From positions 212,001-276,000 of the forward strand of contig NZ_CP081878.1 of assembly GCF_022170825.1 (NCBI RefSeq): a DNA stretch of 64,000 bases. The letters are read 5' to 3'. How positions within the stretch are numbered: the first letter of the stretch is position 1; every line of letters starts with the position of its first letter. The notes under the pieces are model-generated. The model did no database searches and was not told where the DNA came from. It saw nothing but the letters and a program-made list of their open reading frames with translations. Source of the stretch: Exiguobacterium acetylicum. GTDB taxonomy: Bacteria > Bacillota > Bacilli > Exiguobacteriales > Exiguobacteriaceae. The position numbers and the translations under genes are program-made. This document shows, piece by piece, positions 1 through 64,000 of the stretch.

Positions 1-36
1 GGCGCGAGCAGGGGTAGCTCGCAGAATGCGCACCTC

Positions 37-594
37 TTAAAAGTGCGTCAACTTGTCCTTTGCGGACGTTCTCGGTTTGACAGGTGGAACGATGGCAGGC
101 CAGCCGATTTGAATGACGCCGAGAACGCGTTCGTTTTCAGAAGCGTCAACGAGTGAGGCATACTCTGGTGTGAACCAGTGTTTCCCGCTCTTCCAGCAAC
201 ACCCAAGACCTCGTTCTGTTGCTACCAACTGCAGGTTTTGAATCATGGCAGCCGTTGCGAGTGTATCTTCTAGCTGTTGATCGGGTGTTCCTTGTACCTG
301 ACAAAGTACCGTTAAATAAACCGGAACTTCCCGTAGTTTTTGTTCAGCCTGTTGACGTTGTTCAGACGTTTTCGTCTCGAATTGACCACGCGCTGTCAGC
401 AATTCCATCAAGGCATCGACATACCGTGTTTGTCCGTCTTCGATTGCGAGAACAAAGCGCCAAGGCTCTCTTAATTTATGATTCGGGGCATAAATCGCCG
501 TGTCGAGTAATGCTTCTACCAATTCGACCGGAACGGGTTGTTCCGTATAGGACCGGATCGACCGGCGTGTTTCAATCACTTGTTGGGCATGCAT
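37..594 (-). CDS. Nitroreductase family protein (NAD(P)H, FMN-dependent)
   Basis: 185-residue protein of the nitroreductase fold. These flavoenzymes reduce nitro-aromatics, quinones or flavins with NAD(P)H in the cytosol. The N-terminal ETRRSIRSY segment is the typical FMN-phosphate binding start of the family, and a C-terminal GWP segment is also typical. The frame stays open upstream to 654, but GAGGAG lies 9 bases before the ATG at 594, so I start there. The gene stands alone. Its promoter carries a Fur box (see 625-654), so it is probably induced by iron limitation. Physiological substrate unknown. Confidence 0.85.
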   Translation of the reverse strand: MHAQQVIETRRSIRSYTEQPVPVELVEALLDTAIYAPNHKLREPWRFVLAIEDGQTRYVDALMELLTARGQFETKTSEQRQQAEQKLREVPVYLTVLCQVQGTPDQQLEDTLATAAMIQNLQLVATERGLGCCWKSGKHWFTPEYASLVDASENERVLGVIQIGWPAIVPPVKPRTSAKDKLTHF

Positions 595-624
595 CCGTTT
601 CATCTCCTCACTGAGTACTTTTTC

Positions 625-654
625 ACTATAAATGATAACGATTATCATTGTCAA
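625..654 (-). promoter_or_regulatory. Promoter with embedded Fur box
   Basis: On the minus strand, TTGACA (649-654) and TATAGT (625-630, 18-base spacer) or TTATAG (17-base spacer) form a sigma-A type promoter for the nitroreductase. Positions 633-647 read TGATAACGATTATCA, one mismatch from the 7-1-7 Fur consensus TGATAATNATTATCA. Fur bound here would block RNA polymerase directly, so iron-replete repression is expected. The site is seen in the sequence; the regulation is inferred. Confidence 0.75.
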
Positions 655-670
655 CGTTATTTGTCAGAAA

Positions 671-706
671 ACAAAAAAGACGATTCCCGATAGGAAATCA
701 TCTTTC
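671..706 (-). terminator. Intrinsic terminator
   Basis: Minus-strand hairpin with arms around GATGATTTCC and GGAATCGTC followed by a T run, just downstream of the membrane protein gene at 719-1276. Confidence 0.7.
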
Positions 707-718
707 GTTGCATTCGGG

Positions 719-1276
719 TTAAGAGGCTTTTCGTTCCTCGTCTTGATCTTGAGCAACAGTCGTTAGTTTCTTTTTCATAAGACGAATCCGGTATAAGGCA
801 AATAGATAATGGGCGAAATAGATCGTAAAACCAAGGAAAATCGTTAATGCTACATGAATTTGAACGCCAGGAACAGCATGAAGCTGAATGAAGAGCAAGA
901 CAGCCATTGCCATCGTATAAAGCACCATTTCCACCGATTGTGGCATGACGCGTTGACGTTTTAAGAAAAAGGAACGCATGAGTGGCAGGACGACGAGACT
1001 GACGAGACGATCAACCAGTCCGATGACGAGCACGCTGATCACCATCGCTAAACCATTTTCAAAAGTGATCAGTCGAGGAAAGACAAGATATGTGACGAGT
1101 AGTAGTGGTCCAACTAATAAAAAGATCGAAATCGAGGCACGAGCGAATACGAAGAGCCCGTTAACACTTGTTAAAAAGGCACGCACGATCTTTTGTGACC
1201 AAGGGGATGGTCGACCGACTTGCCAAGCAAAACAACAAGCAAAGATGAACGCATAAAATTGCAGAAAGGCAACCAT
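719..1276 (-). CDS. Uncharacterised multi-spanning membrane protein
   Basis: 185 residues with about five hydrophobic segments (roughly residues 1-18, 44-66, 74-98, 115-135 and 142-162) and a charged C-terminal tail (KKKLTTVAQDQDEE). No family motif recognised. A clear AAAGGAGATG ribosome binding site precedes the ATG at 1276. It is monocistronic, with terminators on both sides. No function can be assigned. Confidence 0.7.
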   Translation of the reverse strand: MVAFLQFYAFIFACCFAWQVGRPSPWSQKIVRAFLTSVNGLFVFARASISIFLLVGPLLLVTYLVFPRLITFENGLAMVISVLVIGLVDRLVSLVVLPLMRSFFLKRQRVMPQSVEMVLYTMAMAVLLFIQLHAVPGVQIHVALTIFLGFTIYFAHYLFALYRIRLMKKKLTTVAQDQDEERKAS

Positions 1277-1370
1277 AAAGCATCTCCTTTAGATATGAAA
1301 CTCATTGTCCCTAGTGTATCGATTTTAAAGCTGAAGTGCAAAGAAGAACTTTTCGTAAAGTATAAGAAAA

Positions 1371-1397
1371 GACCAGTTGATGTGACATCAACTGGTC
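1371..1397 (-). terminator. Intrinsic terminator of the efflux operon
   Basis: Perfect inverted repeat GACCAGTTGATG / CATCAACTGGTC with a T-rich tract on the minus-strand 3' side, directly after the emrB-like stop codon. Confidence 0.85.
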
Positions 1398-1406
1398 CGT
1401 CGTCCA

Positions 1407-3098
1407 TTAATCTAGATTCGGTTCTTTTTTTCCATGCAAGAAGAAGGACAAAATTAATGCGAGCGCAGATAAGACGGTCGCAATCCAGAATGCATCGGTG
1501 ATTCCTTGAATCGTCGCTTGTTTCGTCAGCATCGTAAACCAACTCGTTGAAGCGGCTTGTGAGCTACCCAGCTGTTGTCCAAGATCGTTTAAATGTTGCG
1601 AAAGCGTCGGGTCGAGCGTCGTGAACTGATTCGCATCGTCTGCCAAGCGAGCTGTCGTTTGACGGGTCATGACGGTAACGAGAATCGCAGTTCCGATGGA
1701 CCCAGCGACTTGACGGAGCGTATTTTGCGTTGCATTTCCGTGTGGAATCATCTTCATTGGTAAGGCGTTCATACCGGCAGTCATGATTGGCATCATGATG
1801 AATGCCATTCCTAATGACCGAAGCATGTAGATTCCCATGATCGAGTAATACGATGTATCCATGTTCAATTGCGTCAATTCCCATGTCCCGTACGTCATCA
1901 ACGTTAAACCGAAGATGGCGAGTGGGCGAATACCGAAGCGGTCAAATAAACGGCCGGCAATTGGACCGGTGATCCCCATGATTAATGATCCTGGCAAAAG
2001 GAGAAGACCGGAGTCAATCGGTGAAAATCCACGGATACTTTGAAGATAGATCGGTAAGAGCAACATGCCGCCGAACAAGGCCATCGTAACGATGACATTG
2101 ATGAAGAGCGTGAAAGAAAATTCCGGTACCTTCAACACACGAATGTTCAGCATAGGATCCTCCATCGACAATTCACGCATCGCAAAAGCAGCAATTCCGA
2201 TTAAACCGATGACGATCGTACTAATGACGATTGGACTATCCCAGCCATCATTCCCAGCTTCACTGAAACCGTAAAGAAGACTTCCGAATCCAATCGTACT
2301 AAATAAGACACCGAGTGCATCAAAAGACGGTTTCGAGAGTGGCTGTGTCAGACGGAACCAAGCAGCACCGAGCAATAATGTCACTAAACCAAAGAACGAC
2401 ATCGCATAAAACATGACATGCCAGTCATAGTTTTGGATGACATATCCTGTGATCGTTGGGCCAACAGCTGGAGCGAGAATCATCGCAATCCCGAGCATCC
2501 CCATGGCGGCACCACGCTTATGCGGTGGGAACAACGTCATGAAGACGTTCGATCCAAGCGGCATCAAGATACCAGCACCCGCTGCTTGAACGACACGCCC
2601 GATCATCATGACCGGGAAGTTCATCGCCATCGAACAGATGATTGATCCGAAGAAAAAGAGCGTCATCGAAGCAAGAAATAATTGGCGGAACGTGTAGCTT
2701 CGCATTAAAAAGGCACTGATTGGGATCAAAATTCCGTTGACGAGCATGAAGCCCGTCGTCAACCACTGAGCAGTAGACGTTGACACGTTGAAGTCATTGA
2801 TCAGAACCGGCAACGCGACATTGATCAGCGTTTGGTTCAAAATAGCAATGAACATACCGATCAGTAGGACGGTCAATACTTTCGGAATACTGACGTTTTC
2901 CGTTGATACTTGTTTTGGAGGTGCTGCGACCGGAGGTGTCACGGTCATCGTTGATTCCGTCTCAAGTGATTCTTCAAGTGTCGGTCCGTCGGTAGCGAGT
3001 GCCATGTTAGATGGACGACTGCGACGGGCGATCCAGTTGACGCCGATGATGATCAGAATCGTGAACGCACTGTATCCGAATAAGAAGGTAGTAGACAT
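1407..3098 (-). CDS. DHA2-family multidrug efflux MFS transporter (EmrB/QacA type)
   Basis: 563-residue inner-membrane proton-coupled drug exporter. The body from about residue 75 is a standard 14-helix DHA2 permease: NQTLINVALPVL in helix 1, QWLTTGFMLVNGI in helix 2, and a motif C-like GMLGIAMILAPAVGP. It is unusual in carrying an extra N-terminal hydrophobic helix (about residues 5-22) and a roughly 50-residue Thr/Pro/Glu-rich linker before helix 1. AAGGAG overlaps a GTG at 3107, so the ATG at 3098, correctly spaced, is the likely start. It is cotranscribed with the upstream membrane fusion protein (12 bases between them). Confidence 0.9.
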   Translation of the reverse strand: MSTTFLFGYSAFTILIIIGVNWIARRSRPSNMALATDGPTLEESLETESTMTVTPPVAAPPKQVSTENVSIPKVLTVLLIGMFIAILNQTLINVALPVLINDFNVSTSTAQWLTTGFMLVNGILIPISAFLMRSYTFRQLFLASMTLFFFGSIICSMAMNFPVMMIGRVVQAAGAGILMPLGSNVFMTLFPPHKRGAAMGMLGIAMILAPAVGPTITGYVIQNYDWHVMFYAMSFFGLVTLLLGAAWFRLTQPLSKPSFDALGVLFSTIGFGSLLYGFSEAGNDGWDSPIVISTIVIGLIGIAAFAMRELSMEDPMLNIRVLKVPEFSFTLFINVIVTMALFGGMLLLPIYLQSIRGFSPIDSGLLLLPGSLIMGITGPIAGRLFDRFGIRPLAIFGLTLMTYGTWELTQLNMDTSYYSIMGIYMLRSLGMAFIMMPIMTAGMNALPMKMIPHGNATQNTLRQVAGSIGTAILVTVMTRQTTARLADDANQFTTLDPTLSQHLNDLGQQLGSSQAASTSWFTMLTKQATIQGITDAFWIATVLSALALILSFFLHGKKEPNLD

Positions 3099-3110
3099 GA
3101 ACGTCACTCC

Positions 3111-3767
3111 TTAATCCTTATGAATGCGGACGGTCACATTCATACCAGGTCGAATGTCGAGCGATTTTTCTTGTGAGAGCGATACTTTAACTGGAATGAC
3201 TTGTGCGACTTTCGTGTAGTTCGCATTTCCGTTTGAAGACGGCATCATCGAGAACGTGGAAGCCGTCGTCATACCGATTTGTTCGACTTCACCTGAAAGT
3301 GTCGTATCCGGATAGCTGTCGACATATACATCAACGGTTTGTCCGACTTTGATTTCATCGATTTCTGTTTCTTCGATGTTCGCTGTGACCCAAAGGTCGT
3401 TTAAGTCAAAACCATATGCGAGAGGTGTACCTGCTGCGACGAAGCCGTTCTTTGTCGCCATCGACTGAACGATCGTTGCTTTAGATGGCATCGAAACAGA
3501 GAGATCTGTCGGTTTTTGTCCAGTTTGTGCAGTCATGACGTGTCCGACTGTTGCACCACTGTTGAGTGATTCGCCTGTTTTTACTGACCAATCTGTCAAT
3601 TTACCAGCACTTGGGCTCGCAACCGTTATCATTTTGCCATCGATTTTTGCATTGTCTGTTTTGACGTAGCTCGTTGCCTGATCGTAATAGTAGTATCCGA
3701 CGACACCGCCACCAATCAAAACGATGAGTGTCACAACATTGATGATTAATAATTTTTTCATACTCAT
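3111..3767 (-). CDS. HlyD/EmrA-type membrane fusion (adaptor) protein
   Basis: 218-residue efflux adaptor. One N-terminal membrane anchor (about residues 4-25) is followed by a YVKTDNAKIDG strand and a biotinyl-lipoyl-like half (SPSAGKLTDWSVKTG). A second lipoyl half and a beta-barrel domain follow (NDLWVTANIEETEIDEIKVGQ). The long coiled-coil of Gram-negative EmrA is missing, as is usual for Bacillota homologues. It works with the downstream DHA2 permease. The frame opens at a TTG (3806), but AAAGGAT lies inside that extension, so I use the ATG at 3767. Confidence 0.85.
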   Translation of the reverse strand: MSMKKLLIINVVTLIVLIGGGVVGYYYYDQATSYVKTDNAKIDGKMITVASPSAGKLTDWSVKTGESLNSGATVGHVMTAQTGQKPTDLSVSMPSKATIVQSMATKNGFVAAGTPLAYGFDLNDLWVTANIEETEIDEIKVGQTVDVYVDSYPDTTLSGEVEQIGMTTASTFSMMPSSNGNANYTKVAQVIPVKVSLSQEKSLDIRPGMNVTVRIHKD

Positions 3768-3813
3768 GGGTGTGTTAGCATCCTTTCTTGTGTACAATCG
3801 TTTCAAAAAAAGT

Positions 3814-3833
3814 ACTCCTCTGGGGGGAGGAGT
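3814..3833 (-). promoter_or_regulatory. Terminator-like hairpin in the efflux operon leader
   Basis: ACTCCTC / GAGGAGT arms with a six-base loop, followed on the minus strand by ACTTTTTTT. It lies between the probable emr promoter and the emrA-like start, so any transcript must pass it. It could be an attenuator or a leftover terminator. Confidence 0.5.
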
Positions 3834-3847
3834 AATTAATATAGTTA

Positions 3848-3875
3848 ATTATATGGATCGTTAGCTAACAAACAA
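3848..3875 (-). promoter_or_regulatory. Probable promoter of the efflux operon with operator
   Basis: Minus-strand TTGTTT (3870-3875) and TATAAT (3848-3853) with a 16-base spacer. The spacer contains the palindrome GTTAGCTAAC (3860-3869), a plausible repressor half of the control region. Confidence 0.55.
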
Positions 3876-3882
3876 CCGACAA

Positions 3883-3903
3883 TTTCCAACAAAATGTTGG
3901 AAA
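3883..3903. promoter_or_regulatory. Perfect 9-3-9 palindrome, candidate TetR-family operator
   Basis: TTTCCAACA-AAA-TGTTGGAAA is a perfect inverted repeat midway between the divergent efflux operon and the TetR-type gene. Its size and position are typical for a TetR-family operator controlling both promoters. Binding is inferred. Confidence 0.65.
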
Positions 3904-3959
3904 AATAGATGATAACGGATTCATTTATGAAAAGATAACGAATAAGGAGTGAAATAGGG

Positions 3960-4565
3960 ATGAATAAGAGCCGTGATCCACGACCAAAACGGTCACGTGA
4001 CCGTATTACGATGGAATTGTTCCAGCTATTAAAGACACATAACTTTTCAAGCATTACCGTCAAGATGTTGACGGATGGGGCAGGGGTCAATCGTTCAACG
4101 TTTTATGCTCATTATACAGATAAATATGATTTACTCGATCAAGTCGTTGAGGAGCAAATGAAGGCACTGAAACAAGCGATTCGAATTACGGGTACAGGCA
4201 CCGTATTTCCGACAGTCGAACAGGTCAGTCACTATTTTGCTCGTTTATTCATTCACATCGAAGAAAACGAATTGTTTTATCAGACGATGCTCGTTCAAGG
4301 ACCGATTAAAACGTTCATCTCTCGTTTTCTCGATACATTGAAAGAGAATTACCGACTTGTGTTTCGACCGCAAATCACAGAAGAAGCTACGTTCGTCGAT
4401 CGAGATTTATTGTTGAACTACGTGATTGGGGGACAGCTAGGACTATTGATTTCGTGGTTACGAAACGATCGTCCATATTCAGCAACATATATGGCGGAGC
4501 AATTAAGCCGAATGATCGTTTTCGGAACGGTTGAGAGTATTGGTTTTCCTAAGGAAACGGAATAA
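3960..4565 (+). CDS. TetR/AcrR-family transcriptional regulator
   Basis: 201 residues. An N-terminal helix-turn-helix domain (about residues 12-58) contains the signature GVNRSTFYAHYTDKYDLLDQ. The C-terminal all-helical ligand domain resembles the DhaS-like subgroup. It is divergent from the EmrAB-like efflux operon and therefore its probable local repressor, released by a drug-like ligand. AAGGAGT precedes the ATG. It ends before a convergent terminator. Confidence 0.85.
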   Translation: MNKSRDPRPKRSRDRITMELFQLLKTHNFSSITVKMLTDGAGVNRSTFYAHYTDKYDLLDQVVEEQMKALKQAIRITGTGTVFPTVEQVSHYFARLFIHIEENELFYQTMLVQGPIKTFISRFLDTLKENYRLVFRPQITEEATFVDRDLLLNYVIGGQLGLLISWLRNDRPYSATYMAEQLSRMIVFGTVESIGFPKETE

Positions 4566-4571
4566 GTACGT

Positions 4572-4599
4572 AAAAAAGACACTCCCATATGGAAGTGTC
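4572..4599 (-). terminator. Intrinsic terminator
   Basis: GACACTCCCATATGGAAGTGTC hairpin with a T run on the minus strand (plus-strand A run 4572-4577). It ends the diguanylate cyclase transcript and lies between convergent genes. Confidence 0.75.
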
Positions 4600-4605
4600 T
4601 GATAT

Positions 4606-5697
4606 TCAGGCTTGACGGAATGCGAGTTCCTTCGTATAGATCGTACTTCGATTCCGCCCGCTCTCTTTTGAGTAGTACAATGCTTTATCTGCTTGCTGCA
4701 AGGCTTCTAGAGACGTATGGGAATCACTAGAATGTGCAATCCCTAAAGAAATTGTGATTTGTAGATCAGGAACATCTGCTGTTGGGAAGAGGTTACGTGC
4801 AACCGTCATCCGAGCCAGTTCCGCTATTTTTTGCGCTTCTTTAGCCGAAGTACTCGGTAAGATGATTAAAAATTCTTCACCACCGTACCGTCCGACGAGG
4901 TCGTCCGGTCGTGTCAAGGAAGCGAGAGTCATACCGAGTTGCCGTAAGACATCATCACCTGCGTCATGACCATATGTATCATTGACATGTTTGAAGAAGT
5001 CGATATCGATCAAGATAAGTGAATAGCCTTGGTCGGTTGAACCGACAAGTGATAGCGAGTCATCGAGACGACGGCGATTGGCAAGCCCCGTCAAAGCATC
5101 TGTCATGGCAAGTTTCTGCTGGTACTGGATATTTTCGAAGTGACGGCGTAATTCCGCTAAAAGTCGAAAAGCAACAAATCCAGCCAGTAGGTTAAAGAAG
5201 ATATAAGCAATTGAGATTTTAATAAATGTCGACCATGTGTTGGTCAGCACATAAATTGCCGGTAAGGAGTATAGGATTCCCACCAGTACCATGAGTTGAA
5301 AATGACGACCGTTCACATGAAGGAACCGGCGAAGGATCCCGATTGTTAAAATAAATAGAGCCATGATCAACGTAGATAAATAAAAACCCTCCATCTGATC
5401 GACTGGTGTTAAAAAGTAACGTGTCCCGATGATCATCGCACCTGCAACGATGGCGCTTGGGAAACCACCGAACAGCATGGCAATCGCGACGGGAACGATT
5501 CGTAAGTCAACACGGGCGACATCAATTTGGATGCCATTGAACATCAATAACACGGCAATCAAACCACAGACAGCTCCGAGTATAAGACGTGTGCTCCAGC
5601 TGGAATTCAGCGAAATACGTGGTTGATTCCGAAATGGTAAGAACAAGAGAGTAATCGTTGTAAACAGTAGACAAAAGTTAATGATGAATTGATTCAT
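4606..5697 (-). CDS. Membrane-bound diguanylate cyclase (5TM-Lyt sensor + GGDEF)
   Basis: 363 residues. The N-terminal half holds five to six membrane helices with the LytS-like 5TM sensor layout (about residues 1-180). The C-terminal GGDEF domain begins at DALTGLANRRRLDD. The active-site loop is GGEEF and is preceded by RPDD five residues upstream, the RxxD inhibitory site, so it should make c-di-GMP and be product-inhibited. GGGAGG sits 14 bases before the ATG at 5697. A TTG at 5706 is better spaced and may be the true start. Single gene. Confidence 0.88.
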   Translation of the reverse strand: MNQFIINFCLLFTTITLLFLPFRNQPRISLNSSWSTRLILGAVCGLIAVLLMFNGIQIDVARVDLRIVPVAIAMLFGGFPSAIVAGAMIIGTRYFLTPVDQMEGFYLSTLIMALFILTIGILRRFLHVNGRHFQLMVLVGILYSLPAIYVLTNTWSTFIKISIAYIFFNLLAGFVAFRLLAELRRHFENIQYQQKLAMTDALTGLANRRRLDDSLSLVGSTDQGYSLILIDIDFFKHVNDTYGHDAGDDVLRQLGMTLASLTRPDDLVGRYGGEEFLIILPSTSAKEAQKIAELARMTVARNLFPTADVPDLQITISLGIAHSSDSHTSLEALQQADKALYYSKESGRNRSTIYTKELAFRQA

Positions 5698-5810
5698 GAT
5701 GGACAACAAATCCTCCCAACTCCCCCAGCTAACAGATTTCCATATATATACTTCTAGTATACTCAAGTAGATAACGGTTAGACAGAGGGAAATCTTTAGA
5801 CAAAATAGAA

Positions 5811-5836
5811 AAAACGGTAGAAAATCTACCGTTTTT
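5811..5836 (-). terminator. Intrinsic terminator overlapping the marR stop
   Basis: AAAACGGTAGA / TCTACCGTTTT hairpin with T run on the minus strand. It overlaps the stop codon of the MarR gene. Confidence 0.8.
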
Positions 5837-6290
5837 AAGAAGATGAAGTAAGAGAATCCTCATCCATCGTCAATAAAATTTTATCAAAGACACGAATCAT
5901 CGTTTCGAGTTCTTCTTCCGTTAATGTCCCGAAGCGATCTTGTAAATAGTTTCTGCGGACGATTTCGAGATCCCGAAATGCACGTTCTCCGTCATCTGTC
6001 AAAGCGAGGACGATGGAACGACGATCTTCCGTCGAACGCGTCCGTGTGACGTATCCTTGTTTATACAACTTATCCGTTAAAGCAGTGACTTGACTCGTCG
6101 CGAGCTCAAATTGTTCCGCAAGAAGCGTCGGGCGCTGAGGACCATTTTCTGAAAGGCTCCGTAAGATGAAAAATTCACTCCGGGTCGCCGTTCCTTCAAA
6201 GAGTCGGTTAAGTTCACGTCGCAGGGTACGAAGAATAACACGCATTTGTTCTTCGAGTCGATAAGTTAGCAAATCACGTTCCTGTGGCAT
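5835..6290 (-). CDS. MarR-family transcriptional regulator
   Basis: 151 residues with a winged helix-turn-helix: TRSEFFILRSL (helix 2), LAEQFELATSQVTALTDKL (recognition region) and the wing GYVTRTRSTEDRRSIVLALT with the conserved DRR. Ends in a helical dimerisation segment. A ribosome binding site (AAAGGATG) lies before the ATG at 6290. It is divergent from the lysine permease, about 100 bases from that promoter. Since lysP has its own riboswitch, a link between them is uncertain; the target and ligand are unknown. Confidence 0.85.
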   Translation of the reverse strand: MPQERDLLTYRLEEQMRVILRTLRRELNRLFEGTATRSEFFILRSLSENGPQRPTLLAEQFELATSQVTALTDKLYKQGYVTRTRSTEDRRSIVLALTDDGERAFRDLEIVRRNYLQDRFGTLTEEELETMIRVFDKILLTMDEDSLTSSS

Positions 6291-6386
6291 GCAAGCAGCA
6301 TCCTTTCTCTCAGTGGACTTCTACCATTTAGTGTACTAAACATATCGGATTTTTACCATCGACTACCCGATATTCGAAAAAGGCAA

Positions 6387-6416
6387 TTGACAATTTCGTG
6401 GCGATTTGTGTAATAT
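6387..6416 (+). promoter_or_regulatory. Promoter of the lysine riboswitch/lysP transcript
   Basis: TTGACA (6387-6392) and TAATAT (6411-6416) with an 18-base spacer, about 45 bases upstream of the riboswitch. Confidence 0.65.
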
Positions 6417-6460
6417 GGCGTAGTAATAACTAACTTAATTCAGTTCTCACTCAACCAGTG

Positions 6461-6718
6461 GGATGGAGGTTGCAGTTCTTAAGAGTACGGTTACGGATGT
6501 CGTCAAGCGACAGATGAGGTGACCTGAAAGGAAGAGTTGCCGAAATCAATCATCGCTTTGAAGATGATCGATTGGGATTAGATCAAATAGGTCTAATACT
6601 GTCACAAGTCGGGTATCACCTACTTGTGGAGAGCTATCTTTCACGACGGTAGAATGAGGCGCATCCATTTTATTATGTTGCGTTCTCATCTTCCATCTGG
6701 AAGATGAGGGCGCTTTTT
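6461..6718 (+). ncRNA. Lysine riboswitch (L box) with terminator
   Basis: Conserved L-box blocks appear in order: GGAGGTTGCAG, AGAGTA, CCTGAAAGGAAGAGTTGCCG, then GGGATTAGA...TCTAATACTGTCAC and GTGGAGAGCTATC (ending about 6638). An expression platform follows with a hairpin CTCATCTTCC / GGAAGATGAG flanked by GCG/CGC and a T run (6680-6718). Lysine binding should favour the terminator and turn off the permease gene downstream. The family assignment rests on these motifs. Confidence 0.9.
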
Positions 6719-6773
6719 GTTTTTCATTCAAAAAGTGTCCTCTCAAAAATTTATACAGAGAGAAGCGAACGAA

Positions 6774-8255
6774 ATGAACAATCTAGATATGAAACAAACA
6801 ACAGATTCGACAGCAGAAGGGTTAAAACGTGGATTACAAGCCCGTCATATGTCGATGATTGCCATCGGTGGGGCAATCGGAACAGGACTATTCATCGCGT
6901 CCGGTGCTTCCGTTGCAGCAGCAGGACCAGGTGGTGCGCTCCTGTCTTACGCTATCGTTGGTCTGATGGTCTATTTCTTGATGACAAGTCTTGGTGAAAT
7001 GGCGGCATATATGCCTGTCGCTGGATCGTTCTCGACATACGGCACAAAATTCGTCGATCCATCATTTGGTTTTGCATTAGGCTGGAACTATTGGTACAAC
7101 TGGGCGGTCACGATCGCGGTCGAACTCGTTGCAGCACAAATCGTCATGACGTATTGGTTCCCGGACGTTCCCGGATTTTATTTCAGCGCGTTGTTCCTCT
7201 TGCTGATGATCGGCTTGAACTACTTCTCCGTTAAAGGATTCGGGGAAGCGGAGTATTGGTTTGCGATGATTAAAGTCGTTACCGTCATCGTCTTTTTAGT
7301 CGTCGGTGTCGCCATGATTTTTGGTGTCTTTACATCAGAACCACCAGTTGGCTTTAAAAACTTTGCCCTCGGTGATGCACCGTTCGTCGGTGGTATTCCG
7401 GCGGTCATCGGAATCATCCTTGTTGCTGGCTTCAGTTTCCAAGGAACGGAGCTCGTCGGGATCGCCGCGGGTGAATCGGAAGATCCGAAAAAGAACGTTC
7501 CTAAAGCAGTCAAACAAGTCTTCTGGCGTATTTTGCTTTTCTACGTCTTCGCGATTTTCGTCATCGGGATGCTTATTCCGTATACGAGTCCGAACTTGGT
7601 TTCAAATGATATTACGGACGTAGCAGTTAGTCCGTTTACGCTCGTCTTCGAAAAAGCAGGTCTTGCATTCTCAGCAGCACTTATGAACGCTGTCATCTTG
7701 ACGTCTGTCCTATCTGCCGGAAACTCAGGGATGTATGCTTCAACACGGATGCTGTATACACTTGCACGCCAAGGTGATGCACCGAAGTTGTTCGCGAAAG
7801 TCTCGAAAAACGGTGTACCCCGTAATGCCTTGCTTGCAACGGGTGCAGTCGGTGCCCTCTGTTTCCTAACGTCGATGTTTGGAGGACAAGTCTACTTGTG
7901 GTTACTCAATGCTTCCGGTATGACAGGATTCATCGCATGGCTCGGGATTGCAATCAGTCACTATCGTTTCCGTAAAGGATTCGTTGCGCAAGGGCACTCG
8001 TTAAAAGACTTACCGTATGTTGCACCAGCATTCCCATTCGGTCCGCTGTTCGCATTCGGTCTTTGTTTCCTTGTCATCGTTGGTCAAAACTATGCAGCAT
8101 TCCTCGCTGATCAAATCGACTGGGTCGGAATCGCTGCAACGTATGTCGGTATTCCATTGTTCCTTGCCTTCTGGTTAGGACATAAATTTAAAAACCGGAC
8201 GTCAATTGTTCGTTACGACGAGATGGACTTCCCAGAACATCCACGTCAATCATAA
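6774..8255 (+). CDS. lysP: Lysine-specific APC-family permease
   Basis: 493-residue, 12-helix amino acid permease of the AAT subfamily. Helix 1 motif is IGGAIGTGLFIASG, and GYIVGLMVYFLMTSLGEMAA-like helix 2 follows. Similar to E. coli LysP/B. subtilis YvsH types. The lysine riboswitch just upstream fixes the substrate as lysine with good confidence. An upstream in-frame ATG (6717) lies in the riboswitch terminator, so I start at 6774, although the ribosome binding site (GAGAG) is weak. Monocistronic, with a terminator after it. Confidence 0.88.
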   Translation: MNNLDMKQTTDSTAEGLKRGLQARHMSMIAIGGAIGTGLFIASGASVAAAGPGGALLSYAIVGLMVYFLMTSLGEMAAYMPVAGSFSTYGTKFVDPSFGFALGWNYWYNWAVTIAVELVAAQIVMTYWFPDVPGFYFSALFLLLMIGLNYFSVKGFGEAEYWFAMIKVVTVIVFLVVGVAMIFGVFTSEPPVGFKNFALGDAPFVGGIPAVIGIILVAGFSFQGTELVGIAAGESEDPKKNVPKAVKQVFWRILLFYVFAIFVIGMLIPYTSPNLVSNDITDVAVSPFTLVFEKAGLAFSAALMNAVILTSVLSAGNSGMYASTRMLYTLARQGDAPKLFAKVSKNGVPRNALLATGAVGALCFLTSMFGGQVYLWLLNASGMTGFIAWLGIAISHYRFRKGFVAQGHSLKDLPYVAPAFPFGPLFAFGLCFLVIVGQNYAAFLADQIDWVGIAATYVGIPLFLAFWLGHKFKNRTSIVRYDEMDFPEHPRQS

Positions 8256-8261
8256 TCAGCA

Positions 8262-8292
8262 AACCACCTTCTAGAATGAGGGTGGTTTTTTG
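8262..8292 (+). terminator. Intrinsic terminator after lysP
   Basis: AACCACC / GGTGGTT hairpin followed by a T run. Confidence 0.8.
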
Positions 8293-8321
8293 TTACTGTA
8301 AATGAAAACGTTTTCTAAAAT
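8293..8321 (+). promoter_or_regulatory. Promoter with CcpA cre site
   Basis: TTACTG (8293-8298) and TAAAAT (8316-8321) with a 17-base spacer. The spacer is almost filled by ATGAAAACGTTTTCT (8302-8316), a full match to the cre consensus WTGNAANCGNWNNCW. Catabolite repression of the downstream symporter is inferred. Confidence 0.7.
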
Positions 8322-8407
8322 ATAGTTTTGAAAAAGTATAAAAAAGGAATCAATGAATACATATTCAAGAATAGAAAATATGAATGAAGAACAAAGGGGG
8401 AAGACGC

Positions 8408-10168
8408 ATGACCACATCTGAATTATTTTTCACATTAGGTTCTGCAGCGTTTTTCATGTTGCTTGTTGCCTACATATCCTACCGATTGACGCGTGGGAAA
8501 ACACAAGGCGTTGATGAATACTTCTTAGCAGGGCGTGGACTCAGTGGTGTGTTCATTGCTGGTTCGCTCCTACTGACGAATTTGTCGGCAGAACAGTTGA
8601 TTGGACTGAATGGACAATCTTTTATGGGAAACATGTCAAGCATGGCGTGGGAAGTCACAGCTGGTTTTGCTGCGATCATCATGGCCATCTATCTGCTTCC
8701 AAAGTTTCTTGGACTCGGCATCTCAACTTTGCCAGAATACTTAAGTCATCGGTACGACGAGACAGTTCGTCGAATGACGGTTCTACTCTTTTTACTTGGA
8801 TATATGTGTGTCACGATTCCTTCAATGCTCTATTCGGGCGGGATTGCTGTCTTACAGTTGTTCGATGTCCCTGAATTGTTCGGTCTTAGTTACACGCAGT
8901 CCCTATGGTTAGTCGTTTGGGTCGTCGGAATCATCGGAGCGATTTATGCGATTTTTGGTGGTCTACGTGCGGTAGCTGTCTCGGACACACTGAACGGGAT
9001 TGGACTCGTTTTCGTCGGTTTTCTAGTTCCGATACTTGGCTTCATTGCGCTGGGTGACGGAAATCTACTTCAAGGAATGAAGACGATTGCGACTGTGCAT
9101 CCGGAGAAGTTGAACGCAATCGGAAGTTCGACGGATGCTGTTCCATTCTTCTCGATTTTCACAGGGATTTTATTTGCGAACTTGTTCTATTGGTCGTTGA
9201 ACCAATATGTCATTCAACGTGTGCTCGGAGCAAAGGATTTAAAGGAAGGGCAAAAAGGAGTCTTGATGACCGGTTTTTTAAAGTTGTTAGTTCCAGTCTT
9301 CATGCTGATTCCTGGGATCATTGCCTATCATTTGTACGGGAATACACTAACGAGCGGTGATTTGTCATACCCGCGACTCATTACGGAGTTGTTGCCGGTT
9401 TCGTTGATGGGATTTTTCTTGGCTGTCTTACTTGGAGCCGTCTTCAGTTCGTTTAACTCGCTTCTAAACAGCATTGCGACACTTTTTGTCCTCGATATCT
9501 ATCAGCCGGTGTTTGCGAAAGAGGCGAGTGATGAACATCTGATTCGTGTCAGTAAATGGTTTGGGACAATCGTTGCTCTAATTTCTTTCATCATTGCACC
9601 ATTCTTGATGTATGCGCCGGACGGTTTATGGAGTTTGATTCGGCAATTCACAGGATTTTTCAACATTCCAATTCTCGTCATCGTATTAATGGGAATTTTC
9701 ATGAAACGAATCCCAGCGATTGCAGCGAAAATCGTCATCGTCTTTCACGTGTTCGCGTACTACTTATTCGTTTTCGGTTTCAAACAACTGTTCGGCTGGG
9801 ATCATGGCATTAGCTATATTCATGGGTACGGCATTCTACTCGTGATTGAAGTACTGTTCATGGTATTCATGGGCTATCGTTATCCAGCGGTCCAGTCAAG
9901 AAAGGTCAATCGACGACAGTCTGTCGAACTCACTCCATGGAAGTTCGCGATTCCTGTTTCGATTCTGTTATGTACATCAATCATTTGGACGTACGTCTTG
10001 TTTTCAAAAATCGGACTGGCTTCTACAGCAGGCATCGTATCGATTTGGTTCTGGCCGGTTACGTTAGGACTTGTCATCGCAACGATCGTATTATGGCGTG
10101 TGTCGCTAAACGCTTGGGAAGCGAAGTACCGGACCTATCTCGAAGAAGAGTATCGTCAAGCCGAATAA
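8408..10168 (+). CDS. Sodium:solute symporter (SSS family)
   Basis: 586 residues with about 14 hydrophobic segments. SSS features include YFLAGRGLSGVFIAGSLLL near residue 40, GLNGQ, YAIFGGLRAVAVSDTLNG (the family signature region) and SLNQYVIQRVLGAKD, resembling the SglT/YidK sugar-type branch. It would take up a sugar, sugar acid or polyol with sodium. The cre site in its promoter fits a carbon-source transporter. GGGGGAAG sits before the ATG at 8408. Substrate not determinable. No catabolic gene lies beside it. Confidence 0.82.
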   Translation: MTTSELFFTLGSAAFFMLLVAYISYRLTRGKTQGVDEYFLAGRGLSGVFIAGSLLLTNLSAEQLIGLNGQSFMGNMSSMAWEVTAGFAAIIMAIYLLPKFLGLGISTLPEYLSHRYDETVRRMTVLLFLLGYMCVTIPSMLYSGGIAVLQLFDVPELFGLSYTQSLWLVVWVVGIIGAIYAIFGGLRAVAVSDTLNGIGLVFVGFLVPILGFIALGDGNLLQGMKTIATVHPEKLNAIGSSTDAVPFFSIFTGILFANLFYWSLNQYVIQRVLGAKDLKEGQKGVLMTGFLKLLVPVFMLIPGIIAYHLYGNTLTSGDLSYPRLITELLPVSLMGFFLAVLLGAVFSSFNSLLNSIATLFVLDIYQPVFAKEASDEHLIRVSKWFGTIVALISFIIAPFLMYAPDGLWSLIRQFTGFFNIPILVIVLMGIFMKRIPAIAAKIVIVFHVFAYYLFVFGFKQLFGWDHGISYIHGYGILLVIEVLFMVFMGYRYPAVQSRKVNRRQSVELTPWKFAIPVSILLCTSIIWTYVLFSKIGLASTAGIVSIWFWPVTLGLVIATIVLWRVSLNAWEAKYRTYLEEEYRQAE

Positions 10169-10228
10169 TCCTCTCGCAGAAGGCATGACATATCGGGTAA
10201 GATGAAAGAAAAACAGGAGGCGATCTTC

Positions 10229-10411
10229 GTGAATTACTGGTACCACTTCAAGCGTGCCTTCTTACCGATCGCATTATTGCTTGTGACGCTTGCCTTGTAC
10301 CAAATGATTTATCGTTTGAATAACATCTGGTATTCGCTTGGAGGACTTCTACTTGTCTTTGCGGCGATTTACTTCGTCATGCGTCGTCTAAAAGCGAACC
10401 CAGAGGATTGA
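10229..10411 (+). CDS. Small two-helix membrane protein
   Basis: 60 residues starting with GTG at 10229, eight bases after a strong AGGAGG. Two hydrophobic segments (about residues 10-27 and 33-50) are followed by a basic/acidic tail ending ANPED. An upstream ATG (10202) precedes the ribosome binding site and is rejected. It lies between the symporter and msrAB with no shared regulation evident. No family recognised. Confidence 0.65.
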   Translation: MNYWYHFKRAFLPIALLLVTLALYQMIYRLNNIWYSLGGLLLVFAAIYFVMRRLKANPED

Positions 10412-10480
10412 ATGAGCAGGAAAGTCGAGTCCATTCTCTGAACGCGGTAAAATAGACACATACAGAGGAGGGGAAGATAG

Positions 10481-11428
10481 ATGGCAAAAGCAATATTTGC
10501 AGGTGGTTGTTTCTGGTGCATGGTCAAGCCATTCCATAAATATGATGGGGTAGAGCAGGTCATTTCAGGATATACCGGTGGTCATACAGAGAACCCGACT
10601 TATAAAGAGGTCTGTTCGGAAACGACAGGTCACTTGGAGGCGGTTGAAGTTACGTACGATCCGTCCGTCATTACGTACGAAGAATTACTCGAGATTTTCT
10701 GGCGTCAAATCGACCCGACAGATGGCGGAGGTCAATTCAATGACCGTGGTGAATCGTACCAACCGGCTATCTTTTATGTCGATGAAGCACAGCGTGAAGC
10801 AGCTGAGCGTTCAAAAGCTGAACTTGACGCATCAGGACGCTTCTCGCGTCCAGTCGCGGTAGAGATTCGTCCAGAAAAGCCGTTTTGGCCAGCTGAAGAA
10901 TATCACCAAGATTATTATAAAAAGAATCCGTTCCGTTATCAGATGTATAGTGTCGGCTCAGGTCGCGCGAAATTCATCAAGGAAGCGTGGAAGGACCAAG
11001 GTAAGGAAAAAGAACTGAAAGAGCGTCTGACACCAATTCAGTATAAAGTCACACAAGAGAACGGGACAGAGCCTGCTTTCCGTAACGAATACTGGGATGA
11101 AGAACGTCCAGGACTGTACGTCGATATCGTCGATGGTACACCACTCTTCACATCGAAAGATAAATTCCAGTCAAACTGTGGTTGGCCGAGTTTCGCTAAA
11201 CCGATCTCAGAAGACAAGATGGAAGTCGAACTCGATACGAGTCACGGGATGACGCGGACGGAAGTGCGTTCTGCGAATGCGGATAGTCACCTCGGTCATA
11301 TCTTCGATGATGGTCCGACAGAACTTGGTGGTCTTCGATACTGTATCAACTCAGCGGCGTTACGATTTATTCCGCTTGAAGAGCTTGATTCGGCAGGATA
11401 CGGGGAATATAAAAAACATTTCGAGTAA
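10481..11428 (+). CDS. msrAB: Bifunctional methionine sulfoxide reductase MsrA/MsrB
   Basis: 315-residue fusion that repairs both epimers of methionine sulfoxide. The N-terminal MsrA domain (about residues 1-160) has GGCFWC with the catalytic cysteine and [10 protein letters not shown]. The C-terminal MsrB domain (about 175-310) has [16 protein letters not shown] and [11 protein letters not shown] with the catalytic cysteine. It lacks the MsrB zinc CxxC pairs. No signal peptide, so cytosolic. GAGGAGGGG precedes the ATG. Single gene with its own terminator. Confidence 0.93.
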
Positions 11429-11436
11429 CACGTAAG

Positions 11437-11473
11437 GAGCAGTCAAACGATTTCGTTTTGACTGCTCTTTTTT
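11437..11473 (+). terminator. Intrinsic terminator after msrAB
   Basis: GAGCAGTCAAACG / CGTTTTGACTGCTC hairpin followed by six T. Confidence 0.85.
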
Positions 11474-11495
11474 CAAATAGAAGGGAGAGAATCGA

Positions 11496-12791
11496 ATGTT
11501 TCGACCCGTATATGAAGAGATTCGACAAATGACGATTGCGAAGGTACTTGATTTCTACGATCATGAAATTCGTCAGCTCAATGAGCAAGCACGTCAGGAA
11601 AAATACGACAAGATGAGCTTGAGTCCGTTTCGCTTTTTCCGTGGAAGTTCGCATTTGTTTTATTACGATGTGACGCGAATCCCTCTTGGTTTTGATACAC
11701 CTCGTGATAAACCAACGTGGATTCAGGGCGATCTTCACTTTGAGAACTTTGGTGTCCATGGCAATGCGAAGGGAGAGATCATCTACGACGTCAATGACTT
11801 TGATGAAGGATACTTAGGATCCTACCTGTACGATTTGATTCGAATGGCAGTCTCCGTTCGGTTGTTCGCCGAAGAGGCAGGATACGATCCGATTCCTGCG
11901 ATTCGAAATTATGTCCTCGAATACTTACACGATTTAAAAAAGTACGCTCTCGGAAAAGATCCGAGTGATGTCTGTTTTACGCGGGATAATACGAAAGGAC
12001 CAATCAAGAAATTGATCAAAAAAGCAGAAAAGAAACGTGAAGAATTAATGGGAGAGCGGACGGAACTGGTGGATGGCGTGAGACGGTTTTGTACGCTCCC
12101 GGATATGGAAGCAATAGATGACGCGACACGATCGGCGATTGAGACTGCCTGGTCATCCTATATTGAGACGATTGACGTTGACGATCGCCGTGACGAAGCG
12201 TTCTATACAATCAAAGATATTGTCCGGAAGCTAGATAGTGGAACGGCATCGATTGGTCTTGAGCGCTATTACATTCTGATTGAGGGGGAGGGAGGAGAAG
12301 AAGATTTGATTCTTGAAATGAAACAAGCACAAACTTCTGTTCCGTCATTGTTCCTTCCCGTCTATCGTCCAGAAGCTGAAACCGTTCATCAAGGACGACG
12401 AATCATCACGTCTCAAAAAGCAATGCAGGCATATGAAGATCCATATCTTGGCTACCTGACGATTGGGGAAAAGGAATATTATGTACGGGAGCGCTCACCG
12501 TATAAGAAAAAACTAAAAGCCAAGCATATCAAAAGTCAGGAAGACCTTGAAAACGTCTTGTGCATTCAAGGTCAAATCACCGCCAAAGTCCATGCGCGGG
12601 CGGATCAGGATGCCGGTATTAAAGAAAAAGTTTTAACACATCACGCGGACGTCGAAATCATTCAGGCAATCGGTGTTTCAGACACTGCTTTCTTAGAACA
12701 AATCGAGCGTTGGTCAGAAGCCTACGTGACACGAACAAAGCTGGATTACCAAGTGTTTTTGGAGTGGGTGAAGACCCGAAGATTAAATTAA
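11496..12791 (+). CDS. DUF2252 family protein (kinase-fold-like)
   Basis: 431-residue cytosolic protein of the DUF2252 family. Diagnostic blocks are FRFFRGSSHLFYYD near residue 48, QGDLHFENFG (a Brenner-like catalytic motif reminiscent of aminoglycoside kinases) and NDFDEGYLGSYLYDL (metal-binding Asp position). Because these resemble HxDxxxxN and DFG, a phosphotransferase activity is plausible but unproven. A strong AAGGGAGAG ribosome binding site precedes the ATG. Monocistronic between two terminators. Confidence 0.82.
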   Translation: MFRPVYEEIRQMTIAKVLDFYDHEIRQLNEQARQEKYDKMSLSPFRFFRGSSHLFYYDVTRIPLGFDTPRDKPTWIQGDLHFENFGVHGNAKGEIIYDVNDFDEGYLGSYLYDLIRMAVSVRLFAEEAGYDPIPAIRNYVLEYLHDLKKYALGKDPSDVCFTRDNTKGPIKKLIKKAEKKREELMGERTELVDGVRRFCTLPDMEAIDDATRSAIETAWSSYIETIDVDDRRDEAFYTIKDIVRKLDSGTASIGLERYYILIEGEGGEEDLILEMKQAQTSVPSLFLPVYRPEAETVHQGRRIITSQKAMQAYEDPYLGYLTIGEKEYYVRERSPYKKKLKAKHIKSQEDLENVLCIQGQITAKVHARADQDAGIKEKVLTHHADVEIIQAIGVSDTAFLEQIERWSEAYVTRTKLDYQVFLEWVKTRRLN

Positions 12792-12816
12792 AAACTTAAC
12801 AAACTGAGGCTTGTCA

Positions 12817-12854
12817 GATGGATGTGTAACATGTGTTACACATCCATCTTTTTT
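12817..12854 (+). terminator. Strong intrinsic terminator
   Basis: Near-perfect palindrome GATGGATGTGTAACA / TGTTACACATCCATC followed by six T. Confidence 0.9.
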
Positions 12855-13016
12855 GTACGGATTTTTTTGTTTAACGAATGAAAGCGTTCAACAAAATAGA
12901 AATAGGTATAATGACCTATATCAATTTATCAGAAAACTTCGTAAATTTTTGATTAAGTTCTTACGGACGATTCGTTTCGTAGGACAAATCAAAAGAGACA
13001 TAGGGGGAAGTACATC

Positions 13017-14453
13017 ATGAGCTTGACGCGGAAAAAAGATGTTTCCGCTATGATTGCTGCAAGTAAACGAAACAGTGGACTTGCTCGAAATCTTGGCGCG
13101 ATGGATTTAACGTTTTTAGGAATTGGCGCCATCATCGGAACCGGAATCTTCGTTTTGACGGGAACAGGAGCATTGACTGCAGGACCAGGACTTATCGTAT
13201 CATTCATCTTATCTGCCATTGCCTGTGGTCTAGCCGCTCTTGCTTACGCTGAATTCGCATCAACGATTCCGGTCAGTGGATCCGTCTATACGTACACGTA
13301 CGCAACAATGGGGGAAATCTTCGCTTGGATCATCGGCTGGAACTTGATCCTCGAATATGGACTCGCCTCCAGTGCCGTTGCAGCCGGATGGTCTGGGTAT
13401 TTCCAGTCCTTGCTCGCAGGATTCAACATCCATGTGCCAACAGCGCTTTCGGCAGCTCCGGGAGCAGTCGAAGGAGCCAAGACGTTCTTCAACCTTCCAG
13501 CGTTCCTAATCCTCTTTGCCATTACGGCATTGTTGTCGATGGGAATCAAGGAAACGAAGCGCGTTAACAACATCATGGTCGTCATCAAATTAGCAGTCGT
13601 TGTTCTCTTCATCGTCGTCGGTGTCGGCTACGTCGAACCAACGAACTGGGCACCATTCACACCATTCGGTTGGGGAGGCGTCTTCTCAGGTGCCGCAATC
13701 GTCTTCTTCGCGTATATCGGCTTTGATGCCGTCACATCGGCAGCAGAAGAAGTCCGCGATCCGCAAAAGAACTTACCACGCGGTATCATCGGTTCGCTCG
13801 CAGTCTGTACGATTCTGTATGTCATCGTAGCAGCCATCATGACAGGTATCGTACCGTATCAAAATTTCGCTGGTGTTGATCACCCGGTCTCACTTGCGAT
13901 TCAAATGGCAGGTCAAAACTGGGTGGCTGGTTTCATCGATCTCGGTGCGATTCTTGGGATCACAACGGTTATTCTCGTCATGACATACGGGATGGTTCGT
14001 CTTGCGTTTGCCATCTCGCGCGACGGAATGTTCCCGAAAGTCTTTTCTGAAGTGCATCCGAAGTACCAAACGCCTTTCAAAGCAACATGGATGATTGGAT
14101 TAGGTAGTTCACTCGTCGCTGGATTCGTTCCACTCGATGTTATCGCGAACCTTGTTAACATGGGTACACTCGCAGCATTCGTCTTGATCTCAGTCGCTGT
14201 CTTAGTTCTCCGTAAGACACAACCAGATCTTCCACGTGCATTCAAATGTCCAGGTATGCCATATGTGCCGATCGCAGCAATTGCTTCATGTCTCTTCTTG
14301 ATGTTCAACTTAAAACTCGAAACATGGATTGCGTTTGGAATCTGGCTCGCAATCGGTTTAGTGCTCTACTTTGCCTTTGCACGTAAGAGTTCGAACTTGC
14401 ATCCCGGAAACATGCCAGTAGCGGAACTTGCTGCTTCAAAAGAAGAAGAATAA
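13017..14453 (+). CDS. APC-family amino acid permease (YfnA-like)
   Basis: 478 residues, about 12 helices, of the cationic amino acid transporter (CAT-like) branch. Helix 1 is FLGIGAIIGTGIFVLTG, and ALAYAEFASTIPVSGSVYTY marks helix 3. AYIGFDAVTSAAEEVRDPQKN is the helix 6-7 loop signature. It resembles B. subtilis YfnA and would import a small or branched amino acid. A TATAAT-like box lies near 12907 upstream. Ends at a bidirectional terminator facing glpD. Substrate unknown. Confidence 0.82.
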   Translation: MSLTRKKDVSAMIAASKRNSGLARNLGAMDLTFLGIGAIIGTGIFVLTGTGALTAGPGLIVSFILSAIACGLAALAYAEFASTIPVSGSVYTYTYATMGEIFAWIIGWNLILEYGLASSAVAAGWSGYFQSLLAGFNIHVPTALSAAPGAVEGAKTFFNLPAFLILFAITALLSMGIKETKRVNNIMVVIKLAVVVLFIVVGVGYVEPTNWAPFTPFGWGGVFSGAAIVFFAYIGFDAVTSAAEEVRDPQKNLPRGIIGSLAVCTILYVIVAAIMTGIVPYQNFAGVDHPVSLAIQMAGQNWVAGFIDLGAILGITTVILVMTYGMVRLAFAISRDGMFPKVFSEVHPKYQTPFKATWMIGLGSSLVAGFVPLDVIANLVNMGTLAAFVLISVAVLVLRKTQPDLPRAFKCPGMPYVPIAAIASCLFLMFNLKLETWIAFGIWLAIGLVLYFAFARKSSNLHPGNMPVAELAASKEEE

Positions 14454-14459
14454 CGCATA

Positions 14460-14492
14460 AAGACCCGCTTGCCGTGAGGCATCGGGTCTTTT
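14460..14492. terminator. Bidirectional terminator
   Basis: AAGACCCG / CGGGTCTT arms with an inner GCC/GGC. T runs on both strands separate the convergent permease and glpD genes. Confidence 0.8.
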
Positions 14493-14498
14493 CTCATA

Positions 14499-16160
14499 TC
14501 ATGAAAGTGGAACGGGTCCTTTGACGCGAACCGCATCAAATTCACGTTGAATGCTTTCGTTGGCTTTCGCTTCATCTTCTGCTGACCACCCGAGTTCGCT
14601 ACGCATCAATGCGAGAACACCATCTGCATACTGCTCTGCGTGCGGGAAATCAAAGAAGACGGCCGAGGCGCGACGGTTCAAGAAGTCGCCGGGTTGCATG
14701 ACGAGTTCAGCTTCTAATCCATATAGAAGGGCGCCGAACCAATGTAACGGTAATTGATAACGAGCCGCCTCGTCACCACGTGTCCGAATCAACTCGTAAA
14801 CACGTTCGACGTTCGTACCGTAACGTTGGATGAGCCATGTCGCCTCATTCGGTGACAATCCGAGTGCTTCCCCTTTTGGTTGTTGTTCTTTCAAGTAACG
14901 AGCAAATCCTTTGCTACCTTGTGGATGACCACCGCCAAGTAAGATATCATGCGTACGGGAAGCGAGGTAAATTCGATTTTCCTCTGTCTTGAACTGATCC
15001 GCAACCATATCGATGATTCGTTCTGCCATCTTGCGATATCCTGTTAACTTACCACCAGCAATCGACATTAATCCCGATTTCGAGACGAAGATTTCGTCTT
15101 TTCGGGACAATTCACTCGGATCTTTTCCATCTTCATGGATGAGCGGGCGCAGTCCGGACCATGTCGATTCAACGTGTTCAGGTCGTAACTCGACGTTGAA
15201 CATTTGATTCGTCGCCTCTAAGATATAGTCCTGATCCTCTACGGTGACACCAGGCTCAAGGATATCTCCTTTATAGTTCGTATCAGTCGTTCCGACATAC
15301 GTTTTTCCTTCGCGTGGAATCGCAAAGATCATCCGACCATCCGGAACGTCGAAATAAACGGCCTGTTGGAGTGGGAAATGCGCTTGATCGATGACGAGGT
15401 GAATTCCTTTTGTCAGGTGTAATGACTTTCCGGACTTCGAACCGTCTTTTTCGCGCAGTTCATCGACCCAAGGACCGGTTGCATTGATGATTTTCTTCGC
15501 CCGAATCGTATACGTTTTGTCGCTTAAGACGTCACGGACTTCGACACCGACAACTTTTCCATTGTGGTAGACGAGCGATTCAGCCTTCGTATAGTTGACG
15601 GCACGTCCACCGTAACCAACGGCTGCCTTTAAGACTTCGACTGTCAATCGGGCATCATCCGTTTTATATTCGACATAACGACCACCGCCGACTAAGTGTT
15701 CCGAACGTAATAGTGGCTCGTAACGTAATGTTTCTTCTTTGCTGAGCATCGTCCGGCGTTCATTGCGTTTGACGCCTGCAAGTTGGTCATAGACACGTAA
15801 GCCAATCGAAGTCGAGAAGCTACCGAACGTTCCACCTTCAACGAGTGGAAGCATCATCCACTCCGGCGTCGTCACATGTGGGGCATTCTCATAGACGATG
15901 GCGCGTTCTTTCCCGACTTCAGCGACGAGCTTGATCTCGAATTGCTTCAGATAACGCAATCCACCATGGACAAGTTTCGTCGAACGGCTCGATGTCCCTT
16001 CGGCGAAGTCCTGCATCTCGATCAAGCCTGTCCGCATGCCGCGACTTTGCGCGTCAAGCAAAATACCAGCTCCCGTAATACCGCCCCCGATGACGAGGAC
16101 ATCTAAAAGCTCTTGTCCCATCTCTTCTAACCATGCTGTCCGTTCCGTACTTGAAAACAT
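14499..16160 (-). CDS. glpD: Aerobic glycerol-3-phosphate dehydrogenase
   Basis: 553-residue FAD enzyme oxidising glycerol-3-phosphate to dihydroxyacetone phosphate and feeding electrons to menaquinone at the membrane. The FAD-binding motif DVLVIGGGITGAGI is near residue 20, and SSRSTKLVHGGLRYL and IINATGPWVD are typical. GGGGAAG lies before the ATG at 16160. The start is 32 bases after the Gfo/Idh gene stop, so the two may be cotranscribed. glpF and glpK are not nearby, and no GlpP-type leader terminator is visible. Confidence 0.94.
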   Translation of the reverse strand: MFSSTERTAWLEEMGQELLDVLVIGGGITGAGILLDAQSRGMRTGLIEMQDFAEGTSSRSTKLVHGGLRYLKQFEIKLVAEVGKERAIVYENAPHVTTPEWMMLPLVEGGTFGSFSTSIGLRVYDQLAGVKRNERRTMLSKEETLRYEPLLRSEHLVGGGRYVEYKTDDARLTVEVLKAAVGYGGRAVNYTKAESLVYHNGKVVGVEVRDVLSDKTYTIRAKKIINATGPWVDELREKDGSKSGKSLHLTKGIHLVIDQAHFPLQQAVYFDVPDGRMIFAIPREGKTYVGTTDTNYKGDILEPGVTVEDQDYILEATNQMFNVELRPEHVESTWSGLRPLIHEDGKDPSELSRKDEIFVSKSGLMSIAGGKLTGYRKMAERIIDMVADQFKTEENRIYLASRTHDILLGGGHPQGSKGFARYLKEQQPKGEALGLSPNEATWLIQRYGTNVERVYELIRTRGDEAARYQLPLHWFGALLYGLEAELVMQPGDFLNRRASAVFFDFPHAEQYADGVLALMRSELGWSAEDEAKANESIQREFDAVRVKGPVPLS

Positions 16161-16192
16161 CTTGTCTTCCCCCTGTTCGTCTGAATGGATAG

Positions 16193-17161
16193 TTAGTCTA
16201 CTTCTATCCATGTACCCGATTTTGCACTCTTTTGAGCACAATCAATAATTTTCATGACGAGTTCAGCCTGTTTCGGAGAGACAGGTGGTGTTGTTCGCTT
16301 ACGAATAGCTGGGGCGAGATCTGTATAATAATCGCCAAATTGCCCGGAGACAAAAGGAAAGTCTTCAAGGGGGCCGTTTGCTTCAGCCAACTGATATGTC
16401 GTTCGTTTCGTATCGACTTCATCGACGAAATAGCTTGCCTTTGTCCCATGCACCATTAGGGAAGGACCAACAGCCGGAACGATGGAACCGATGTGCAAAA
16501 TAGCACGTCGCGTGCCGAATGCTAAAATCAAATGTGTATAGTCATCAACGATTCCACCTTGCCTTTGGATCGTTTGATCACAAAAGACACGATCCGGGAC
16601 TTCATTGAAGACGACGAGTGCTTGATCGATCAAGTGTGATCCAAGATCGTACAAGAGACCGGCACCAGGGATATCCTGTTCGCGCCAACGATCCTCAACG
16701 TCTGGACGATAGCGATCATAATGCGCTTCGAACGTTTGGAGAGTGCCGAGACGTCCGGATTCGAGTAAGGTCATTAGCGTTCGAAAGTCCTTCGTATACC
16801 GACGATTATGATAAACTGTCAGTAACCGATCGTGTACACGTGCTAGTTCTGTCAACGTTTCGGCTTCTTCGAGCGTGACAGTGAACGGTTTCTCGACGAG
16901 TACGTCACAGCCCGAGAGCAAAGCGAGTCGTGCGAGCGGATAATGCAATTCATTTGCTGTCGTGATGACGACTAAATCAATCTGTTCTTTAGCGAGCAAG
17001 GCTTCAAGTGTCGAATAAACAGGTAGCGTCGCGTCATAAGCAGCGACTGCTTCCGGACGACTCGACTGAACAGCGACTAACTGATAATCAGGTGCGTGTA
17101 AATAAGGAGCATGTAAATGTTTACCGGCAAGACCAAAACCAACTAAAGCGGTACGAATCAT
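16193..17161 (-). CDS. Gfo/Idh/MocA-family oxidoreductase
   Basis: 322-residue NAD(P)-dependent dehydrogenase. The Rossmann start is TALVGFGLAGKHLHAP, the family lysine motif VEKPFTVTLEEA is near residue 95, and the C-terminal half forms the substrate sheet domain. Members oxidise sugars, inositols or related polyols; the substrate here is not evident. AAAGGA lies 10 bases before the ATG at 17161. It is upstream of glpD with a 32-base gap, which may indicate a shared transcript. Confidence 0.87.
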   Translation of the reverse strand: MIRTALVGFGLAGKHLHAPYLHAPDYQLVAVQSSRPEAVAAYDATLPVYSTLEALLAKEQIDLVVITTANELHYPLARLALLSGCDVLVEKPFTVTLEEAETLTELARVHDRLLTVYHNRRYTKDFRTLMTLLESGRLGTLQTFEAHYDRYRPDVEDRWREQDIPGAGLLYDLGSHLIDQALVVFNEVPDRVFCDQTIQRQGGIVDDYTHLILAFGTRRAILHIGSIVPAVGPSLMVHGTKASYFVDEVDTKRTTYQLAEANGPLEDFPFVSGQFGDYYTDLAPAIRKRTTPPVSPKQAELVMKIIDCAQKSAKSGTWIEVD

Positions 17162-17218
17162 GGAAAACACATCCTTTTTGAGTTCATACCCTCAATCTAC
17201 CATAAGGAGGAATACAAG

Positions 17219-17485
17219 ATGATTACGGAACAACACATCATCGAAAAGATGCGTCAAGCGATGCAACGTATTGAGCAAACGACAGGAGCCGCGCAGAAAG
17301 AGCAGGTTGCAGCGATGAAGGTTTACTGTGAATTACTGCTCGAATCCGAGTCGATGCCAAGCTCGACAGTATCGTTACCTACGTCAACACCGCAAGCAAC
17401 CCCAGCAGTCGATCCGATGTTAGCGCGTTTCATGGGTGTCGCGCAGGAGAAAGAAGAAAAAGGCACTTCATTACTCGATTTTTGA
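17219..17485 (+). CDS. ywdI: DUF5327 (YwdI-like) small protein
   Basis: 88 residues. An N-terminal amphipathic helix (about residues 1-45) is followed by a Ser/Thr/Pro-rich linker and a conserved C-terminal MLARFMGVAQEKEEKGTSLLDF-like end (shortened here: MLARFMGV, SLLDF). It matches the YwdI/DUF5327 layout of Bacillus. Function unknown. AAGGAGG precedes the ATG. Confidence 0.7.
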   Translation: MITEQHIIEKMRQAMQRIEQTTGAAQKEQVAAMKVYCELLLESESMPSSTVSLPTSTPQATPAVDPMLARFMGVAQEKEEKGTSLLDF

Positions 17486-17545
17486 ATGAAATGACGCGAT
17501 TCAGGGAATAACCATCACAGTTGAAACGAGAAGGGGAGATACGTC

Positions 17546-18196
17546 ATGAAAACAGTAATCGTCATTGGAGCAGGACCAGGAAACGGATATGAGATCAGTA
17601 AACGATTCGGGCAAGAAGGTTTTCAAGTCGTTTGTGCGGCGCGGACACAAGAAACGCTCGCAGCCGTCATCACGGAACTAAAAGAAGCAGGCGTGGAAGC
17701 TGTCGGAGTGGAATGTGATGCGTCTCGAAAAGCTGACATCGCATCACTCATCGAATGGACAGAAGAGCAGTACGGACAAGTCGATGTTTTAGTCTACAAT
17801 GCTTCGATTTTACATCAAGCGTCTGTGCTTGAAGTCTCAGCAGAGCAGATTACGAAAGAGTTTGAAATCGATGTCCTCGGTGCACTCCATGCCGCACAAC
17901 TCGTTGCTCCGCCGATGCAGGAACGAAAAGAAGGCGCGATCCTGATTACAGGAGGCGGTGCTGCGATGCAAGCAATCAAATCGCTACCGGGACTCTCCAT
18001 CGGGAAGGCAGGCGTTCGCCAAGTGACGCATATGCTCCATGATACGTTGAAGGAAGACGGCGTTTACGTCGGAACCGTTACGATTGCTGGAGAAGTAAAG
18101 CGTGGAACGGCGCTCGATCCGAAAAATGTAGCGGAAGCGTTCTATACGCTTTATACAAAGCAAAACGAAGTCGAGACGGTTTTATCAGCCGACTGA
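17546..18196 (+). CDS. SDR-fold protein lacking the catalytic tyrosine
   Basis: 216 residues with a short-chain dehydrogenase/reductase fold. The cofactor motif is VIGAGPGNGYEISKRFG, and DVLVYNASIL stands where NNAG-type motifs occur. At the active site the usual YxxxK reads LSIGK, so tyrosine is replaced by leucine. Classical oxidoreductase activity is therefore doubtful; it may bind NAD(P) as a sensor or use other chemistry. GAAGGGGAG precedes the ATG. It follows the ywdI-like gene. Confidence 0.75.
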   Translation: MKTVIVIGAGPGNGYEISKRFGQEGFQVVCAARTQETLAAVITELKEAGVEAVGVECDASRKADIASLIEWTEEQYGQVDVLVYNASILHQASVLEVSAEQITKEFEIDVLGALHAAQLVAPPMQERKEGAILITGGGAAMQAIKSLPGLSIGKAGVRQVTHMLHDTLKEDGVYVGTVTIAGEVKRGTALDPKNVAEAFYTLYTKQNEVETVLSAD

Positions 18197-18269
18197 GTCG
18201 AAATAGGATAGGACGTACGGGTTCGGGGATGTTACCGAATCCGTATTTTCATGGAGAGGAGGGGGAAAA

Positions 18270-18980
18270 GTGAGACGATACGTAGTGATAAGTCTGCTTT
18301 TTCTATTTGTTCTCATCGGTTGTGCACCAGAAGAAACCGATTTACTTGGAATCAAGCAACCAGATGAAGAAAAGGTCACGAAAGCGACGATCGAACGTGT
18401 CATTGATGGAGACACCTTAAAAGTGAGATTAGCAGACGGAACAACGGAGGACGTACGTTTATTGCTCGTCGATACACCAGAAACCGTCAAACCAGATACA
18501 CCGGTTCAACCTTACGGAACGGAAGCGTCACAGTTTACAAAAGAGGCCTTACCGAGCGGAACAGCCATTCGGTTGGAACGGGATCAATCGCGAGCCGATC
18601 GATACGGACGATTACTCGCTTACGTCTGGTATGGCGATAAGATGTTAAATCAAGAGTTGCTTCGAAAAGGACTCGCTCGTGTCGCTTTCGTCTATGAGCC
18701 AGACACACGTTATGTCGATATGTTCGAACAAATCGAACAGGAAGCCAAGCAGGCGAAGAAACAGATTTGGGAGCACGATGGCTACGTCACGAATCGTGGC
18801 TTCAACACTCAAGCTGTCAAAGAAACAGATTCATGTACGATCAAAGGAAACATCAATCAATCGGGTAAAAAAATCTATCATGTACCGGGTGGTCAATCTT
18901 ACGACGAAGTGAAACCAGAGCAACAATTCTGTACGGAGAAAGAAGCAGAAGAAGCTGGCTTCGTCCGTGCTGCACGCTGA
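18270..18980 (+). CDS. Thermonuclease-like lipoprotein with C-terminal sunset-type domain
   Basis: 236 residues. A lipoprotein signal with lipobox LIGC (Cys18) anchors it outside the membrane. The staphylococcal nuclease domain (about residues 36-165) keeps the key residues: IDGDTLKVR, VRLLLVDTPE and RADRYGRLLAY. The C-terminal roughly 45 residues (CTIKGNINQSGKKIYHVPGG, then WFCT-like FCTEKEAEEAGF) resemble the cell-surface sunset domain. It starts at GTG 18270 after GGAGGGGG. It probably degrades environmental nucleic acid. Confidence 0.88.
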   Translation: MRRYVVISLLFLFVLIGCAPEETDLLGIKQPDEEKVTKATIERVIDGDTLKVRLADGTTEDVRLLLVDTPETVKPDTPVQPYGTEASQFTKEALPSGTAIRLERDQSRADRYGRLLAYVWYGDKMLNQELLRKGLARVAFVYEPDTRYVDMFEQIEQEAKQAKKQIWEHDGYVTNRGFNTQAVKETDSCTIKGNINQSGKKIYHVPGGQSYDEVKPEQQFCTEKEAEEAGFVRAAR

Positions 18981-18990
18981 TAAGCGCGCA

Positions 18991-19016
18991 CAAAAAACCA
19001 TCGGGAGTGATGGCTT
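18991..19016 (-). terminator. Intrinsic terminator at the far end of the CDF transcript
   Basis: Minus-strand AGCCATC / GATGG hairpin followed by TTTTTT, next to the nuclease stop codon. The glcU-gdh-CDF transcript would read through the whole repeat element before ending here. Confidence 0.6.
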
Positions 19017-19233
19017 CAGACTGTAGACAAATAGTCTGACTCAAAAAAAAGAATGACTTGTCTTTTCACGCCCTTTCCTCAGGCGAGACACAAGCAAGAG
19101 CGACCCTGAAGCGAAGCGAAGCGGCGCGATGCTTGTCCCAGGAAAACGATTCGAAACGAACAAAAAAGCGCAATCCTTCTCGTTAGAGAAAAATTGCACT
19201 TCGTCTTCAGTCTCAAGCCATCGGAAACGATGG
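18998..19233. repeat. Intergenic repeat element copy A (about 240 bp)
   Basis: Lies between convergent genes. The outer arms 18998-19023 and 19208-19233 are inverted repeats of each other (20 of 26 match), and each is itself a CCATC/GATGG hairpin. Within it, 19037-19094 matches the reverse complement of 60462-60517 at 52 of 58 positions, including TGACTCAAAAAA and GTCTTTTCACGCC. No protein is encoded. The composition includes a short GCGAA tandem (19108-19123). Confidence 0.75.
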
Positions 19234-19240
19234 CTTTTTG
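19217..19240 (+). terminator. Intrinsic terminator for the nuclease transcript
   Basis: GCCATC / GATGGC hairpin followed by TTTTTG, beside the CDF gene stop codon. Confidence 0.65.
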
Positions 19241-19241
19241 T

Positions 19242-20219
19242 TTATTCTACAGGTGGTGAGGGGGATTGATACTGCTGTACTTTATCATCTTCATCAAAGG
19301 AGATCGTGACATCGGTGACCCCTTTAAGAATTCGGATTTGAAGTTCAAGCCGGTCCTTGATATCGTCCGCTTGGGCAATCGTCAAGTTCGAATCCACTTC
19401 GATCTCTGTCTCGACATGGAAGTGATCCCCTTCCTTAATGACTTCGAGCTTTTCGATATCACGAACTGCTTCATCACGCAGTAGAATTTCACCGATTTTA
19501 GCAGTCAGTACTTCATCAATCTCACCGAGTGCACCGGCAGCGTTTTGAATAAAGACATTATAAACGACGTAAAACATCATCAGACCAATCAAAATCGATG
19601 CAATGCCCTCTGCTTGATAAAACGATGTGTAATGCGAAATCAGAACAGCGATGATCGCGATGATACCACCGAGGGTCGCGACAAGATCTTCCATGAAGAC
19701 AAGACGTGTAGCTGGTTTTGCTTGTCCAAGATGGGTGAAGCTTTGTCCGACAAGCGTCAATCCTCGGGATTTAAGCCCGGTTTCATGAGCAATCTCGATC
19801 ATCGCTTTATAAAAGACACCGATCTCAAGCACGACACCAATTCCAAGTGCCGTCAAAATGATCCAAAGCCCAGTCGTCTCTTCGCCAGGACCATGTGCGA
19901 TGTGTAAGATTCCTTCACGAATCGTCTCATACGCAAGCAATGCGACGACGATGATCGCAGCAAGTAACACGAGATTGACGAGCCGACCGAATCCATTCGG
20001 AAATCGTTTCGTCGGTGCTTTTTTACTGAGAGCAGAACCGATATAGACGAAAAACTGATTCGCCGCGTCACCGATCGTATGCATCATTTCAGCGAACATT
20101 GCAACGTTCCCAGTCAAGATATAAGCGACGAACTTGATGACAGCAATGATCGTGTTGACGATTGCAGCAGCAAGGGCTGACTTATTGCCACGACGGATCA
20201 ATGAGAAAAAAGTGGTCAT
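19242..20219 (-). CDS. Cation diffusion facilitator transporter
   Basis: 325-residue CDF family metal/proton antiporter in the membrane, exporting a divalent metal such as Zn, Mn or Co. About six helices are present. The metal site motif in helix 2 reads AEMMHTIGDAANQ (HxxxD). The cytosolic C-terminal domain (about residues 225-310) has the usual ferredoxin-like dimerisation fold with HVETEIEVD. It is 32 bases after gdh on the same strand, so it probably belongs to the glcU-gdh operon. Metal not determinable. Confidence 0.85.
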   Translation of the reverse strand: MTTFFSLIRRGNKSALAAAIVNTIIAVIKFVAYILTGNVAMFAEMMHTIGDAANQFFVYIGSALSKKAPTKRFPNGFGRLVNLVLLAAIIVVALLAYETIREGILHIAHGPGEETTGLWIILTALGIGVVLEIGVFYKAMIEIAHETGLKSRGLTLVGQSFTHLGQAKPATRLVFMEDLVATLGGIIAIIAVLISHYTSFYQAEGIASILIGLMMFYVVYNVFIQNAAGALGEIDEVLTAKIGEILLRDEAVRDIEKLEVIKEGDHFHVETEIEVDSNLTIAQADDIKDRLELQIRILKGVTDVTISFDEDDKVQQYQSPSPPVE

Positions 20220-20251
20220 GAGCGGTTCTCTCCTTGTCTATTCAAAATAGG

Positions 20252-21043
<792 letters not shown>

Positions 21044-21054
21044 TCACTCCTTCA

Positions 21055-21909
21055 TTATTGTTTCGTAAATCCAATCATGATTCCGCCGGCGACGACTAAA
21101 ATACAACCGATGATGACGAAGGTCATCTCTTTCTTTGTCTTTGATTCTTTCAGTAAGAGGACGCCGCCAATCGTTGAGATGACGACACCGGTTTGAGATA
21201 AGGAAAAGCTCGTCGCGACTCCGACTTTTGCCGTCGCAAACAGTAAAGCGACGTTCCCGACAGCCCACATGAGTCCACCAACCGTATTGCCAGCTGTTTT
21301 TTTCGTGAAGAGGTCTCCTTCTCGTAAAGAGAGAAGAATCGCACTCACGACCATCCCGACAGCTTGCGGTAAGACGGCTTCCCAGCCGTTGATATCAAAC
21401 CAGCGGGCAATGACGACATATCCGACATATCCGACAGTCGAGATGAGGAGGAGCGTCAGTCCTTTTCCGATATTTTCATCTTGTTTACTCTTATCTTCTT
21501 TATAAGAAGTAAAGGCTGCTCCGGCAATGATCAATACAAGGGCACTGATTCCGAGTATCAACGCAGTTGTCGTTGACCACTCTCCGAAAGCGAGAACACC
21601 AAACAACGATGTTCCGACGAGTTGCATCCCTGTTGAAATCGGCATCGTCTTCGAGACGCCCATTTGGCGGAAGGCAGCAAACTGATTTTTTTGACCGAGC
21701 GCCCAGAAGGCACCAGAAAAGAATCCAGCGATCCAAGCAGTCGTCGACAGCTCTGGGCTGACAAAAAAGAAGGTGACGATCGCGAAAAGCAACGCACCCA
21801 GAGTCGTACCGATAATCTGTTGCGCTGTCGAACCTCCGATTTTCGAAACGACGAGCGGCAACGATCCCCACATCAATGCAGGAACGATGGCAATTAGAAT
21901 ATCAATCAA
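21055..21909 (-). CDS. glcU: Glucose uptake protein (GRP/DMT family)
   Basis: 284 residues, ten hydrophobic helices, glucose/ribose porter family. [12 protein letters not shown] at the N-terminus and [16 protein letters not shown] mid-way are characteristic. It brings in unphosphorylated glucose for the downstream glucose dehydrogenase. The frame opens at GTG 21918, but AAGGAG is too close to it. The TTG at 21909 is 10 bases away and gives the usual N-terminus, so I prefer it. First gene of a glcU-gdh-CDF operon. Confidence 0.9.
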
Positions 21910-22012
21910 GTGTTTCACCTCTCCTTACTATTATCTCTCTACTTGAAGCTGTACCCCGCGAGACGCGAGGAAAAACCTCGAAGCCCAAAGAGGAATTATT
22001 CTGAAATAAAAA

Positions 22013-22032
22013 AACGTCCACGGAAGTGGACG
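22013..22032 (-). terminator. Intrinsic terminator
   Basis: ACGTCCAC / GTGGACGT hairpin with a seven-T run on the minus strand, ending the UbiB-like kinase transcript. Confidence 0.85.
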
Positions 22033-22048
22033 TCTGCTCGTGTGTTAT

Positions 22049-23677
22049 TTAACGGAACGGTTCATCGGCAATACGAACGATTTGTCGTCCGATCCGGCGA
22101 CCATTCCATAAAGCGATGACGGCGATCGTCAATGAGATTCCCATGACATCGTACTGCGTAAAATAATAGCCGAGATAACTAAAGGGAAGACTGATGATCC
22201 CGACGAGTGAACTCGTCCACTGCCGGATTTTGAGCGATTCGATATTCGCGACGCGGGAGAACTTTTGTTGCTCCATGATCCGCCACCGCGTCGGTTCGCT
22301 GAGAGCGTCGTTGACAAGTCGTGGGAAGGCGAGCAACCGCGCACCGTAAGAGCCAGCGATTTGGAGATAACGGTTTTGGTTTTTCCCTTCGTCATCGAGC
22401 CAACGTCGAACCATTGGTTTAGCGAGTTCAAGCAGATTGATTTGTGGTGAAAGAATCTGAAGAATCCCAAGAATCGTCGAGGCAGCGCGACCGAAGAACG
22501 CAAATTCAGCAGGGAGCTGAATCGGTTCGTTTCGAACGAGTAATTCGATATCGGATAAGACCTTCTCAATCAGTTTCGTATCAACGTTTTCCATGTCACT
22601 CTCGAGATAAAACGTGACTGCTTTTTCAATCGCTTGTCGGATGTTTTGCTTATTCGCATTCGGCAAAAGGAATCGTAAATCTTCTAACCCATCAACGATC
22701 GCATCATAATCCAACGTGACGAAGGACTGGAGAATCCGTTGAATCGCTCGCATGTCATCGGGCGTCGTCGCTCCAATCATCCCAAAATCAAGTAAGACGA
22801 TTTTACCATCAGACTGGACGAGGACGTTGCCAGGATGTGGATCGGCGTGGAATTTCCCACCGAATAGCAATTGTTCACCAGCGTTCAAGAATAAATTACG
22901 TGCCAGTTCGTCGCGATCAATCTGATGTTCTGCTAAATAATCGAGATCGGTGATGCGTGTCCCGTCAATCCATTCCATGACGAGAACCCGATTCGTACAA
23001 TGTTCTTCATAATAACTCGGAATATAGATGACAGGATTCGTTTCATACATCTTTTTGAAATAGAGACCGTTCTTCAATTCGGTCCGATAATTCAATTCAT
23101 CACCGATGACGAAGACCATTTGGCGATACAGACTTTGTAAATCAGTCGATTTGTTTAATGAAGTCCGACGCAACATGGCAATGACGATGCGCATGGCACG
23201 GAAATCGGTTTTGATGATTTGTTCAATGTTTGGTCGCTGGACTTTGATCGCGACTTTTTTACCATTTGATTTTAAGGTGCCGCTGTAAACTTCACCGATC
23301 GAAGCAGAAGCGACAGGGCGAGGACTGATGTCTGAAATGATTTCTTCGATCGGCATCCCCCAATCCTCTTCGATGATCTTTCGTGACTCTCCAAGTTTAC
23401 TTGAAGGCACTTTATCGACCAGTTCAGTCAGTTCCATCAAGACGGACGGAGGAAACAAATCGGCTCGAATCGATAAGAACTGACCGAGCTTGATCAGTAA
23501 CCCTTCTAGGCGTAATGCTTTTTTCTTATAGTCACGCGCAATCCGGATCATGATGCGCTCAAACTCTTCGTTGTTCGTACCTGGCCGGTTTTTCCGGGTG
23601 AATCGATAGATCGTAAAGATGTAACGTGCGAACATCGTCACGATGACGACGATGCGATAAAGCGCCCAACGTTTCAT
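22049..23677 (-). CDS. UbiB/ABC1/ADCK-family atypical kinase
   Basis: 542 residues. The kinase-like domain carries the family KxGQ motif (LIKLGQFLSIRADLFP), an alanine-rich nucleotide loop (ASASIGEVYSG), FHADPHPGNVLV (catalytic Asp) and LLDFGMIG (DFG). Two C-terminal hydrophobic segments (about residues 480-525) anchor it to the membrane. The family supports isoprenoid quinone synthesis or membrane lipid homeostasis through ATPase activity; here menaquinone is the relevant quinone, but the exact role is unknown. AGGTGACC precedes the ATG. Confidence 0.88.
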   Translation of the reverse strand: MKRWALYRIVVIVTMFARYIFTIYRFTRKNRPGTNNEEFERIMIRIARDYKKKALRLEGLLIKLGQFLSIRADLFPPSVLMELTELVDKVPSSKLGESRKIIEEDWGMPIEEIISDISPRPVASASIGEVYSGTLKSNGKKVAIKVQRPNIEQIIKTDFRAMRIVIAMLRRTSLNKSTDLQSLYRQMVFVIGDELNYRTELKNGLYFKKMYETNPVIYIPSYYEEHCTNRVLVMEWIDGTRITDLDYLAEHQIDRDELARNLFLNAGEQLLFGGKFHADPHPGNVLVQSDGKIVLLDFGMIGATTPDDMRAIQRILQSFVTLDYDAIVDGLEDLRFLLPNANKQNIRQAIEKAVTFYLESDMENVDTKLIEKVLSDIELLVRNEPIQLPAEFAFFGRAASTILGILQILSPQINLLELAKPMVRRWLDDEGKNQNRYLQIAGSYGARLLAFPRLVNDALSEPTRWRIMEQQKFSRVANIESLKIRQWTSSLVGIISLPFSYLGYYFTQYDVMGISLTIAVIALWNGRRIGRQIVRIADEPFR

Positions 23678-23842
23678 ACGGTCACCTAGCTTCCTGTACA
23701 GTTTGTTTCAGTATAGGTTACTTTACCTAAAAACGTCACTCGCAAACGGTCGAAACGGTGACAGAAAATTAATGCTTTACGGAAACTAAAAAGAGAGTAT
23801 AGTAAGTATTGGAATTTCTTTGTAGAAAGGTGAAATGTGCGC

Positions 23843-24448
23843 ATGTCCTGGGACTTATTGAATATCATCGGTACGGTCGCTTTTGCGATGAGTGGAGCAA
23901 TCGTTGCGATGGAAGAAAAATATGATTTATTCGGCGTCTGGTTACTTGCTTTAATTACGGCGTTCGGTGGTGGTGCCATTCGTAATTTATTGATTGGTGT
24001 GCCGGTATCGGCGCTTTGGTCGCAAGGCGGTCTCTTTTTAGTTGCGATTCTCGTTGCGTTGTTGATCTTCATGTTGCCCCAGTTGTTCCTGCCGCACTGG
24101 ACACGTTGGGGTGTTCTCGCAGATGCGCTCGGTTTGTCTGCGTTTGCAATCCAAGGGGCATTGATGGCGTCAGCAAAAGGATTGCCGCTGTCGGCAACGA
24201 TTTCGGCAGCTGTATTGACTGGTGTCGGTGGTGGAGTCGTTCGGGATTTGCTCGCTGGTCGAAAACCGCTCGTCTTGCATAAAGAAATTTATGCGATGTG
24301 GGCCGTTATGGCAGCACTCGTGATTGATCGTTTCCAATTGACGAATCCTCTGCATTTGTTCACATTGCTCGGACTCATCACCGTTTTACGTATGCTATCG
24401 TATTATTATGAATGGAATTTACCAGCACGACGGTTAGGGGGAGAATAA
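23843..24448 (+). CDS. TRIC-type cation channel / UPF0126 membrane protein
   Basis: 201 residues made of two repeats of three helices. The glycine-rich GAIVAMEEKYD and AFGGGAIRNLLIG motif is echoed in the second half as LTGVGGGVVRDLLAGRKP. This internal duplication is diagnostic of bacterial TRIC/UPF0126 proteins (B. subtilis YvgT type), which form monovalent cation channels. A GTG (23837) opens the frame, but spacing from AAAGGTG favours the ATG at 23843. It forms a pair with the next gene (2-base gap). Confidence 0.85.
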   Translation: MSWDLLNIIGTVAFAMSGAIVAMEEKYDLFGVWLLALITAFGGGAIRNLLIGVPVSALWSQGGLFLVAILVALLIFMLPQLFLPHWTRWGVLADALGLSAFAIQGALMASAKGLPLSATISAAVLTGVGGGVVRDLLAGRKPLVLHKEIYAMWAVMAALVIDRFQLTNPLHLFTLLGLITVLRMLSYYYEWNLPARRLGGE

Positions 24449-24450
24449 GT

Positions 24451-24819
24451 ATGAAAGTATTCATTATGATTGGCGCGATTTCGATGATGTTATCGGTCGC
24501 ACTTGGGGCGTTTGGTGCACATGCTTTAAAAGACATGTTGACGGAACGGATGCTCGCGAACTGGCAGACTGGTGTTCTGTATCAGATGGTGCATTCACTC
24601 GGGATCTTAGCACTAGGCGGCTTGTTGTTGAAAGTGTCGATTCCACAATGGTCATTAGCTGCATGGCTGATGCTTGCCGGAATCGTCTTCTTCTCGGGTA
24701 GTCTGTACGTCATGGCATTGACGAACGTGACGAAATTAGGAGCCATCACACCGATCGGTGGTGTCTTATTCATCGCGGCATGGATTTTTGTCGCAATTGG
24801 CGCCTATAAAGGATTATGA
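24451..24819 (+). CDS. ywdK: DUF423 membrane protein (YwdK-like)
   Basis: 122 residues, four helices, matching DUF423/UPF0382. Conserved points are ALGAFGAHALKD near residue 17 and TPIGGVLFIAAW near the end. GGGGGAG sits before the ATG at 24451, two bases after the TRIC gene stop, so the two are cotranscribed. Function unknown. Confidence 0.82.
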   Translation: MKVFIMIGAISMMLSVALGAFGAHALKDMLTERMLANWQTGVLYQMVHSLGILALGGLLLKVSIPQWSLAAWLMLAGIVFFSGSLYVMALTNVTKLGAITPIGGVLFIAAWIFVAIGAYKGL

Positions 24820-24824
24820 GGATT

Positions 24825-24865
24825 GACCGTTTTTCTTCCGAGATGAAGAAGAACGGTCTTTTTTT
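24825..24865 (+). terminator. Intrinsic terminator
   Basis: GACCGT...TTCTTC / GAAGAA...ACGGTC hairpin followed by seven T, after the DUF423 gene. Confidence 0.85.
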
Positions 24866-24870
24866 GTACG

Positions 24871-24900
24871 AAAAACGCCTACTCGCGATGGAGTAGGCGT
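24871..24900 (-). terminator. Intrinsic terminator of the small gene
   Basis: ACGCCTACTC / GAGTAGGCGT perfect hairpin with a T run on the minus strand, 16 bases after the 49-residue gene stop. Confidence 0.85.
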
Positions 24901-24916
24901 AGGTATCAAAACGAGT

Positions 24917-25066
24917 TCATCGTTTTGTCGTTTGTGTTTTGTTTAGCTTCGATAATGCTTGCTCATAGCGATCCAGTACGCGATCTGCAACCGGTTTCAG
25001 CTCTTTTGAAAGCACAGCGAATTGCAATTCACGCGATCGTGTTGATCGGTTCATAGCATTCCCCAT
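24917..25066 (-). CDS. Small 49-residue basic protein, unknown
   Basis: ATG at 25066 has an ideal AAGGAGG (25074-25080) seven bases away and the gene ends with its own terminator, so it is very likely expressed. The product begins MGNAMNRSTRSRELQF, continues as an amphipathic helix with ELKPVADRVLDRYEQAL and ends in a basic tail (KLNKTQTTKR). No membrane segment, cysteine or toxin-like motif. It lies between ywdK-like and hemQ, and fills a stretch that otherwise has no gene. Confidence 0.75.
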   Translation of the reverse strand: MGNAMNRSTRSRELQFAVLSKELKPVADRVLDRYEQALSKLNKTQTTKR

Positions 25067-25169
25067 GGTAATTCCTCCTTACGTAATCAACCTACTAGTT
25101 TATAGTCTGTTTTGTAGCCGCAAGGAGTATATTCCCATGAGATATTTCTATCAAACGTCATTCAACACA

Positions 25170-25946
25170 TTAAAGTGCAAAATGAGTATTTAATTGTTCA
25201 CTTTCAAGACGGTTCCCGATGAAGAACTCACCGAACTCGCCGTATTTCGCGCTGACTTCGTCAAAACGCATTTCGTAGACGATTTTTTTGAACTGAAGAA
25301 TGTCGTCTGAGAAGAGCGTGACACCCCATTCCCAATCGTCAAATCCAGTTGATCCGCCGATGATTTGCTGAATTTTCCCAGCATAACTCCGACCGATCAT
25401 TCCGTGGCGATACATCAGTTCTTTTCGTTTTTCCATCGAGAGCGTATACCAGTTGTCACCATCACGACGCGACTTGCTCATCGGGTAGAAGCAGATGTGC
25501 TTCGCTTGCGGCAAGATCGGATAGAGACGGTCACGAACATATGGATTCTCGTATGGGTTTCCTTCGCCTGAACCACGGTACGTACCGAGTTCGACGACAG
25601 AAACGTAAGAATACGTCGGGATCAAGTAATCGTATAGATCGAGTTTCTGCATCTTAACTTCGACGTCTTGGATTTGTTCCATTGTTGGACGAAGGACCAT
25701 CAAGACGAGATCGGCTTTTTGACCAATGATCGTATAAAGCGCATGACTACCGTCTTTAGCTTCTTCGACCCCAGAAAGCTCTGCGAGGAAGGCTTGGAAC
25801 TCTTCGATCATGCGTGTGCGGTCTGTTGCATCGACTTGTTTCAAGCGTGACCAGTCGATCCGGCGGAAATCATGTAATGTATACCAGCCGTCGAGTGTTT
25901 CAGCGGCTTGTTGCGTAGCAGTCGGTTCAGATGTTTGGTGTTGCAT
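25170..25946 (-). CDS. hemQ: Coproheme decarboxylase (chlorite dismutase family)
   Basis: 258 residues, the length of Bacillota HemQ. It converts coproheme III to haem b with peroxide in the Gram-positive pathway. Seen: the [13 protein letters not shown] start, [14 protein letters not shown] (catalytic Tyr region), [19 protein letters not shown] and the haem-side loop of the family. AGGAGG precedes the ATG. It is next to pta, as in B. subtilis (ywfI-pta), but here they are divergent. Confidence 0.93.
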
Positions 25947-25995
25947 GGAATGACCTCCTGAGTCTGAAATAAATTGTTTTTTCCATATCCTATCT

Positions 25996-26013
25996 TATCA
26001 CATTCTAGTGATA
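25996..26013. promoter_or_regulatory. Inverted repeat upstream of hemQ
   Basis: TATCAC-ATTCTA-GTGATA lies about 50 bases upstream of the hemQ start, overlapping where a promoter would be. A candidate operator; it does not match the Fur or PerR consensus. Confidence 0.35.
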
Positions 26014-26197
26014 GGCTTCGTTCTAAAAGGTCTTTGTCCATGAAGTCGTAACACATGAAAAAAGCAGAGAGTGGGTAAAAGGGGAAGGGGACATTATTTT
26101 ACTTCGAAACAGTCTCTGTACCATTCTTGAAAATGACTGTAATAGTCAGTGAATATGGCTTCAGTGCTTTTGTTAGATAACTTTTTTGCAAATTGTT

Positions 26198-26225
26198 TTA
26201 ACAACGATTGAGAACTGTGTATAAT
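26198..26225 (+). promoter_or_regulatory. Probable pta promoter
   Basis: TTAACA (26198-26203) and TATAAT (26220-26225), 16-base spacer, 66 bases before the pta start. No cre match nearby. Confidence 0.6.
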
Positions 26226-26290
26226 AAACGGTGGAAAAGAAAATGGATCAAATCGACGACGTCGTGTTTACCTAAAAAGGAGAGAAACTC

Positions 26291-27277
26291 ATGCAATTAT
26301 TCGATATGTTAGAACAAAAGATTAAAGCGCACCAACCGAAAATCGTCTTCCCAGAAGGAATTGACGCACGTGTTCTTGGCGCAGCTGTCCGTTTGAAGAA
26401 AGATGGTCTCGTCACACCAATCGTCATCGGACCACGCGTACAAATCGAAGAAACAGCAACAGCGAACGGAATCGATGTCACTGGACTCGATACGATCGAT
26501 CCGGCTTCTTACGCTGGCATTGATGAGCTCGTCGCATCATTCGTCGAGCGTCGTAAAGGGAAAGCAACAGAAGAACAAGCACGTGCTGTCATCTTAAAAG
26601 ACGTGAACACGTTCGGTACGATGCTCGTTCACACAGGACAAGCAGAAGGTCTCGTCTCTGGTGCAATGCACGCAACAGGCGATACTGTTCGCCCGGCACT
26701 TCAAATCATCAAAATGCAAGAAGGCTATAAAAAAACGTCAGGCGTGTTCATCATGGTACGTGACGATGAGCAATACGTCTTCGCGGACTGCGCGATCAAC
26801 ATCGCACCAGATGCAAACGATCTAGCAGAGAACGCAATCGCTTCTGCGAAAACAGCGAAAACATTCGGTATCGATCCGAAAGTCGCATTGCTCAGCTTCT
26901 CGACAAAAGGTTCAGCAAAATCACCAGAGACAGAGCGTGTCGTTGAAGCAACACGCATCGCTAAAGAACGTGCACCAGAACTTGCAATCGATGGCGAACT
27001 CCAATTCGATGCAGCATTTGTTCCAAGTGTCGCAAAATCAAAAGCACCAGAATCAGATGTCGCAGGTCAAGCGAACGTCTTTATCTTCCCAAGTCTTGAA
27101 GCAGGAAACATCGGCTACAAAATCGCACAACGTCTTGGTGGATTCGAAGCAATCGGTCCGATCCTTCAAGGTTTGAACAAACCGGTCAACGATCTTTCAC
27201 GCGGTTGTAACGAAGAAGATGTCTACAAACTCGCGATCATCACGGCAGCGCAAGCGGTCGAAGAACGCCAAGCCTAA
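26291..27277 (+). CDS. pta: Phosphate acetyltransferase
   Basis: 328 residues, the short single-domain Bacillota type. It interconverts acetyl-CoA and acetyl phosphate, and with acetate kinase makes ATP in overflow metabolism. Family blocks seen: KIVFPEGIDARVLGAA, SGAMHATGDTVRPALQII, ADCAINIAPDANDLA and GELQFDAAF. AAAAAGGAGAG precedes the ATG. Codon use is strongly biased (many GCA, AAA, CGT codons), as for a highly expressed gene. Monocistronic. Confidence 0.95.
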   Translation: MQLFDMLEQKIKAHQPKIVFPEGIDARVLGAAVRLKKDGLVTPIVIGPRVQIEETATANGIDVTGLDTIDPASYAGIDELVASFVERRKGKATEEQARAVILKDVNTFGTMLVHTGQAEGLVSGAMHATGDTVRPALQIIKMQEGYKKTSGVFIMVRDDEQYVFADCAINIAPDANDLAENAIASAKTAKTFGIDPKVALLSFSTKGSAKSPETERVVEATRIAKERAPELAIDGELQFDAAFVPSVAKSKAPESDVAGQANVFIFPSLEAGNIGYKIAQRLGGFEAIGPILQGLNKPVNDLSRGCNEEDVYKLAIITAAQAVEERQA

Positions 27278-27295
27278 GCACGGAATGAAAAAGTC

Positions 27296-27323
27296 TTTAC
27301 TTTTTCTCTAAACCCCGTACAAT
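27296..27323 (+). promoter_or_regulatory. Probable promoter of xpt-pbuX
   Basis: TTTACT (27296-27301) and TACAAT (27318-27323), 16-base spacer, about 40 bases before the purine riboswitch. Confidence 0.55.
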
Positions 27324-27365
27324 GGTACACATCACGAAAATCACGAAACGTAAACGTATAGCAAC

Positions 27366-29406
<2,041 letters not shown>

Positions 29407-29422
29407 CAATTGTAACTTTCCG

Positions 29423-29470
29423 AAAGGAGCCGTCCTGTATACTACTTAGTAGCAGGAGGTTCCTTTTTTT
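29423..29470 (+). terminator. Intrinsic terminator after pbuX
   Basis: AAAGGAGCCGTCCTG / CAGGAGGTTCCTTT hairpin followed by a T run. Confidence 0.75.
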
Positions 29471-29526
29471 ATACTGCTAACGTAATCAGAATATTCCGAG
29501 TATGTGTATTAGGCGATAAATATTAT

Positions 29527-29565
29527 ATGAAAACGTTTACAAATTCGACACATCTTATTTATACT
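29527..29565 (+). promoter_or_regulatory. Promoter overlapped by a CcpA cre site
   Basis: ATGAAAACGTTTACA (29527-29541) is a full cre match and covers the -35 box TTTACA (29536-29541). The -10 box is TATACT (29560-29565), 18-base spacer. Catabolite repression of the permease downstream is expected. Confidence 0.75.
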
Positions 29566-29627
29566 GACAACGTAGCGGTACGGGGAACTGCTAAGAAACA
29601 AACAGAGACGGGAAGGACGTCGTAAAA

Positions 29628-31004
29628 ATGAAACAACAGACAGAGTTGAATCGGGGACTGGAAGAACGTCATATTACATTGATGTCACTGGGGGCGGCAA
29701 TCGGTGTTGGACTCTTCCTCGGATCGGCAAAAGCGATCCAACTGGCAGGTCCAGGGATCTTACTTGGTTATCTGATCGGTGGTATCATCATCTTCATCAT
29801 CATGCGAGCACTTGGGGAGCTTGCGGTGCGAGAACCGGTGGCCGGTAGTTTTGCGGAGTATGCCCGGAAGTATGTCAGTCCATTAGCTGGCTTTTTAACA
29901 GGTTGGAATTATTGGTTACTCTGGATTTTTACGTGTATGGCGGAAATCACAGCAGTCGGTATTTACATGAAAGTATGGTTCCCGGATTCCCAGGGGTGGG
30001 TATGGGCGCTAGCGGCACTTGTATTGATGACGAGCATCAACTTCATTGCTGTTAAATTTTATGGTGAATTCGAATTTTGGTTTGCGTTGATTAAAATCGT
30101 CGCGATCGTCGCCATGATCATCTTAGGGACCTTGACGATCGTCATTGGTCTTGGAAACGGTGGCACACCGGTTGGGATTTCGAACCTGTGGTCACATGGT
30201 GGATTCTTGCCGAACGGATTCGGTGGAGTACTCCTTGCCATGCAGATGGTCATGTTTGCCTTCTTAGGAATTGAAGTGATTGGGGTCACAGCAGGGGAAG
30301 CGAAGAACCCGAAGAAAACGATTCGAAAGGCCGTTAACAACGTCTTCCTTCGGATTTTAGTATTCTACATCGGAGCACTCTTCGTCATTTTATCGATTTA
30401 TCCGTGGGATCAAGTCGGTGCGAACAACAGTAGTCCGTTCGTATTACTATTTCAATCGCTCGGTATTCCGGCAGCAGCCGGTATCATCAACTTTGTTGTC
30501 TTAACGGCAGCACTCTCGTCATGCAACTCGGGTATCTTTTCGACAGCCCGGATGATGATGAACTTATCAGAGAACAGTGAAGCACCTCGTCGTTTCTCGA
30601 AAATCTCGAAAAACGGTGTTCCAGCACTTGCGACTATCTTGTCAGGCATCGCATTGCTCGTCGGTGTTGCCTTGAACTACTTCTTACCGGAAGATGTCTT
30701 TGCAATCGTGACGAGTATCGCAACGTTCGGTGCTGTCTGGACGTGGGCAATGATTTTAATCGCACAAATGCGGGCGCGGAAAGTACATGGTTCAGCAGAA
30801 TTCGCTGTCCCATTCTTCCCAGTTGCGAATTATATCGCACTCGCAGCACTTGCTGGTGTTATCGTCTTGATGGCATTCGATGCAAGTACACGGATCGCTC
30901 TGGTCGTTGGACCACTTTGGTACGCGATTCTGATTGCTGTCTATTATGCACGGGGAATGCATAAGGAGACACGTCAATCAACGCGTCAAGCATCTGGAGA
31001 ATAA
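29628..31004 (+). CDS. APC-family amino acid permease (AapA/ProY-like)
   Basis: 458 residues, 12 helices, AAT subfamily. Blocks: LNRGLEERHITLMSLGAAIG, GVGLFLGSAKAIQLAGPG, ELAVREPVAGSFAEYARKYV and EVIGVTAGEAKNPKKTI. Relatives transport proline, alanine, glycine or D-serine; the specific substrate cannot be told. The cre-controlled promoter suggests use as a carbon/nitrogen source when glucose is absent. Spaced GGGAAGG precedes the ATG. Monocistronic. Confidence 0.85.
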   Translation: MKQQTELNRGLEERHITLMSLGAAIGVGLFLGSAKAIQLAGPGILLGYLIGGIIIFIIMRALGELAVREPVAGSFAEYARKYVSPLAGFLTGWNYWLLWIFTCMAEITAVGIYMKVWFPDSQGWVWALAALVLMTSINFIAVKFYGEFEFWFALIKIVAIVAMIILGTLTIVIGLGNGGTPVGISNLWSHGGFLPNGFGGVLLAMQMVMFAFLGIEVIGVTAGEAKNPKKTIRKAVNNVFLRILVFYIGALFVILSIYPWDQVGANNSSPFVLLFQSLGIPAAAGIINFVVLTAALSSCNSGIFSTARMMMNLSENSEAPRRFSKISKNGVPALATILSGIALLVGVALNYFLPEDVFAIVTSIATFGAVWTWAMILIAQMRARKVHGSAEFAVPFFPVANYIALAALAGVIVLMAFDASTRIALVVGPLWYAILIAVYYARGMHKETRQSTRQASGE

Positions 31005-31011
31005 TGAAACG

Positions 31012-31041
31012 GGCGGATCTGCATGCGGATCCGTCTTTTTT
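31012..31041 (+). terminator. Intrinsic terminator
   Basis: GGCGGATC / GATCCGTC hairpin followed by six T, after the permease gene. Confidence 0.8.
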
Positions 31042-31124
31042 CGTCGCCTTGTATCGAACGGTTTCGTTTTGTTTTAACGACAGATTTGCTACACTTACGA
31101 CAGCAACATACAGGAGGTCACGAG

Positions 31125-31424
31125 ATGAAAACCATTCATGTAGATGAGTTACAAGAACGATTAGAGGCAGGCGAGGCGTTGCATGTCGTCGATGTACGCG
31201 AGCAGGATGAATACGATGCAGGACATATTCCGAACGTCCGCTTCCTTCCGATGTCTGAGATCGGTGAACGCTATACAGAACTTCAAGAAGGCGAAACGTA
31301 TTACTTGATCTGTAAAGCAGGAGCACGTAGCGAAAACGTTGGTCGTTTTCTCGAGCAGTATGGATATGATATCGTCAACGTTGAAGGCGGTATGATGAAC
31401 TGGAAGGGCGATCAAGAGGCCTAA
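31125..31424 (+). CDS. Rhodanese-like sulfurtransferase (single domain)
   Basis: 99 residues, one rhodanese domain. VVDVREQDEYDAGHIPN is the N-terminal signature, and the active-site loop is CKAGARS with the catalytic cysteine. It moves sulfane sulfur to a thiol or protein acceptor in the cytosol. Start set by AGGAGG seven bases before the ATG at 31125. Single gene between terminators. Confidence 0.9.
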   Translation: MKTIHVDELQERLEAGEALHVVDVREQDEYDAGHIPNVRFLPMSEIGERYTELQEGETYYLICKAGARSENVGRFLEQYGYDIVNVEGGMMNWKGDQEA

Positions 31425-31442
31425 GCGTAAGCGTTACCAAGT

Positions 31443-31471
31443 AAGACGACTCCAAGCGAGTCGTCTTTTTT
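31443..31471 (+). terminator. Intrinsic terminator
   Basis: AAGACGACTC / GAGTCGTCTT hairpin plus T run after the rhodanese gene. Confidence 0.85.
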
Positions 31472-31504
31472 ATGTGAACCAATGAACGAATATCATTTTT
31501 TCTA

Positions 31505-31532
31505 TGAATATTTTTCGTTATTCTTCCGATAA
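31505..31532 (+). promoter_or_regulatory. Candidate sigma-D-type motility promoter
   Basis: TGAA (31505-31508), 16 bases, then TCCGATAA (31525-31532), close to the sigma-D consensus TAAA-N14-16-GCCGATAT. It sits 45 bases upstream of a chemoreceptor gene, a normal sigma-D target. Partial match only. Confidence 0.4.
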
Positions 31533-31577
31533 AGAAGGTAGAATAGCGAGTCCTTGCACTCGAGAATGGAGTGACAC

Positions 31578-33557
31578 ATGGAACAAAAGATTAAACGAAC
31601 GATGAGTATCAAACAAAAATTAATCCTGACATCAATTTTGCTGTTAGTAATTCCAGCGCTCGTCATCGGATTCGTCGCCTACAATCAGGCGAAACAAACG
31701 ATGACGGAACAAATCCTGCAATCGGCACACGGTGGCGTCGATCGGATGAACGACGAGATTCAGAACATTATTGATCCGATGCGACGCGATGTCGCCTTTT
31801 TTGCGGACCGAATTGACGGTACGCTTTATCAACAAGGGAAACCGAATGCTGCGTTAAAGGAAAAAATGACGGAATACCTCGATATGCATCCGCAAGCTGC
31901 GAATATCTACTTCGCGACGACAGAAGGGGATATGAATATTTTCCCGGAACAAGTCATGCCAGATAATTATGATCCGCGCGAGCGCTCGTGGTATCAATCG
32001 GCAGAAGCGGCTGGTGGGAAGGTTGTCATCACTGATCCGTATGTCGATGCTGCCTCGAACAAGATGATGGTCACGCTCTCGCAAACGACGGGTAACGGAA
32101 AAGGCGTCGTTGCGATTGATGTCGATGTCGACCGCATCGCAGAAATCGCGAAAAAGATTAAAATTGGCAAAGAGGGTTATGTGACGATTCTCGATTCGAA
32201 TAAAAAGTTCGTTACGCACCCGACGTTAAAACCAGGTGAAAAGGCAACGGGGAACTGGGTAGCACCACTCTATGCTGACCCAGCTGGACAATTTTCGTAC
32301 GAATTCGAAAATGAAGGTAAGCAGATGGACTTCATGACGAATGACCTGACGAAGTGGAAAGTGGCGGGAACGCTGTACGATCATGAAATTACGGATGCGA
32401 CGTCGAGCATTCTTTGGACGACGCTTGCTGTCATTGGCGGAATGTTACTCATTGCAGCGGTCTTCATCTTCTTCATTCTTCGCTCGATCCTTCGCCCGCT
32501 CGGTCATTTGACGCGTGGCGCAGAACGGATTCAGTCTGGGGATTTAACGGAACCCGTCATCGTGGAATCAAACGATGAAGTGGGGCAAGTGGCGCAAAGC
32601 TTTAATGTCATGGTCGACTCACTCCGCTCAATCATCATCAATCTCGATCAGTCGATCACACAAGTGGCCGGCTCGTCGCAGGAATTGATGGCGAACTCTG
32701 CCCAAACGACATCCGCTTCTGAGCAGATTGCGGGATCGATTCAACAGGTCGCAGCAGGGGCAGATCAATCGAAACGTCAACTCGATGCGAACGCCGTCTC
32801 ACTCCAATCGATTACAGCCGGCATCATGCGAATCGCTGAGAGTTCAACGGATGTCTCAGAATTGTCACGTTCAACGGCAACAGAAGCTGAAAACGGAACG
32901 GTCGCTGTACTGCAGAACGTTGAGCAGATGAAAGAAATCGATGCTTCGGTTCAGAACTTCGGCGGTGTCATTAGTTCACTCGCCCATCGTTCGAATGAAA
33001 TCGGAAAAATCGTCGATGTCATTAACGGTATCGCTGAGCAAACCAACTTGTTAGCACTGAACGCGGCGATCGAAGCGGCACGCGCAGGCGAAAATGGAAA
33101 AGGATTTGCTGTCGTCGCGAGTGAAGTGCGTAAATTAGCAGAGCAATCACAGGATTCAACGAAACAGATTGCGCAATTGATTCAAAACATTAAACAGGAG
33201 ACGGATCAGTCGGTCACAATGATGAAGGAAGTCTCAGGACAGACGAAAGCCGGTTTGTCGACGACAGAAGCATCAGCAGAGCGTTTCCAGAAGATTCTCG
33301 AACGAACGCAGGAAATGACGCCACGGATCGAAGACGTGACGGCGACTGTCGAAGAAATCGCAGCAAACGTCCAAGAAGTATCTGCGTCGGCGACGGAAAT
33401 TGCACATATCGCGCAAGAGAATTCGTCCGCGTCGAAACAAGTCGCAGCGACGACGGAAGAACAGTTGAGTGCGATGGAAGAGATTTCGCAATCAGCAAAA
33501 GCATTATCCGATATGGCAGAGGAATTACAGGTACTCGTTGCCCGTTTCCGTGTTTAA
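31578..33557 (+). CDS. Methyl-accepting chemotaxis protein
   Basis: 659 residues. An N-terminal membrane helix (about 12-32), a large extracellular dCache/PAS-like sensor (about 35-275, with RERSWYQSA and [15 protein letters not shown]), a second helix (about 280-302), then HAMP (about 303-357) and a cytosolic signalling hairpin with [20 protein letters not shown] and VRKLAEQS. It senses an external ligand and signals through CheA/CheW. The YVDA..MMVTLS pattern recalls amino-acid-binding dCache receptors, but the ligand is not proven. Confidence 0.93.
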
Positions 33558-33574
33558 ACAATCGATTACTCAGA

Positions 33575-33604
33575 GCAAGGAAGCCTGTCTTCCTTGCTTT
33601 TTTT
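33575..33604 (+). terminator. Intrinsic terminator
   Basis: GCAAGGAA / TTCCTTGC hairpin followed by a seven-T run, after the chemoreceptor gene. Confidence 0.85.
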
Positions 33605-33724
33605 GTCTGTCACCATTCTGTGACGAATTGAACAAACAACTTGAAATCCCTGTGAATCCGGGCTTGAGACGGCACTAAAACGGGAATTTAATAAGTATCT
33701 AACACTTCGAAGGAGGTGGGGACG

Positions 33725-34912
33725 GTGAAGCAGTTACGCAAGTTGAGCGAGTGGAGCGAAGCAGGTCTTTTAGATGAAGCGACTGTCGAACGAATCGTTG
33801 ATTATGAGAACCATCGTAAGGAAAAGCAACGTCTACCGCTCTTGTTAATCGTAGGAGGGACATTCGTCGCATTGGCTGTGTTCAGCTTTTTAGCCGCCAA
33901 TTGGCAAGCGATGCCGATTGGCTGGAAAATCGGACTTGTCGTAGCACTCATGTGGGGCTGTTACGTCATGGGAGATCTCTCAGAACGTCGTCGTATTCTT
34001 CATCCGGTTGTCTTTCGAGTCGGCGGAATCCTAGCATTTGGCGCATCGATTCTCGTCGTGGTTCAAAGTTTTCACTTGCCGATGGAAGGATCGTTACTCG
34101 GATGGTGTGTGTTTGTCGCTGCGTTAGCACATTATGTGCTTTGGCGCCATGAAGCATACGGTGTCGTCGCTTTCCTTTCCGGATGGACGATCTTCACGAG
34201 TCTTGGTGGTTTTGGTCAGGAGCAGGCGAGTTATCTCGACTGGACATCATTCGGTCTGATGGTCGTGTTGTCGTTCAGTTGGTTTTACTTCAGTCAACGT
34301 CTGCCGTCACTTCTGTTTAGCTGGTTGTTCCTTTTCTTTAGTGGTCTATCCTTATTTCTCCTTATGTCGTATGACGGATTTCTGTGGCCGGTCTGGACGC
34401 TATTTTTGCTCGTTCCAGTGCTCTGGCTTGTTCGTGAGGAGTCCAACCGACGAATCGTCGAGATGATCTACCTGGTCGTCGCTGGCATCAGTTCGATTAT
34501 CTATCTGTCCGTTCGTGCGGAATCGAATGCTGTATTGCCATCCGTGACAGAGGCGATTCTACTAGCAATCGTATCTCTCGGGTTAGGAATCTTCCTCTAT
34601 CAAAAACGTCGTTCCTTATTGTTCATCGTACCGCTTGGTTTCGTCGGCGTTCTTTGGCTTGATGAACAGGCCATTCTACTCGCTATCCTCTTTGAATTAT
34701 CCGCGCTACTTTATCTGTTATATCAAGAACGCCGTCATGCAGTCGTCTGGCCAGCCTTTATCTATTTTATTCTCGTTCAAATCGCGATATACGTCATCTA
34801 TGCGTGGGATCGGTTGAATATGTCCTTATTTTTCCTCATCGGTGCGTTACTCATCTTCCTATTGTCTGGTGTCTTATGGTGGATACGCCGTAGAGGAGGT
34901 GTGGCATCATGA
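33725..34912 (+). CDS. DUF2157 multi-spanning membrane protein
   Basis: 395 residues. A short cytosolic N-terminal helix region (KLSEWSEAGLLDEATVERIVDYE) is typical of DUF2157 and is followed by about ten to twelve membrane helices. The GTG at 33725 is eight bases after AGGAGG; an earlier in-frame GTG (33716) overlaps the ribosome binding site. It overlaps the GDYXXLXY gene by four bases. The pair is widespread but uncharacterised; an envelope role is likely. Confidence 0.82.
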   Translation: MKQLRKLSEWSEAGLLDEATVERIVDYENHRKEKQRLPLLLIVGGTFVALAVFSFLAANWQAMPIGWKIGLVVALMWGCYVMGDLSERRRILHPVVFRVGGILAFGASILVVVQSFHLPMEGSLLGWCVFVAALAHYVLWRHEAYGVVAFLSGWTIFTSLGGFGQEQASYLDWTSFGLMVVLSFSWFYFSQRLPSLLFSWLFLFFSGLSLFLLMSYDGFLWPVWTLFLLVPVLWLVREESNRRIVEMIYLVVAGISSIIYLSVRAESNAVLPSVTEAILLAIVSLGLGIFLYQKRRSLLFIVPLGFVGVLWLDEQAILLAILFELSALLYLLYQERRHAVVWPAFIYFILVQIAIYVIYAWDRLNMSLFFLIGALLIFLLSGVLWWIRRRGGVAS

Positions 34913-35352
34913 AACGTTATCTCATGCCTATACTTCAGACATGTGTCGTTAGTCTGTTGATCATCAGTTTTTTTGCGACCTCCTGGTTCGGCACATCGTA
35001 TCGCTTTCGGGCAGAGCCGTTTGATCCATTTGATCCCGTTTACGGTGAGTACGTGATGCTTCAATATCCAGATTTAAAACCAGATGCAACAGTTCAAAAC
35101 GGTCGTGTCTACGTCAGCTTCAAGACAGATGCTTCCGGTTATGCTCAAATCGATCGAATTTCGAATGAGCGATTCTTTGGAAGTGTCGCCGGCGATTATT
35201 ACGATCAATACGTGTCGATTCCACAGTTGACGCAGTATTATGTCGAACAGGGAAGCGGAAAACAATATGAAAAAGCAAAAGCACTCGAAGTCCGAGCAGA
35301 TGTGTCGCCATGGGGAACGATTCGGACGACGGATTTAAAAATTTCTGAGTAA
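34909..35352 (+). CDS. GDYXXLXY-domain protein
   Basis: 147 residues. One N-terminal membrane anchor (about 10-28) is followed by an extracytoplasmic domain with YGEYVMLQYPD, the variant of the GDYxxLxY signature, and RFFGSVAGDYYDQYVSI. It always accompanies DUF2157-type proteins, as here (ATGA overlap). No enzymatic residues obvious. Probably a partner subunit at the cell surface. Confidence 0.8.
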   Translation: MKRYLMPILQTCVVSLLIISFFATSWFGTSYRFRAEPFDPFDPVYGEYVMLQYPDLKPDATVQNGRVYVSFKTDASGYAQIDRISNERFFGSVAGDYYDQYVSIPQLTQYYVEQGSGKQYEKAKALEVRADVSPWGTIRTTDLKISE

Positions 35353-35420
35353 AAAACCTTGCGTCAGGAATGAAACGGATGTACGATTAATTTAAATTTT
35401 CAGACAACTGAATCTGCATG

Positions 35421-35691
35421 CGTAGACGGGAAGAGTAAAGTGATCAGAAATCGATAGAGAGTCTCTGTTGCTGGAAATGAGACGATTTCGTCATTTGAAG
35501 ATGGTCTCGGAGCAGTCGGAAGAACGTGAACCGTGTTCATTAGTAGAACCGACCGGTAGGAAGGATACCGTTAGCATTCCATGGAGTCTCGTACTCCTAG
35601 AGGTGGCTGAACGTGAGTTGGGCCATGAACGAAGGTGGTACCACGTGATCAGACATCACGTCCTGAGAGATAAGGGCGTGGTGTCTTTTTT
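35421..35691 (+). ncRNA. T-box riboswitch, specifier AUG (methionine)
   Basis: T-box parts in order: GACGGGAAGAGTA at the stem I base; AAATCG (pairing with CGATTT); AGAGAG and GCTGGAAA of the upper stem I; GAAG-ATG-GTCTCGGAGC, which aligns with the specifier region of glyQS-type leaders with ATG (35511-35513) as codon; the T-box GAAGGTGGTACCACG (35631-35645); and the terminator AGACATCACG...CGTGGTGTCT plus T run (35651-35691). TGGT at the bulge implies discriminator A, as in tRNA-Met. Uncharged tRNA-Met should turn on the operon downstream. Confidence 0.88.
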
Positions 35692-35724
35692 GTGGAGACG
35701 TTCCCGCAGGAGGAGGATGACGAG

Positions 35725-36582
35725 ATGGCAGAAGCATTAGTATTGCAATCAGACTTTGGTGTGAGTGACGGGGCAGTCAGTGCGATGTATGGGGTTGCCC
35801 ATAGCATCAATCCGGAGATTCGGATTTTTGATTTGACGCACGATATTCCGCCGTTTCACATTTGGGAAGCGTCCTATCGGTTACTACAGACGGTACCGTA
35901 CTGGACAGAGCAAACGGTGTTTGTTTCTGTCGTTGATCCAGGTGTCGGATCGAGTCGAAAAAGTGTCGTCGCGCGGACGCATGCGAATCAATACATCATC
36001 ACACCGGATAACGGAACGTTGACGCATCTTTGGCAAGCCGGATACATTGCTGAAGTGAGGCAACTCGATGATCGACGGCATCGCTTACCGCGAATGGGGG
36101 AATCGTATACGTTTCACGGAAGAGATATCTTTGCTTTCACGGGTGCTCGGTTATCGAGTCATGTCATCACATTCGAGGAGGTAGGACCCGTTTTACCTGA
36201 TTCGGGCATCGTCTTGCTCGACCGGACACTTGCCTCGTCGTCGGACACCGGTGTTACCGGTATCGTCGAGATTCTCGATGTTCGCTTCGGAAATGTCTGG
36301 ACGAATATTCCGGTCGCTCTCGTCCGTCAGGCGGGTCTCGACATCGGTAGCCACGTCAAGGTAATGATTTCGTACCGGGAACGGATCGTCTACGAACAAA
36401 CACTACTCTTTGGTCACTCGTTCGCCGATGTTCCAGTTGGTTCAGGAGTCGTCTACATCAACTCGCTGGATCAGATTGCTCTTGCCTTGAATCAAGGTTC
36501 GTTTGCGCATGCATTTGAGGTTGGAATCGGAAATGATTGGAGTGTTAACGTACAACAAATCAAAGGAGGAGATCGAACATGA
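35725..36582 (+). CDS. SAM hydroxide adenosyltransferase (DUF62 / SAM hydrolase)
   Basis: 285 residues of the fluorinase/chlorinase/DUF62 superfamily. Members of the DUF62 branch split S-adenosylmethionine with water into adenosine and methionine. Seen: [51 protein letters not shown] and [23 protein letters not shown] lies eight bases before the ATG at 35725. It is the first gene after the Met T-box and overlaps the ECF S gene by four bases. Releasing methionine from SAM under methionine starvation fits this control. Confidence 0.9.
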
Positions 36583-37130
36583 AAGGATTTACGACAAAAC
36601 AGATCGTCGCAACCGGGATCGGAGCAGCTGTATTCATCATTTTAAGTCGATTCGCTGCGATTCCGACGGGCGTACCGAACACGTCAATCGAGACAGCCTA
36701 TGCCTTTCTCGCATTCATGGCAGTTTTGTTCGGACCAGTCACAGCTGGTTTGATTGGTTTAATCGGTCATGGATTAAAAGATGCGATTTTATATGGTTCC
36801 CCGTGGTGGAGTTGGGTCATCGTATCCGGGTTCGTCGGTTTTGGCATCGGACTCATCGCTAACCGGATTCGTTTAGAAGAAGGTGGATTGACGACACGTA
36901 AAATCGTCTTATTCAATGCCACACAAGCCATCGTTCAAGCGATCGGATGGATCATCCTTGCACCGGTACTCGATATCTTGATTTATGCAGAGCCAGCGAA
37001 TAAAGTCTTCGTCCAAGGTGCTGTTGCCGCGACATCAAATATCTTGACGGTCGGCGTCATCGGCACGTTATTGCTCGTCACATATGCCAAAACAAGAAGT
37101 AAAGCAGGCAGCTTAAAACGCGAAGCTTGA
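36579..37130 (+). CDS. ECF transporter S component (UPF0397 family)
   Basis: 183 residues with five to six hydrophobic segments: the substrate-binding membrane subunit of an ECF importer. The [20 protein letters not shown] block and [18 protein letters not shown] match UPF0397 proteins. Coupled to the SAM hydrolase gene (ATGA overlap), with AAAGGAGGAG in that gene's 3' end. Under a Met T-box, its substrate is probably methionine, SAM or another methionine source; this is inference. Confidence 0.85.
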
Positions 37131-37133
37131 CCG

Positions 37134-37180
37134 AATGAGCTATGATCCTGTGCGAAGAGACGGCAGGGACATAGCTCATT
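37134..37180 (+). other. Intercistronic hairpin without T run
   Basis: AATGAGCTATG (37134-37144) and CATAGCTCATT (37170-37180) form a perfect 11-base stem with inner CCTG/CAGG. It ends 10 bases before the GGGGGGAG ribosome binding site of the ATPase gene. No T tract, so it is not a terminator; it may be a processing, stability or translation element. Confidence 0.55.
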
Positions 37181-37200
37181 TAGCTTGGGGGGAGAAGAAC

Positions 37201-38904
37201 ATGACAAACGTGATTGAATTTCAGGAATTTTCATTTACATATCGGAGTCAGTCGGAACCGACGCTTCGCCAGATTCAGTTAACGATTCAAGCAGGCGAAC
37301 GGATCTTAATCGTCGGACCGTCGGGTTCAGGGAAAAGTACGCTAGCCCAGTGCATCAATGGGTTGATTCCGTTCTCGTATCCGGGAACGTGGGAAGGTCA
37401 GGTCCTGATCAAAGGTCAGGACGCGCGGGAGTTATCGTTGTTTGATCGTTCGTTGCATATTGGTACGGTGTTACAAGATCCGGATGCACAATTCGTTGGC
37501 TTATCGGTCGGTGAGGATATTGCCTTTGCGCTCGAAAATAAACAGACAGGGCGCCCGGAAATGCAGGAGATCGTCGAACGCGTCGCACGGATGACAGATG
37601 TTGAGACACTACTGCAATCACGATTGAATGATTTATCAGGAGGACAGCGACAACGGGCTGCATTAGCGGGGGTCCTTGTCGAAGATGCGGATATCTTGTT
37701 ATTTGATGAACCACTCGCGAATCTCGATCCGGTCGCGGGGCAAGAGGCGATGATGTTAATGGATCGTTTGCAGCGTGATACGAATCGCACGTTGATCGTC
37801 GTCGAACACCGGATCGAAGATGTACTCGTCATTCCGTTTGACCGCATCATTGTCATGGTCGATGGGGAAATCATTGCCGACGATCATCCGGATGTTATCT
37901 TAAGCAATGGAGTACTTCAACAAGCGATTTTGCGGGAACCGCTCTATGTCAGTGCCGCGCGCTGGTCTGGTATGACTGTCCAATCTTCAGACCAGCCTAG
38001 CCGCATCGATCCCTTTTTAAAACGGTTCAACCAGACGAATGTGTTAGAGCGTTTAGAGGAAGTACCTCCAAAAGGAGTTGAAACATCTACTCCATTGCTT
38101 GAACTTGAGCAGTTGGCATTTCATTATCGCCAAGAAACGCCAGTGCTCGAGAATGTGACAGCGACTTTTCAAAAGGGAACGCTGACGACAATCGTCGGTC
38201 AGAATGGTGCCGGAAAATCCACGCTTGCGAAAGTGTTGAGTGGTTATCAACGAGCAACGAGTGGCCGAATCTTACTGAACGGAAATGATATCACGACCCA
38301 ATCGATCGGAGAGCGGGCAGGGACGATTGGATTCGTCCTACAAAATCCGAATCATATGATTTCAAAGCACCTCGTGCAGGAAGAGATTCGCTACGGCATG
38401 CAGGCACTCGGATTAAGTGAGACGGAAGAAAACGAGCGTCTCGAGCAGACGTTACGTCGCTGCGGATTATATCCGTTTCGTAATTGGCCGATCCAAGCAC
38501 TGAGTTTTGGTCAGAAGAAACGAGTGACAATCGCTTCGATTCTCGTCCGACGACCAGATATTTTGATTCTCGATGAACCAACAGCCGGTCAAGATTACCG
38601 GCATTACTCAGATATGATGGACTTTTTGGAAGGCTTGAAACAGGACGGGATGACGTTACTCATCATTACACACGACATGCATCTCGTCTTAGAATACAGC
38701 GATCAAGTCTGTCTCGTTCAAGCCGGTCGCATTCGTTACGCTGGAACGTCATTTGGACTGCTCAATCAAGAACAGTTGCTTCATCATGCGCATTTAAAAC
38801 AAACGTCGCTCTTTACGATTGCGAAGCATCTCGAAGTCGATCCGGAACGATTCGTCGAGTCCGTGATTACGACGGAACGAAAGGAGCGAGAACAATGGCT
38901 GTAG
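37201..38904 (+). CDS. ECF transporter ATPase, two fused ABC domains
   Basis: 567 residues, a fusion of two energy-coupling ATPases (A and A'). Domain 1 has GPSGSGKST, LSGGQRQRAALAG and ILLFDEPLANLDP; domain 2 has GQNGAGKST, LSFGQKKRVTIAS and ILILDEPTAGQD. Both look catalytically complete. It energises uptake by the flanking S and T subunits. A GGGGGGAG ribosome binding site precedes the ATG at 37201; the open frame from 37135 covers an intercistronic hairpin. Overlaps the T gene by ten bases. Confidence 0.92.
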   Translation: MTNVIEFQEFSFTYRSQSEPTLRQIQLTIQAGERILIVGPSGSGKSTLAQCINGLIPFSYPGTWEGQVLIKGQDARELSLFDRSLHIGTVLQDPDAQFVGLSVGEDIAFALENKQTGRPEMQEIVERVARMTDVETLLQSRLNDLSGGQRQRAALAGVLVEDADILLFDEPLANLDPVAGQEAMMLMDRLQRDTNRTLIVVEHRIEDVLVIPFDRIIVMVDGEIIADDHPDVILSNGVLQQAILREPLYVSAARWSGMTVQSSDQPSRIDPFLKRFNQTNVLERLEEVPPKGVETSTPLLELEQLAFHYRQETPVLENVTATFQKGTLTTIVGQNGAGKSTLAKVLSGYQRATSGRILLNGNDITTQSIGERAGTIGFVLQNPNHMISKHLVQEEIRYGMQALGLSETEENERLEQTLRRCGLYPFRNWPIQALSFGQKKRVTIASILVRRPDILILDEPTAGQDYRHYSDMMDFLEGLKQDGMTLLIITHDMHLVLEYSDQVCLVQAGRIRYAGTSFGLLNQEQLLHHAHLKQTSLFTIAKHLEVDPERFVESVITTERKEREQWL

Positions 38905-39719
38905 AAATGCTTGGTTATATTGAAAAAGCCTCACCGATTCATCGTTTGACGGGAACGACGAAATTGATTGGCTTCCTGTTATTTACGACGGCAACGATGT
39001 TCACTTATGACACACGGGTCTTGCTTGTACTGGGGTTAGTCAGTATCGTGTTATTCCGATTGTCGCGTATTCAGTTTCGGGAAGTCCGGTTCGTCTTAAT
39101 CTTTACAGCGATTTTTGTCCTGGTCAATGCGCTCGCCGTTTATCTCTTTGAACCAGAGCAGGGTGTAGCAATCTACGGATCGCGTCATGTGTTACTTGAA
39201 GGGATTGGACGATTTACGGTGACGTCAGAACAATTATTTTATCTGTTCAATCTAATCCTAAAATATAGTGTGATTGTTCCGATTGCTGTGTTGTTTCTCG
39301 TCACGACCCATCCGACAGAGTTTGCTTCTTCCTTGAATCGGATTGGTATACCCTATAAGATCGCCTTTGCAGTTTCCTTAGCGCTTCGTTACATTCCAGA
39401 CGTACAAGCGGATTTTCGGACGATCGCGAATGCCCAAGAAGCACGAGGAATTGCCGTCTCACACGGCTCCCTTTGGCAACGGGCACGTAATAGCATCCAG
39501 ATTTTACTTCCGTTACTGTTTACGAGTCTCGAGCGGATTGAAACGGTTAGCAATGCGATGGATCTCCGTGGATTTGGTGCGGGACGAAAGCGAACGTGGT
39601 ACAACCAACAGACGATGACACGAATCGATTATGTTGCCATCAGTTGTGTAGTACTTTTGACGATTTTCTCGTTCATTGTCACCTTTCATGATGGCAATCG
39701 CTTTTATAATCCGTTTTAA
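38895..39719 (+). CDS. ECF transporter T component
   Basis: 274 residues, EcfT/CbiQ family, four to six membrane helices with the cytosolic coupling helices marked by AQEARGIAVS and MDLRGFGAGRKR, the two Ala/Leu-Arg-Gly motifs that contact the ATPases. Last gene of the operon, so together with the S and A genes it is a dedicated (group I) ECF importer. Followed by a bidirectional terminator. Confidence 0.9.
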   Translation: MAVEMLGYIEKASPIHRLTGTTKLIGFLLFTTATMFTYDTRVLLVLGLVSIVLFRLSRIQFREVRFVLIFTAIFVLVNALAVYLFEPEQGVAIYGSRHVLLEGIGRFTVTSEQLFYLFNLILKYSVIVPIAVLFLVTTHPTEFASSLNRIGIPYKIAFAVSLALRYIPDVQADFRTIANAQEARGIAVSHGSLWQRARNSIQILLPLLFTSLERIETVSNAMDLRGFGAGRKRTWYNQQTMTRIDYVAISCVVLLTIFSFIVTFHDGNRFYNPF

Positions 39720-39731
39720 AACGTTATACGA

Positions 39732-39761
39732 AAAAGGCAGTGGATGCGTCCACTGCCTTTT
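39732..39761. terminator. Bidirectional terminator
   Basis: AAAAGGCAGTGGA / TCCACTGCCTTTT perfect hairpin between the convergent EcfT and cstA genes. Confidence 0.88.
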
Positions 39762-39779
39762 GTCATATGACCAATCCGC

Positions 39780-41573
39780 TTACGCAGACCGTTTTTGATT
39801 TTCCCAACGTGGTGAGTTCAATAGTTCAATCCATTTCTTAACGGCTGAGATCGTGATGACGATTGCAAGGAGTCCCATTGTTACAGACAAGACAGTGTTT
39901 AAGATACTGAACCCTGGAGAATCTGGATTCGCATAAACGTTTGCCACCATCCAGATGTCAGCGAACGTTACCGTAACCAAGAGGTAGACGAGCGGGATGA
40001 ACGTCGTCAGTGCATAGACTTTTTTATCGGCGATTTTCAAGATGATCGTCGTACCGATGATTAAGCCGATCGAAGCCATCAGCTGATTCGAGACACCGAA
40101 CAGGGCCCAAATTGAACCGATGTCGCCCGAGAACAAGAGATAGCCCCAGAAGAACGTCCCGAGTGCTGAAGCGAAGATGGCACCTGGAATCCAGTCGATA
40201 CGCTTCAATGGTTTGTAGAACTCGCCGAAGAAATCTTGAATCAAGTAACGGGCGACACGTGTTCCTGCATCGATTGCAGTTAGAATGAAGACCGCTTCGA
40301 ACAGAATGACGAATTGGAAGAAGAAACCGGCAATCTCTTTAAACCACGGGATGGCGCGGAAGATGAACGTCATACCGACCGCGAGTGAGACGGCACCACC
40401 TGTTCGACCGGCAAGGTCGAGTCCGATTTCACGAGATAAATCATCCAAGTAGACCGTGCTCATACCAAGCGTCGCGAATACTTCTGGTGTTGAGTTGATG
40501 GCGAAGTAATCACCGACTTCAAGCGATGTCGCAGCGATCAATGCCATGACGGCAACGAGACACTCGACAAGCATGGCACCAAAAGCAACCGGTTTGATGT
40601 CACTCCAACGATTGATCATCTTCGGTGTCGTACCAGAACCTACGAAAGCGTGGAAACCAGAAATCGCACCACAGGCAATCGTGATCGAGATGAACGGCCA
40701 GACTGGACCAGCAATAATTGGACCGCCACCATCAACGAACTTCGTAAACGCTGGAAAACGAATATCCGGATTGATGATGAAGACACCGACGATCAAGGCA
40801 AGGAAAACACCGATCTTCATGAAGCTAGATAAATAATCGCGCGGTGCGAGTAAGAGCCAAACTGGCAATGCAGCAGCGAAGAATGCATAAATCGGTAAAG
40901 CGATCGCGAGCTGGCGAGACGAGAGGTCGAACCAGTCACCGATGAATGTTTCCGTCAACTGAGGACCAAAACCAATCGCAGCTAAGATGAGTAAAAAACC
41001 AACTGTTGAAGCAAGGGCTAGATTACCACCTTTACGTAAGTAAATCCCAACGAACATCGCAATCGGAATCGTCGAGAAAACGGCGAATGTGCCCCAAGGG
41101 TTATGTTCAAGTGCGTGCAAGACGACCATCGATAGACCAGCCATTGTGATCGTGATGATGAAGAGCATCGCAAGACCGGCACAAAAACCAGCGACTGGTC
41201 CCAGCTCTTTTTTAGCGACTTCAGACAGCGACTGACCATCTTGGCGCATTGAGGCAAACAGAACGACCATATCATGGACCGCTCCACCGATGACGGCACC
41301 GATCAAGAGCCACAGTAAGCCAGGGAGATAACCGAACTGAGCAGCAAGGACAGGTCCGACGAGTGGACCGGCAGCAGCGATTGCCGCAAAGTGGTGTCCG
41401 AATGAGACCCATTTGTTCGTTGGGACGTAATCTTTTCCGTCCGCTAGTTTGTGAGCAGGTGTTTCACGATCATCTTTGATTTTTAAGACTTTCGCGGCCA
41501 TGAACGTACCATAGAGACGATATGCAATTAATAAGATACAGATGACAGCAATAACGATGGGAGTAGCGCTCAT
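39780..41573 (-). CDS. cstA: CstA-family transporter (pyruvate/peptide)
   Basis: 597 residues, about 16-18 helices, carbon starvation protein CstA/BtsT family. WLLIGAVIGGAVHDMVVLF and SGFHAFVGSGTTPKMI are family blocks. E. coli members BtsT and CstA import pyruvate and are also linked to peptide use. The divergent-side neighbours encode a LytS/LytR pair like BtsSR, which controls btsT. AGAGGAGG lies before the ATG. A cre site and an inverted repeat lie upstream. Substrate inferred, most likely pyruvate. Confidence 0.9.
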   Translation of the reverse strand: MSATPIVIAVICILLIAYRLYGTFMAAKVLKIKDDRETPAHKLADGKDYVPTNKWVSFGHHFAAIAAAGPLVGPVLAAQFGYLPGLLWLLIGAVIGGAVHDMVVLFASMRQDGQSLSEVAKKELGPVAGFCAGLAMLFIITITMAGLSMVVLHALEHNPWGTFAVFSTIPIAMFVGIYLRKGGNLALASTVGFLLILAAIGFGPQLTETFIGDWFDLSSRQLAIALPIYAFFAAALPVWLLLAPRDYLSSFMKIGVFLALIVGVFIINPDIRFPAFTKFVDGGGPIIAGPVWPFISITIACGAISGFHAFVGSGTTPKMINRWSDIKPVAFGAMLVECLVAVMALIAATSLEVGDYFAINSTPEVFATLGMSTVYLDDLSREIGLDLAGRTGGAVSLAVGMTFIFRAIPWFKEIAGFFFQFVILFEAVFILTAIDAGTRVARYLIQDFFGEFYKPLKRIDWIPGAIFASALGTFFWGYLLFSGDIGSIWALFGVSNQLMASIGLIIGTTIILKIADKKVYALTTFIPLVYLLVTVTFADIWMVANVYANPDSPGFSILNTVLSVTMGLLAIVITISAVKKWIELLNSPRWENQKRSA

Positions 41574-41610
41574 CTAAAATTCCTCCTCTTGAATGAACTA
41601 TGATGGATTT

Positions 41611-41637
41611 AGTATACAAGTTATGGAAGCGCTTTCT
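41611..41637 (-). promoter_or_regulatory. cstA promoter region with cre site
   Basis: Minus-strand -10 TATACT (41611-41616). Just upstream is ATGGAAGCGCTTTCT (41623-41637), a full cre consensus match sitting where the spacer and -35 would be. The -35 itself is poor (AAAGAA or TCAAAG), as expected for an activator-dependent promoter. CcpA repression is inferred. Confidence 0.7.
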
Positions 41638-41652
41638 TTGATTTTTAGATGA

Positions 41653-41691
41653 GGTGTCGTTTTTGTCCGGTGAAAGGTTGAAAACGGCACC
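41653..41691 (-). promoter_or_regulatory. Inverted repeat upstream of cstA, candidate LytR-type activator site
   Basis: GGTGTCGTTTT (41653-41663) and AAAACGGCACC (41681-41691) are inverted copies (10 of 11) with a 17-base spacer, placed about 40-80 bases upstream of the cstA transcription start. The adjacent LytTR response regulator is the natural candidate to bind it. Not a textbook LytTR direct repeat, so tentative. Confidence 0.5.
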
Positions 41692-41705
41692 TGAACCACA
41701 AAAAA

Positions 41706-41732
41706 GAAGCGCTCAAATACCAAGCGCTTCTT
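41706..41732 (-). terminator. Intrinsic terminator overlapping the response regulator stop
   Basis: GAAGCGCT / AGCGCTTC hairpin with a TTTTTT tract on the minus strand, spanning the stop codon. Confidence 0.8.
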
Positions 41733-42408
41733 TCAATAGTTTGACATACGTCCGACTGACCGGAACGTCGATCTGATGAATCTTTAAGTTGTAGGCACCG
41801 TTGAACCAAGGTTCGATCGCATCAATCGCTGATAAGTTGACGAGATAAGAGCGATGAACCCGTAAAAATCGATGATCTTGAAGCTTGCGTTCGAGTTCGA
41901 GTAAGGTCTCGTTCGAAGGATAGGCGTCATGTTCCGTGACGATTTTCGTCTTTCCGTTCTCAGCGACGATGTAATCAATATCTTGCGGGGACAATAATTT
42001 GAGTCGCTCACCGGTTTCGACGGCTAGTCGTTCGATTCGGGGTGCTTTTTTTGGCATCGGACGCGCGACTTTTTCAATCGCACGAACAATTCGTGCCGGA
42101 TCGTATGGTTTTAAGATGTAATCGTAGGCGTTGAGTTCGAAAGCCTCAAGCGCATGAGCATCGTATGCCGTCACAAACAGGAGAGCTGGTGGACGCGGCA
42201 TCGACTTCAAGCGTTTAGCGACTTCAAGACCGCTTCCATCCGTTAGTTCGATATCGAGAAAAACTAAATCGGGTTGAAGAGAGCGAACGAGTCGTTCCGC
42301 CTCCTCGACACTGCCAGTTTCCCCGACGACTTCAAGACCGGCTGCGGTCACATGATAACGGAGCTCATCACGTGCGAGAGGTTCATCTTCAATCAACAGG
42401 GTGCGCAT
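41713..42408 (-). CDS. LytTR-family response regulator (LytR/BtsR-like)
   Basis: 231 residues. Receiver domain (about 1-118): LLIEDEPLARDEL, phosphoacceptor Asp in LVFLDIELTDGSG, FVTAYDAHALEAF and LKPYDPARI. The C-terminal LytTR DNA-binding domain (about 130-229) has DIDYIVAENGKTKIV and FLRVHRSYLVNL. AAGGAGG is seven to eight bases before the ATG at 42408. It overlaps the kinase gene by 20 bases. Probable activator of the adjacent cstA. Confidence 0.92.
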   Translation of the reverse strand: MRTLLIEDEPLARDELRYHVTAAGLEVVGETGSVEEAERLVRSLQPDLVFLDIELTDGSGLEVAKRLKSMPRPPALLFVTAYDAHALEAFELNAYDYILKPYDPARIVRAIEKVARPMPKKAPRIERLAVETGERLKLLSPQDIDYIVAENGKTKIVTEHDAYPSNETLLELERKLQDHRFLRVHRSYLVNLSAIDAIEPWFNGAYNLKIHQIDVPVSRTYVKLLKEALGI

Positions 42409-44155
42409 GCTGGACCTCCTTTCTGACTTCGATCGGGAGACGAATCGCGATCGTCGTCCCATTTTGACCGTCACTCGTGATCGTAAACTGTCCTTTTTCA
42501 CCATATAGACTGCGAATCCGTTCGGCTGTATTAAATAGTGCGGTACCAGTACCTGCGGACGGAACGACTTCTCGACCGAGCCGAGCAAGACGAGAGGCGT
42601 CGATTCCGCGTCCGTTATCGACGACTTCGAGGCAAAGGTGATCTGCTTCACACCATGCCGTCACTCCGACATAACCCGTCTGTTCAGAAGAAAAGGCATG
42701 AAGGAACGCATTTTCGATCAACGGCTGTAAGATGAACGGTGGAACGAGTAAAGCCGTCGTCTCGTCTGCTAAATCGATATCGAGAAACGGACGGTTCGGA
42801 AAGCGAGCTGCTTCAAGAGAAGTATACGCTTCAATGTGCTCGAGTTCCTTTTGGAGCGGAATTTTCGTCGAACGTGCACCTTGTAAGTTACTGCGGAAGA
42901 AAGTCGATAATTCGAGCAATAACGTGCGTGCCTGTTCGACATCCGTCCGGCAAAGCGCATAAATCGTATTGATAGCATTAAACAGAAAGTGTGGATGAAT
43001 CTGCGCTTCAAGTGCGCGGATCTCGGCATCCTTCAGTAAGCCAGCTTGACGCTGTGCATTCCCGAGTGCTAGTTGTGTCGAGAACAATTTCGCTAACCCT
43101 TCAATGAGTTCGACTTCGACGGCGTCGAGCAATTCAGCATGAGGATAATAGACTTTCAACGTCCCAATCGTCGTTTTCCCGACAATCAGTGGAGCAATGA
43201 TTCCTGCTTGGAGTGGACAATCATGTACAGGGCAACCGATATCAAGTCGTTCCGTGACGAGTCGGACTTGTCCGTCCTGCAAGACGTGTTCCGTCGGTTT
43301 TGTCGTCCAGTGACTCCCAGCTTGATGGTGGTCGCTCCCGATCCCGATATGGGCCAGGATGACGGAACGATCCGTCAGTGAGACGGCTTCGGCTCGCGTT
43401 TGCCGCAACAGAATTTCCGCAACGGCCTCTGCCGTGTGGATATGTAAACCGCGCGTCAGATGCGGCAGCGTCAAATCGGCGATATGCAACGACCGTTCGG
43501 CTTCCCGTGCGCGAACCGTTTCTTCTTCTCGGGCGGCGAGACGGATGATTGATAAAAACAACCAGACACCAAGAACGTTGATCAGTGTCATCGGTAAAAA
43601 GATGAATTGAACAAGTTCGACAGCCGCATCAAAGGGGCGGGCGAATAGTAAAATCAGTGACATTTCAAACAGCATCAAAAAAGCAGTCAAACAAACGGGC
43701 AATAAAGCTTGGCTACCGAGTCGATCACGCCAGTAAGAGCGAAGTAATCCGCTGATACCACCGGCGATGACGGTAGAAAGCGCACAAGCGAACGCTGTGA
43801 ATCCGCCGAGGGAATAGCGGTGAATTCCGACGATCAGTCCAGTCATCAATCCACCGAGCGGACCAGCGAGTAACCCACTGATGACGACGATCATCGTTCG
43901 TGTGTTCGCAATCGCTGATGTCCCATCGACTTCTTCGAGCCAAGCATGGGGCAAGAATTCGGCTAAGTCGACTTTGACCCCTGTATAGTTACTTAAAATA
44001 CCATAGGTCGCAAAAAATAGGACGAGGACACGAAATTGCCAGCCCGCTTCCGGTTGACGCAGTAGCCGACGTGTCGGTCCCCACTGTGCGAGGATGAACG
44101 CTAAGATGATCATGATACCGAGTCGTTCGAGTAAAAAAGGAATCAGTTCCAACAT
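42389..44155 (-). CDS. LytS/BtsS-type sensor histidine kinase
   Basis: 588 residues. Six to seven N-terminal helices form a 5TM-5TMR_LYT sensor (about 1-190, with GLLAGPLGGLMTGLIVGIHRY-like core, key GPLGGLMTG). A GAF domain (about 225-360) is followed by the His_kinase block LEAQIHPHFLFNAINTIYAL with the phospho-His, and an HATPase domain with LIENAFLHAF and DNGRGID. GGAGG lies seven bases before the ATG at 44155. In E. coli BtsS and B. subtilis LytS, relatives sense pyruvate. Transcribed with the LytTR regulator. Confidence 0.92.
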   Translation of the reverse strand: MLELIPFLLERLGIMIILAFILAQWGPTRRLLRQPEAGWQFRVLVLFFATYGILSNYTGVKVDLAEFLPHAWLEEVDGTSAIANTRTMIVVISGLLAGPLGGLMTGLIVGIHRYSLGGFTAFACALSTVIAGGISGLLRSYWRDRLGSQALLPVCLTAFLMLFEMSLILLFARPFDAAVELVQFIFLPMTLINVLGVWLFLSIIRLAAREEETVRAREAERSLHIADLTLPHLTRGLHIHTAEAVAEILLRQTRAEAVSLTDRSVILAHIGIGSDHHQAGSHWTTKPTEHVLQDGQVRLVTERLDIGCPVHDCPLQAGIIAPLIVGKTTIGTLKVYYPHAELLDAVEVELIEGLAKLFSTQLALGNAQRQAGLLKDAEIRALEAQIHPHFLFNAINTIYALCRTDVEQARTLLLELSTFFRSNLQGARSTKIPLQKELEHIEAYTSLEAARFPNRPFLDIDLADETTALLVPPFILQPLIENAFLHAFSSEQTGYVGVTAWCEADHLCLEVVDNGRGIDASRLARLGREVVPSAGTGTALFNTAERIRSLYGEKGQFTITSDGQNGTTIAIRLPIEVRKEVQHAHPVD

Positions 44156-44179
44156 ATGCATTCCTCCATTCGAGTTAAG

Positions 44180-44193
44180 TGTAAACGCTCGCA
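44180..44193 (-). promoter_or_regulatory. Possible cre site upstream of the kinase gene
   Basis: TGTAAACGCTCGCA fits TGNAANCGNWNNCW and differs at one position from the stricter TGWAANCGNTNWCA. It lies 25 bases before the kinase start. CcpA may thus control both the sensor operon and cstA. Confidence 0.45.
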
Positions 44194-44217
44194 AAACGGA
44201 GAGCAATGCCGGTACAC

Positions 44218-44254
44218 AAAAAAGCCATACCCGCTCAATGAAGAGGGGTACGGC
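44218..44254 (-). terminator. Intrinsic terminator after folE2
   Basis: GCCGTACCC / GGGTATGGC hairpin followed by TTTTTT on the minus strand. Confidence 0.85.
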
Positions 44255-44262
44255 AAACTTAC

Positions 44263-45168
44263 TTATTGTGCGTCTTTATCGAACGTGATGCGTGCGATCG
44301 CATCGTGTTGGTGAATCGTTTCTTCGTTACGGCATTCAACGTAGAACGAAGCGATTGGATCCATTTCGTACAAGTCAGCAGCAATCAAGCGAACCATATC
44401 TTCTACGAAACGTGGGTTTTCGTATGCCATTTCTGTCACACGCTTTTCATCCGGACGTTTGAGTACTGGGTGAAGTGGCGCTGAGGCATTTGATTCCGCA
44501 GCATCAAGCAATGATTGTTTCCAGTCAAAGTCTTCTGCTTCATCACGTAACGATGCTTCCATCGTGACGTAACCACGTTGGTTGTGAGCACTGTATTCAC
44601 TGATTTCTTTCGAACATGGGCAAAGTGTCGTCACGTTGATCGTCAAGCCGACAGACAATGTTGCTTCATCTGTCTCTGTGTTAACGCTGACTGTTTGCCA
44701 CACTTCAGCATTCATCAAACCACTGAGTCCCGTTGCGGGTGCTTTACGCGTGAAGAACCATGGGTAGCGGATTGTCAATTGACCTTCCGTTTGTTCCATG
44801 CGGTCCGCTAAATCACGCGCGAATTGAATGAGTGATTCATTTGTGACCGTCCAACCTTCGTTGTGGTATTGATCGAGTTGTTCCGTTAAGCGGCTCATAT
44901 TGATCCCTTTACGGTCTTGTACGAGTGATGTCGACAGTTCAAACGTCGCGACTGTCGCTTGTGTTTTGTCTCCGTCTTGGATGACGACAGGATGTTTGAC
45001 GTTTGAGATTCCGACAGCATCTAGTGCGAACAGGAAGTTCTTCGGTGTATTTTGCAAGTCGACCATCTTATCTTTTTCAGTCGGTTTTGTTCCTTTAATC
45101 GGTGGTACCGAACCGAACAGCTTATGGCGCTCTTCTTTCGTTGGTAACGTAATCGGGTAGGTAGACAT
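44263..45168 (-). CDS. folE2: GTP cyclohydrolase FolE2 (type IB)
   Basis: 301 residues. It converts GTP to dihydroneopterin triphosphate, the first step of folate synthesis, with a metal bound by a conserved cysteine. The diagnostic block is LCPCSKEISEYSAHNQRG. AAAGGGG is nine bases before the ATG at 45168; another ATG at 45174 is too close. In B. subtilis, folE2 replaces zinc-dependent FolE under zinc limitation through Zur, but I see no Zur box upstream here, so it may be the housekeeping enzyme. Single gene. Confidence 0.94.
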   Translation of the reverse strand: MSTYPITLPTKEERHKLFGSVPPIKGTKPTEKDKMVDLQNTPKNFLFALDAVGISNVKHPVVIQDGDKTQATVATFELSTSLVQDRKGINMSRLTEQLDQYHNEGWTVTNESLIQFARDLADRMEQTEGQLTIRYPWFFTRKAPATGLSGLMNAEVWQTVSVNTETDEATLSVGLTINVTTLCPCSKEISEYSAHNQRGYVTMEASLRDEAEDFDWKQSLLDAAESNASAPLHPVLKRPDEKRVTEMAYENPRFVEDMVRLIAADLYEMDPIASFYVECRNEETIHQHDAIARITFDKDAQ

Positions 45169-45495
45169 ATTCATTGGCCCCTTTGTCCTTTTGTAGTGTT
45201 TCAATAGTAATAACATGACAGGAATGCTAGAGACGAGCAAGTCTGATGATTCCGCAAATGTGTTTCATCGTTTCATCGCTAGAAGTATTGTCTTGAATTT
45301 TATCACGAACATCAAATAAACGAAACTCGCACGACTCAAAAATGACACATTCTATAACTGTATGAATAACTTACTTGCAATCGGGTATATTATCCTATAG
45401 TATATGTTCAGGTGAACGTGTAATCATTGTTTTTTTGTCATAGTCAGTAACTAAGTTTTTTATTTTACAGGTAGTTAAAGAAAGGGATGACAGAG

Positions 45496-46353
45496 ATGGA
45501 TTGGCAGTTACTAATACAGTATGCCTGGGTCGTACTCGTCTTGATCGCGCTTGAAGGATTACTTTCAGCGGATAATGCACTTGTACTCGCGGTCATGGTC
45601 AAGCACTTACCAGGAGAACAACAGAAGAAAGCACTTTTTTATGGATTAGCTGGGGCGTTCGTCTTACGATTCGCGGCATTGTTCGCGATTTCGTTCCTCG
45701 TCGACATTTGGCAGATCCAAGCACTTGGAGCAGCGTACCTGCTCATCATGGGACTACGGCATATTTATAAGACCGTTAAAGCCAGAAAGCTCGGTGAGAA
45801 TCACGGGGCTGAAAATGAGCTAGATGAAGAACCAAAGTCAGAAGAGCCTGTTTCAAAAGGGGAATTCTGGCGGACAGTCGCGAAGATTGAATTCGCAGAC
45901 TTAGCGTTTGCTGTCGATTCGATTCTTGCAGCAGTAGCACTTGCCGTTGCCCTTCCAAACTGGGGATCAGGCGAAATCGGTGGTTTGAACACAGGTCACT
46001 TCATCGTCATCTTAACAGGTGGTTTGATGGGGGTCGTCTTGATGCGTTTCGCGGCACGTGTCTTCGTTAAGTTGCTTGCGGATCGCCCAGGTCTTGAGAC
46101 AGCAGCCTTTGCAATCGTCGCTTGGGTCGGTGTGAAGCTAGCCGTTCTTGCGCTCGAGCACCCGAAATACCACGCATCAATCGAAGGAACAATCTTTGAA
46201 GCCTTAAAACTTCCTGAAGGATTTGCCCACAGTACACCATGGCAGGCATTCTTCTGGACAGTCATGGTCGGTCTTGCACTTTGGGGTTGGTTCTCTTCAC
46301 CAAAAACGAAACCAAATCCAGATGCTGAAAAGAAAGTTGATCAAAACTTATAA
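45496..46353 (+). CDS. TerC-family membrane protein (first paralogue)
   Basis: 285 residues, seven to eight helices. The TerC signature is EGLLSADNALVLAVMVKHLP near the N-terminus, echoed by EFADLAFAVDSILAAVALA with conserved acidic residues in helices. TerC proteins export manganese or assist metal loading of exported enzymes. AAAGGG is nine bases before the ATG at 45496; the ATG at 45487 overlaps it. It has an acidic loop (ENELDEEPKSEE) absent from the paralogue. No yybP-ykoY manganese riboswitch seen. Confidence 0.88.
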   Translation: MDWQLLIQYAWVVLVLIALEGLLSADNALVLAVMVKHLPGEQQKKALFYGLAGAFVLRFAALFAISFLVDIWQIQALGAAYLLIMGLRHIYKTVKARKLGENHGAENELDEEPKSEEPVSKGEFWRTVAKIEFADLAFAVDSILAAVALAVALPNWGSGEIGGLNTGHFIVILTGGLMGVVLMRFAARVFVKLLADRPGLETAAFAIVAWVGVKLAVLALEHPKYHASIEGTIFEALKLPEGFAHSTPWQAFFWTVMVGLALWGWFSSPKTKPNPDAEKKVDQNL

Positions 46354-46360
46354 GAAATGG

Positions 46361-46390
46361 AACGATCCGTCGATGACGGGTCGTTTTTTT
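46361..46390 (+). terminator. Intrinsic terminator between the TerC genes
   Basis: AACGATCCGTC / GACGGGTCGTT hairpin followed by a T run. Confidence 0.85.
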
Positions 46391-46517
46391 GTGTTAGATT
46401 TTATTGAACATTGGGAATAAAACACAAGGTTAAGTACTTGAGTCGAGCTTTCATCTTTTTCTTTCCGATCGACCGGCATATAATGAATAGACTGAACAAA
46501 AAAGGGGATTCGTTAGT

Positions 46518-47282
46518 ATGGATATTGGATTAATTACACAGTATGCGACCGTCGGGCTCGTACTGATCATTTTGCAAGGATTATTATCCGCCGACAATGC
46601 GATGGTCATGGCGGTCCTAGTCCGACCGTTACCAGACGATCAGCGCAAAAAAGCACTCTTCTACGGTCTCGTCGGGGCACTCGTCTTACGTTTCGTAGCA
46701 ATCTTCTTTGCCTCGTACCTAGCGACGATTTGGGAACTACAAGCACTTGGGGCGATTTATCTCTTTTATGTCGCATTTAAAGGAATCGTCGAGGCACGAT
46801 CGAATAAACATCAAGTGCCAGACACGATTGCATCACAAAAAGCCTCACCGAACTTTTGGTGGACGGTCGTTAAAGTCGAGTTCTCCGATTTAGCGTTCGC
46901 GGTTGACTCGACGCTTGCAGCTGTTGCGATGGCAACGACACTACCGATGATCGGGGGAACGATTGGTGGTCTGAATACAGGACAATTCTGGGTCGTCTTC
47001 TTCAGTGGAATCATTGGACTCGTCATCATGCGTTACTTCGCAAGCTGGTTCGTCGTCTTGCTACAAAAACGACCAGGTATCGAAGAAGCAGCGTTTTGGC
47101 TTGTCGCTTGGGTTGGCGTAAAACTCGTTGTCATGACACTTGCCCATCCGTCAATCGACGTCTTGCCGCATGAGTTTCCAGAGAGTACACTATGGCAAAC
47201 GATCTTCTGGGTCGTACTTGCCTTGATTTTAATCATTGGTTGGTTCCGCAGTGGGAACAGTTCGACTAAATCAGCACAATAA
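46518..47282 (+). CDS. TerC-family membrane protein (second paralogue)
   Basis: 254 residues, clearly related to the previous gene: GLLSADNAMVMAVLVRPLP and EFSDLAFAVDSTLAAVAMA match in the same places. Its helix loop is shorter. A separate TATAAT (46479-46484) and the terminator before it show that it is transcribed independently. AAAGGGGA precedes the ATG. Tandem duplication with divergence; the roles are probably both in divalent metal handling. Confidence 0.88.
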   Translation: MDIGLITQYATVGLVLIILQGLLSADNAMVMAVLVRPLPDDQRKKALFYGLVGALVLRFVAIFFASYLATIWELQALGAIYLFYVAFKGIVEARSNKHQVPDTIASQKASPNFWWTVVKVEFSDLAFAVDSTLAAVAMATTLPMIGGTIGGLNTGQFWVVFFSGIIGLVIMRYFASWFVVLLQKRPGIEEAAFWLVAWVGVKLVVMTLAHPSIDVLPHEFPESTLWQTIFWVVLALILIIGWFRSGNSSTKSAQ

Positions 47283-47292
47283 CTAGAACTAG

Positions 47293-47318
47293 CGGGCAGG
47301 AACACTCTGCCCGTTTTT
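47293..47318 (+). terminator. Intrinsic terminator
   Basis: CGGGCAG / CTGCCCG hairpin followed by TTTTT. Confidence 0.85.
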
Positions 47319-47334
47319 CGTTAGGAGAGATTTT

Positions 47335-48468
47335 ATGCAAAACGGTAATTTCATTCGGATGTTAACACGGATGCAAAATGTTCCACGGTGGGATGAATAC
47401 GCACCACGTTTTCCGGATAATGCAGCCAGTCACAGTTTTCGCGTCGCTTTATTTAGCTTGATGGCAAGCTATTTAGAAGAAGCTGACGGTCAGGCTCCGG
47501 TCGATCGTTTGACGTTGCTCGGAAAAGCATTGTTCCATGATATGAACGAAGTCATCACGGGACCAATCAAACACCGGACGAAAAAAGAGCCGACGTTACA
47601 CGCGCATATTCAGGCAATGGAACAACAAGCGAGTGAACAGCTCGTCGCCTTGCTCTCGAAATCGCTACAACCAGCGTTTACGACCTACCTCGTTTATGCG
47701 GAAGATGATTCGCCAGAAGGGCGAATCGTCGAAGCCATCGATACCTTCGATGCGATGTTGTATGCACGACGGGAAGCACGAATGACAGCCTCAATCTTTT
47801 TTGAACGGAAGGCAGCTGAACTGCAGGCAGTTCTCGAACAACACCCACTCGTTTCTGTCCGTCGCTTGACGCAGTCCGTCATGGAAGAAGACGAGATGTC
47901 TCATTTCATTGAAAACGTCTTGATGATGGACACGATTCGGCGCTGGAAAGGGCGTTTCAATACGATTGATGATAACGACGCGACACATGCGTTTCGGGCA
48001 GCATCGCTTGGTATCTTCAATGGTCTGATTGAATCGGAAAAGTACGGCGTCACGATTGATATCGAAGAAGTCGTCTCTCGTCTACTGTGTCATGATTTGG
48101 TCGAAGGAACGACAGGCGATGTCCTCGGACCGGTCAAACATGCGACCCCGATCACGGCAGCTGCTTTTGAAGCATACGAACGGGCAGAGGGAGAGACGTT
48201 AATCAATAATTTACCGGAAGACATCCGAGCGGCGTTTCGTCGGTTCGTCGTCGAAGCAAAAGATGAGACGTATGAAGGACAAATGGTGGACGTGATTGAT
48301 AAACTCGATGCGTTGATCAAGATGAACATGGAACGGAAACTAAATGGTGTCGAGTATGAGACCGGTTATCGCGCGCAACTCAAAAAGGTGCAAATGACAT
48401 ACGAAAACCCATCGGTCGTCTTTTTCCTTGCCTATGTCCTGCATGATTTGGATTACGTGACGTCATGA
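47335..48468 (+). CDS. Two fused YfbR-like HD domains (nucleotidase family)
   Basis: 377 residues with two tandem HD-phosphohydrolase domains of the YfbR/HD_3 type. Domain 1 (about 1-185): NAASHSFRVALFS, LFHDMNEVITGPIKH, EAIDTFDAML. Domain 2 (about 195-375): NDATHAFRAASLG, LCHDLVEGTTGDVLGPVKH, DVIDKLDALI. Both keep the H...HD...D metal ligands. Single-domain relatives hydrolyse deoxynucleoside monophosphates, so a pseudo-dimeric nucleotidase is likely. Overlaps the MFS gene by four bases. Confidence 0.83.
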   Translation: MQNGNFIRMLTRMQNVPRWDEYAPRFPDNAASHSFRVALFSLMASYLEEADGQAPVDRLTLLGKALFHDMNEVITGPIKHRTKKEPTLHAHIQAMEQQASEQLVALLSKSLQPAFTTYLVYAEDDSPEGRIVEAIDTFDAMLYARREARMTASIFFERKAAELQAVLEQHPLVSVRRLTQSVMEEDEMSHFIENVLMMDTIRRWKGRFNTIDDNDATHAFRAASLGIFNGLIESEKYGVTIDIEEVVSRLLCHDLVEGTTGDVLGPVKHATPITAAAFEAYERAEGETLINNLPEDIRAAFRRFVVEAKDETYEGQMVDVIDKLDALIKMNMERKLNGVEYETGYRAQLKKVQMTYENPSVVFFLAYVLHDLDYVTS

Positions 48469-49667
48469 AGAAAGAAACGATGACTCCACGCCGCCTGACG
48501 TTGATCCTGATTCTCGGTTCACTCGCTGCACTTGGACCGCTCTCGATCGACATGTATCTACCTGCTTTTCCGGACATGTCACGCTCGTTTGATGCGAGTG
48601 CGTCACTGATCCAACTGAGCTTAACGGCATGTATGCTTGGGATGGCACTCGGGCAGTTGATTGTTGGACCGCTCAGTGATGTTCGCGGACGCAAACGTCC
48701 GTTAATGATTGCTCTGCTTGCATATCTGCTCGCTTCTCTCGCTTGTGCCATGGCACCGACGATTGAAGTGTTGATTGCGCTTCGCTTTGTCCAAGGCGCA
48801 GCTGGAGCGTCTGGCATCGTCATTTCCCGGGCAATCGTCCGCGACTTGTTTGAAGGACCGGAGTTAACGCGGTTCTTTGCGGCACTGTCACTCGTCAACG
48901 GAACGGCACCGATTCTCGCACCGGTCATTGGTGGACAAATCCTTCGGTTTGGCGACTGGCATTTCGTCTTTTATTTGCTCGCGATTTTAAGCACATTGAT
49001 GTTACTTGCCGTTGCAATGCGTTTACCAGAAACACTCCCACTTGAGAGACGTGTCGAAGGCAATTTGACGACGACGTTGAAAACCTTCGGACGTTTGTTG
49101 ACGGACCGTATTTTCATCGGCTATGCGTTCGCGCAAGCATTCGTCATGGGCGCAATGTTTGCCTATATCTCCGGTTCACCATTCGTCTTACAAAATATTT
49201 ATGGTGCTTCACCGCAACAGTTCAGTTTTTTGTTTGGCTTAAACGGAATCGGAATCATCTTAGCGGCCCAAATCGCTGGTCGTCTTGCTGGTCGTGTTGA
49301 TTCAGAACGGCTGATGCGGATCAGTTTGACGATTGTGGCAAGTGCAAGCATCTTGTTATTCCTTGCCTTAACGTTAACGGATCAACTAATCTTCGTCATG
49401 ATTCCACTGTTCTTCGTCGTCTCAAGTGTCGGTTTGATCTCAACGCTCGGTTTCACTTTAGCGATGCAAAACTATGGATCAACGGCTGGGAGTGCCTCGG
49501 CACTTCTCGGACTGTTACCGATGCTCATCGGCTCACTTGTCTCGCCACTCGTTGGGATCATGGGGGAGCAATCGGCTATTCCGATGGGGCTGATCATCAT
49601 GACACTCGATTGTCTGGCGCTCGTTCTCTATTACGGTCTGATCGTTCGTCGACCAAATCGTTTATAA
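48465..49667 (+). CDS. Bcr/CflA-family MFS exporter
   Basis: 400 residues, 12 helices, proton-driven drug exporter of the DHA1 Bcr/CflA subgroup. The helix 1 block is GPLSIDMYLPAFPDMSRSF, and GPLSDVRGRKRPLM is motif A. VQGAAGASGIVISRAIVRD is the helix 4 signature. Relatives export bicyclomycin, chloramphenicol or sulfonamides. Translationally coupled to the tandem HD protein (ATGA overlap). Confidence 0.9.
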   Translation: MKKETMTPRRLTLILILGSLAALGPLSIDMYLPAFPDMSRSFDASASLIQLSLTACMLGMALGQLIVGPLSDVRGRKRPLMIALLAYLLASLACAMAPTIEVLIALRFVQGAAGASGIVISRAIVRDLFEGPELTRFFAALSLVNGTAPILAPVIGGQILRFGDWHFVFYLLAILSTLMLLAVAMRLPETLPLERRVEGNLTTTLKTFGRLLTDRIFIGYAFAQAFVMGAMFAYISGSPFVLQNIYGASPQQFSFLFGLNGIGIILAAQIAGRLAGRVDSERLMRISLTIVASASILLFLALTLTDQLIFVMIPLFFVVSSVGLISTLGFTLAMQNYGSTAGSASALLGLLPMLIGSLVSPLVGIMGEQSAIPMGLIIMTLDCLALVLYYGLIVRRPNRL

Positions 49668-49682
49668 ATGTTGGTTATTCAA

Positions 49683-49717
49683 AAACGTTTGTCCTATGTA
49701 TGGGACGAACGTTTTTT
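49683..49717 (+). terminator. Intrinsic terminator
   Basis: AACGTTTGTCC / GGACGAACGTT hairpin followed by seven T, after the MFS gene. Confidence 0.85.
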
Positions 49718-49818
49718 TCTTTAATGAAAGGAAAATAAATGGAATTCATTTTGAAACATTTTCTAGGTTTTTTTCGTAAAAGAGAAAGAAAGTCAGTACT
49801 TCAGAAAGGAGTGGAGCG

Positions 49819-50046
49819 ATGAAACAGGAGTTGCAGCGTGAACGAGAACCGTCGATTGAGGCAAGGTTAGCCCGTCATTTTGCCGCACAGAAAAAATACT
49901 TACGCCGTCAAGAAGAGGCAATCGATCAACGAGACAAAGAATTGGCTCGTTTATTGTTTGAGGAAAACCGGACTGCTTATCAAAGGGCTTACCACGAGCT
50001 GTATGGCTCACATCCTTACATCGAGGTGAACAAAGATGGACGTTAG
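49819..50046 (+). CDS. Small charged coiled-coil protein heading the flotillin operon
   Basis: 75 residues, almost entirely helical and charged: EREPSIEARLARHF, KKYLRRQEEAIDQRDKELARL, then FEENRTAYQRAYHELYG. No membrane segment. AAAGGAG precedes the ATG. It overlaps the NfeD-like gene by 11 bases, so it is part of the flotillin operon. No family recognised; a soluble partner of the flotillin complex is possible. Confidence 0.7.
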   Translation: MKQELQREREPSIEARLARHFAAQKKYLRRQEEAIDQRDKELARLLFEENRTAYQRAYHELYGSHPYIEVNKDGR

Positions 50047-50557
50047 TACACTTTATTTATATGCGTTAGCGGCTGCTGCTTGTGGTGTGTTTGTGTCCAT
50101 CCTATTCTCAGACGTCATTCCAGGCGTCGATCAAATCTTTCATCCCACGTTGATCTTATCTTTCATCATCATTACATCCGCAATCGGCTTCGGACTCGAA
50201 CAGCTCAGTCCGCTTGGTTCGATTTTGATTTTGATAATCAGCAGTGTCATCGCGTTATTAGTGACGACGCTAATGCATATCTTTTTGTTCGTTCCAATGG
50301 CACAAGCGGAACAGTCGCTTGGTTTTTCAGAACAGACGCTAGAAGGACGTAGCGCAACCGTCATCGTGCCGATCCCGACTGAAGGGTATGGCGAGATCTT
50401 ACTCGATGATGTGTCAGGGCGCGTATCAAAGTCAGCCGTTCTATTTGAAGGACCAGCTTTACCGCAAGGCACGAAGGTGCTCGTCATCGAGATTAAACAA
50501 GGCGTCGCCTCTGTTGTGACGTATCCCCATCAATGGAAAAAGGAGATGTTTTTATGA
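50036..50557 (+). CDS. NfeD-like membrane protein (YuaF type)
   Basis: 173 residues. Three to four N-terminal helices (about 5-90) and a cytosolic OB-fold NfeD domain (about 98-168, with LEGRSATVIVPIP and GYGEILLD). It lacks the serine protease part of long NfeD proteins. YuaF-type proteins are encoded with flotillin and act in membrane microdomains. GAGGTG precedes the ATG, and the stop overlaps the flotillin start (ATGA). Confidence 0.85.
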   Translation: MDVSTLYLYALAAAACGVFVSILFSDVIPGVDQIFHPTLILSFIIITSAIGFGLEQLSPLGSILILIISSVIALLVTTLMHIFLFVPMAQAEQSLGFSEQTLEGRSATVIVPIPTEGYGEILLDDVSGRVSKSAVLFEGPALPQGTKVLVIEIKQGVASVVTYPHQWKKEMFL

Positions 50558-52074
50558 ATCCAGTGTTAATCGTATCGATCGTCGCGGTCGCGTTGATCGT
50601 TGCTTTGATTGTCCTATTCATTACGAAGTATCGGACGGTTGGTCCGGAAGAAGCATTAATCGTATCCGGGAGTTATCTCGGAGGGCGCAACGTGAATACG
50701 GATGAGTCCGGCAACCGAGTGAAGATCATTCGCGGAGGCGGAACGTTCGTACTGCCTGTCTTCCAACAGGCAACACCACTGAGTTTGTTATCGAGTAAAC
50801 TCGAAGTCACGACACCAGAAGTGTATACGGAGCAAGGTGTACCGGTCATGGCAGACGGAACAGCAATCATTAAAATCGGTAGCTCGATTTCTGAAATTGC
50901 GACGGCAGCGGAGCAGTTCCTCGGAAAATCAAAAGAAGAGCGCGAAGGAGAAGCCCGTGAGGTTCTCGAAGGTCACTTGCGTTCGATTCTTGGCTCGATG
51001 ACCGTCGAAGAAATCTATAAGAACCGAGATAAGTTCTCGCAAGAAGTTCAGCGAGTCGCGTCACAAGACCTTGCGAAGATGGGTCTCGTCATCGTGTCGT
51101 TTACGATCAAAGATGTGCGTGACAAGAACGGATACTTAGAATCACTCGGGAAACCACGGATTGCTCAGGTTCGCCGTGATGCCGATATCGCAACGGCAGA
51201 CGCGGAAAAAGAGACACGCATCAAACGAGCAGAAGCTTCAAAGGATGCGAAAAAAGCAGAACTCGAACGTGCAACGGAAATCGCTGAAGCGGAAAAAGAA
51301 AATCAGTTGAAGATGGCAGATTACCGTCGCGAGCAAGATATCGCGAAGGCGAAAGCCGACCAAGCGTATGATCTCGAGAATGCACGTGCGCAACAAGAAG
51401 TCACAGAGCAACAGATGCAAATCAAAATCATCGAGCGTCAAAAACAAATCGAACTCGAAGAACGCGAAATTCTGCGTCGTGAGAAACAATACGATGCGGA
51501 AGTCAAAAAACGTGCCGATGCGGATCGTTACTCGATTGAACAGGCAGCTCAAGCGGACCGTGCGAAGCAATATGCGGAAGCAGACGCAACGAAATACCGG
51601 ATTGAAGCATCAGCAAAAGCAGATGCAGAACGAATTCGTCTCGATGGTCTCGCGAAAGCGGACGCCGAACGGGCACAAGGGGAAACAGAAGCCGATATCA
51701 TTCGCTTGAAAGGTCTTGCTGAAGCAGAAGCGAAAGAAAAAATCGCGCAGGCGTTCGAACAATTCGGACAAGCCGCGATCCTTGATATGGTCATTCGGAT
51801 GATGCCTGAATACGCGAAAGAGATTGCAGCACCACTCGGTAACATCGATAAGATCACAGTCGTCGATACAGGTAGCGGTGAAGGTGGTGGCGCGAACCGG
51901 GTCACAGGTTACGCAACGGATTTGATGGCGTCACTGCAAGAGACGTTAAAAGCGTCGTCAGGACTCGATGTCAAAGAGCTGATCGAGAACTTCTCCGGTA
52001 AAGGAACAGCAAAACCATTGACGGTCAATCTAAATTCACATGATGCAGTGGCAGCGTCGAAAACTGAAGACTAA
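50554..52074 (+). CDS. floT: Flotillin
   Basis: 506 residues. An N-terminal membrane-inserting helix (about 4-24) is followed by a band-7/SPFH domain (about 30-190). A long Ala/Glu-rich helical flotillin domain comes next (about 195-400, repeats such as AEKETRIKRAEASKDA and ADAERIRLDGLAKADAE), then a C-terminal tail. It scaffolds functional membrane microdomains that host signalling and transport complexes, as B. subtilis YuaG/FloT does. AAAGGAG is eight bases before the ATG at 50554. Confidence 0.93.
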   Translation: MNPVLIVSIVAVALIVALIVLFITKYRTVGPEEALIVSGSYLGGRNVNTDESGNRVKIIRGGGTFVLPVFQQATPLSLLSSKLEVTTPEVYTEQGVPVMADGTAIIKIGSSISEIATAAEQFLGKSKEEREGEAREVLEGHLRSILGSMTVEEIYKNRDKFSQEVQRVASQDLAKMGLVIVSFTIKDVRDKNGYLESLGKPRIAQVRRDADIATADAEKETRIKRAEASKDAKKAELERATEIAEAEKENQLKMADYRREQDIAKAKADQAYDLENARAQQEVTEQQMQIKIIERQKQIELEEREILRREKQYDAEVKKRADADRYSIEQAAQADRAKQYAEADATKYRIEASAKADAERIRLDGLAKADAERAQGETEADIIRLKGLAEAEAKEKIAQAFEQFGQAAILDMVIRMMPEYAKEIAAPLGNIDKITVVDTGSGEGGGANRVTGYATDLMASLQETLKASSGLDVKELIENFSGKGTAKPLTVNLNSHDAVAASKTED

Positions 52075-52075
52075 T

Positions 52076-52486
52076 ATGCAAAGTCGTGTCTTATTGATCG
52101 CGTTTGCGCTCCTTCTTTTTCATATCGCTTGGCCGCTTCCGTGGTATGCACTGGCAGTACTAGGTGGCGTCATTGGCATCATCAAGGGATACACAACGGA
52201 TGAAGGAATCGTCAATATATTTAATGTGAAAAAAGTGTCCTATTCGCTACAGGATCGACAGACACGTCAGGAAGCCGTTCTTGCTCTGATGTGTAGCCTG
52301 TTGACAGTTGATTTCCCGTATTGGTATGCCGGTGTGACAACAGGAATAGGATGGCGTGACGTCGGATACGTTGGATTTGAAGTAATATCGACGCTTCTGT
52401 TCGCTTACTTCTTATTCCGTTTCCTATGTCTGAATCTTTTCCGACCGTTCTCGGTACCGGAAAGAAGGGAGCAGAAAGATGGATAG
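52076..52486 (+). CDS. Uncharacterised membrane protein of the flotillin operon
   Basis: 136 residues. Two N-terminal hydrophobic stretches (about 4-20 and 23-37), a hydrophilic middle (KKVSYSLQDRQTRQE), and two further hydrophobic stretches (about 70-85 and 95-120). It starts one base after the flotillin stop with a weak ribosome binding site, so it probably relies on coupling. No family recognised. Overlaps the next gene by eight bases. Confidence 0.6.
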   Translation: MQSRVLLIAFALLLFHIAWPLPWYALAVLGGVIGIIKGYTTDEGIVNIFNVKKVSYSLQDRQTRQEAVLALMCSLLTVDFPYWYAGVTTGIGWRDVGYVGFEVISTLLFAYFLFRFLCLNLFRPFSVPERREQKDG

Positions 52487-52697
52487 TATCGTATTACTAC
52501 TGCAAGAGCGCTGGATTCTGTTGCTGCCGTTCCTCGTCGTGTTCTTGATCAACGTTGGGTTATTGACTGCCCTTCTTAAGAAACGACGTGATTTGCCGAA
52601 GATGTTAGTCTTTGGAATGGGAGGGATGGCGAGCGTGTTCATCGTCTTTTCGCTCGTCTTAAGTGTCTCACTACTGTTCTTCGGATATAACTCATAA
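52479..52697 (+). CDS. Small two-helix membrane protein of the flotillin operon
   Basis: 72 residues, two hydrophobic segments (about 11-32 and 46-68) with a basic connector (KKRRDLPK). AAGGGAG precedes the ATG. It is the last gene of a five-gene cluster with overlapping or touching reading frames, followed by a terminator. No family recognised. Confidence 0.65.
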   Translation: MDSIVLLLQERWILLLPFLVVFLINVGLLTALLKKRRDLPKMLVFGMGGMASVFIVFSLVLSVSLLFFGYNS

Positions 52698-52706
52698 TCA
52701 CAAAAA

Positions 52707-52741
52707 ACGGGGCAGGCTCTAAACAGAGTCCGTCCCGTTTT
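52707..52741. terminator. Bidirectional terminator
   Basis: ACGGGGCAGGCTCT / AGAGTCCGTCCCGT hairpin with A run before and T run after, between the flotillin operon and convergent degV. Confidence 0.8.
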
Positions 52742-52764
52742 AAATAAAGTAAGAATGAATGCCA

Positions 52765-53613
52765 TTAACGTGGAAGATCGTATCCAATGACGACAAGTCC
52801 TGGTCCAGTGTGTGAACCAATGGCTGCACCGGCGATCGTCAAGATGACTTCGCTTGGTGAGAAATGTGCCTCAATCAATTGTTTTAACTGTTCTGCTCGT
52901 TCGATCGAATCCCCGTGACCAATCATGATCCGGTGTCCATCAATCGCTGGACGCGCTTCCTCCATCCACTCGACGATCCGGTTCATGACCTTTTTCTGAC
53001 CTCGGATTTTTTCTTTTGGGATCAATTTCCCGTCTTCGACTGTCAACAGTGGCAAAATCGATAGGAGACCACCGATGAAGGCACTGGCACGAGAAACACG
53101 CCCGCCACGCATCAAGTATTCCAGTGATTCTACCGTGAAAAGATGACGAACCGTGTTGACCTTCGCTTCAGCATAAGCCGCTGTTTCTTCAAACGAATGC
53201 GTCTGTGCATACTCTGCGACATCGAGAACGAATAGTCCTTGTCCCGTTGAAGCTGTTTTCGTATCGAGTACGAGATAAGGCACGTTCGGATATTTTTCCG
53301 CGAGTTCATCTACGAGCATCTTCGCGGTTTGGTACGTTCCAGATAATTCGCTCGAGAAGGCGAGATAGAGGAAAGGATCACCTTGTTCGAAGTGACGCGT
53401 GAACACCTCGACCATCCGGCTGACTTCTACTTGAAATGTCTTCGGTGCTGCACCGTCACGCATCTTATCATACAGTTGTTTCGGAGATATCGATTCTCCA
53501 TCGAAGAACGTGTCTTCGTCGATCAATACGCCGAACGGCATGACCGTAAAATCATAAGCATCTAACATGTCTTTTGGTGCATCAGCACCACTGTCTGTGA
53601 TCAATCGGATCAT
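52765..53613 (-). CDS. DegV-family fatty-acid-binding protein
   Basis: 282 residues. DegV fold: ITDSGADAPKDML at the N-terminus, FSSELSGTYQTAKML with the lipid-carboxylate-binding serine, and LEYLMRGGRVSRASAF. These are FakB-type proteins that present fatty acids to the FakA kinase for incorporation into phospholipid. AAAGGAG is eight bases before the ATG at 53613; a GTG at 53616 also exists. It is 16 bases after the lipL stop, so the two are likely cotranscribed (lipL first). Confidence 0.88.
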   Translation of the reverse strand: MIRLITDSGADAPKDMLDAYDFTVMPFGVLIDEDTFFDGESISPKQLYDKMRDGAAPKTFQVEVSRMVEVFTRHFEQGDPFLYLAFSSELSGTYQTAKMLVDELAEKYPNVPYLVLDTKTASTGQGLFVLDVAEYAQTHSFEETAAYAEAKVNTVRHLFTVESLEYLMRGGRVSRASAFIGGLLSILPLLTVEDGKLIPKEKIRGQKKVMNRIVEWMEEARPAIDGHRIMIGHGDSIERAEQLKQLIEAHFSPSEVILTIAGAAIGSHTGPGLVVIGYDLPR

Positions 53614-53629
53614 CACGTTCTCTCCTTTC

Positions 53630-54451
53630 TTAACCTAGGGCTTTTTCGTTTCGATCAAGCATTCGACTCAAATTGACACCGAACCGCTCGTTCTCGAGTT
53701 CCGTCAAAGTCGCTGGTGTCAAATCAGCGCCGAGCGCAAGTAACGCTTCATACGCACGACGTAAGCAGTCCTCGACCGTCAATGAGGTACCGAGTAATTC
53801 TTCAAGCGAAGCCATCGTTTCTGGAACAATAGTTGGATAGACGAATTTCGTCGTCTCACCTTGAAGCGCTGCCGCGTAAAAGTCACGGACTAAAGCGGCA
53901 CGTTGACTTCCACTTCCGTTAACACAGAGGTAGATTTGAACAGCAACGCCACCGCGGACACGGCGTTGCGAGATACCAGCGAACTTTTTACCGGCGATCG
54001 ACAGGTCGTAAGAACCAGGACAGTATGAACCGACGACTTCACCGGCGACGATTGCATCTGTTTCCTGCGCGAACATGTGACGAACGAGTGCAAGCATCGC
54101 TTCGTAACCACTGTCGATATCGATCCCACCGCGTTCCGGTAAGACGAGCGAAATATTCAAGACACCAGCGTCAAGGACGACAGCAAGACCACCTGAGTTG
54201 CGGACGACGGGCGAGAAACCATGTTCGTTCAAAACGGCTACACCGTCAGCAAGATGAGGAAGACGGGCATCCTGGATGCCGAGGACGACGGTTTCGTGGT
54301 GAATCCAAGAGCGGAGTGCGGCTCCTTCTGTTGCAACGGAAGCACATAATGTGTCGTCCATCGCAAATGATTGTGTCGCATGGAAAGCAGTTCCGAGTGA
54401 CGTTTGATCAAAAATACGATAATGTTCTTGTTTTAAGAGTTCGATTCCCAT
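53630..54451 (-). CDS. lipL: Octanoyl-[GcvH]:protein N-octanoyltransferase
   Basis: 273 residues, BPL/LPL fold. It moves octanoyl groups from GcvH to the E2 subunits in Bacillus-type lipoate synthesis. The catalytic-cysteine block is [19 protein letters not shown], and [18 protein letters not shown] replaces the ligase RRSGGGAV motif, which distinguishes LipL from lipoate ligases. AAAGGAACG precedes the ATG. Neighbour of the ywfO-like gene, as in B. subtilis. Confidence 0.9.
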
Positions 54452-54596
54452 AGGCTCGTTCCTTTATTGTAGATTTGCGACATCATTATAGCACAGGGTG
54501 TGTAAAGTTTCTGTGCGAAGCGCCGCGCGAGACAGGAATCCTTGGAAACAAAACCGAACAACAACGACATAGACACGATTTAAAGGAGAGAAACAT

Positions 54597-55904
54597 ATGT
54601 ATCAATCATTAGGGCAATTAAAGGAAACGAAGGTCTTCAAAGATCCGGTTCATCGCTATATCTATGTCAGTGATCAGTTGATTTGGCAATTGATTGGTAC
54701 ACGTGAATTTCAGCGACTGCGCCGAATCAAGCAACTGGGAACATCTTTTTTGACGTTTCATGGGGCGGAACACACACGGTTCCATCACTCACTTGGTGTC
54801 TATGAAATCACGCGGCAACTGATTGACGTCTTTAACGGTCGCGCCGACTGGGATGATCAATACCGGGAGTTGACGCTCGCTGCAGCACTACTGCACGATG
54901 TCGGACACGGACCGTTTTCGCATGCGTTCGAAAATGTCTTTGGTGTCAATCACGAGACGTGGACGGAGCGAATCATCCTTGGAGATACGGAAATCAAGAA
55001 AGTGCTCGATCAAGTCGGAGACGGGTTTGCAGAAGAAGTCGCCTCAATCATTAATAAAACGCATCCGAATCAACTGCTCGTCACGATGATCAGCTCCCAA
55101 CTCGACGTCGACCGGATGGACTACTTGTTGCGCGATGCGCATTTTGCCGGTGTCAGCTACGGGAAATTCGATCTCGAGCGGATGTTACGTGTGTTGCGCC
55201 CGGCACCGAATCAGATGGTCGTCAAACAGTCGGGAATGCATTCGATTGAAGACTATATCATGCGTCGGTATCAAATGTATTGGCAAGTCTACCTGCACCC
55301 GGTGACACGATCAAGTGATTACCTATTAAAAGCGATTCTCGAACGAGCGCAGGAGCTGTACCTGTCCGATTATCCGTTTGCGATTGCACCGATCCATTTG
55401 ATGCCGTTATTTGATCAGAACATGGAGTTGCGCGATTTCCTTGGGCTCGATGAGACAATCGTCTACTTTTATTTTCAGCAGTGGGCAAATGAACAAGATC
55501 CAATTCTTTCTGATTTGTCTGGGCGATTCGTTGACCGGAAGTTGTTTAAGTATGTCGATTATCCGGCTGAAAAACGTGAACTCGTCCATGAAAAATTATG
55601 CGAGCTGTTTGAAGCGATTGGTCTGAATCCGGCGTATTATTTACTTGAAGATAAACTCAGTCGTCTTCCTTATGATTTATACGGAGATAACGGTGAAATC
55701 AGCAAACAACCGATCATGTTACAGATGAAGGATGGGCAGATGAAAGAAATTTCGCAAGTTTCGCCACTCGTTCAAGCAATCGCCACGTCACGCCAGACCG
55801 ATGAGAAGTTGTTCTTCCCACAAGAGATTTTGCACGACTTGCGCGAACATGCGAATGAGAAGATGCAAATCGACCAGTTATTGATTGGTAGCGTGACGTC
55901 ATGA
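54597..55904 (+). CDS. ywfO: HD-domain phosphohydrolase (YwfO-like)
   Basis: 435 residues. HD superfamily dGTPase-like protein: EFQRLRRIKQLGTSFLTFHG, HTRFHHSLGVYE, LLHDVGHGPFSHAFE (HD pair) and QLDVDRMDYLLRDA (distal Asp). Relatives are broad nucleoside triphosphate triphosphohydrolases. AAAGGAGAG precedes the ATG. Its stop overlaps the start of the APH-like gene (ATGATG). Confidence 0.88.
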   Translation: MYQSLGQLKETKVFKDPVHRYIYVSDQLIWQLIGTREFQRLRRIKQLGTSFLTFHGAEHTRFHHSLGVYEITRQLIDVFNGRADWDDQYRELTLAAALLHDVGHGPFSHAFENVFGVNHETWTERIILGDTEIKKVLDQVGDGFAEEVASIINKTHPNQLLVTMISSQLDVDRMDYLLRDAHFAGVSYGKFDLERMLRVLRPAPNQMVVKQSGMHSIEDYIMRRYQMYWQVYLHPVTRSSDYLLKAILERAQELYLSDYPFAIAPIHLMPLFDQNMELRDFLGLDETIVYFYFQQWANEQDPILSDLSGRFVDRKLFKYVDYPAEKRELVHEKLCELFEAIGLNPAYYLLEDKLSRLPYDLYGDNGEISKQPIMLQMKDGQMKEISQVSPLVQAIATSRQTDEKLFFPQEILHDLREHANEKMQIDQLLIGSVTS

Positions 55905-56758
55905 TGTCATCCGCTGTACTTGCAAAAATCTTACGAAAACTTGGTCAGGAGGGAGGAGAGGTCGAAGTCTTAAAAGGCGCGACTTCCTCCCTCATTTTGC
56001 GAGTCGGTGAGGGGATTCTTCGCATCCATACGAATCAAGATTGGCTACGGGAAGAACCTGATCTCGTCTTGCATGAAGCATTTGCGTTACAAGCAGCAGG
56101 AGACTTAGCACCAAATGTGTTGGACTATCAAACCGATGTTAGAGACGAAGTCCCGCCGTGGTTATATATGACACGTTCACCTGGAGAAATTCGGATTGAT
56201 CAGGTGGATGAGCAATATGTCGATCGACTGGCACAAATGCTTGCTGCGATCCATGCGCTACCGGTACCAGAATCTAGGTATGTCTATCAGCCTTATGCGA
56301 CAGAGCGTCACGTTCCGACGTGGACGCAGCATCCGGAGAGATGGCGTCAGCTACTGGCGGTCGAACCGGACGAAAGTCAAACGATCCGATTCATTCATCG
56401 GGATTTTCATCCGGTCAATGTGTTATACGAAATGAATGGAACGTGCCATACGATTGATTGGATTAATGCGTGTGTAGGTCCCATTGAAGTCGATCTTGCC
56501 CATTGTCGTTTGAATCTTGCCTTACTCGAATCCGTCGAGATGGCGGATCATTTTTTAAAAAGTTACCTGAAACAGACGAACCGCTTATACGATCACGCGT
56601 GGGATATTCGAGCTGTTTTTGATTTTGGACCTGAAACAATTGACGTCTATTCAGGGTGGAAAGCATATGGAAGGCAAAACCTTAGTCAGGACAATGTTCG
56701 GGAACGCTTGGAAAAGTTTGTCTTGAAAGTCTATGAAAATAACGAAAGCGGTTACTAA
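55901..56758 (+). CDS. Aminoglycoside phosphotransferase (APH)-family kinase
   Basis: 285 residues. Kinase-like fold with the catalytic block FIHRDFHPVNVLY (HxDxxxxN), the metal-binding IDWINACVGPIEVDLAH, and an upstream ATP-lobe VGEGILRIHTN. Substrate unknown; such chromosomal APH-fold kinases more often act on small metabolites such as amino alcohols or sugars than on antibiotics. Coupled to the ywfO-like gene by a four-base overlap, which suggests a related metabolic step. Confidence 0.82.
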   Translation: MMSSAVLAKILRKLGQEGGEVEVLKGATSSLILRVGEGILRIHTNQDWLREEPDLVLHEAFALQAAGDLAPNVLDYQTDVRDEVPPWLYMTRSPGEIRIDQVDEQYVDRLAQMLAAIHALPVPESRYVYQPYATERHVPTWTQHPERWRQLLAVEPDESQTIRFIHRDFHPVNVLYEMNGTCHTIDWINACVGPIEVDLAHCRLNLALLESVEMADHFLKSYLKQTNRLYDHAWDIRAVFDFGPETIDVYSGWKAYGRQNLSQDNVRERLEKFVLKVYENNESGY

Positions 56759-56880
56759 ATGAACTTTTCCTCTTGTAGTTCTTCGAAATATTGATTATTC
56801 TATTACTTGGAAAGAGATTAAACGTCAGACATCGTACGAATGTACAACTGATAAACAACTAATAGATAGAGGGGTACTTC

Positions 56881-58059
56881 ATGAAATATCTTATCGCACT
56901 ACTCGGACTGGCTATCGTTTTCGGCTTGGCACTCCTTGTCAGCAGCAACCGTAAAGGCATCAAATTGAAACCGCTTGCGGTCATGCTAGTTCTTCAGCTC
57001 GTACTTGGGTTCATTTTACTCAATACATCGTTCGGATATATCGTCATTCGTGGCGTCGCGAAAGTCTTTGAAAAACTGCTTAGTTATGCGGCAATCGGGA
57101 TTGATTTTGTCTTCGGTGGTTTAGCAAACGAAGGTGCACAACCGTTCTTCATCAATGTCTTGCTACCGATCGTCTTCATCTCTGCTTTGATCGGGATTCT
57201 TCAGTTCACGAAAATCCTTCCGCTCTTGATGCGCGGTATCGGTTTTGTTCTATCGAAAGTCAATGGTATGGGACGTCTTGAGTCTTATAACGCGGTTGCT
57301 TCAGCTGCGATCGGACAATCAGAAGTATTCATCACAGTCAAAAAACAAATTGGTCAATTACCAGCAAACCGTCTCTACACATTGTGTGCATCAGCGATGT
57401 CGACCGTTTCGATGTCGATCGTCGGTGCGTACATGACGATGGTAGAACCGAAATATGTCGTTACAGCAATCGTCTTGAACTTGTTCGGTGGTTTCATGAT
57501 CGTCTCGATCATCAACCCGTACACGGTTGATCCGGAAGAAGATATTCTTGAAATTGTCGAAGAAAAACAAACGTTCTTCGAAATGCTCGGCGAATACATC
57601 ATGGATGGATTCAAAGTCGCAATCATCGTTGGTGCGATGTTGATCGGTTACAATGCCTTGATCGGTATGGTCAACGATATCTTCTTGATGGTTCTAGGTA
57701 TCTCATTCCAAGAAATTCTCGGATACATCTTTGCGCCGTTTGCCTTCATCATGGGTATTCCATGGGCGGAAGCTGTCAGCGCAGGTAGTGTCATGGCAAC
57801 GAAATTGATCACGAACGAGTTTGTTGCGATGTTGAGCCTTCCAGAGTACTCGAAAGAGTTCTCAGAGCGTACTCTCGGAATCGTATCTGTCTTCTTGATC
57901 TCGTTCGCGAACTTCTCGTCAATCGGAATCATCGCTGGTGCGGTTAAAGGATTGAACGATCGCCAAGGAAGTGTCGCGGCTAGTTTCGGTCTGAAGTTAC
58001 TCTACGGCGCAACACTCGTTAGTGTCCTGACGGCAATCGTCGTCAGCATCTTGCTGTAA
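56881..58059 (+). CDS. nupC: CNT-family nucleoside transporter (NupC-like)
   Basis: 392 residues, about nine to ten helices, concentrative nucleoside transporter. Family blocks: GIGFVLSKVNGMGRLESYNAV-like gate (key GMGRLESY), AAIGQSEVFITVK and FANFSSIGIIAGAVKGL. It imports nucleosides with protons or sodium; specificity is probably pyrimidine but not provable. AGAGGGG precedes the ATG. Codon bias is strong, suggesting good expression. Monocistronic. Confidence 0.9.
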   Translation: MKYLIALLGLAIVFGLALLVSSNRKGIKLKPLAVMLVLQLVLGFILLNTSFGYIVIRGVAKVFEKLLSYAAIGIDFVFGGLANEGAQPFFINVLLPIVFISALIGILQFTKILPLLMRGIGFVLSKVNGMGRLESYNAVASAAIGQSEVFITVKKQIGQLPANRLYTLCASAMSTVSMSIVGAYMTMVEPKYVVTAIVLNLFGGFMIVSIINPYTVDPEEDILEIVEEKQTFFEMLGEYIMDGFKVAIIVGAMLIGYNALIGMVNDIFLMVLGISFQEILGYIFAPFAFIMGIPWAEAVSAGSVMATKLITNEFVAMLSLPEYSKEFSERTLGIVSVFLISFANFSSIGIIAGAVKGLNDRQGSVAASFGLKLLYGATLVSVLTAIVVSILL

Positions 58060-58073
58060 TCGTTACACATGTG

Positions 58074-58109
58074 AAAGAGCAATGGATCAGCGATCCATTG
58101 CTCTTTTTG
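58074..58109 (+). terminator. Intrinsic terminator
   Basis: AAAGAGCAATGGATC / GATCCATTGCTCTTT perfect 15-base stem with a three-base loop and T run, between nupC and the convergent SDR gene. Confidence 0.9.
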
Positions 58110-58113
58110 TCTA

Positions 58114-58758
58114 TCATTTCGTTGATCCATGCGAAGCAATCCCAACGCGGACCCGATGATGAGTTCCGTCACGAAAGACGTCAAAGGCAAACTGGGCGAC
58201 GTTTTCTCTTGGGATTGGTCCCGTCGGTGCAGTGAAACGTGTCGTTTCAATCAATAGGTCGTCAGCAGGTAGTGCGTTGTCTTCAGTCAGTTGCGTCGGG
58301 CAGATGACAGTGAAGTCGACGTCTGCATCCTTTAAGGTCAAATAAGCTTTCAAGTGATCTTCTGCTGCAACTGTCGAACGTCGACGTGATTCACTCGATT
58401 GGAAACGATATTTCCCAGGTTCTTCTGACGCATCGAGAATACCCGCTGTACCAATGAAGATGATCCGCTCGATGCCTGATTCCTTCATCTTCGTGACGAG
58501 ATGCGGAATCGCTGTCGAGAGCACTTGCTGTTGATCGGTTCCGAGACAACTAAAGACAGCCGTACTTCCTGCGAGTGCCTGTTCGAGGTCTTCGGGACTC
58601 GTTGCATCTCCTGTTAGGATGTGAAGTCGGTCATGAACCGGTAAGTCCGGAGACGTAGAGCGGACGAGTGCGCGAACATCATAGCCGTTTTCAAGTAAAC
58701 GATCGATTAAAGGACGACCTGTTCGACCAGTCGCACCGAGTACAGTAACAGTAGTCAT
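58114..58758 (-). CDS. NAD(P)-binding atypical SDR (NmrA/YwnB-like)
   Basis: 214 residues. The start TVTVLGATGRTGRPLIDRLL carries the GxTGxxG cofactor motif of atypical SDRs, and ALVRSTSPDLP and AVFSCLGTDQQQ are typical of the NAD(P)H-binding NmrA/BVR-B group. It may act as a flavin/quinone reductase or a redox sensor. AAGGAGG precedes the ATG. The tautomerase gene lies just upstream with a terminator between them. Confidence 0.85.
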   Translation of the reverse strand: MTTVTVLGATGRTGRPLIDRLLENGYDVRALVRSTSPDLPVHDRLHILTGDATSPEDLEQALAGSTAVFSCLGTDQQQVLSTAIPHLVTKMKESGIERIIFIGTAGILDASEEPGKYRFQSSESRRRSTVAAEDHLKAYLTLKDADVDFTVICPTQLTEDNALPADDLLIETTRFTAPTGPIPRENVAQFAFDVFRDGTHHRVRVGIASHGSTK

Positions 58759-58790
58759 GAGTTTTCCTCCTTATAAATCAAGTAGATGGG

Positions 58791-58823
58791 AAAAAGAGAC
58801 GTGCGGTAGCGACCGGACGTCTC
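58791..58823 (-). terminator. Intrinsic terminator
   Basis: AGAGACGTCCGGT / ACCGCACGTCTCT hairpin followed by TTTTT on the minus strand, after the tautomerase gene. Confidence 0.85.
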
Positions 58824-58830
58824 TTGTTGT

Positions 58831-59016
58831 TTATTTATCAGCAAACATGACGCCAGCTTGACCATAATCCGTTTTTTCCATCTCTTCGATGAAGACCGTG
58901 ATGTTTTCTTTTGGTGCATTCGTCGTTTCCGACACCGCTTCCGTGACTTTTTCAATCAAAGCACGTTTTTGTTCGACTGTACGACCCGATAACATTTTAA
59001 CCGTAACATATGGCAT
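58831..59016 (-). CDS. 4-oxalocrotonate tautomerase family protein
   Basis: 61 residues, the canonical small tautomerase size. Begins MPYVTVKML, with Pro2 the catalytic N-terminal proline after Met removal. RTVEQKRALIEKVTEAV and VFIEEMEKTDYGQAG match the family. The proline fixes the start at 59016, which has GGGGGAAA upstream. Promiscuous keto-enol tautomerase; physiological substrate unknown. Confidence 0.9.
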   Translation of the reverse strand: MPYVTVKMLSGRTVEQKRALIEKVTEAVSETTNAPKENITVFIEEMEKTDYGQAGVMFADK

Positions 59017-59186
59017 GACTTCATTTCCCCCTCTAGCGTGATGACGATACGCCATCAGTATAGCGCATTCGATAGGGGATTCGTCAATTCGAACATCGTT
59101 TTCGAAAAAGAAGGGTATAAGGTAGGAGCTATTCTTGTCGGAAGCGAAGGAAGTCATACACATACGACAGAAAAGGAGATACACAT

Positions 59187-59711
59187 ATGGACGCCATCAT
59201 ACGAAAGAAGATTCATACGTTACTAATTTTCGATCGCGCGTTACCAGAGGATACGGCCTATCCGTTGTCTGGCGCTAAAGGGCTCGAAGTTGCTGAAATC
59301 GTTTTTGGACAGAATATTCCGTTTGGACGACTTGTGACGGATAAAGATTTAGCTCAAATGCTGAATCAAAAAGAAGCGAAGCGATACGGCATGTTGACGT
59401 TGCTTGAGGATGACATGCGCTTCAAACCGTTATTCCAAAACCGAAAACCGACAGCTGATATGGAAGAGGAGGTCGAAGCGAAGGTACGAGAGCTCGCGCA
59501 TCAATTACGCGCGATTCGATCGCGTTGTTCTTCCCTTGAGCGTCTCTATTTATTTGGACGTGCTACGCAAACTCTATTTGATCGCGCTTTGCTTCATCTC
59601 GAAGAGGTCAATCCTCCGGCACATGAAGAGATTGCGTCGATGACGTGTTACCGTCTCCCGACGATTCGTCGAGCAACGGAAGAACAATTACAGACGCTTC
59701 GTTACGAGTGA
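59187..59711 (+). CDS. Uncharacterised protein upstream of ywhD
   Basis: 174 residues, soluble, mixed alpha/beta. Notable stretches: HTLLIFDRALPEDTAYPLSG, IPFGRLVTDKDLAQML, and a charged helical C-terminal half (EEEVEAKVRELAHQLRAIRS, LERLYLFGRATQTLFDRALL). I do not recognise a family. AAAAGGAG precedes the ATG at a good distance. It is 65 bases upstream of the ywhD-like gene in the same direction and may share its transcript. Confidence 0.7.
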   Translation: MDAIIRKKIHTLLIFDRALPEDTAYPLSGAKGLEVAEIVFGQNIPFGRLVTDKDLAQMLNQKEAKRYGMLTLLEDDMRFKPLFQNRKPTADMEEEVEAKVRELAHQLRAIRSRCSSLERLYLFGRATQTLFDRALLHLEEVNPPAHEEIASMTCYRLPTIRRATEEQLQTLRYE

Positions 59712-59776
59712 CTGGTTGCAGACACCTCGGAATACGGTATGATAGAGGCAACAGGATTAAAAGGGGACAACACACG

Positions 59777-60271
59777 ATGGAAAAAAAGATTAACTTCAAT
59801 ATCATTTCAGATAACTCAACAGATGGTCACGGTGGATTTGGTGTCGGAACACTTAGTTTAAACAGTATGTCACCGGTCATCATTTCTCCGGAAGACGGCG
59901 AAGCCTACATCGACATGGGCGCGATGCACGCGAAAGCAGCAATCGAGAAACGCGTTAAGTTCACGACGGATAAAGCCGATACGCCAAACGGTAAACTGTA
60001 CTGGATCGTCTGGGTGACAGTTGGTCGTAAACCTGAAGGCTTCTATTACGGTGGTGTCGCTGCCTGCGATCTGCTAGTCGATGCGGAAGCACGTCGCGGA
60101 TTCAAGATTCTTGCGGATCACGTCAATAAAATGGATAAATCCCTTAAAGGACGGATCGTCGTCGATCACATGGATGAGCGTTCAAAGGAATTGTTACGTG
60201 ATTTCTTACAAACACATAAACCGGAGATGTGGGAAAATGCTGACGCTGCTTTACATGAAGCATTGGTCTAA
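59777..60271 (+). CDS. ywhD: YwhD-family protein
   Basis: 164 residues. FNIISDNSTDGHGGFGVGTLSL at the start (key DGHGGFGVG) and GEAYIDMGAMHAKAAIEK are hallmarks of YwhD of Bacillus. Cytosolic, function unknown. AAAAGGGGAC precedes the ATG at 59777; a longer open frame upstream overlaps the previous gene and is rejected. It ends at the large intergenic hairpin element. Confidence 0.88.
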   Translation: MEKKINFNIISDNSTDGHGGFGVGTLSLNSMSPVIISPEDGEAYIDMGAMHAKAAIEKRVKFTTDKADTPNGKLYWIVWVTVGRKPEGFYYGGVAACDLLVDAEARRGFKILADHVNKMDKSLKGRIVVDHMDERSKELLRDFLQTHKPEMWENADAALHEALV

Positions 60272-60273
60272 AT

Positions 60274-60527
60274 AAAAAGGGCTGACTCAAAAGTCGGTCT
60301 CTTCAAAGATAAGGGTGGCAGAGTGATGGTCTGCCACCCTTATCTCGTAAAAAAGAAAGAATGACTCGTTTCACGTAACTCCTACAGGGAAAAGCGCGAT
60401 TTTGCGCTGTCAGAGACAAACAAGACCCGCTTTCCTGCTTGAATGAAGCAGGAAAGCGGGTCTTGTGTCTCATCTGAGGAAAAGGCGTGAAAAGACGAGT
60501 CATTCTTTTTTGAGTCAGTGCCTTTTT
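60274..60527. repeat. Intergenic repeat element copy B, large nested hairpin
   Basis: Terminal inverted repeats TGACTCAAAA (60283-60292) and TTTTGAGTCA (60508-60517), flanked by an A run on the left and TTTTTT on the right. Inside are three hairpins: a perfect 14-base stem (60307-60320/60332-60345), AGCGC/GCGCT near 60392-60408, and a perfect 21-base stem (60420-60440/60446-60466). An outer pairing GAATGACTCG.. joins 60359-60375 with 60486-60505. 60462-60517 is homologous to copy A in reverse. It probably terminates both convergent genes. Confidence 0.8.
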
Positions 60528-61372
60528 TATGGTCGTTTCAGCGTTACGACAACGAGTTCCGGATGGTTGAACAGGCGAAACGGAAACAGGCTGTTCCCGA
60601 GACCACGACTGACGATTAATTCCGTCTCCTTTTCTTGATAGCGACCGGCAGTTACTTGTGGGAAGAACCCCTGACCGGGCGCATACAGACCTGCTGTAAA
60701 CGGTAGACGGATCTGTCCACCGTGCGCATGACCGGACAAGACGAGATCGATGGATCGTTCGGCATACAAGGACTTATATTCTGGACGATGCGCGAGCAAA
60801 AGCTGGAACGTGTCCGCCGAGACATCTTGAAGTGCTTGATCGAGGCTTTGACGAATACCATCCGGTTCCGACAGTCCTTCGCGCCATCGTGTCGTCGTTG
60901 GGTCATCGATACCAAGTAACGAAATGGATTGACCTTGATATTCAATGACGCGCGATTCATTCCGAAGGATAGTGACACCGAGCTGCTCAAGTTTCGGTAA
61001 AATCGTTAGATTACGTCGAACCTCATGATTACCGGTGACGAAGTAAACGGGATACTGATCGACTAGGGATTTCATGAGCGAAAGGGCAGCTTCCTCACCG
61101 TCTCGTCTTGAGTCAATCAAATCACCAGTCATGACGACAAGATCTGGGTCGGCACGATCTATTTTTTTTAATAATCGTTGTTGTTCAGCTCCGAACGCTT
61201 TGCCATGTAAGTCGGCGACCTGCACGACGCGATAACCATCAAATGCTTCCGGTAAGCGGCTGGACGCGACTGTCATCTCTGAGACGTCGATGACGTTATT
61301 TTCACGGTATAAAAACCAGCTTCCTAAGGCGAGTACACCAAGGGATAATAGCCAGCGATTTCGTTTACGCAT
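60527..61372 (-). CDS. Metallophosphoesterase (YkuE/YaeI-like), membrane-anchored
   Basis: 281 residues. An N-terminal anchor (about 5-22) precedes a calcineurin-like domain with the full motif series: VADLHGKAFG, MTGDLIDSRR, VTGNHEVRRN, LLAHRPEY and LSGHAHGGQIRLP. It would hydrolyse phosphoesters at the membrane face; YkuE/YaeI relatives act on lipid-linked substrates such as UDP-diacylglucosamine, but the substrate here is open. Gene lies downstream of the BCCT transporter with a terminator between. Confidence 0.88.
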   Translation of the reverse strand: MRKRNRWLLSLGVLALGSWFLYRENNVIDVSEMTVASSRLPEAFDGYRVVQVADLHGKAFGAEQQRLLKKIDRADPDLVVMTGDLIDSRRDGEEAALSLMKSLVDQYPVYFVTGNHEVRRNLTILPKLEQLGVTILRNESRVIEYQGQSISLLGIDDPTTTRWREGLSEPDGIRQSLDQALQDVSADTFQLLLAHRPEYKSLYAERSIDLVLSGHAHGGQIRLPFTAGLYAPGQGFFPQVTAGRYQEKETELIVSRGLGNSLFPFRLFNHPELVVVTLKRP

Positions 61373-61413
61373 AGGGCACCTCGTTTCTTCTATTAAGCAT
61401 AATTCAGGATAAC

Positions 61414-61450
61414 AAAAAAGACCTCCTCCCGTATGCGACGGAAGGAGGAA
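61414..61450 (-). terminator. Intrinsic terminator after the BCCT gene
   Basis: CCTCCTTCC / GGGAGGAGG hairpin followed by a T run on the minus strand. Confidence 0.8.
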
Positions 61451-61461
61451 TTCGAAGTTAT

Positions 61462-63018
61462 TTAAGCATCTTGTTTTAATTCAGTCGTTTCTTTTTGCGC
61501 ATCAGGTTCATCGGACAAATCTTTGAACAGGGCGACGACCATCATCCCGACGACAAAGATGAATGGGAAAGCGGCCAATATGGCAGCGGCCTGCAACGCA
61601 CCTAATCCACCAGCATACAAGAGTACAGCGGCGATCGAAGACTGCACGACACCCCACGCAAGTTTGATCCGCAGGCTTGGCATCAGGCTACCACCAGACG
61701 ATAGCATACCGAGAACGTATGTCGCGGAGTCAGCTGAAGTGATAAAGAATGTAGTGATTAAGAAGACAGCAACGATGCTGAGGAATGTTCCTAAACCACC
61801 GAATGTCTCGAACAATGCGAACATTCCAGTTTCGACCCCTTTATCGTTAACAGTCGAGATTAAGTCGACGTTTTGGAACAGTTCGTTCCAAATCGCTGAA
61901 CCACCGAAGACTGAGAACCAAAGAAGACCGAAAATCGTTGGAACGAGCATGATTCCAATGACGAACTCACGAATCGTCCGTCCTTTTGAGACACGGGCAA
62001 TGAACGTACCGACGAATGGTGACCATGAAATCCACCAAGCCCAGTAGAAGATCGTCCAACCGTTAATCCACTCACGTTCATCTGGGTTAAAGGCAGATGC
62101 CCGGAAACTCATGAGAGGTAAGTTCTGTAAATACGCTCCTGTTGTTTGGACGAAAAGATCCATGATGAAGCTGAACGGTCCGAGGAACATGACACCAATC
62201 ATCAGTAGAGTCGCTAAGACGATATTGGCATTACTGAGGCGAACGATCCCTTTATCAAGACCAGACGCGGCACTAATCATATACAGTACCGAGACGACAA
62301 CGATGATGATGATTTGTGTCGTGAACGTATTCGGGACACTGCTCGTCAGGAAGTTGAGTCCACCTGAGATTTGTTGCGCACCAAGACCGAGTGATGTTGC
62401 GACACCAAAGGCTGTTGCAACGATTGCGAGTACTTCAACAGTTCCCTTACCAGCTGCTTCATAGCGCGGCTTCATTAGTGAAGCGACGGTATCTCCGATT
62501 GTAGCGGGACGCCCCTTACGGAATGTCGAATAAGCAATCGCAAGCGCGACAACGGCATACAGTGCCCAAGGGTGTAGGCCCCAGTGGAAGAACGAATAAC
62601 GCATCGCAAGAGGACCGGCTTCCGTCGGATCATTTGTTGCGATGGGTGGCGTATGGAAGTGAGTCAATGGCTCTGATACACCCCAGAAGACAAGACCAAT
62701 TCCCATTCCGGCACTAAAGAGCATCGCGAACCAGGAAATGAGGCTGTATTCAGGACGGTCTGAATCCTTACCGAGCCGGATTGAACCGAAACGGGAAAAA
62801 ACAAGGAAAATGGCAATTAAAAGAAATGCGCTCATTCCGAGAAGATAAAGCCAACCAAAACGGTTGGAGACAAATGATTGTGCTGTTGATGTGACATTTC
62901 CAAGACTAGCTGCACCGATTAGGGATTCCGGTAAGATTCCCCATATGGTAAAGAGCACACAGAAAATGACGGATACCATAAAGACTTTTGTGATCTTACT
63001 TTTTCGATTATTTTCCAT
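61462..63018 (-). CDS. BCCT-family betaine/carnitine/choline transporter
   Basis: 518 residues, 12 helices, sodium-coupled uptake of quaternary ammonium osmolytes (OpuD-like). The helix 3 glycine motif GMGIGLVFWGVSEPLTHF and the signature WWISWSPFVG with conserved tryptophans are present. It likely helps osmotic or cold adaptation through glycine betaine import. AAGGTG precedes the ATG at 63018. The C-terminal tail is charged (SDEPDAQKETTELKQDA), possibly osmosensing. Confidence 0.92.
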   Translation of the reverse strand: MENNRKSKITKVFMVSVIFCVLFTIWGILPESLIGAASLGNVTSTAQSFVSNRFGWLYLLGMSAFLLIAIFLVFSRFGSIRLGKDSDRPEYSLISWFAMLFSAGMGIGLVFWGVSEPLTHFHTPPIATNDPTEAGPLAMRYSFFHWGLHPWALYAVVALAIAYSTFRKGRPATIGDTVASLMKPRYEAAGKGTVEVLAIVATAFGVATSLGLGAQQISGGLNFLTSSVPNTFTTQIIIIVVVSVLYMISAASGLDKGIVRLSNANIVLATLLMIGVMFLGPFSFIMDLFVQTTGAYLQNLPLMSFRASAFNPDEREWINGWTIFYWAWWISWSPFVGTFIARVSKGRTIREFVIGIMLVPTIFGLLWFSVFGGSAIWNELFQNVDLISTVNDKGVETGMFALFETFGGLGTFLSIVAVFLITTFFITSADSATYVLGMLSSGGSLMPSLRIKLAWGVVQSSIAAVLLYAGGLGALQAAAILAAFPFIFVVGMMVVALFKDLSDEPDAQKETTELKQDA

Positions 63019-63396
63019 CGTGTTCCACACCTTCTTTCGAATTTTACATGGTTGTTCTGTATCGAATGATAACAACGACATTGGTAATTCCCTGACTATC
63101 CGATAACAAAACCTAATCACGCAGGACACTACCGTAACAAACATTTGGGTGGAAAAGCAAACCGACTGGGAAATGAATGCCAAGAAATCTTCTGATTATG
63201 GGGAAGGATAAGCAAAAAATGGCTCAATTTCAGGTAATTAAAATGATGCGAAAATAAAGAAATAGAGAATGTTAGTACTCTTATTTCCCGTTTCCTCTAA
63301 AAACTAACACAATGACTGATATGAGCAAATCAGAGGCACTCGGAAAACAGATTTGATATAACAAAAGCAGTCATCATTTTGAAGGAGGCATTACTC
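63019..63396. other. Divergent intergenic region, no gene
   Basis: About 380 bases between the divergent BCCT and nitroreductase genes. AT-rich, holding both promoters. A TATAAC (63356-63361) could be the -10 of the rightward gene. I see no conserved RNA motif or small gene here. Confidence 0.4.
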
Positions 63397-64000
63397 ATGG
63401 AAAAAGAACAACAAAAACAAGCAATTCTTGAAGCATTTCAATCTCGTCATGCCACGAAGACATTTAACGGTCAAGTGATCCCAGAAGACGATTTCCGGTT
63501 CATTTTAGAAACGGCGTGTCTGTCACCGAGCTCGTTCGGATATGAGCCATGGAACATGCTCGTCATTCAAAATCCAGAAATCCGAGAAGCCTTAAAAGAA
63601 ATTTCTTGGGGCGCACAAGGACAATTACCGACAGCGAGTCACTTCGTCTTGTTCCTCGCCCGGACAGGAGAACAGATGCAGGCTGATGGTCCACATGTCA
63701 CGCAGATGATGGATTTCCTTGGTCTATCCGAAGAAGCAAAAGCCGGACGTACCAAGCGATACGGTCTATTTTTAGAAGAGGATTTTGCGATTGGTAATAA
63801 TCCGAAAGCAATGGAAGACTGGGCGGCGAAACAAGCCTATATCGCGCTCGGAAACATGATGTCGACGGCTGCACAAATCGGAATCGATTCTTGTCCGATC
63901 GAAGGGTTCGACCAACAAGCAGTTGAGGAATTACTCGTCGATCGTGGACTGCTCGATCGTTCTGTTTTCACGGTTCCCGTCATGGTCGCATTCGGTTACC
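63397..64000 (+). CDS. Nitroreductase family protein (partial, runs off the window)
   Basis: 201 codons visible. Begins MEKEQQKQAILEAFQSRHAT, with the RHATKTF flavin-phosphate motif, LSPSSFGYEPWNMLVIQ and KQAYIALGNMMSTAAQIGID. Resembles the YfkO/NfsB-type NAD(P)H nitroreductases of Bacillus. GAAGGAGG precedes the ATG at 63397. The C-terminal roughly 20 residues lie beyond base 64000. Confidence 0.88.
   Translation, partial: MEKEQQKQAILEAFQSRHATKTFNGQVIPEDDFRFILETACLSPSSFGYEPWNMLVIQNPEIREALKEISWGAQGQLPTASHFVLFLARTGEQMQADGPHVTQMMDFLGLSEEAKAGRTKRYGLFLEEDFAIGNNPKAMEDWAAKQAYIALGNMMSTAAQIGIDSCPIEGFDQQAVEELLVDRGLLDRSVFTVPVMVAFGY

Follow-up and report, generated by a model that had tools for sequence, protein, structure and literature searches.

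A T-box leader with a methionine specifier precedes a predicted SAM hydrolase and an ECF importer in Exiguobacterium acetylicum

Why should a gene for an enzyme that destroys SAM lie behind a leader predicted to read the charging of tRNA-Met, and what is an importer doing in the same operon? The question is raised by a 64,000-nucleotide stretch of the Exiguobacterium acetylicum genome (hereafter the window), where a T-box leader is followed by a DUF62 gene and a complete set of ECF transporter genes. We consider it somewhat probable that the operon serves to recover methionine and is controlled through tRNA, and that within it the importer brings in a usable compound, most likely SAM.

The leader was matched by RF00230 at 35414..35668 on the + strand, over the full length of the model (1-219), with 79.4 bits and an E-value of 1.2e-17 in a cmscan of positions 35300-35800. 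Because this score is below the Rfam gathering score of 93, a scan of the whole window at that threshold missed it. The original prediction had started the element at 35421; the leader itself held up, and its boundary moved 7 bases upstream. The covariance alignment (GAA-G-AUG-G) places the specifier codon, AUG as predicted, at 35501..35503 (+), and AAGAUGGUC at this position is unchanged in 14/14 leaders of the order. The UGGU bulge of the antiterminator (35636..35639, +), assigned from the sequence, the RF00230 alignment and the discriminator A of tRNA-Met, would be expected to pair with the ACCA end of the tRNA. The matching tRNA-Met gene, which we take to be of the elongator type, has discriminator A in each of its two copies, so that the proposed fit of the bulge is borne out and specifier and bulge agree on one tRNA. 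An asparagine reading was considered and rejected: AAU is the frame beside AUG in the leaders that carry 'GAAAAATGG', it would be mismatched with UGGU if tRNA-Asn has discriminator G, and the shorter leaders (those of the window, L111 and L115) leave AUG. The leader is thus confirmed, at the level of sequence, as a predicted methionine-specific T-box. The tRNA-Met that is read may be of the elongator or of the initiator type; the met T-box of S. aureus is described as favouring the initiator tRNA (PMC3771891).

An intrinsic terminator, folded as a 14-pair stem with a T run, lies at 35651..35691 (+), its 5' arm overlapping the antiterminator. Its folding energy of -30 kcal/mol (z -4.85) was equalled by 0/200 shuffles; the antiterminator stretch folded alone was no better than shuffles (z -0.16). 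A simple scan from 35330 found no sigma-70-like promoter before the leader.

The coupled genes named in the original prediction were all recovered by profile matches, in the order DUF62, PF07155 S component, double ECF ATPase and EcfT, all on the + strand, with overlaps between DUF62 and the S component and between the ATPase and EcfT. The probable end-of-operon terminator, read from the sequence at 39731..39762 and common to the convergent cstA, is absent from the list produced by the terminator scan. The DUF62 gene (35725..36582, +, start ATG) encodes both domains of a SAM hydroxide adenosyltransferase, or SAM hydrolase (PF01887, SAM_HAT_N, 1.7e-49; PF20257, SAM_HAT_C, 6e-20), and the predicted model is nearest to Thermotoga 2zbu, followed by SalL, fluorinase and PH0463. 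Alignment to 2zbu, and against SalL, located the Asp-Arg-His triad at D71, R78 and H131. This triad of DUF62 enzymes, absent in fluorinase and chlorinase, is set out in PMC10491745; SalL has Y, T and Y at the corresponding places, which argues that the window protein is not of the fluorinase/chlorinase type. Among DUF62 ORFs longer than 240 aa, D and R are kept in 121/121 and H in 115/121. From its family and active site, the enzyme would be expected to split SAM into methionine and adenosine.

The importer has all of its ECF parts: an S component, EcfT and two ATPase domains. The S component (36579..37130, +) was recognised by PF07155 (4.6e-48) and NF010182 (248.2 bits, cut-off 99), and its model has the S-component fold (pLDDT 91, Z 17.7 to ThiT); the fold search names no substrate, and a comparison with PDB sequences gave no match at E up to 1. 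EcfA and EcfA' are joined in one chain at 37201..38904 (+), with TIGR04520 and TIGR04521 both above cut-off; the Shine-Dalgarno-like GGGGGGAG precedes 37201, and ATG 37135 is an alternative start. EcfT (38895..39719, +) matched PF02361 at E 2e-31 and fell under the cut-off of the CbiQ equivalog TIGR02454 (75.9 vs 111.8). That the imported compound is most likely SAM itself is the weakest step of our explanation; it is suggested by the company of DUF62, by one SAM riboswitch standing before a related S-A-T operon, and by MetQ/MetI-like neighbours. Another SAM riboswitch, found in the region of L204, was left uncounted because it and the weak S match of that region are on opposite strands.

In the genome as a whole, 11 SAM riboswitches were found, several of them preceding transport genes; the genes behind them include a MetN-type ATPase that carries a NIL domain, as well as an amino acid permease adjoining an S-methyltransferase. 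In contrast, of the 21 T-boxes (four without a pattern call) only the one in the window has an AUG specifier, in keeping with the distinction that had been drawn between this operon and methionine genes under SAM riboswitches.

The arrangement recurs well beyond this genome. DUF62 was found in 14 of the 38 genomes of the order that were searched, and in 14/14 of these it stands together with the T-box, S and the start of A; RF00230 matched the leaders of 13/13 relatives, one of them above gathering. A sample of the class (398 genomes) contained 50 genomes with DUF62, 36 of them beyond the order's 14. A T-box lies directly upstream of DUF62 in 10/36 of these, all with AUG; RF00230 bears out 10/10, and nine of the ten, from other families, exceed 93. 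At the other 26/36 loci no T-box was found, 20 by Rfam at E 0.05 and six by motif only. By coordinates, DUF62 and S adjoin in 39/50 DUF62 genomes. S genes without DUF62 occur in 25/64 S genomes, which means that the importer can do without the enzyme, and in 24 fetched regions without DUF62 no T-box was found before S.

A further set of 80 named loci comprised 47 from Bacillales and 33 from elsewhere. A T-box precedes DUF62 in 26/47 Bacillales loci, all with AUG (24 by pattern, 2 by eye), and 13 of these loci hold no ECF genes beside the T-box and DUF62. By motif scan, the T-box is absent from 20/33 Bacillales DUF62 loci without ECF, from one Bacillales locus with ECF (L217) and, outside Bacillales, from 33/33 loci. 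Rfam at the gathering score, which would miss leaders as weak as that of the window, covered 11/21 of the T-box-less Bacillales and 10/33 of the non-Bacillales loci. Those 11 Bacillales loci had no riboswitch before DUF62 on its strand, and none was found at the gathering score before 10 Clostridia-type loci. L237 has a PreQ1 riboswitch on the other strand, and L256 and L272 have T-boxes far downstream. In L119 and L142, a T-box some 1.5 kb ahead of DUF62 was assigned to another gene, having GAATTAC in the specifier region and lying before a different ORF (mapped for L119 alone); the T-box motif that lies 3.5 kb upstream in L137 was also discounted. In six loci DUF62 and S close an operon that reads MetQ-like, M20 peptidase, ABC ATPase, MetI-like, S-like, DUF62, S, and in L224 MetN/MetI/MetQ-like genes lie about 490 bases behind the T-box module.

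A DUF62 gene tree, built by a quick method from 106 rows with an ORF picked and placing L250 on a very long branch, calls for at least 13 changes of T-box state and 22 of ECF state, so these links were not fixed once and then simply inherited. It is the hydrolase, rather than the importer, that the T-box goes with: the leader accompanies DUF62 with or without ECF genes, and therefore speaks for the hydrolase first. Since it is conserved across the order, the class sample and the Bacillales loci, the Met T-box is also more than a single leader.

With leader, codon, operon, recurrence and intact active site in hand, a mechanism can be outlined. From what is established for the T-box family, accumulating uncharged tRNA-Met would bind the leader through the AUG specifier and the UGGU bulge, the antiterminator would form, and the operon would be transcribed. 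DUF62 would then cleave SAM to methionine and adenosine, and the methionine could recharge tRNA-Met; removal of SAM would at the same time relieve the SAM riboswitches that hold methionine uptake genes off. The linked importer would supply a compound usable by DUF62 or by methionine metabolism. Methionine shortage probably switches the operon on, and the original logic that this could happen even while SAM is present is supported. Because the T-box goes with the hydrolase and not with the importer, recovery of methionine from SAM is the well-supported core of the module.

The methionine-recovery reading is weakened by several considerations: the ATP invested in SAM is lost when the cell hydrolyses what it has itself made, many DUF62 loci lack the T-box, importer genes exist without DUF62, and StDUF62 is reported to prefer (R,S)-SAM, with doubt cast on hydrolysis as its physiological role (PMC12120602). 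Also, the operon contains no adenosine-salvage gene, the S-component fold points to no substrate, no promoter was found, and the energy of the antiterminator is unremarkable.

The strongest competing account, which we judge unlikely but with a real chance of being right, keeps the enzyme as a valve: DUF62 would lower internal SAM, free methionine and open the SAM riboswitches, while the ECF system imported something else that is used in methionine shortage, for instance methionine itself, S-methylmethionine, methylthioadenosine or a different precursor. The 13 Bacillales loci that keep T-box and DUF62 without ECF genes, the importer genes without DUF62 and the 11 SAM riboswitches, several before transport genes, all favour it, as does the lack of MetE in all 38 genomes of the order, an absence too uniform to offer any contrast as a predictor of the module. 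Against it, DUF62 is accompanied by A and T in 30/33 named loci outside Bacillales, and this near-constancy suggests that the enzyme and the transported substrate are linked.

An improbable account is that DUF62 removes off-pathway (R,S)-SAM, with methionine as a by-product and the importer loosely connected. StDUF62 is described as hydrolysing (R,S)-SAM selectively (PMC10491745, PMC12120602). The top NCBIfam family for the window protein is (R)-SAM hydrolase, though at 139.9 bits, far under the cut-off of 350. However, damage control should be independent of tRNA-Met charge, and an AUG T-box in many genera indicates methionine supply.

That a riboflavin transporter, as Pfam and NCBI name PF07155 and NF010182, stands beside a SAM hydrolase by chance is very improbable in view of the DUF62 pairing, the methionine contexts, the absence of an FMN riboswitch from 39 upstream regions (33 from loci with a PF07155-type S gene), and the presence elsewhere in the genome of a RibU-type PF12822 S component (108.9 bits; 28.0 bits, weakly, to PF07155) directly behind an FMN riboswitch. 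Because the genome has that RibU-type gene, SAM or another methionine source is a likelier substrate of the window importer than riboflavin.

A broader proposal, possible and held tentatively, is that the role of DUF62 in Bacillota is to turn SAM into methionine when tRNA-Met is uncharged, and that the adjoining PF07155 S components belong to ECF-type SAM importers; to our knowledge, SAM is not a recognised substrate class of ECF transporters. If this is true, the T-box and SAM-riboswitch regulons would be joined by destruction of the riboswitch ligand, which suggests that Bacillales may override SAM-riboswitch repression in this way and that a large S-component family may carry a misleading name. 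A 2025 paper terms the physiological role of DUF62 unknown; a tRNA-Met-responsive leader before the gene in many genera would offer a direct, testable answer as to its purpose.

No description of a DUF62-ECF-T-box operon was recognised among the literature matches listed, and a prior description is possible. The leader resembles those of S. aureus metICFE-mdh and the Lactobacillus met genes in its AUG specifier, its terminator/antiterminator and its link to methionine supply. In the portions of PMC3771891 (Table 1), PMC6004538 and PMC2494555 available to us, Met T-boxes are described for methionine synthesis, classical ABC transport and MetS, whereas in the window the leader stands before the gene of a SAM hydrolase, joined by those of an ECF importer. 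PMC2494555 assigns Met T-boxes to five ABC systems of L. plantarum and marks Listeria lmo2587, also behind a Met T-box, as 'hypothetical'; the available portion of PMC3771891 gives none for Listeria. The enzyme is like PH0463, Thermotoga 2zbu, MJ1651 and StDUF62 in its Pfam domains, fold and Asp-Arg-His residues; for these, the sources as available state no settled physiological role or regulation, whereas the clade of the window is tied to tRNA-Met control and to an importer. Phage SAM lyases and SAM hydrolases, of a fold unrelated to DUF62, also destroy SAM. Theirs is described as a counter-defence function (PMC7877911). The importer, with S, T and double A in one operon and an S-component fold, resembles ECF transporters with a dedicated energising module; unlike those, it stands in the context of methionine and SAM rather than of a vitamin. 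A methionine-linked ECF S component, which may be the PF07155 family described here, was reportedly named MtsT by Rodionov in 2009.

The leader of the module (window at G000:C1:212001-276000, in a genome of 3.36 Mb) is a full-length T-box at 35414-35668 (cmscan, 79.4 bits, E 1.2e-17), which had escaped the Rfam gathering-level scan because its score lies under the gathering value. Using the RF00230 covariance model, we found AUG at the specifier place, in a loop that reads GAA-G-AUG-G in the family alignment, and UGGU in the antiterminator bulge, and the discriminator is A in both tRNA-Met gene copies examined, all of which bears out the methionine specificity of the original prediction. A 14-pair terminator follows, with a fold far better than shuffles; the antiterminator folded alone was not better than shuffles, and the promoter scan listed no promoter-like site before the leader. 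The genes behind the leader stand in the order that had been claimed: DUF62 (35725-36582), the S component (36579-37130), the double ATPase (37201-38904) and EcfT (38895-39719), with overlapping ends at DUF62/S and ATPase/EcfT and a gap of 70 bases between S and ATPase. By pattern call, AUG occupies the specifier place in one of the 21 T-boxes of this genome, the window leader alone; four of the 21 (L002, L010, L016, L021) gave no candidate with the specifier pattern, and no AUG-type motif was found at their specifier place. Elsewhere in the window, a lysine riboswitch (6456-6644, 116.8 bits) and a purine riboswitch (27348-27447, 72.1 bits) both exceed their gathering scores.

Within the order, DUF62 occurs in 14 of 38 genomes, and all 14, the window's own and 13 relatives, have the T-box, with S and the start of the ATPase gene directly 3' of DUF62; the 13 other loci stop within the ATPase gene, outside EcfT. 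In the alignment of these leaders AAGAUGGUC is invariant and stem I largely variable. Because the genomes are related, the 14 leaders do not amount to 14 independent events. A DUF2157 and GDYXXLXY membrane-protein pair lies just upstream in the window (33716-35352) and adjoins the module in 10 of the 14 genomes.

A survey of DUF62-S neighbourhoods, which had been called for at the outset, was run over a class sample of 398 genomes, relatives from the order included. S was found in 64 and DUF62 in 50, and by coordinates the two adjoin in 39 of the 50. Regions were then examined from the 36 DUF62-bearing genomes of other orders and from 24 of the 25 genomes that have S and no adjoining DUF62 (G095 left out). 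The motif scan placed a T-box directly upstream of DUF62 in 10 of the 36; RF00230 confirmed all 10, nine of them over gathering, and each has an AUG specifier. For 20 of the 26 remaining loci, a search with all Rfam families found no T-box in the 1.3 kb upstream, the other six being covered by the motif scan only. Among the S-only regions, 19 of 24 were searched upstream with Rfam, which returned no T-box and, in two, SAM riboswitches; one of these (L199, the region of L158 in genome G073; 81.9 bits) lies on the same strand directly before a PF07155-family S-ATPase-EcfT operon that lacks DUF62. The motif scan of all 24, on both strands, gave two matches: that in L148 falls inside the ATPase gene, and that in L158 runs antisense to the operon there.

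The named set comprises the best 80 loci, of a longer list, from a scan with the DUF62 alignment, sorted by record title: 47 Bacillales, counting L223, which though labelled Roseburia has neighbours common to Virgibacillus loci, and 33 others. ECF was scored where ATPase and EcfT matches both lay in the locus, so that truncation at contig ends can only lower the ECF counts. The Bacillales divide into 13 with ECF and T-box, one with ECF and no T-box, 13 with T-box and no ECF, and 20 with neither; AUG was read in all 26 T-boxes, in L225 and L223 by eye and in the other 24 by pattern. Of the non-Bacillales, 30 have ECF and none of the 33 a T-box. Two or three DUF62 copies occur in 14 of the 80 loci, all non-Bacillales and with ECF genes (L236, L244, L248, L250, L251, L258, L275, L280, L283, L285, L288, L289, L293, L295). 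Since the named and class sets overlap (e.g. Exiguobacterium TNDT2), their counts are not additive.

In the mechanism judged most probable, uncharged tRNA-Met would open the leader and DUF62 would free methionine from SAM; the resulting drop in SAM should open SAM riboswitches, and the importer would contribute external substrate. Genes behind SAM riboswitches encode a MetN-type ATPase (assigned by Pfam for locus L022; judged from the first residues, L023 and L027 resemble it), an antiporter-family protein, and an amino acid permease whose gene adjoins that of an S-methyltransferase; a methylthioribose kinase, MsrA and MetK were assigned from first residues only. No MetE (PF01717) was found in the 38 genomes of the order, the window's own included, and its single PF02574 match, an open frame of 329 codons, is too short for MetH; methionine salvage should thus matter in this genome. 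We regard the hydrolase part of the mechanism as likely, and hold it with more confidence than SAM as the imported substrate because the T-box tracks the hydrolase even where the importer is missing.

That SAM is what the ECF unit carries is a tentative reading. The predicted S structure (pLDDT 91) has the S-component fold, with a Z of 17.7 against ThiT and near 15 for both RibU and FolT, and so does not give the substrate. The "riboflavin" label of S comes from the names of PF07155 and NF010182. A second S component of this genome (PF12822) sits directly behind an FMN riboswitch and is expected to be RibU, with RibD behind the second FMN riboswitch; since this RibU-type protein also matches PF07155 (28.0 bits, just over cut-off), that family does not separate it from the module S. 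In S. aureus, a "riboflavin" ECF S gene and a stretch by a SAM hydrolase gene are described as repeatedly mutated under silver-nanoparticle selection (PMC13210130).

Clustering the ORFs of 140 stretches placed S in 82 loci and EcfT in 69, and apart from these, DUF62 and the ATPases, every other cluster in at most 13. Six loci with streptococcus-like gene content, by reading (L127, L128, L129, L131, L133, L134), share a tightly spaced run of MetQ-like lipoprotein, M20 peptidase, ABC ATPase, MetI-like permease, MptD-family S component, DUF62 and PF07155 S; the names were taken from L127 alone, with Pfam over cut-off and the NCBIfam MetQ and MetI models as best matches under theirs. In Bacillus sp. 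T33-2 (L224, 9192-12840), ABC ATPase, MetI-like and MetQ-like genes follow a complete T-box-DUF62-S-ATPase-EcfT module on the same strand, about 490 bases behind it.

In the accessible portion of the literature, Met T-boxes control synthesis genes, MetS and transporters of the classical ABC type, and they are described as rare in Bacillales (PMC3771891); a leader before DUF62 is not among the targets in that portion, and the surveys most pertinent to it lie outside this literature comparison. As to the enzyme, D71, R78 and H131 of the window DUF62 align with the Asp-Arg-His triad reported to separate hydrolases from halogenases (PMC10491745). The predicted structure of this protein (pLDDT 87) resembles a Thermotoga family member most, followed by SalL, fluorinase and PH0463. 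Among 121 DUF62 ORFs longer than 240 aa, Asp and Arg are invariant, and 115 retain the catalytic His. Tyr or Phe replaces it in the other six (L114, L115, L276, L240, L241, L282), of which the first three sit behind a Met T-box; the chlorinase SalL, like the Tyr-type exceptions, has Tyr at this position.
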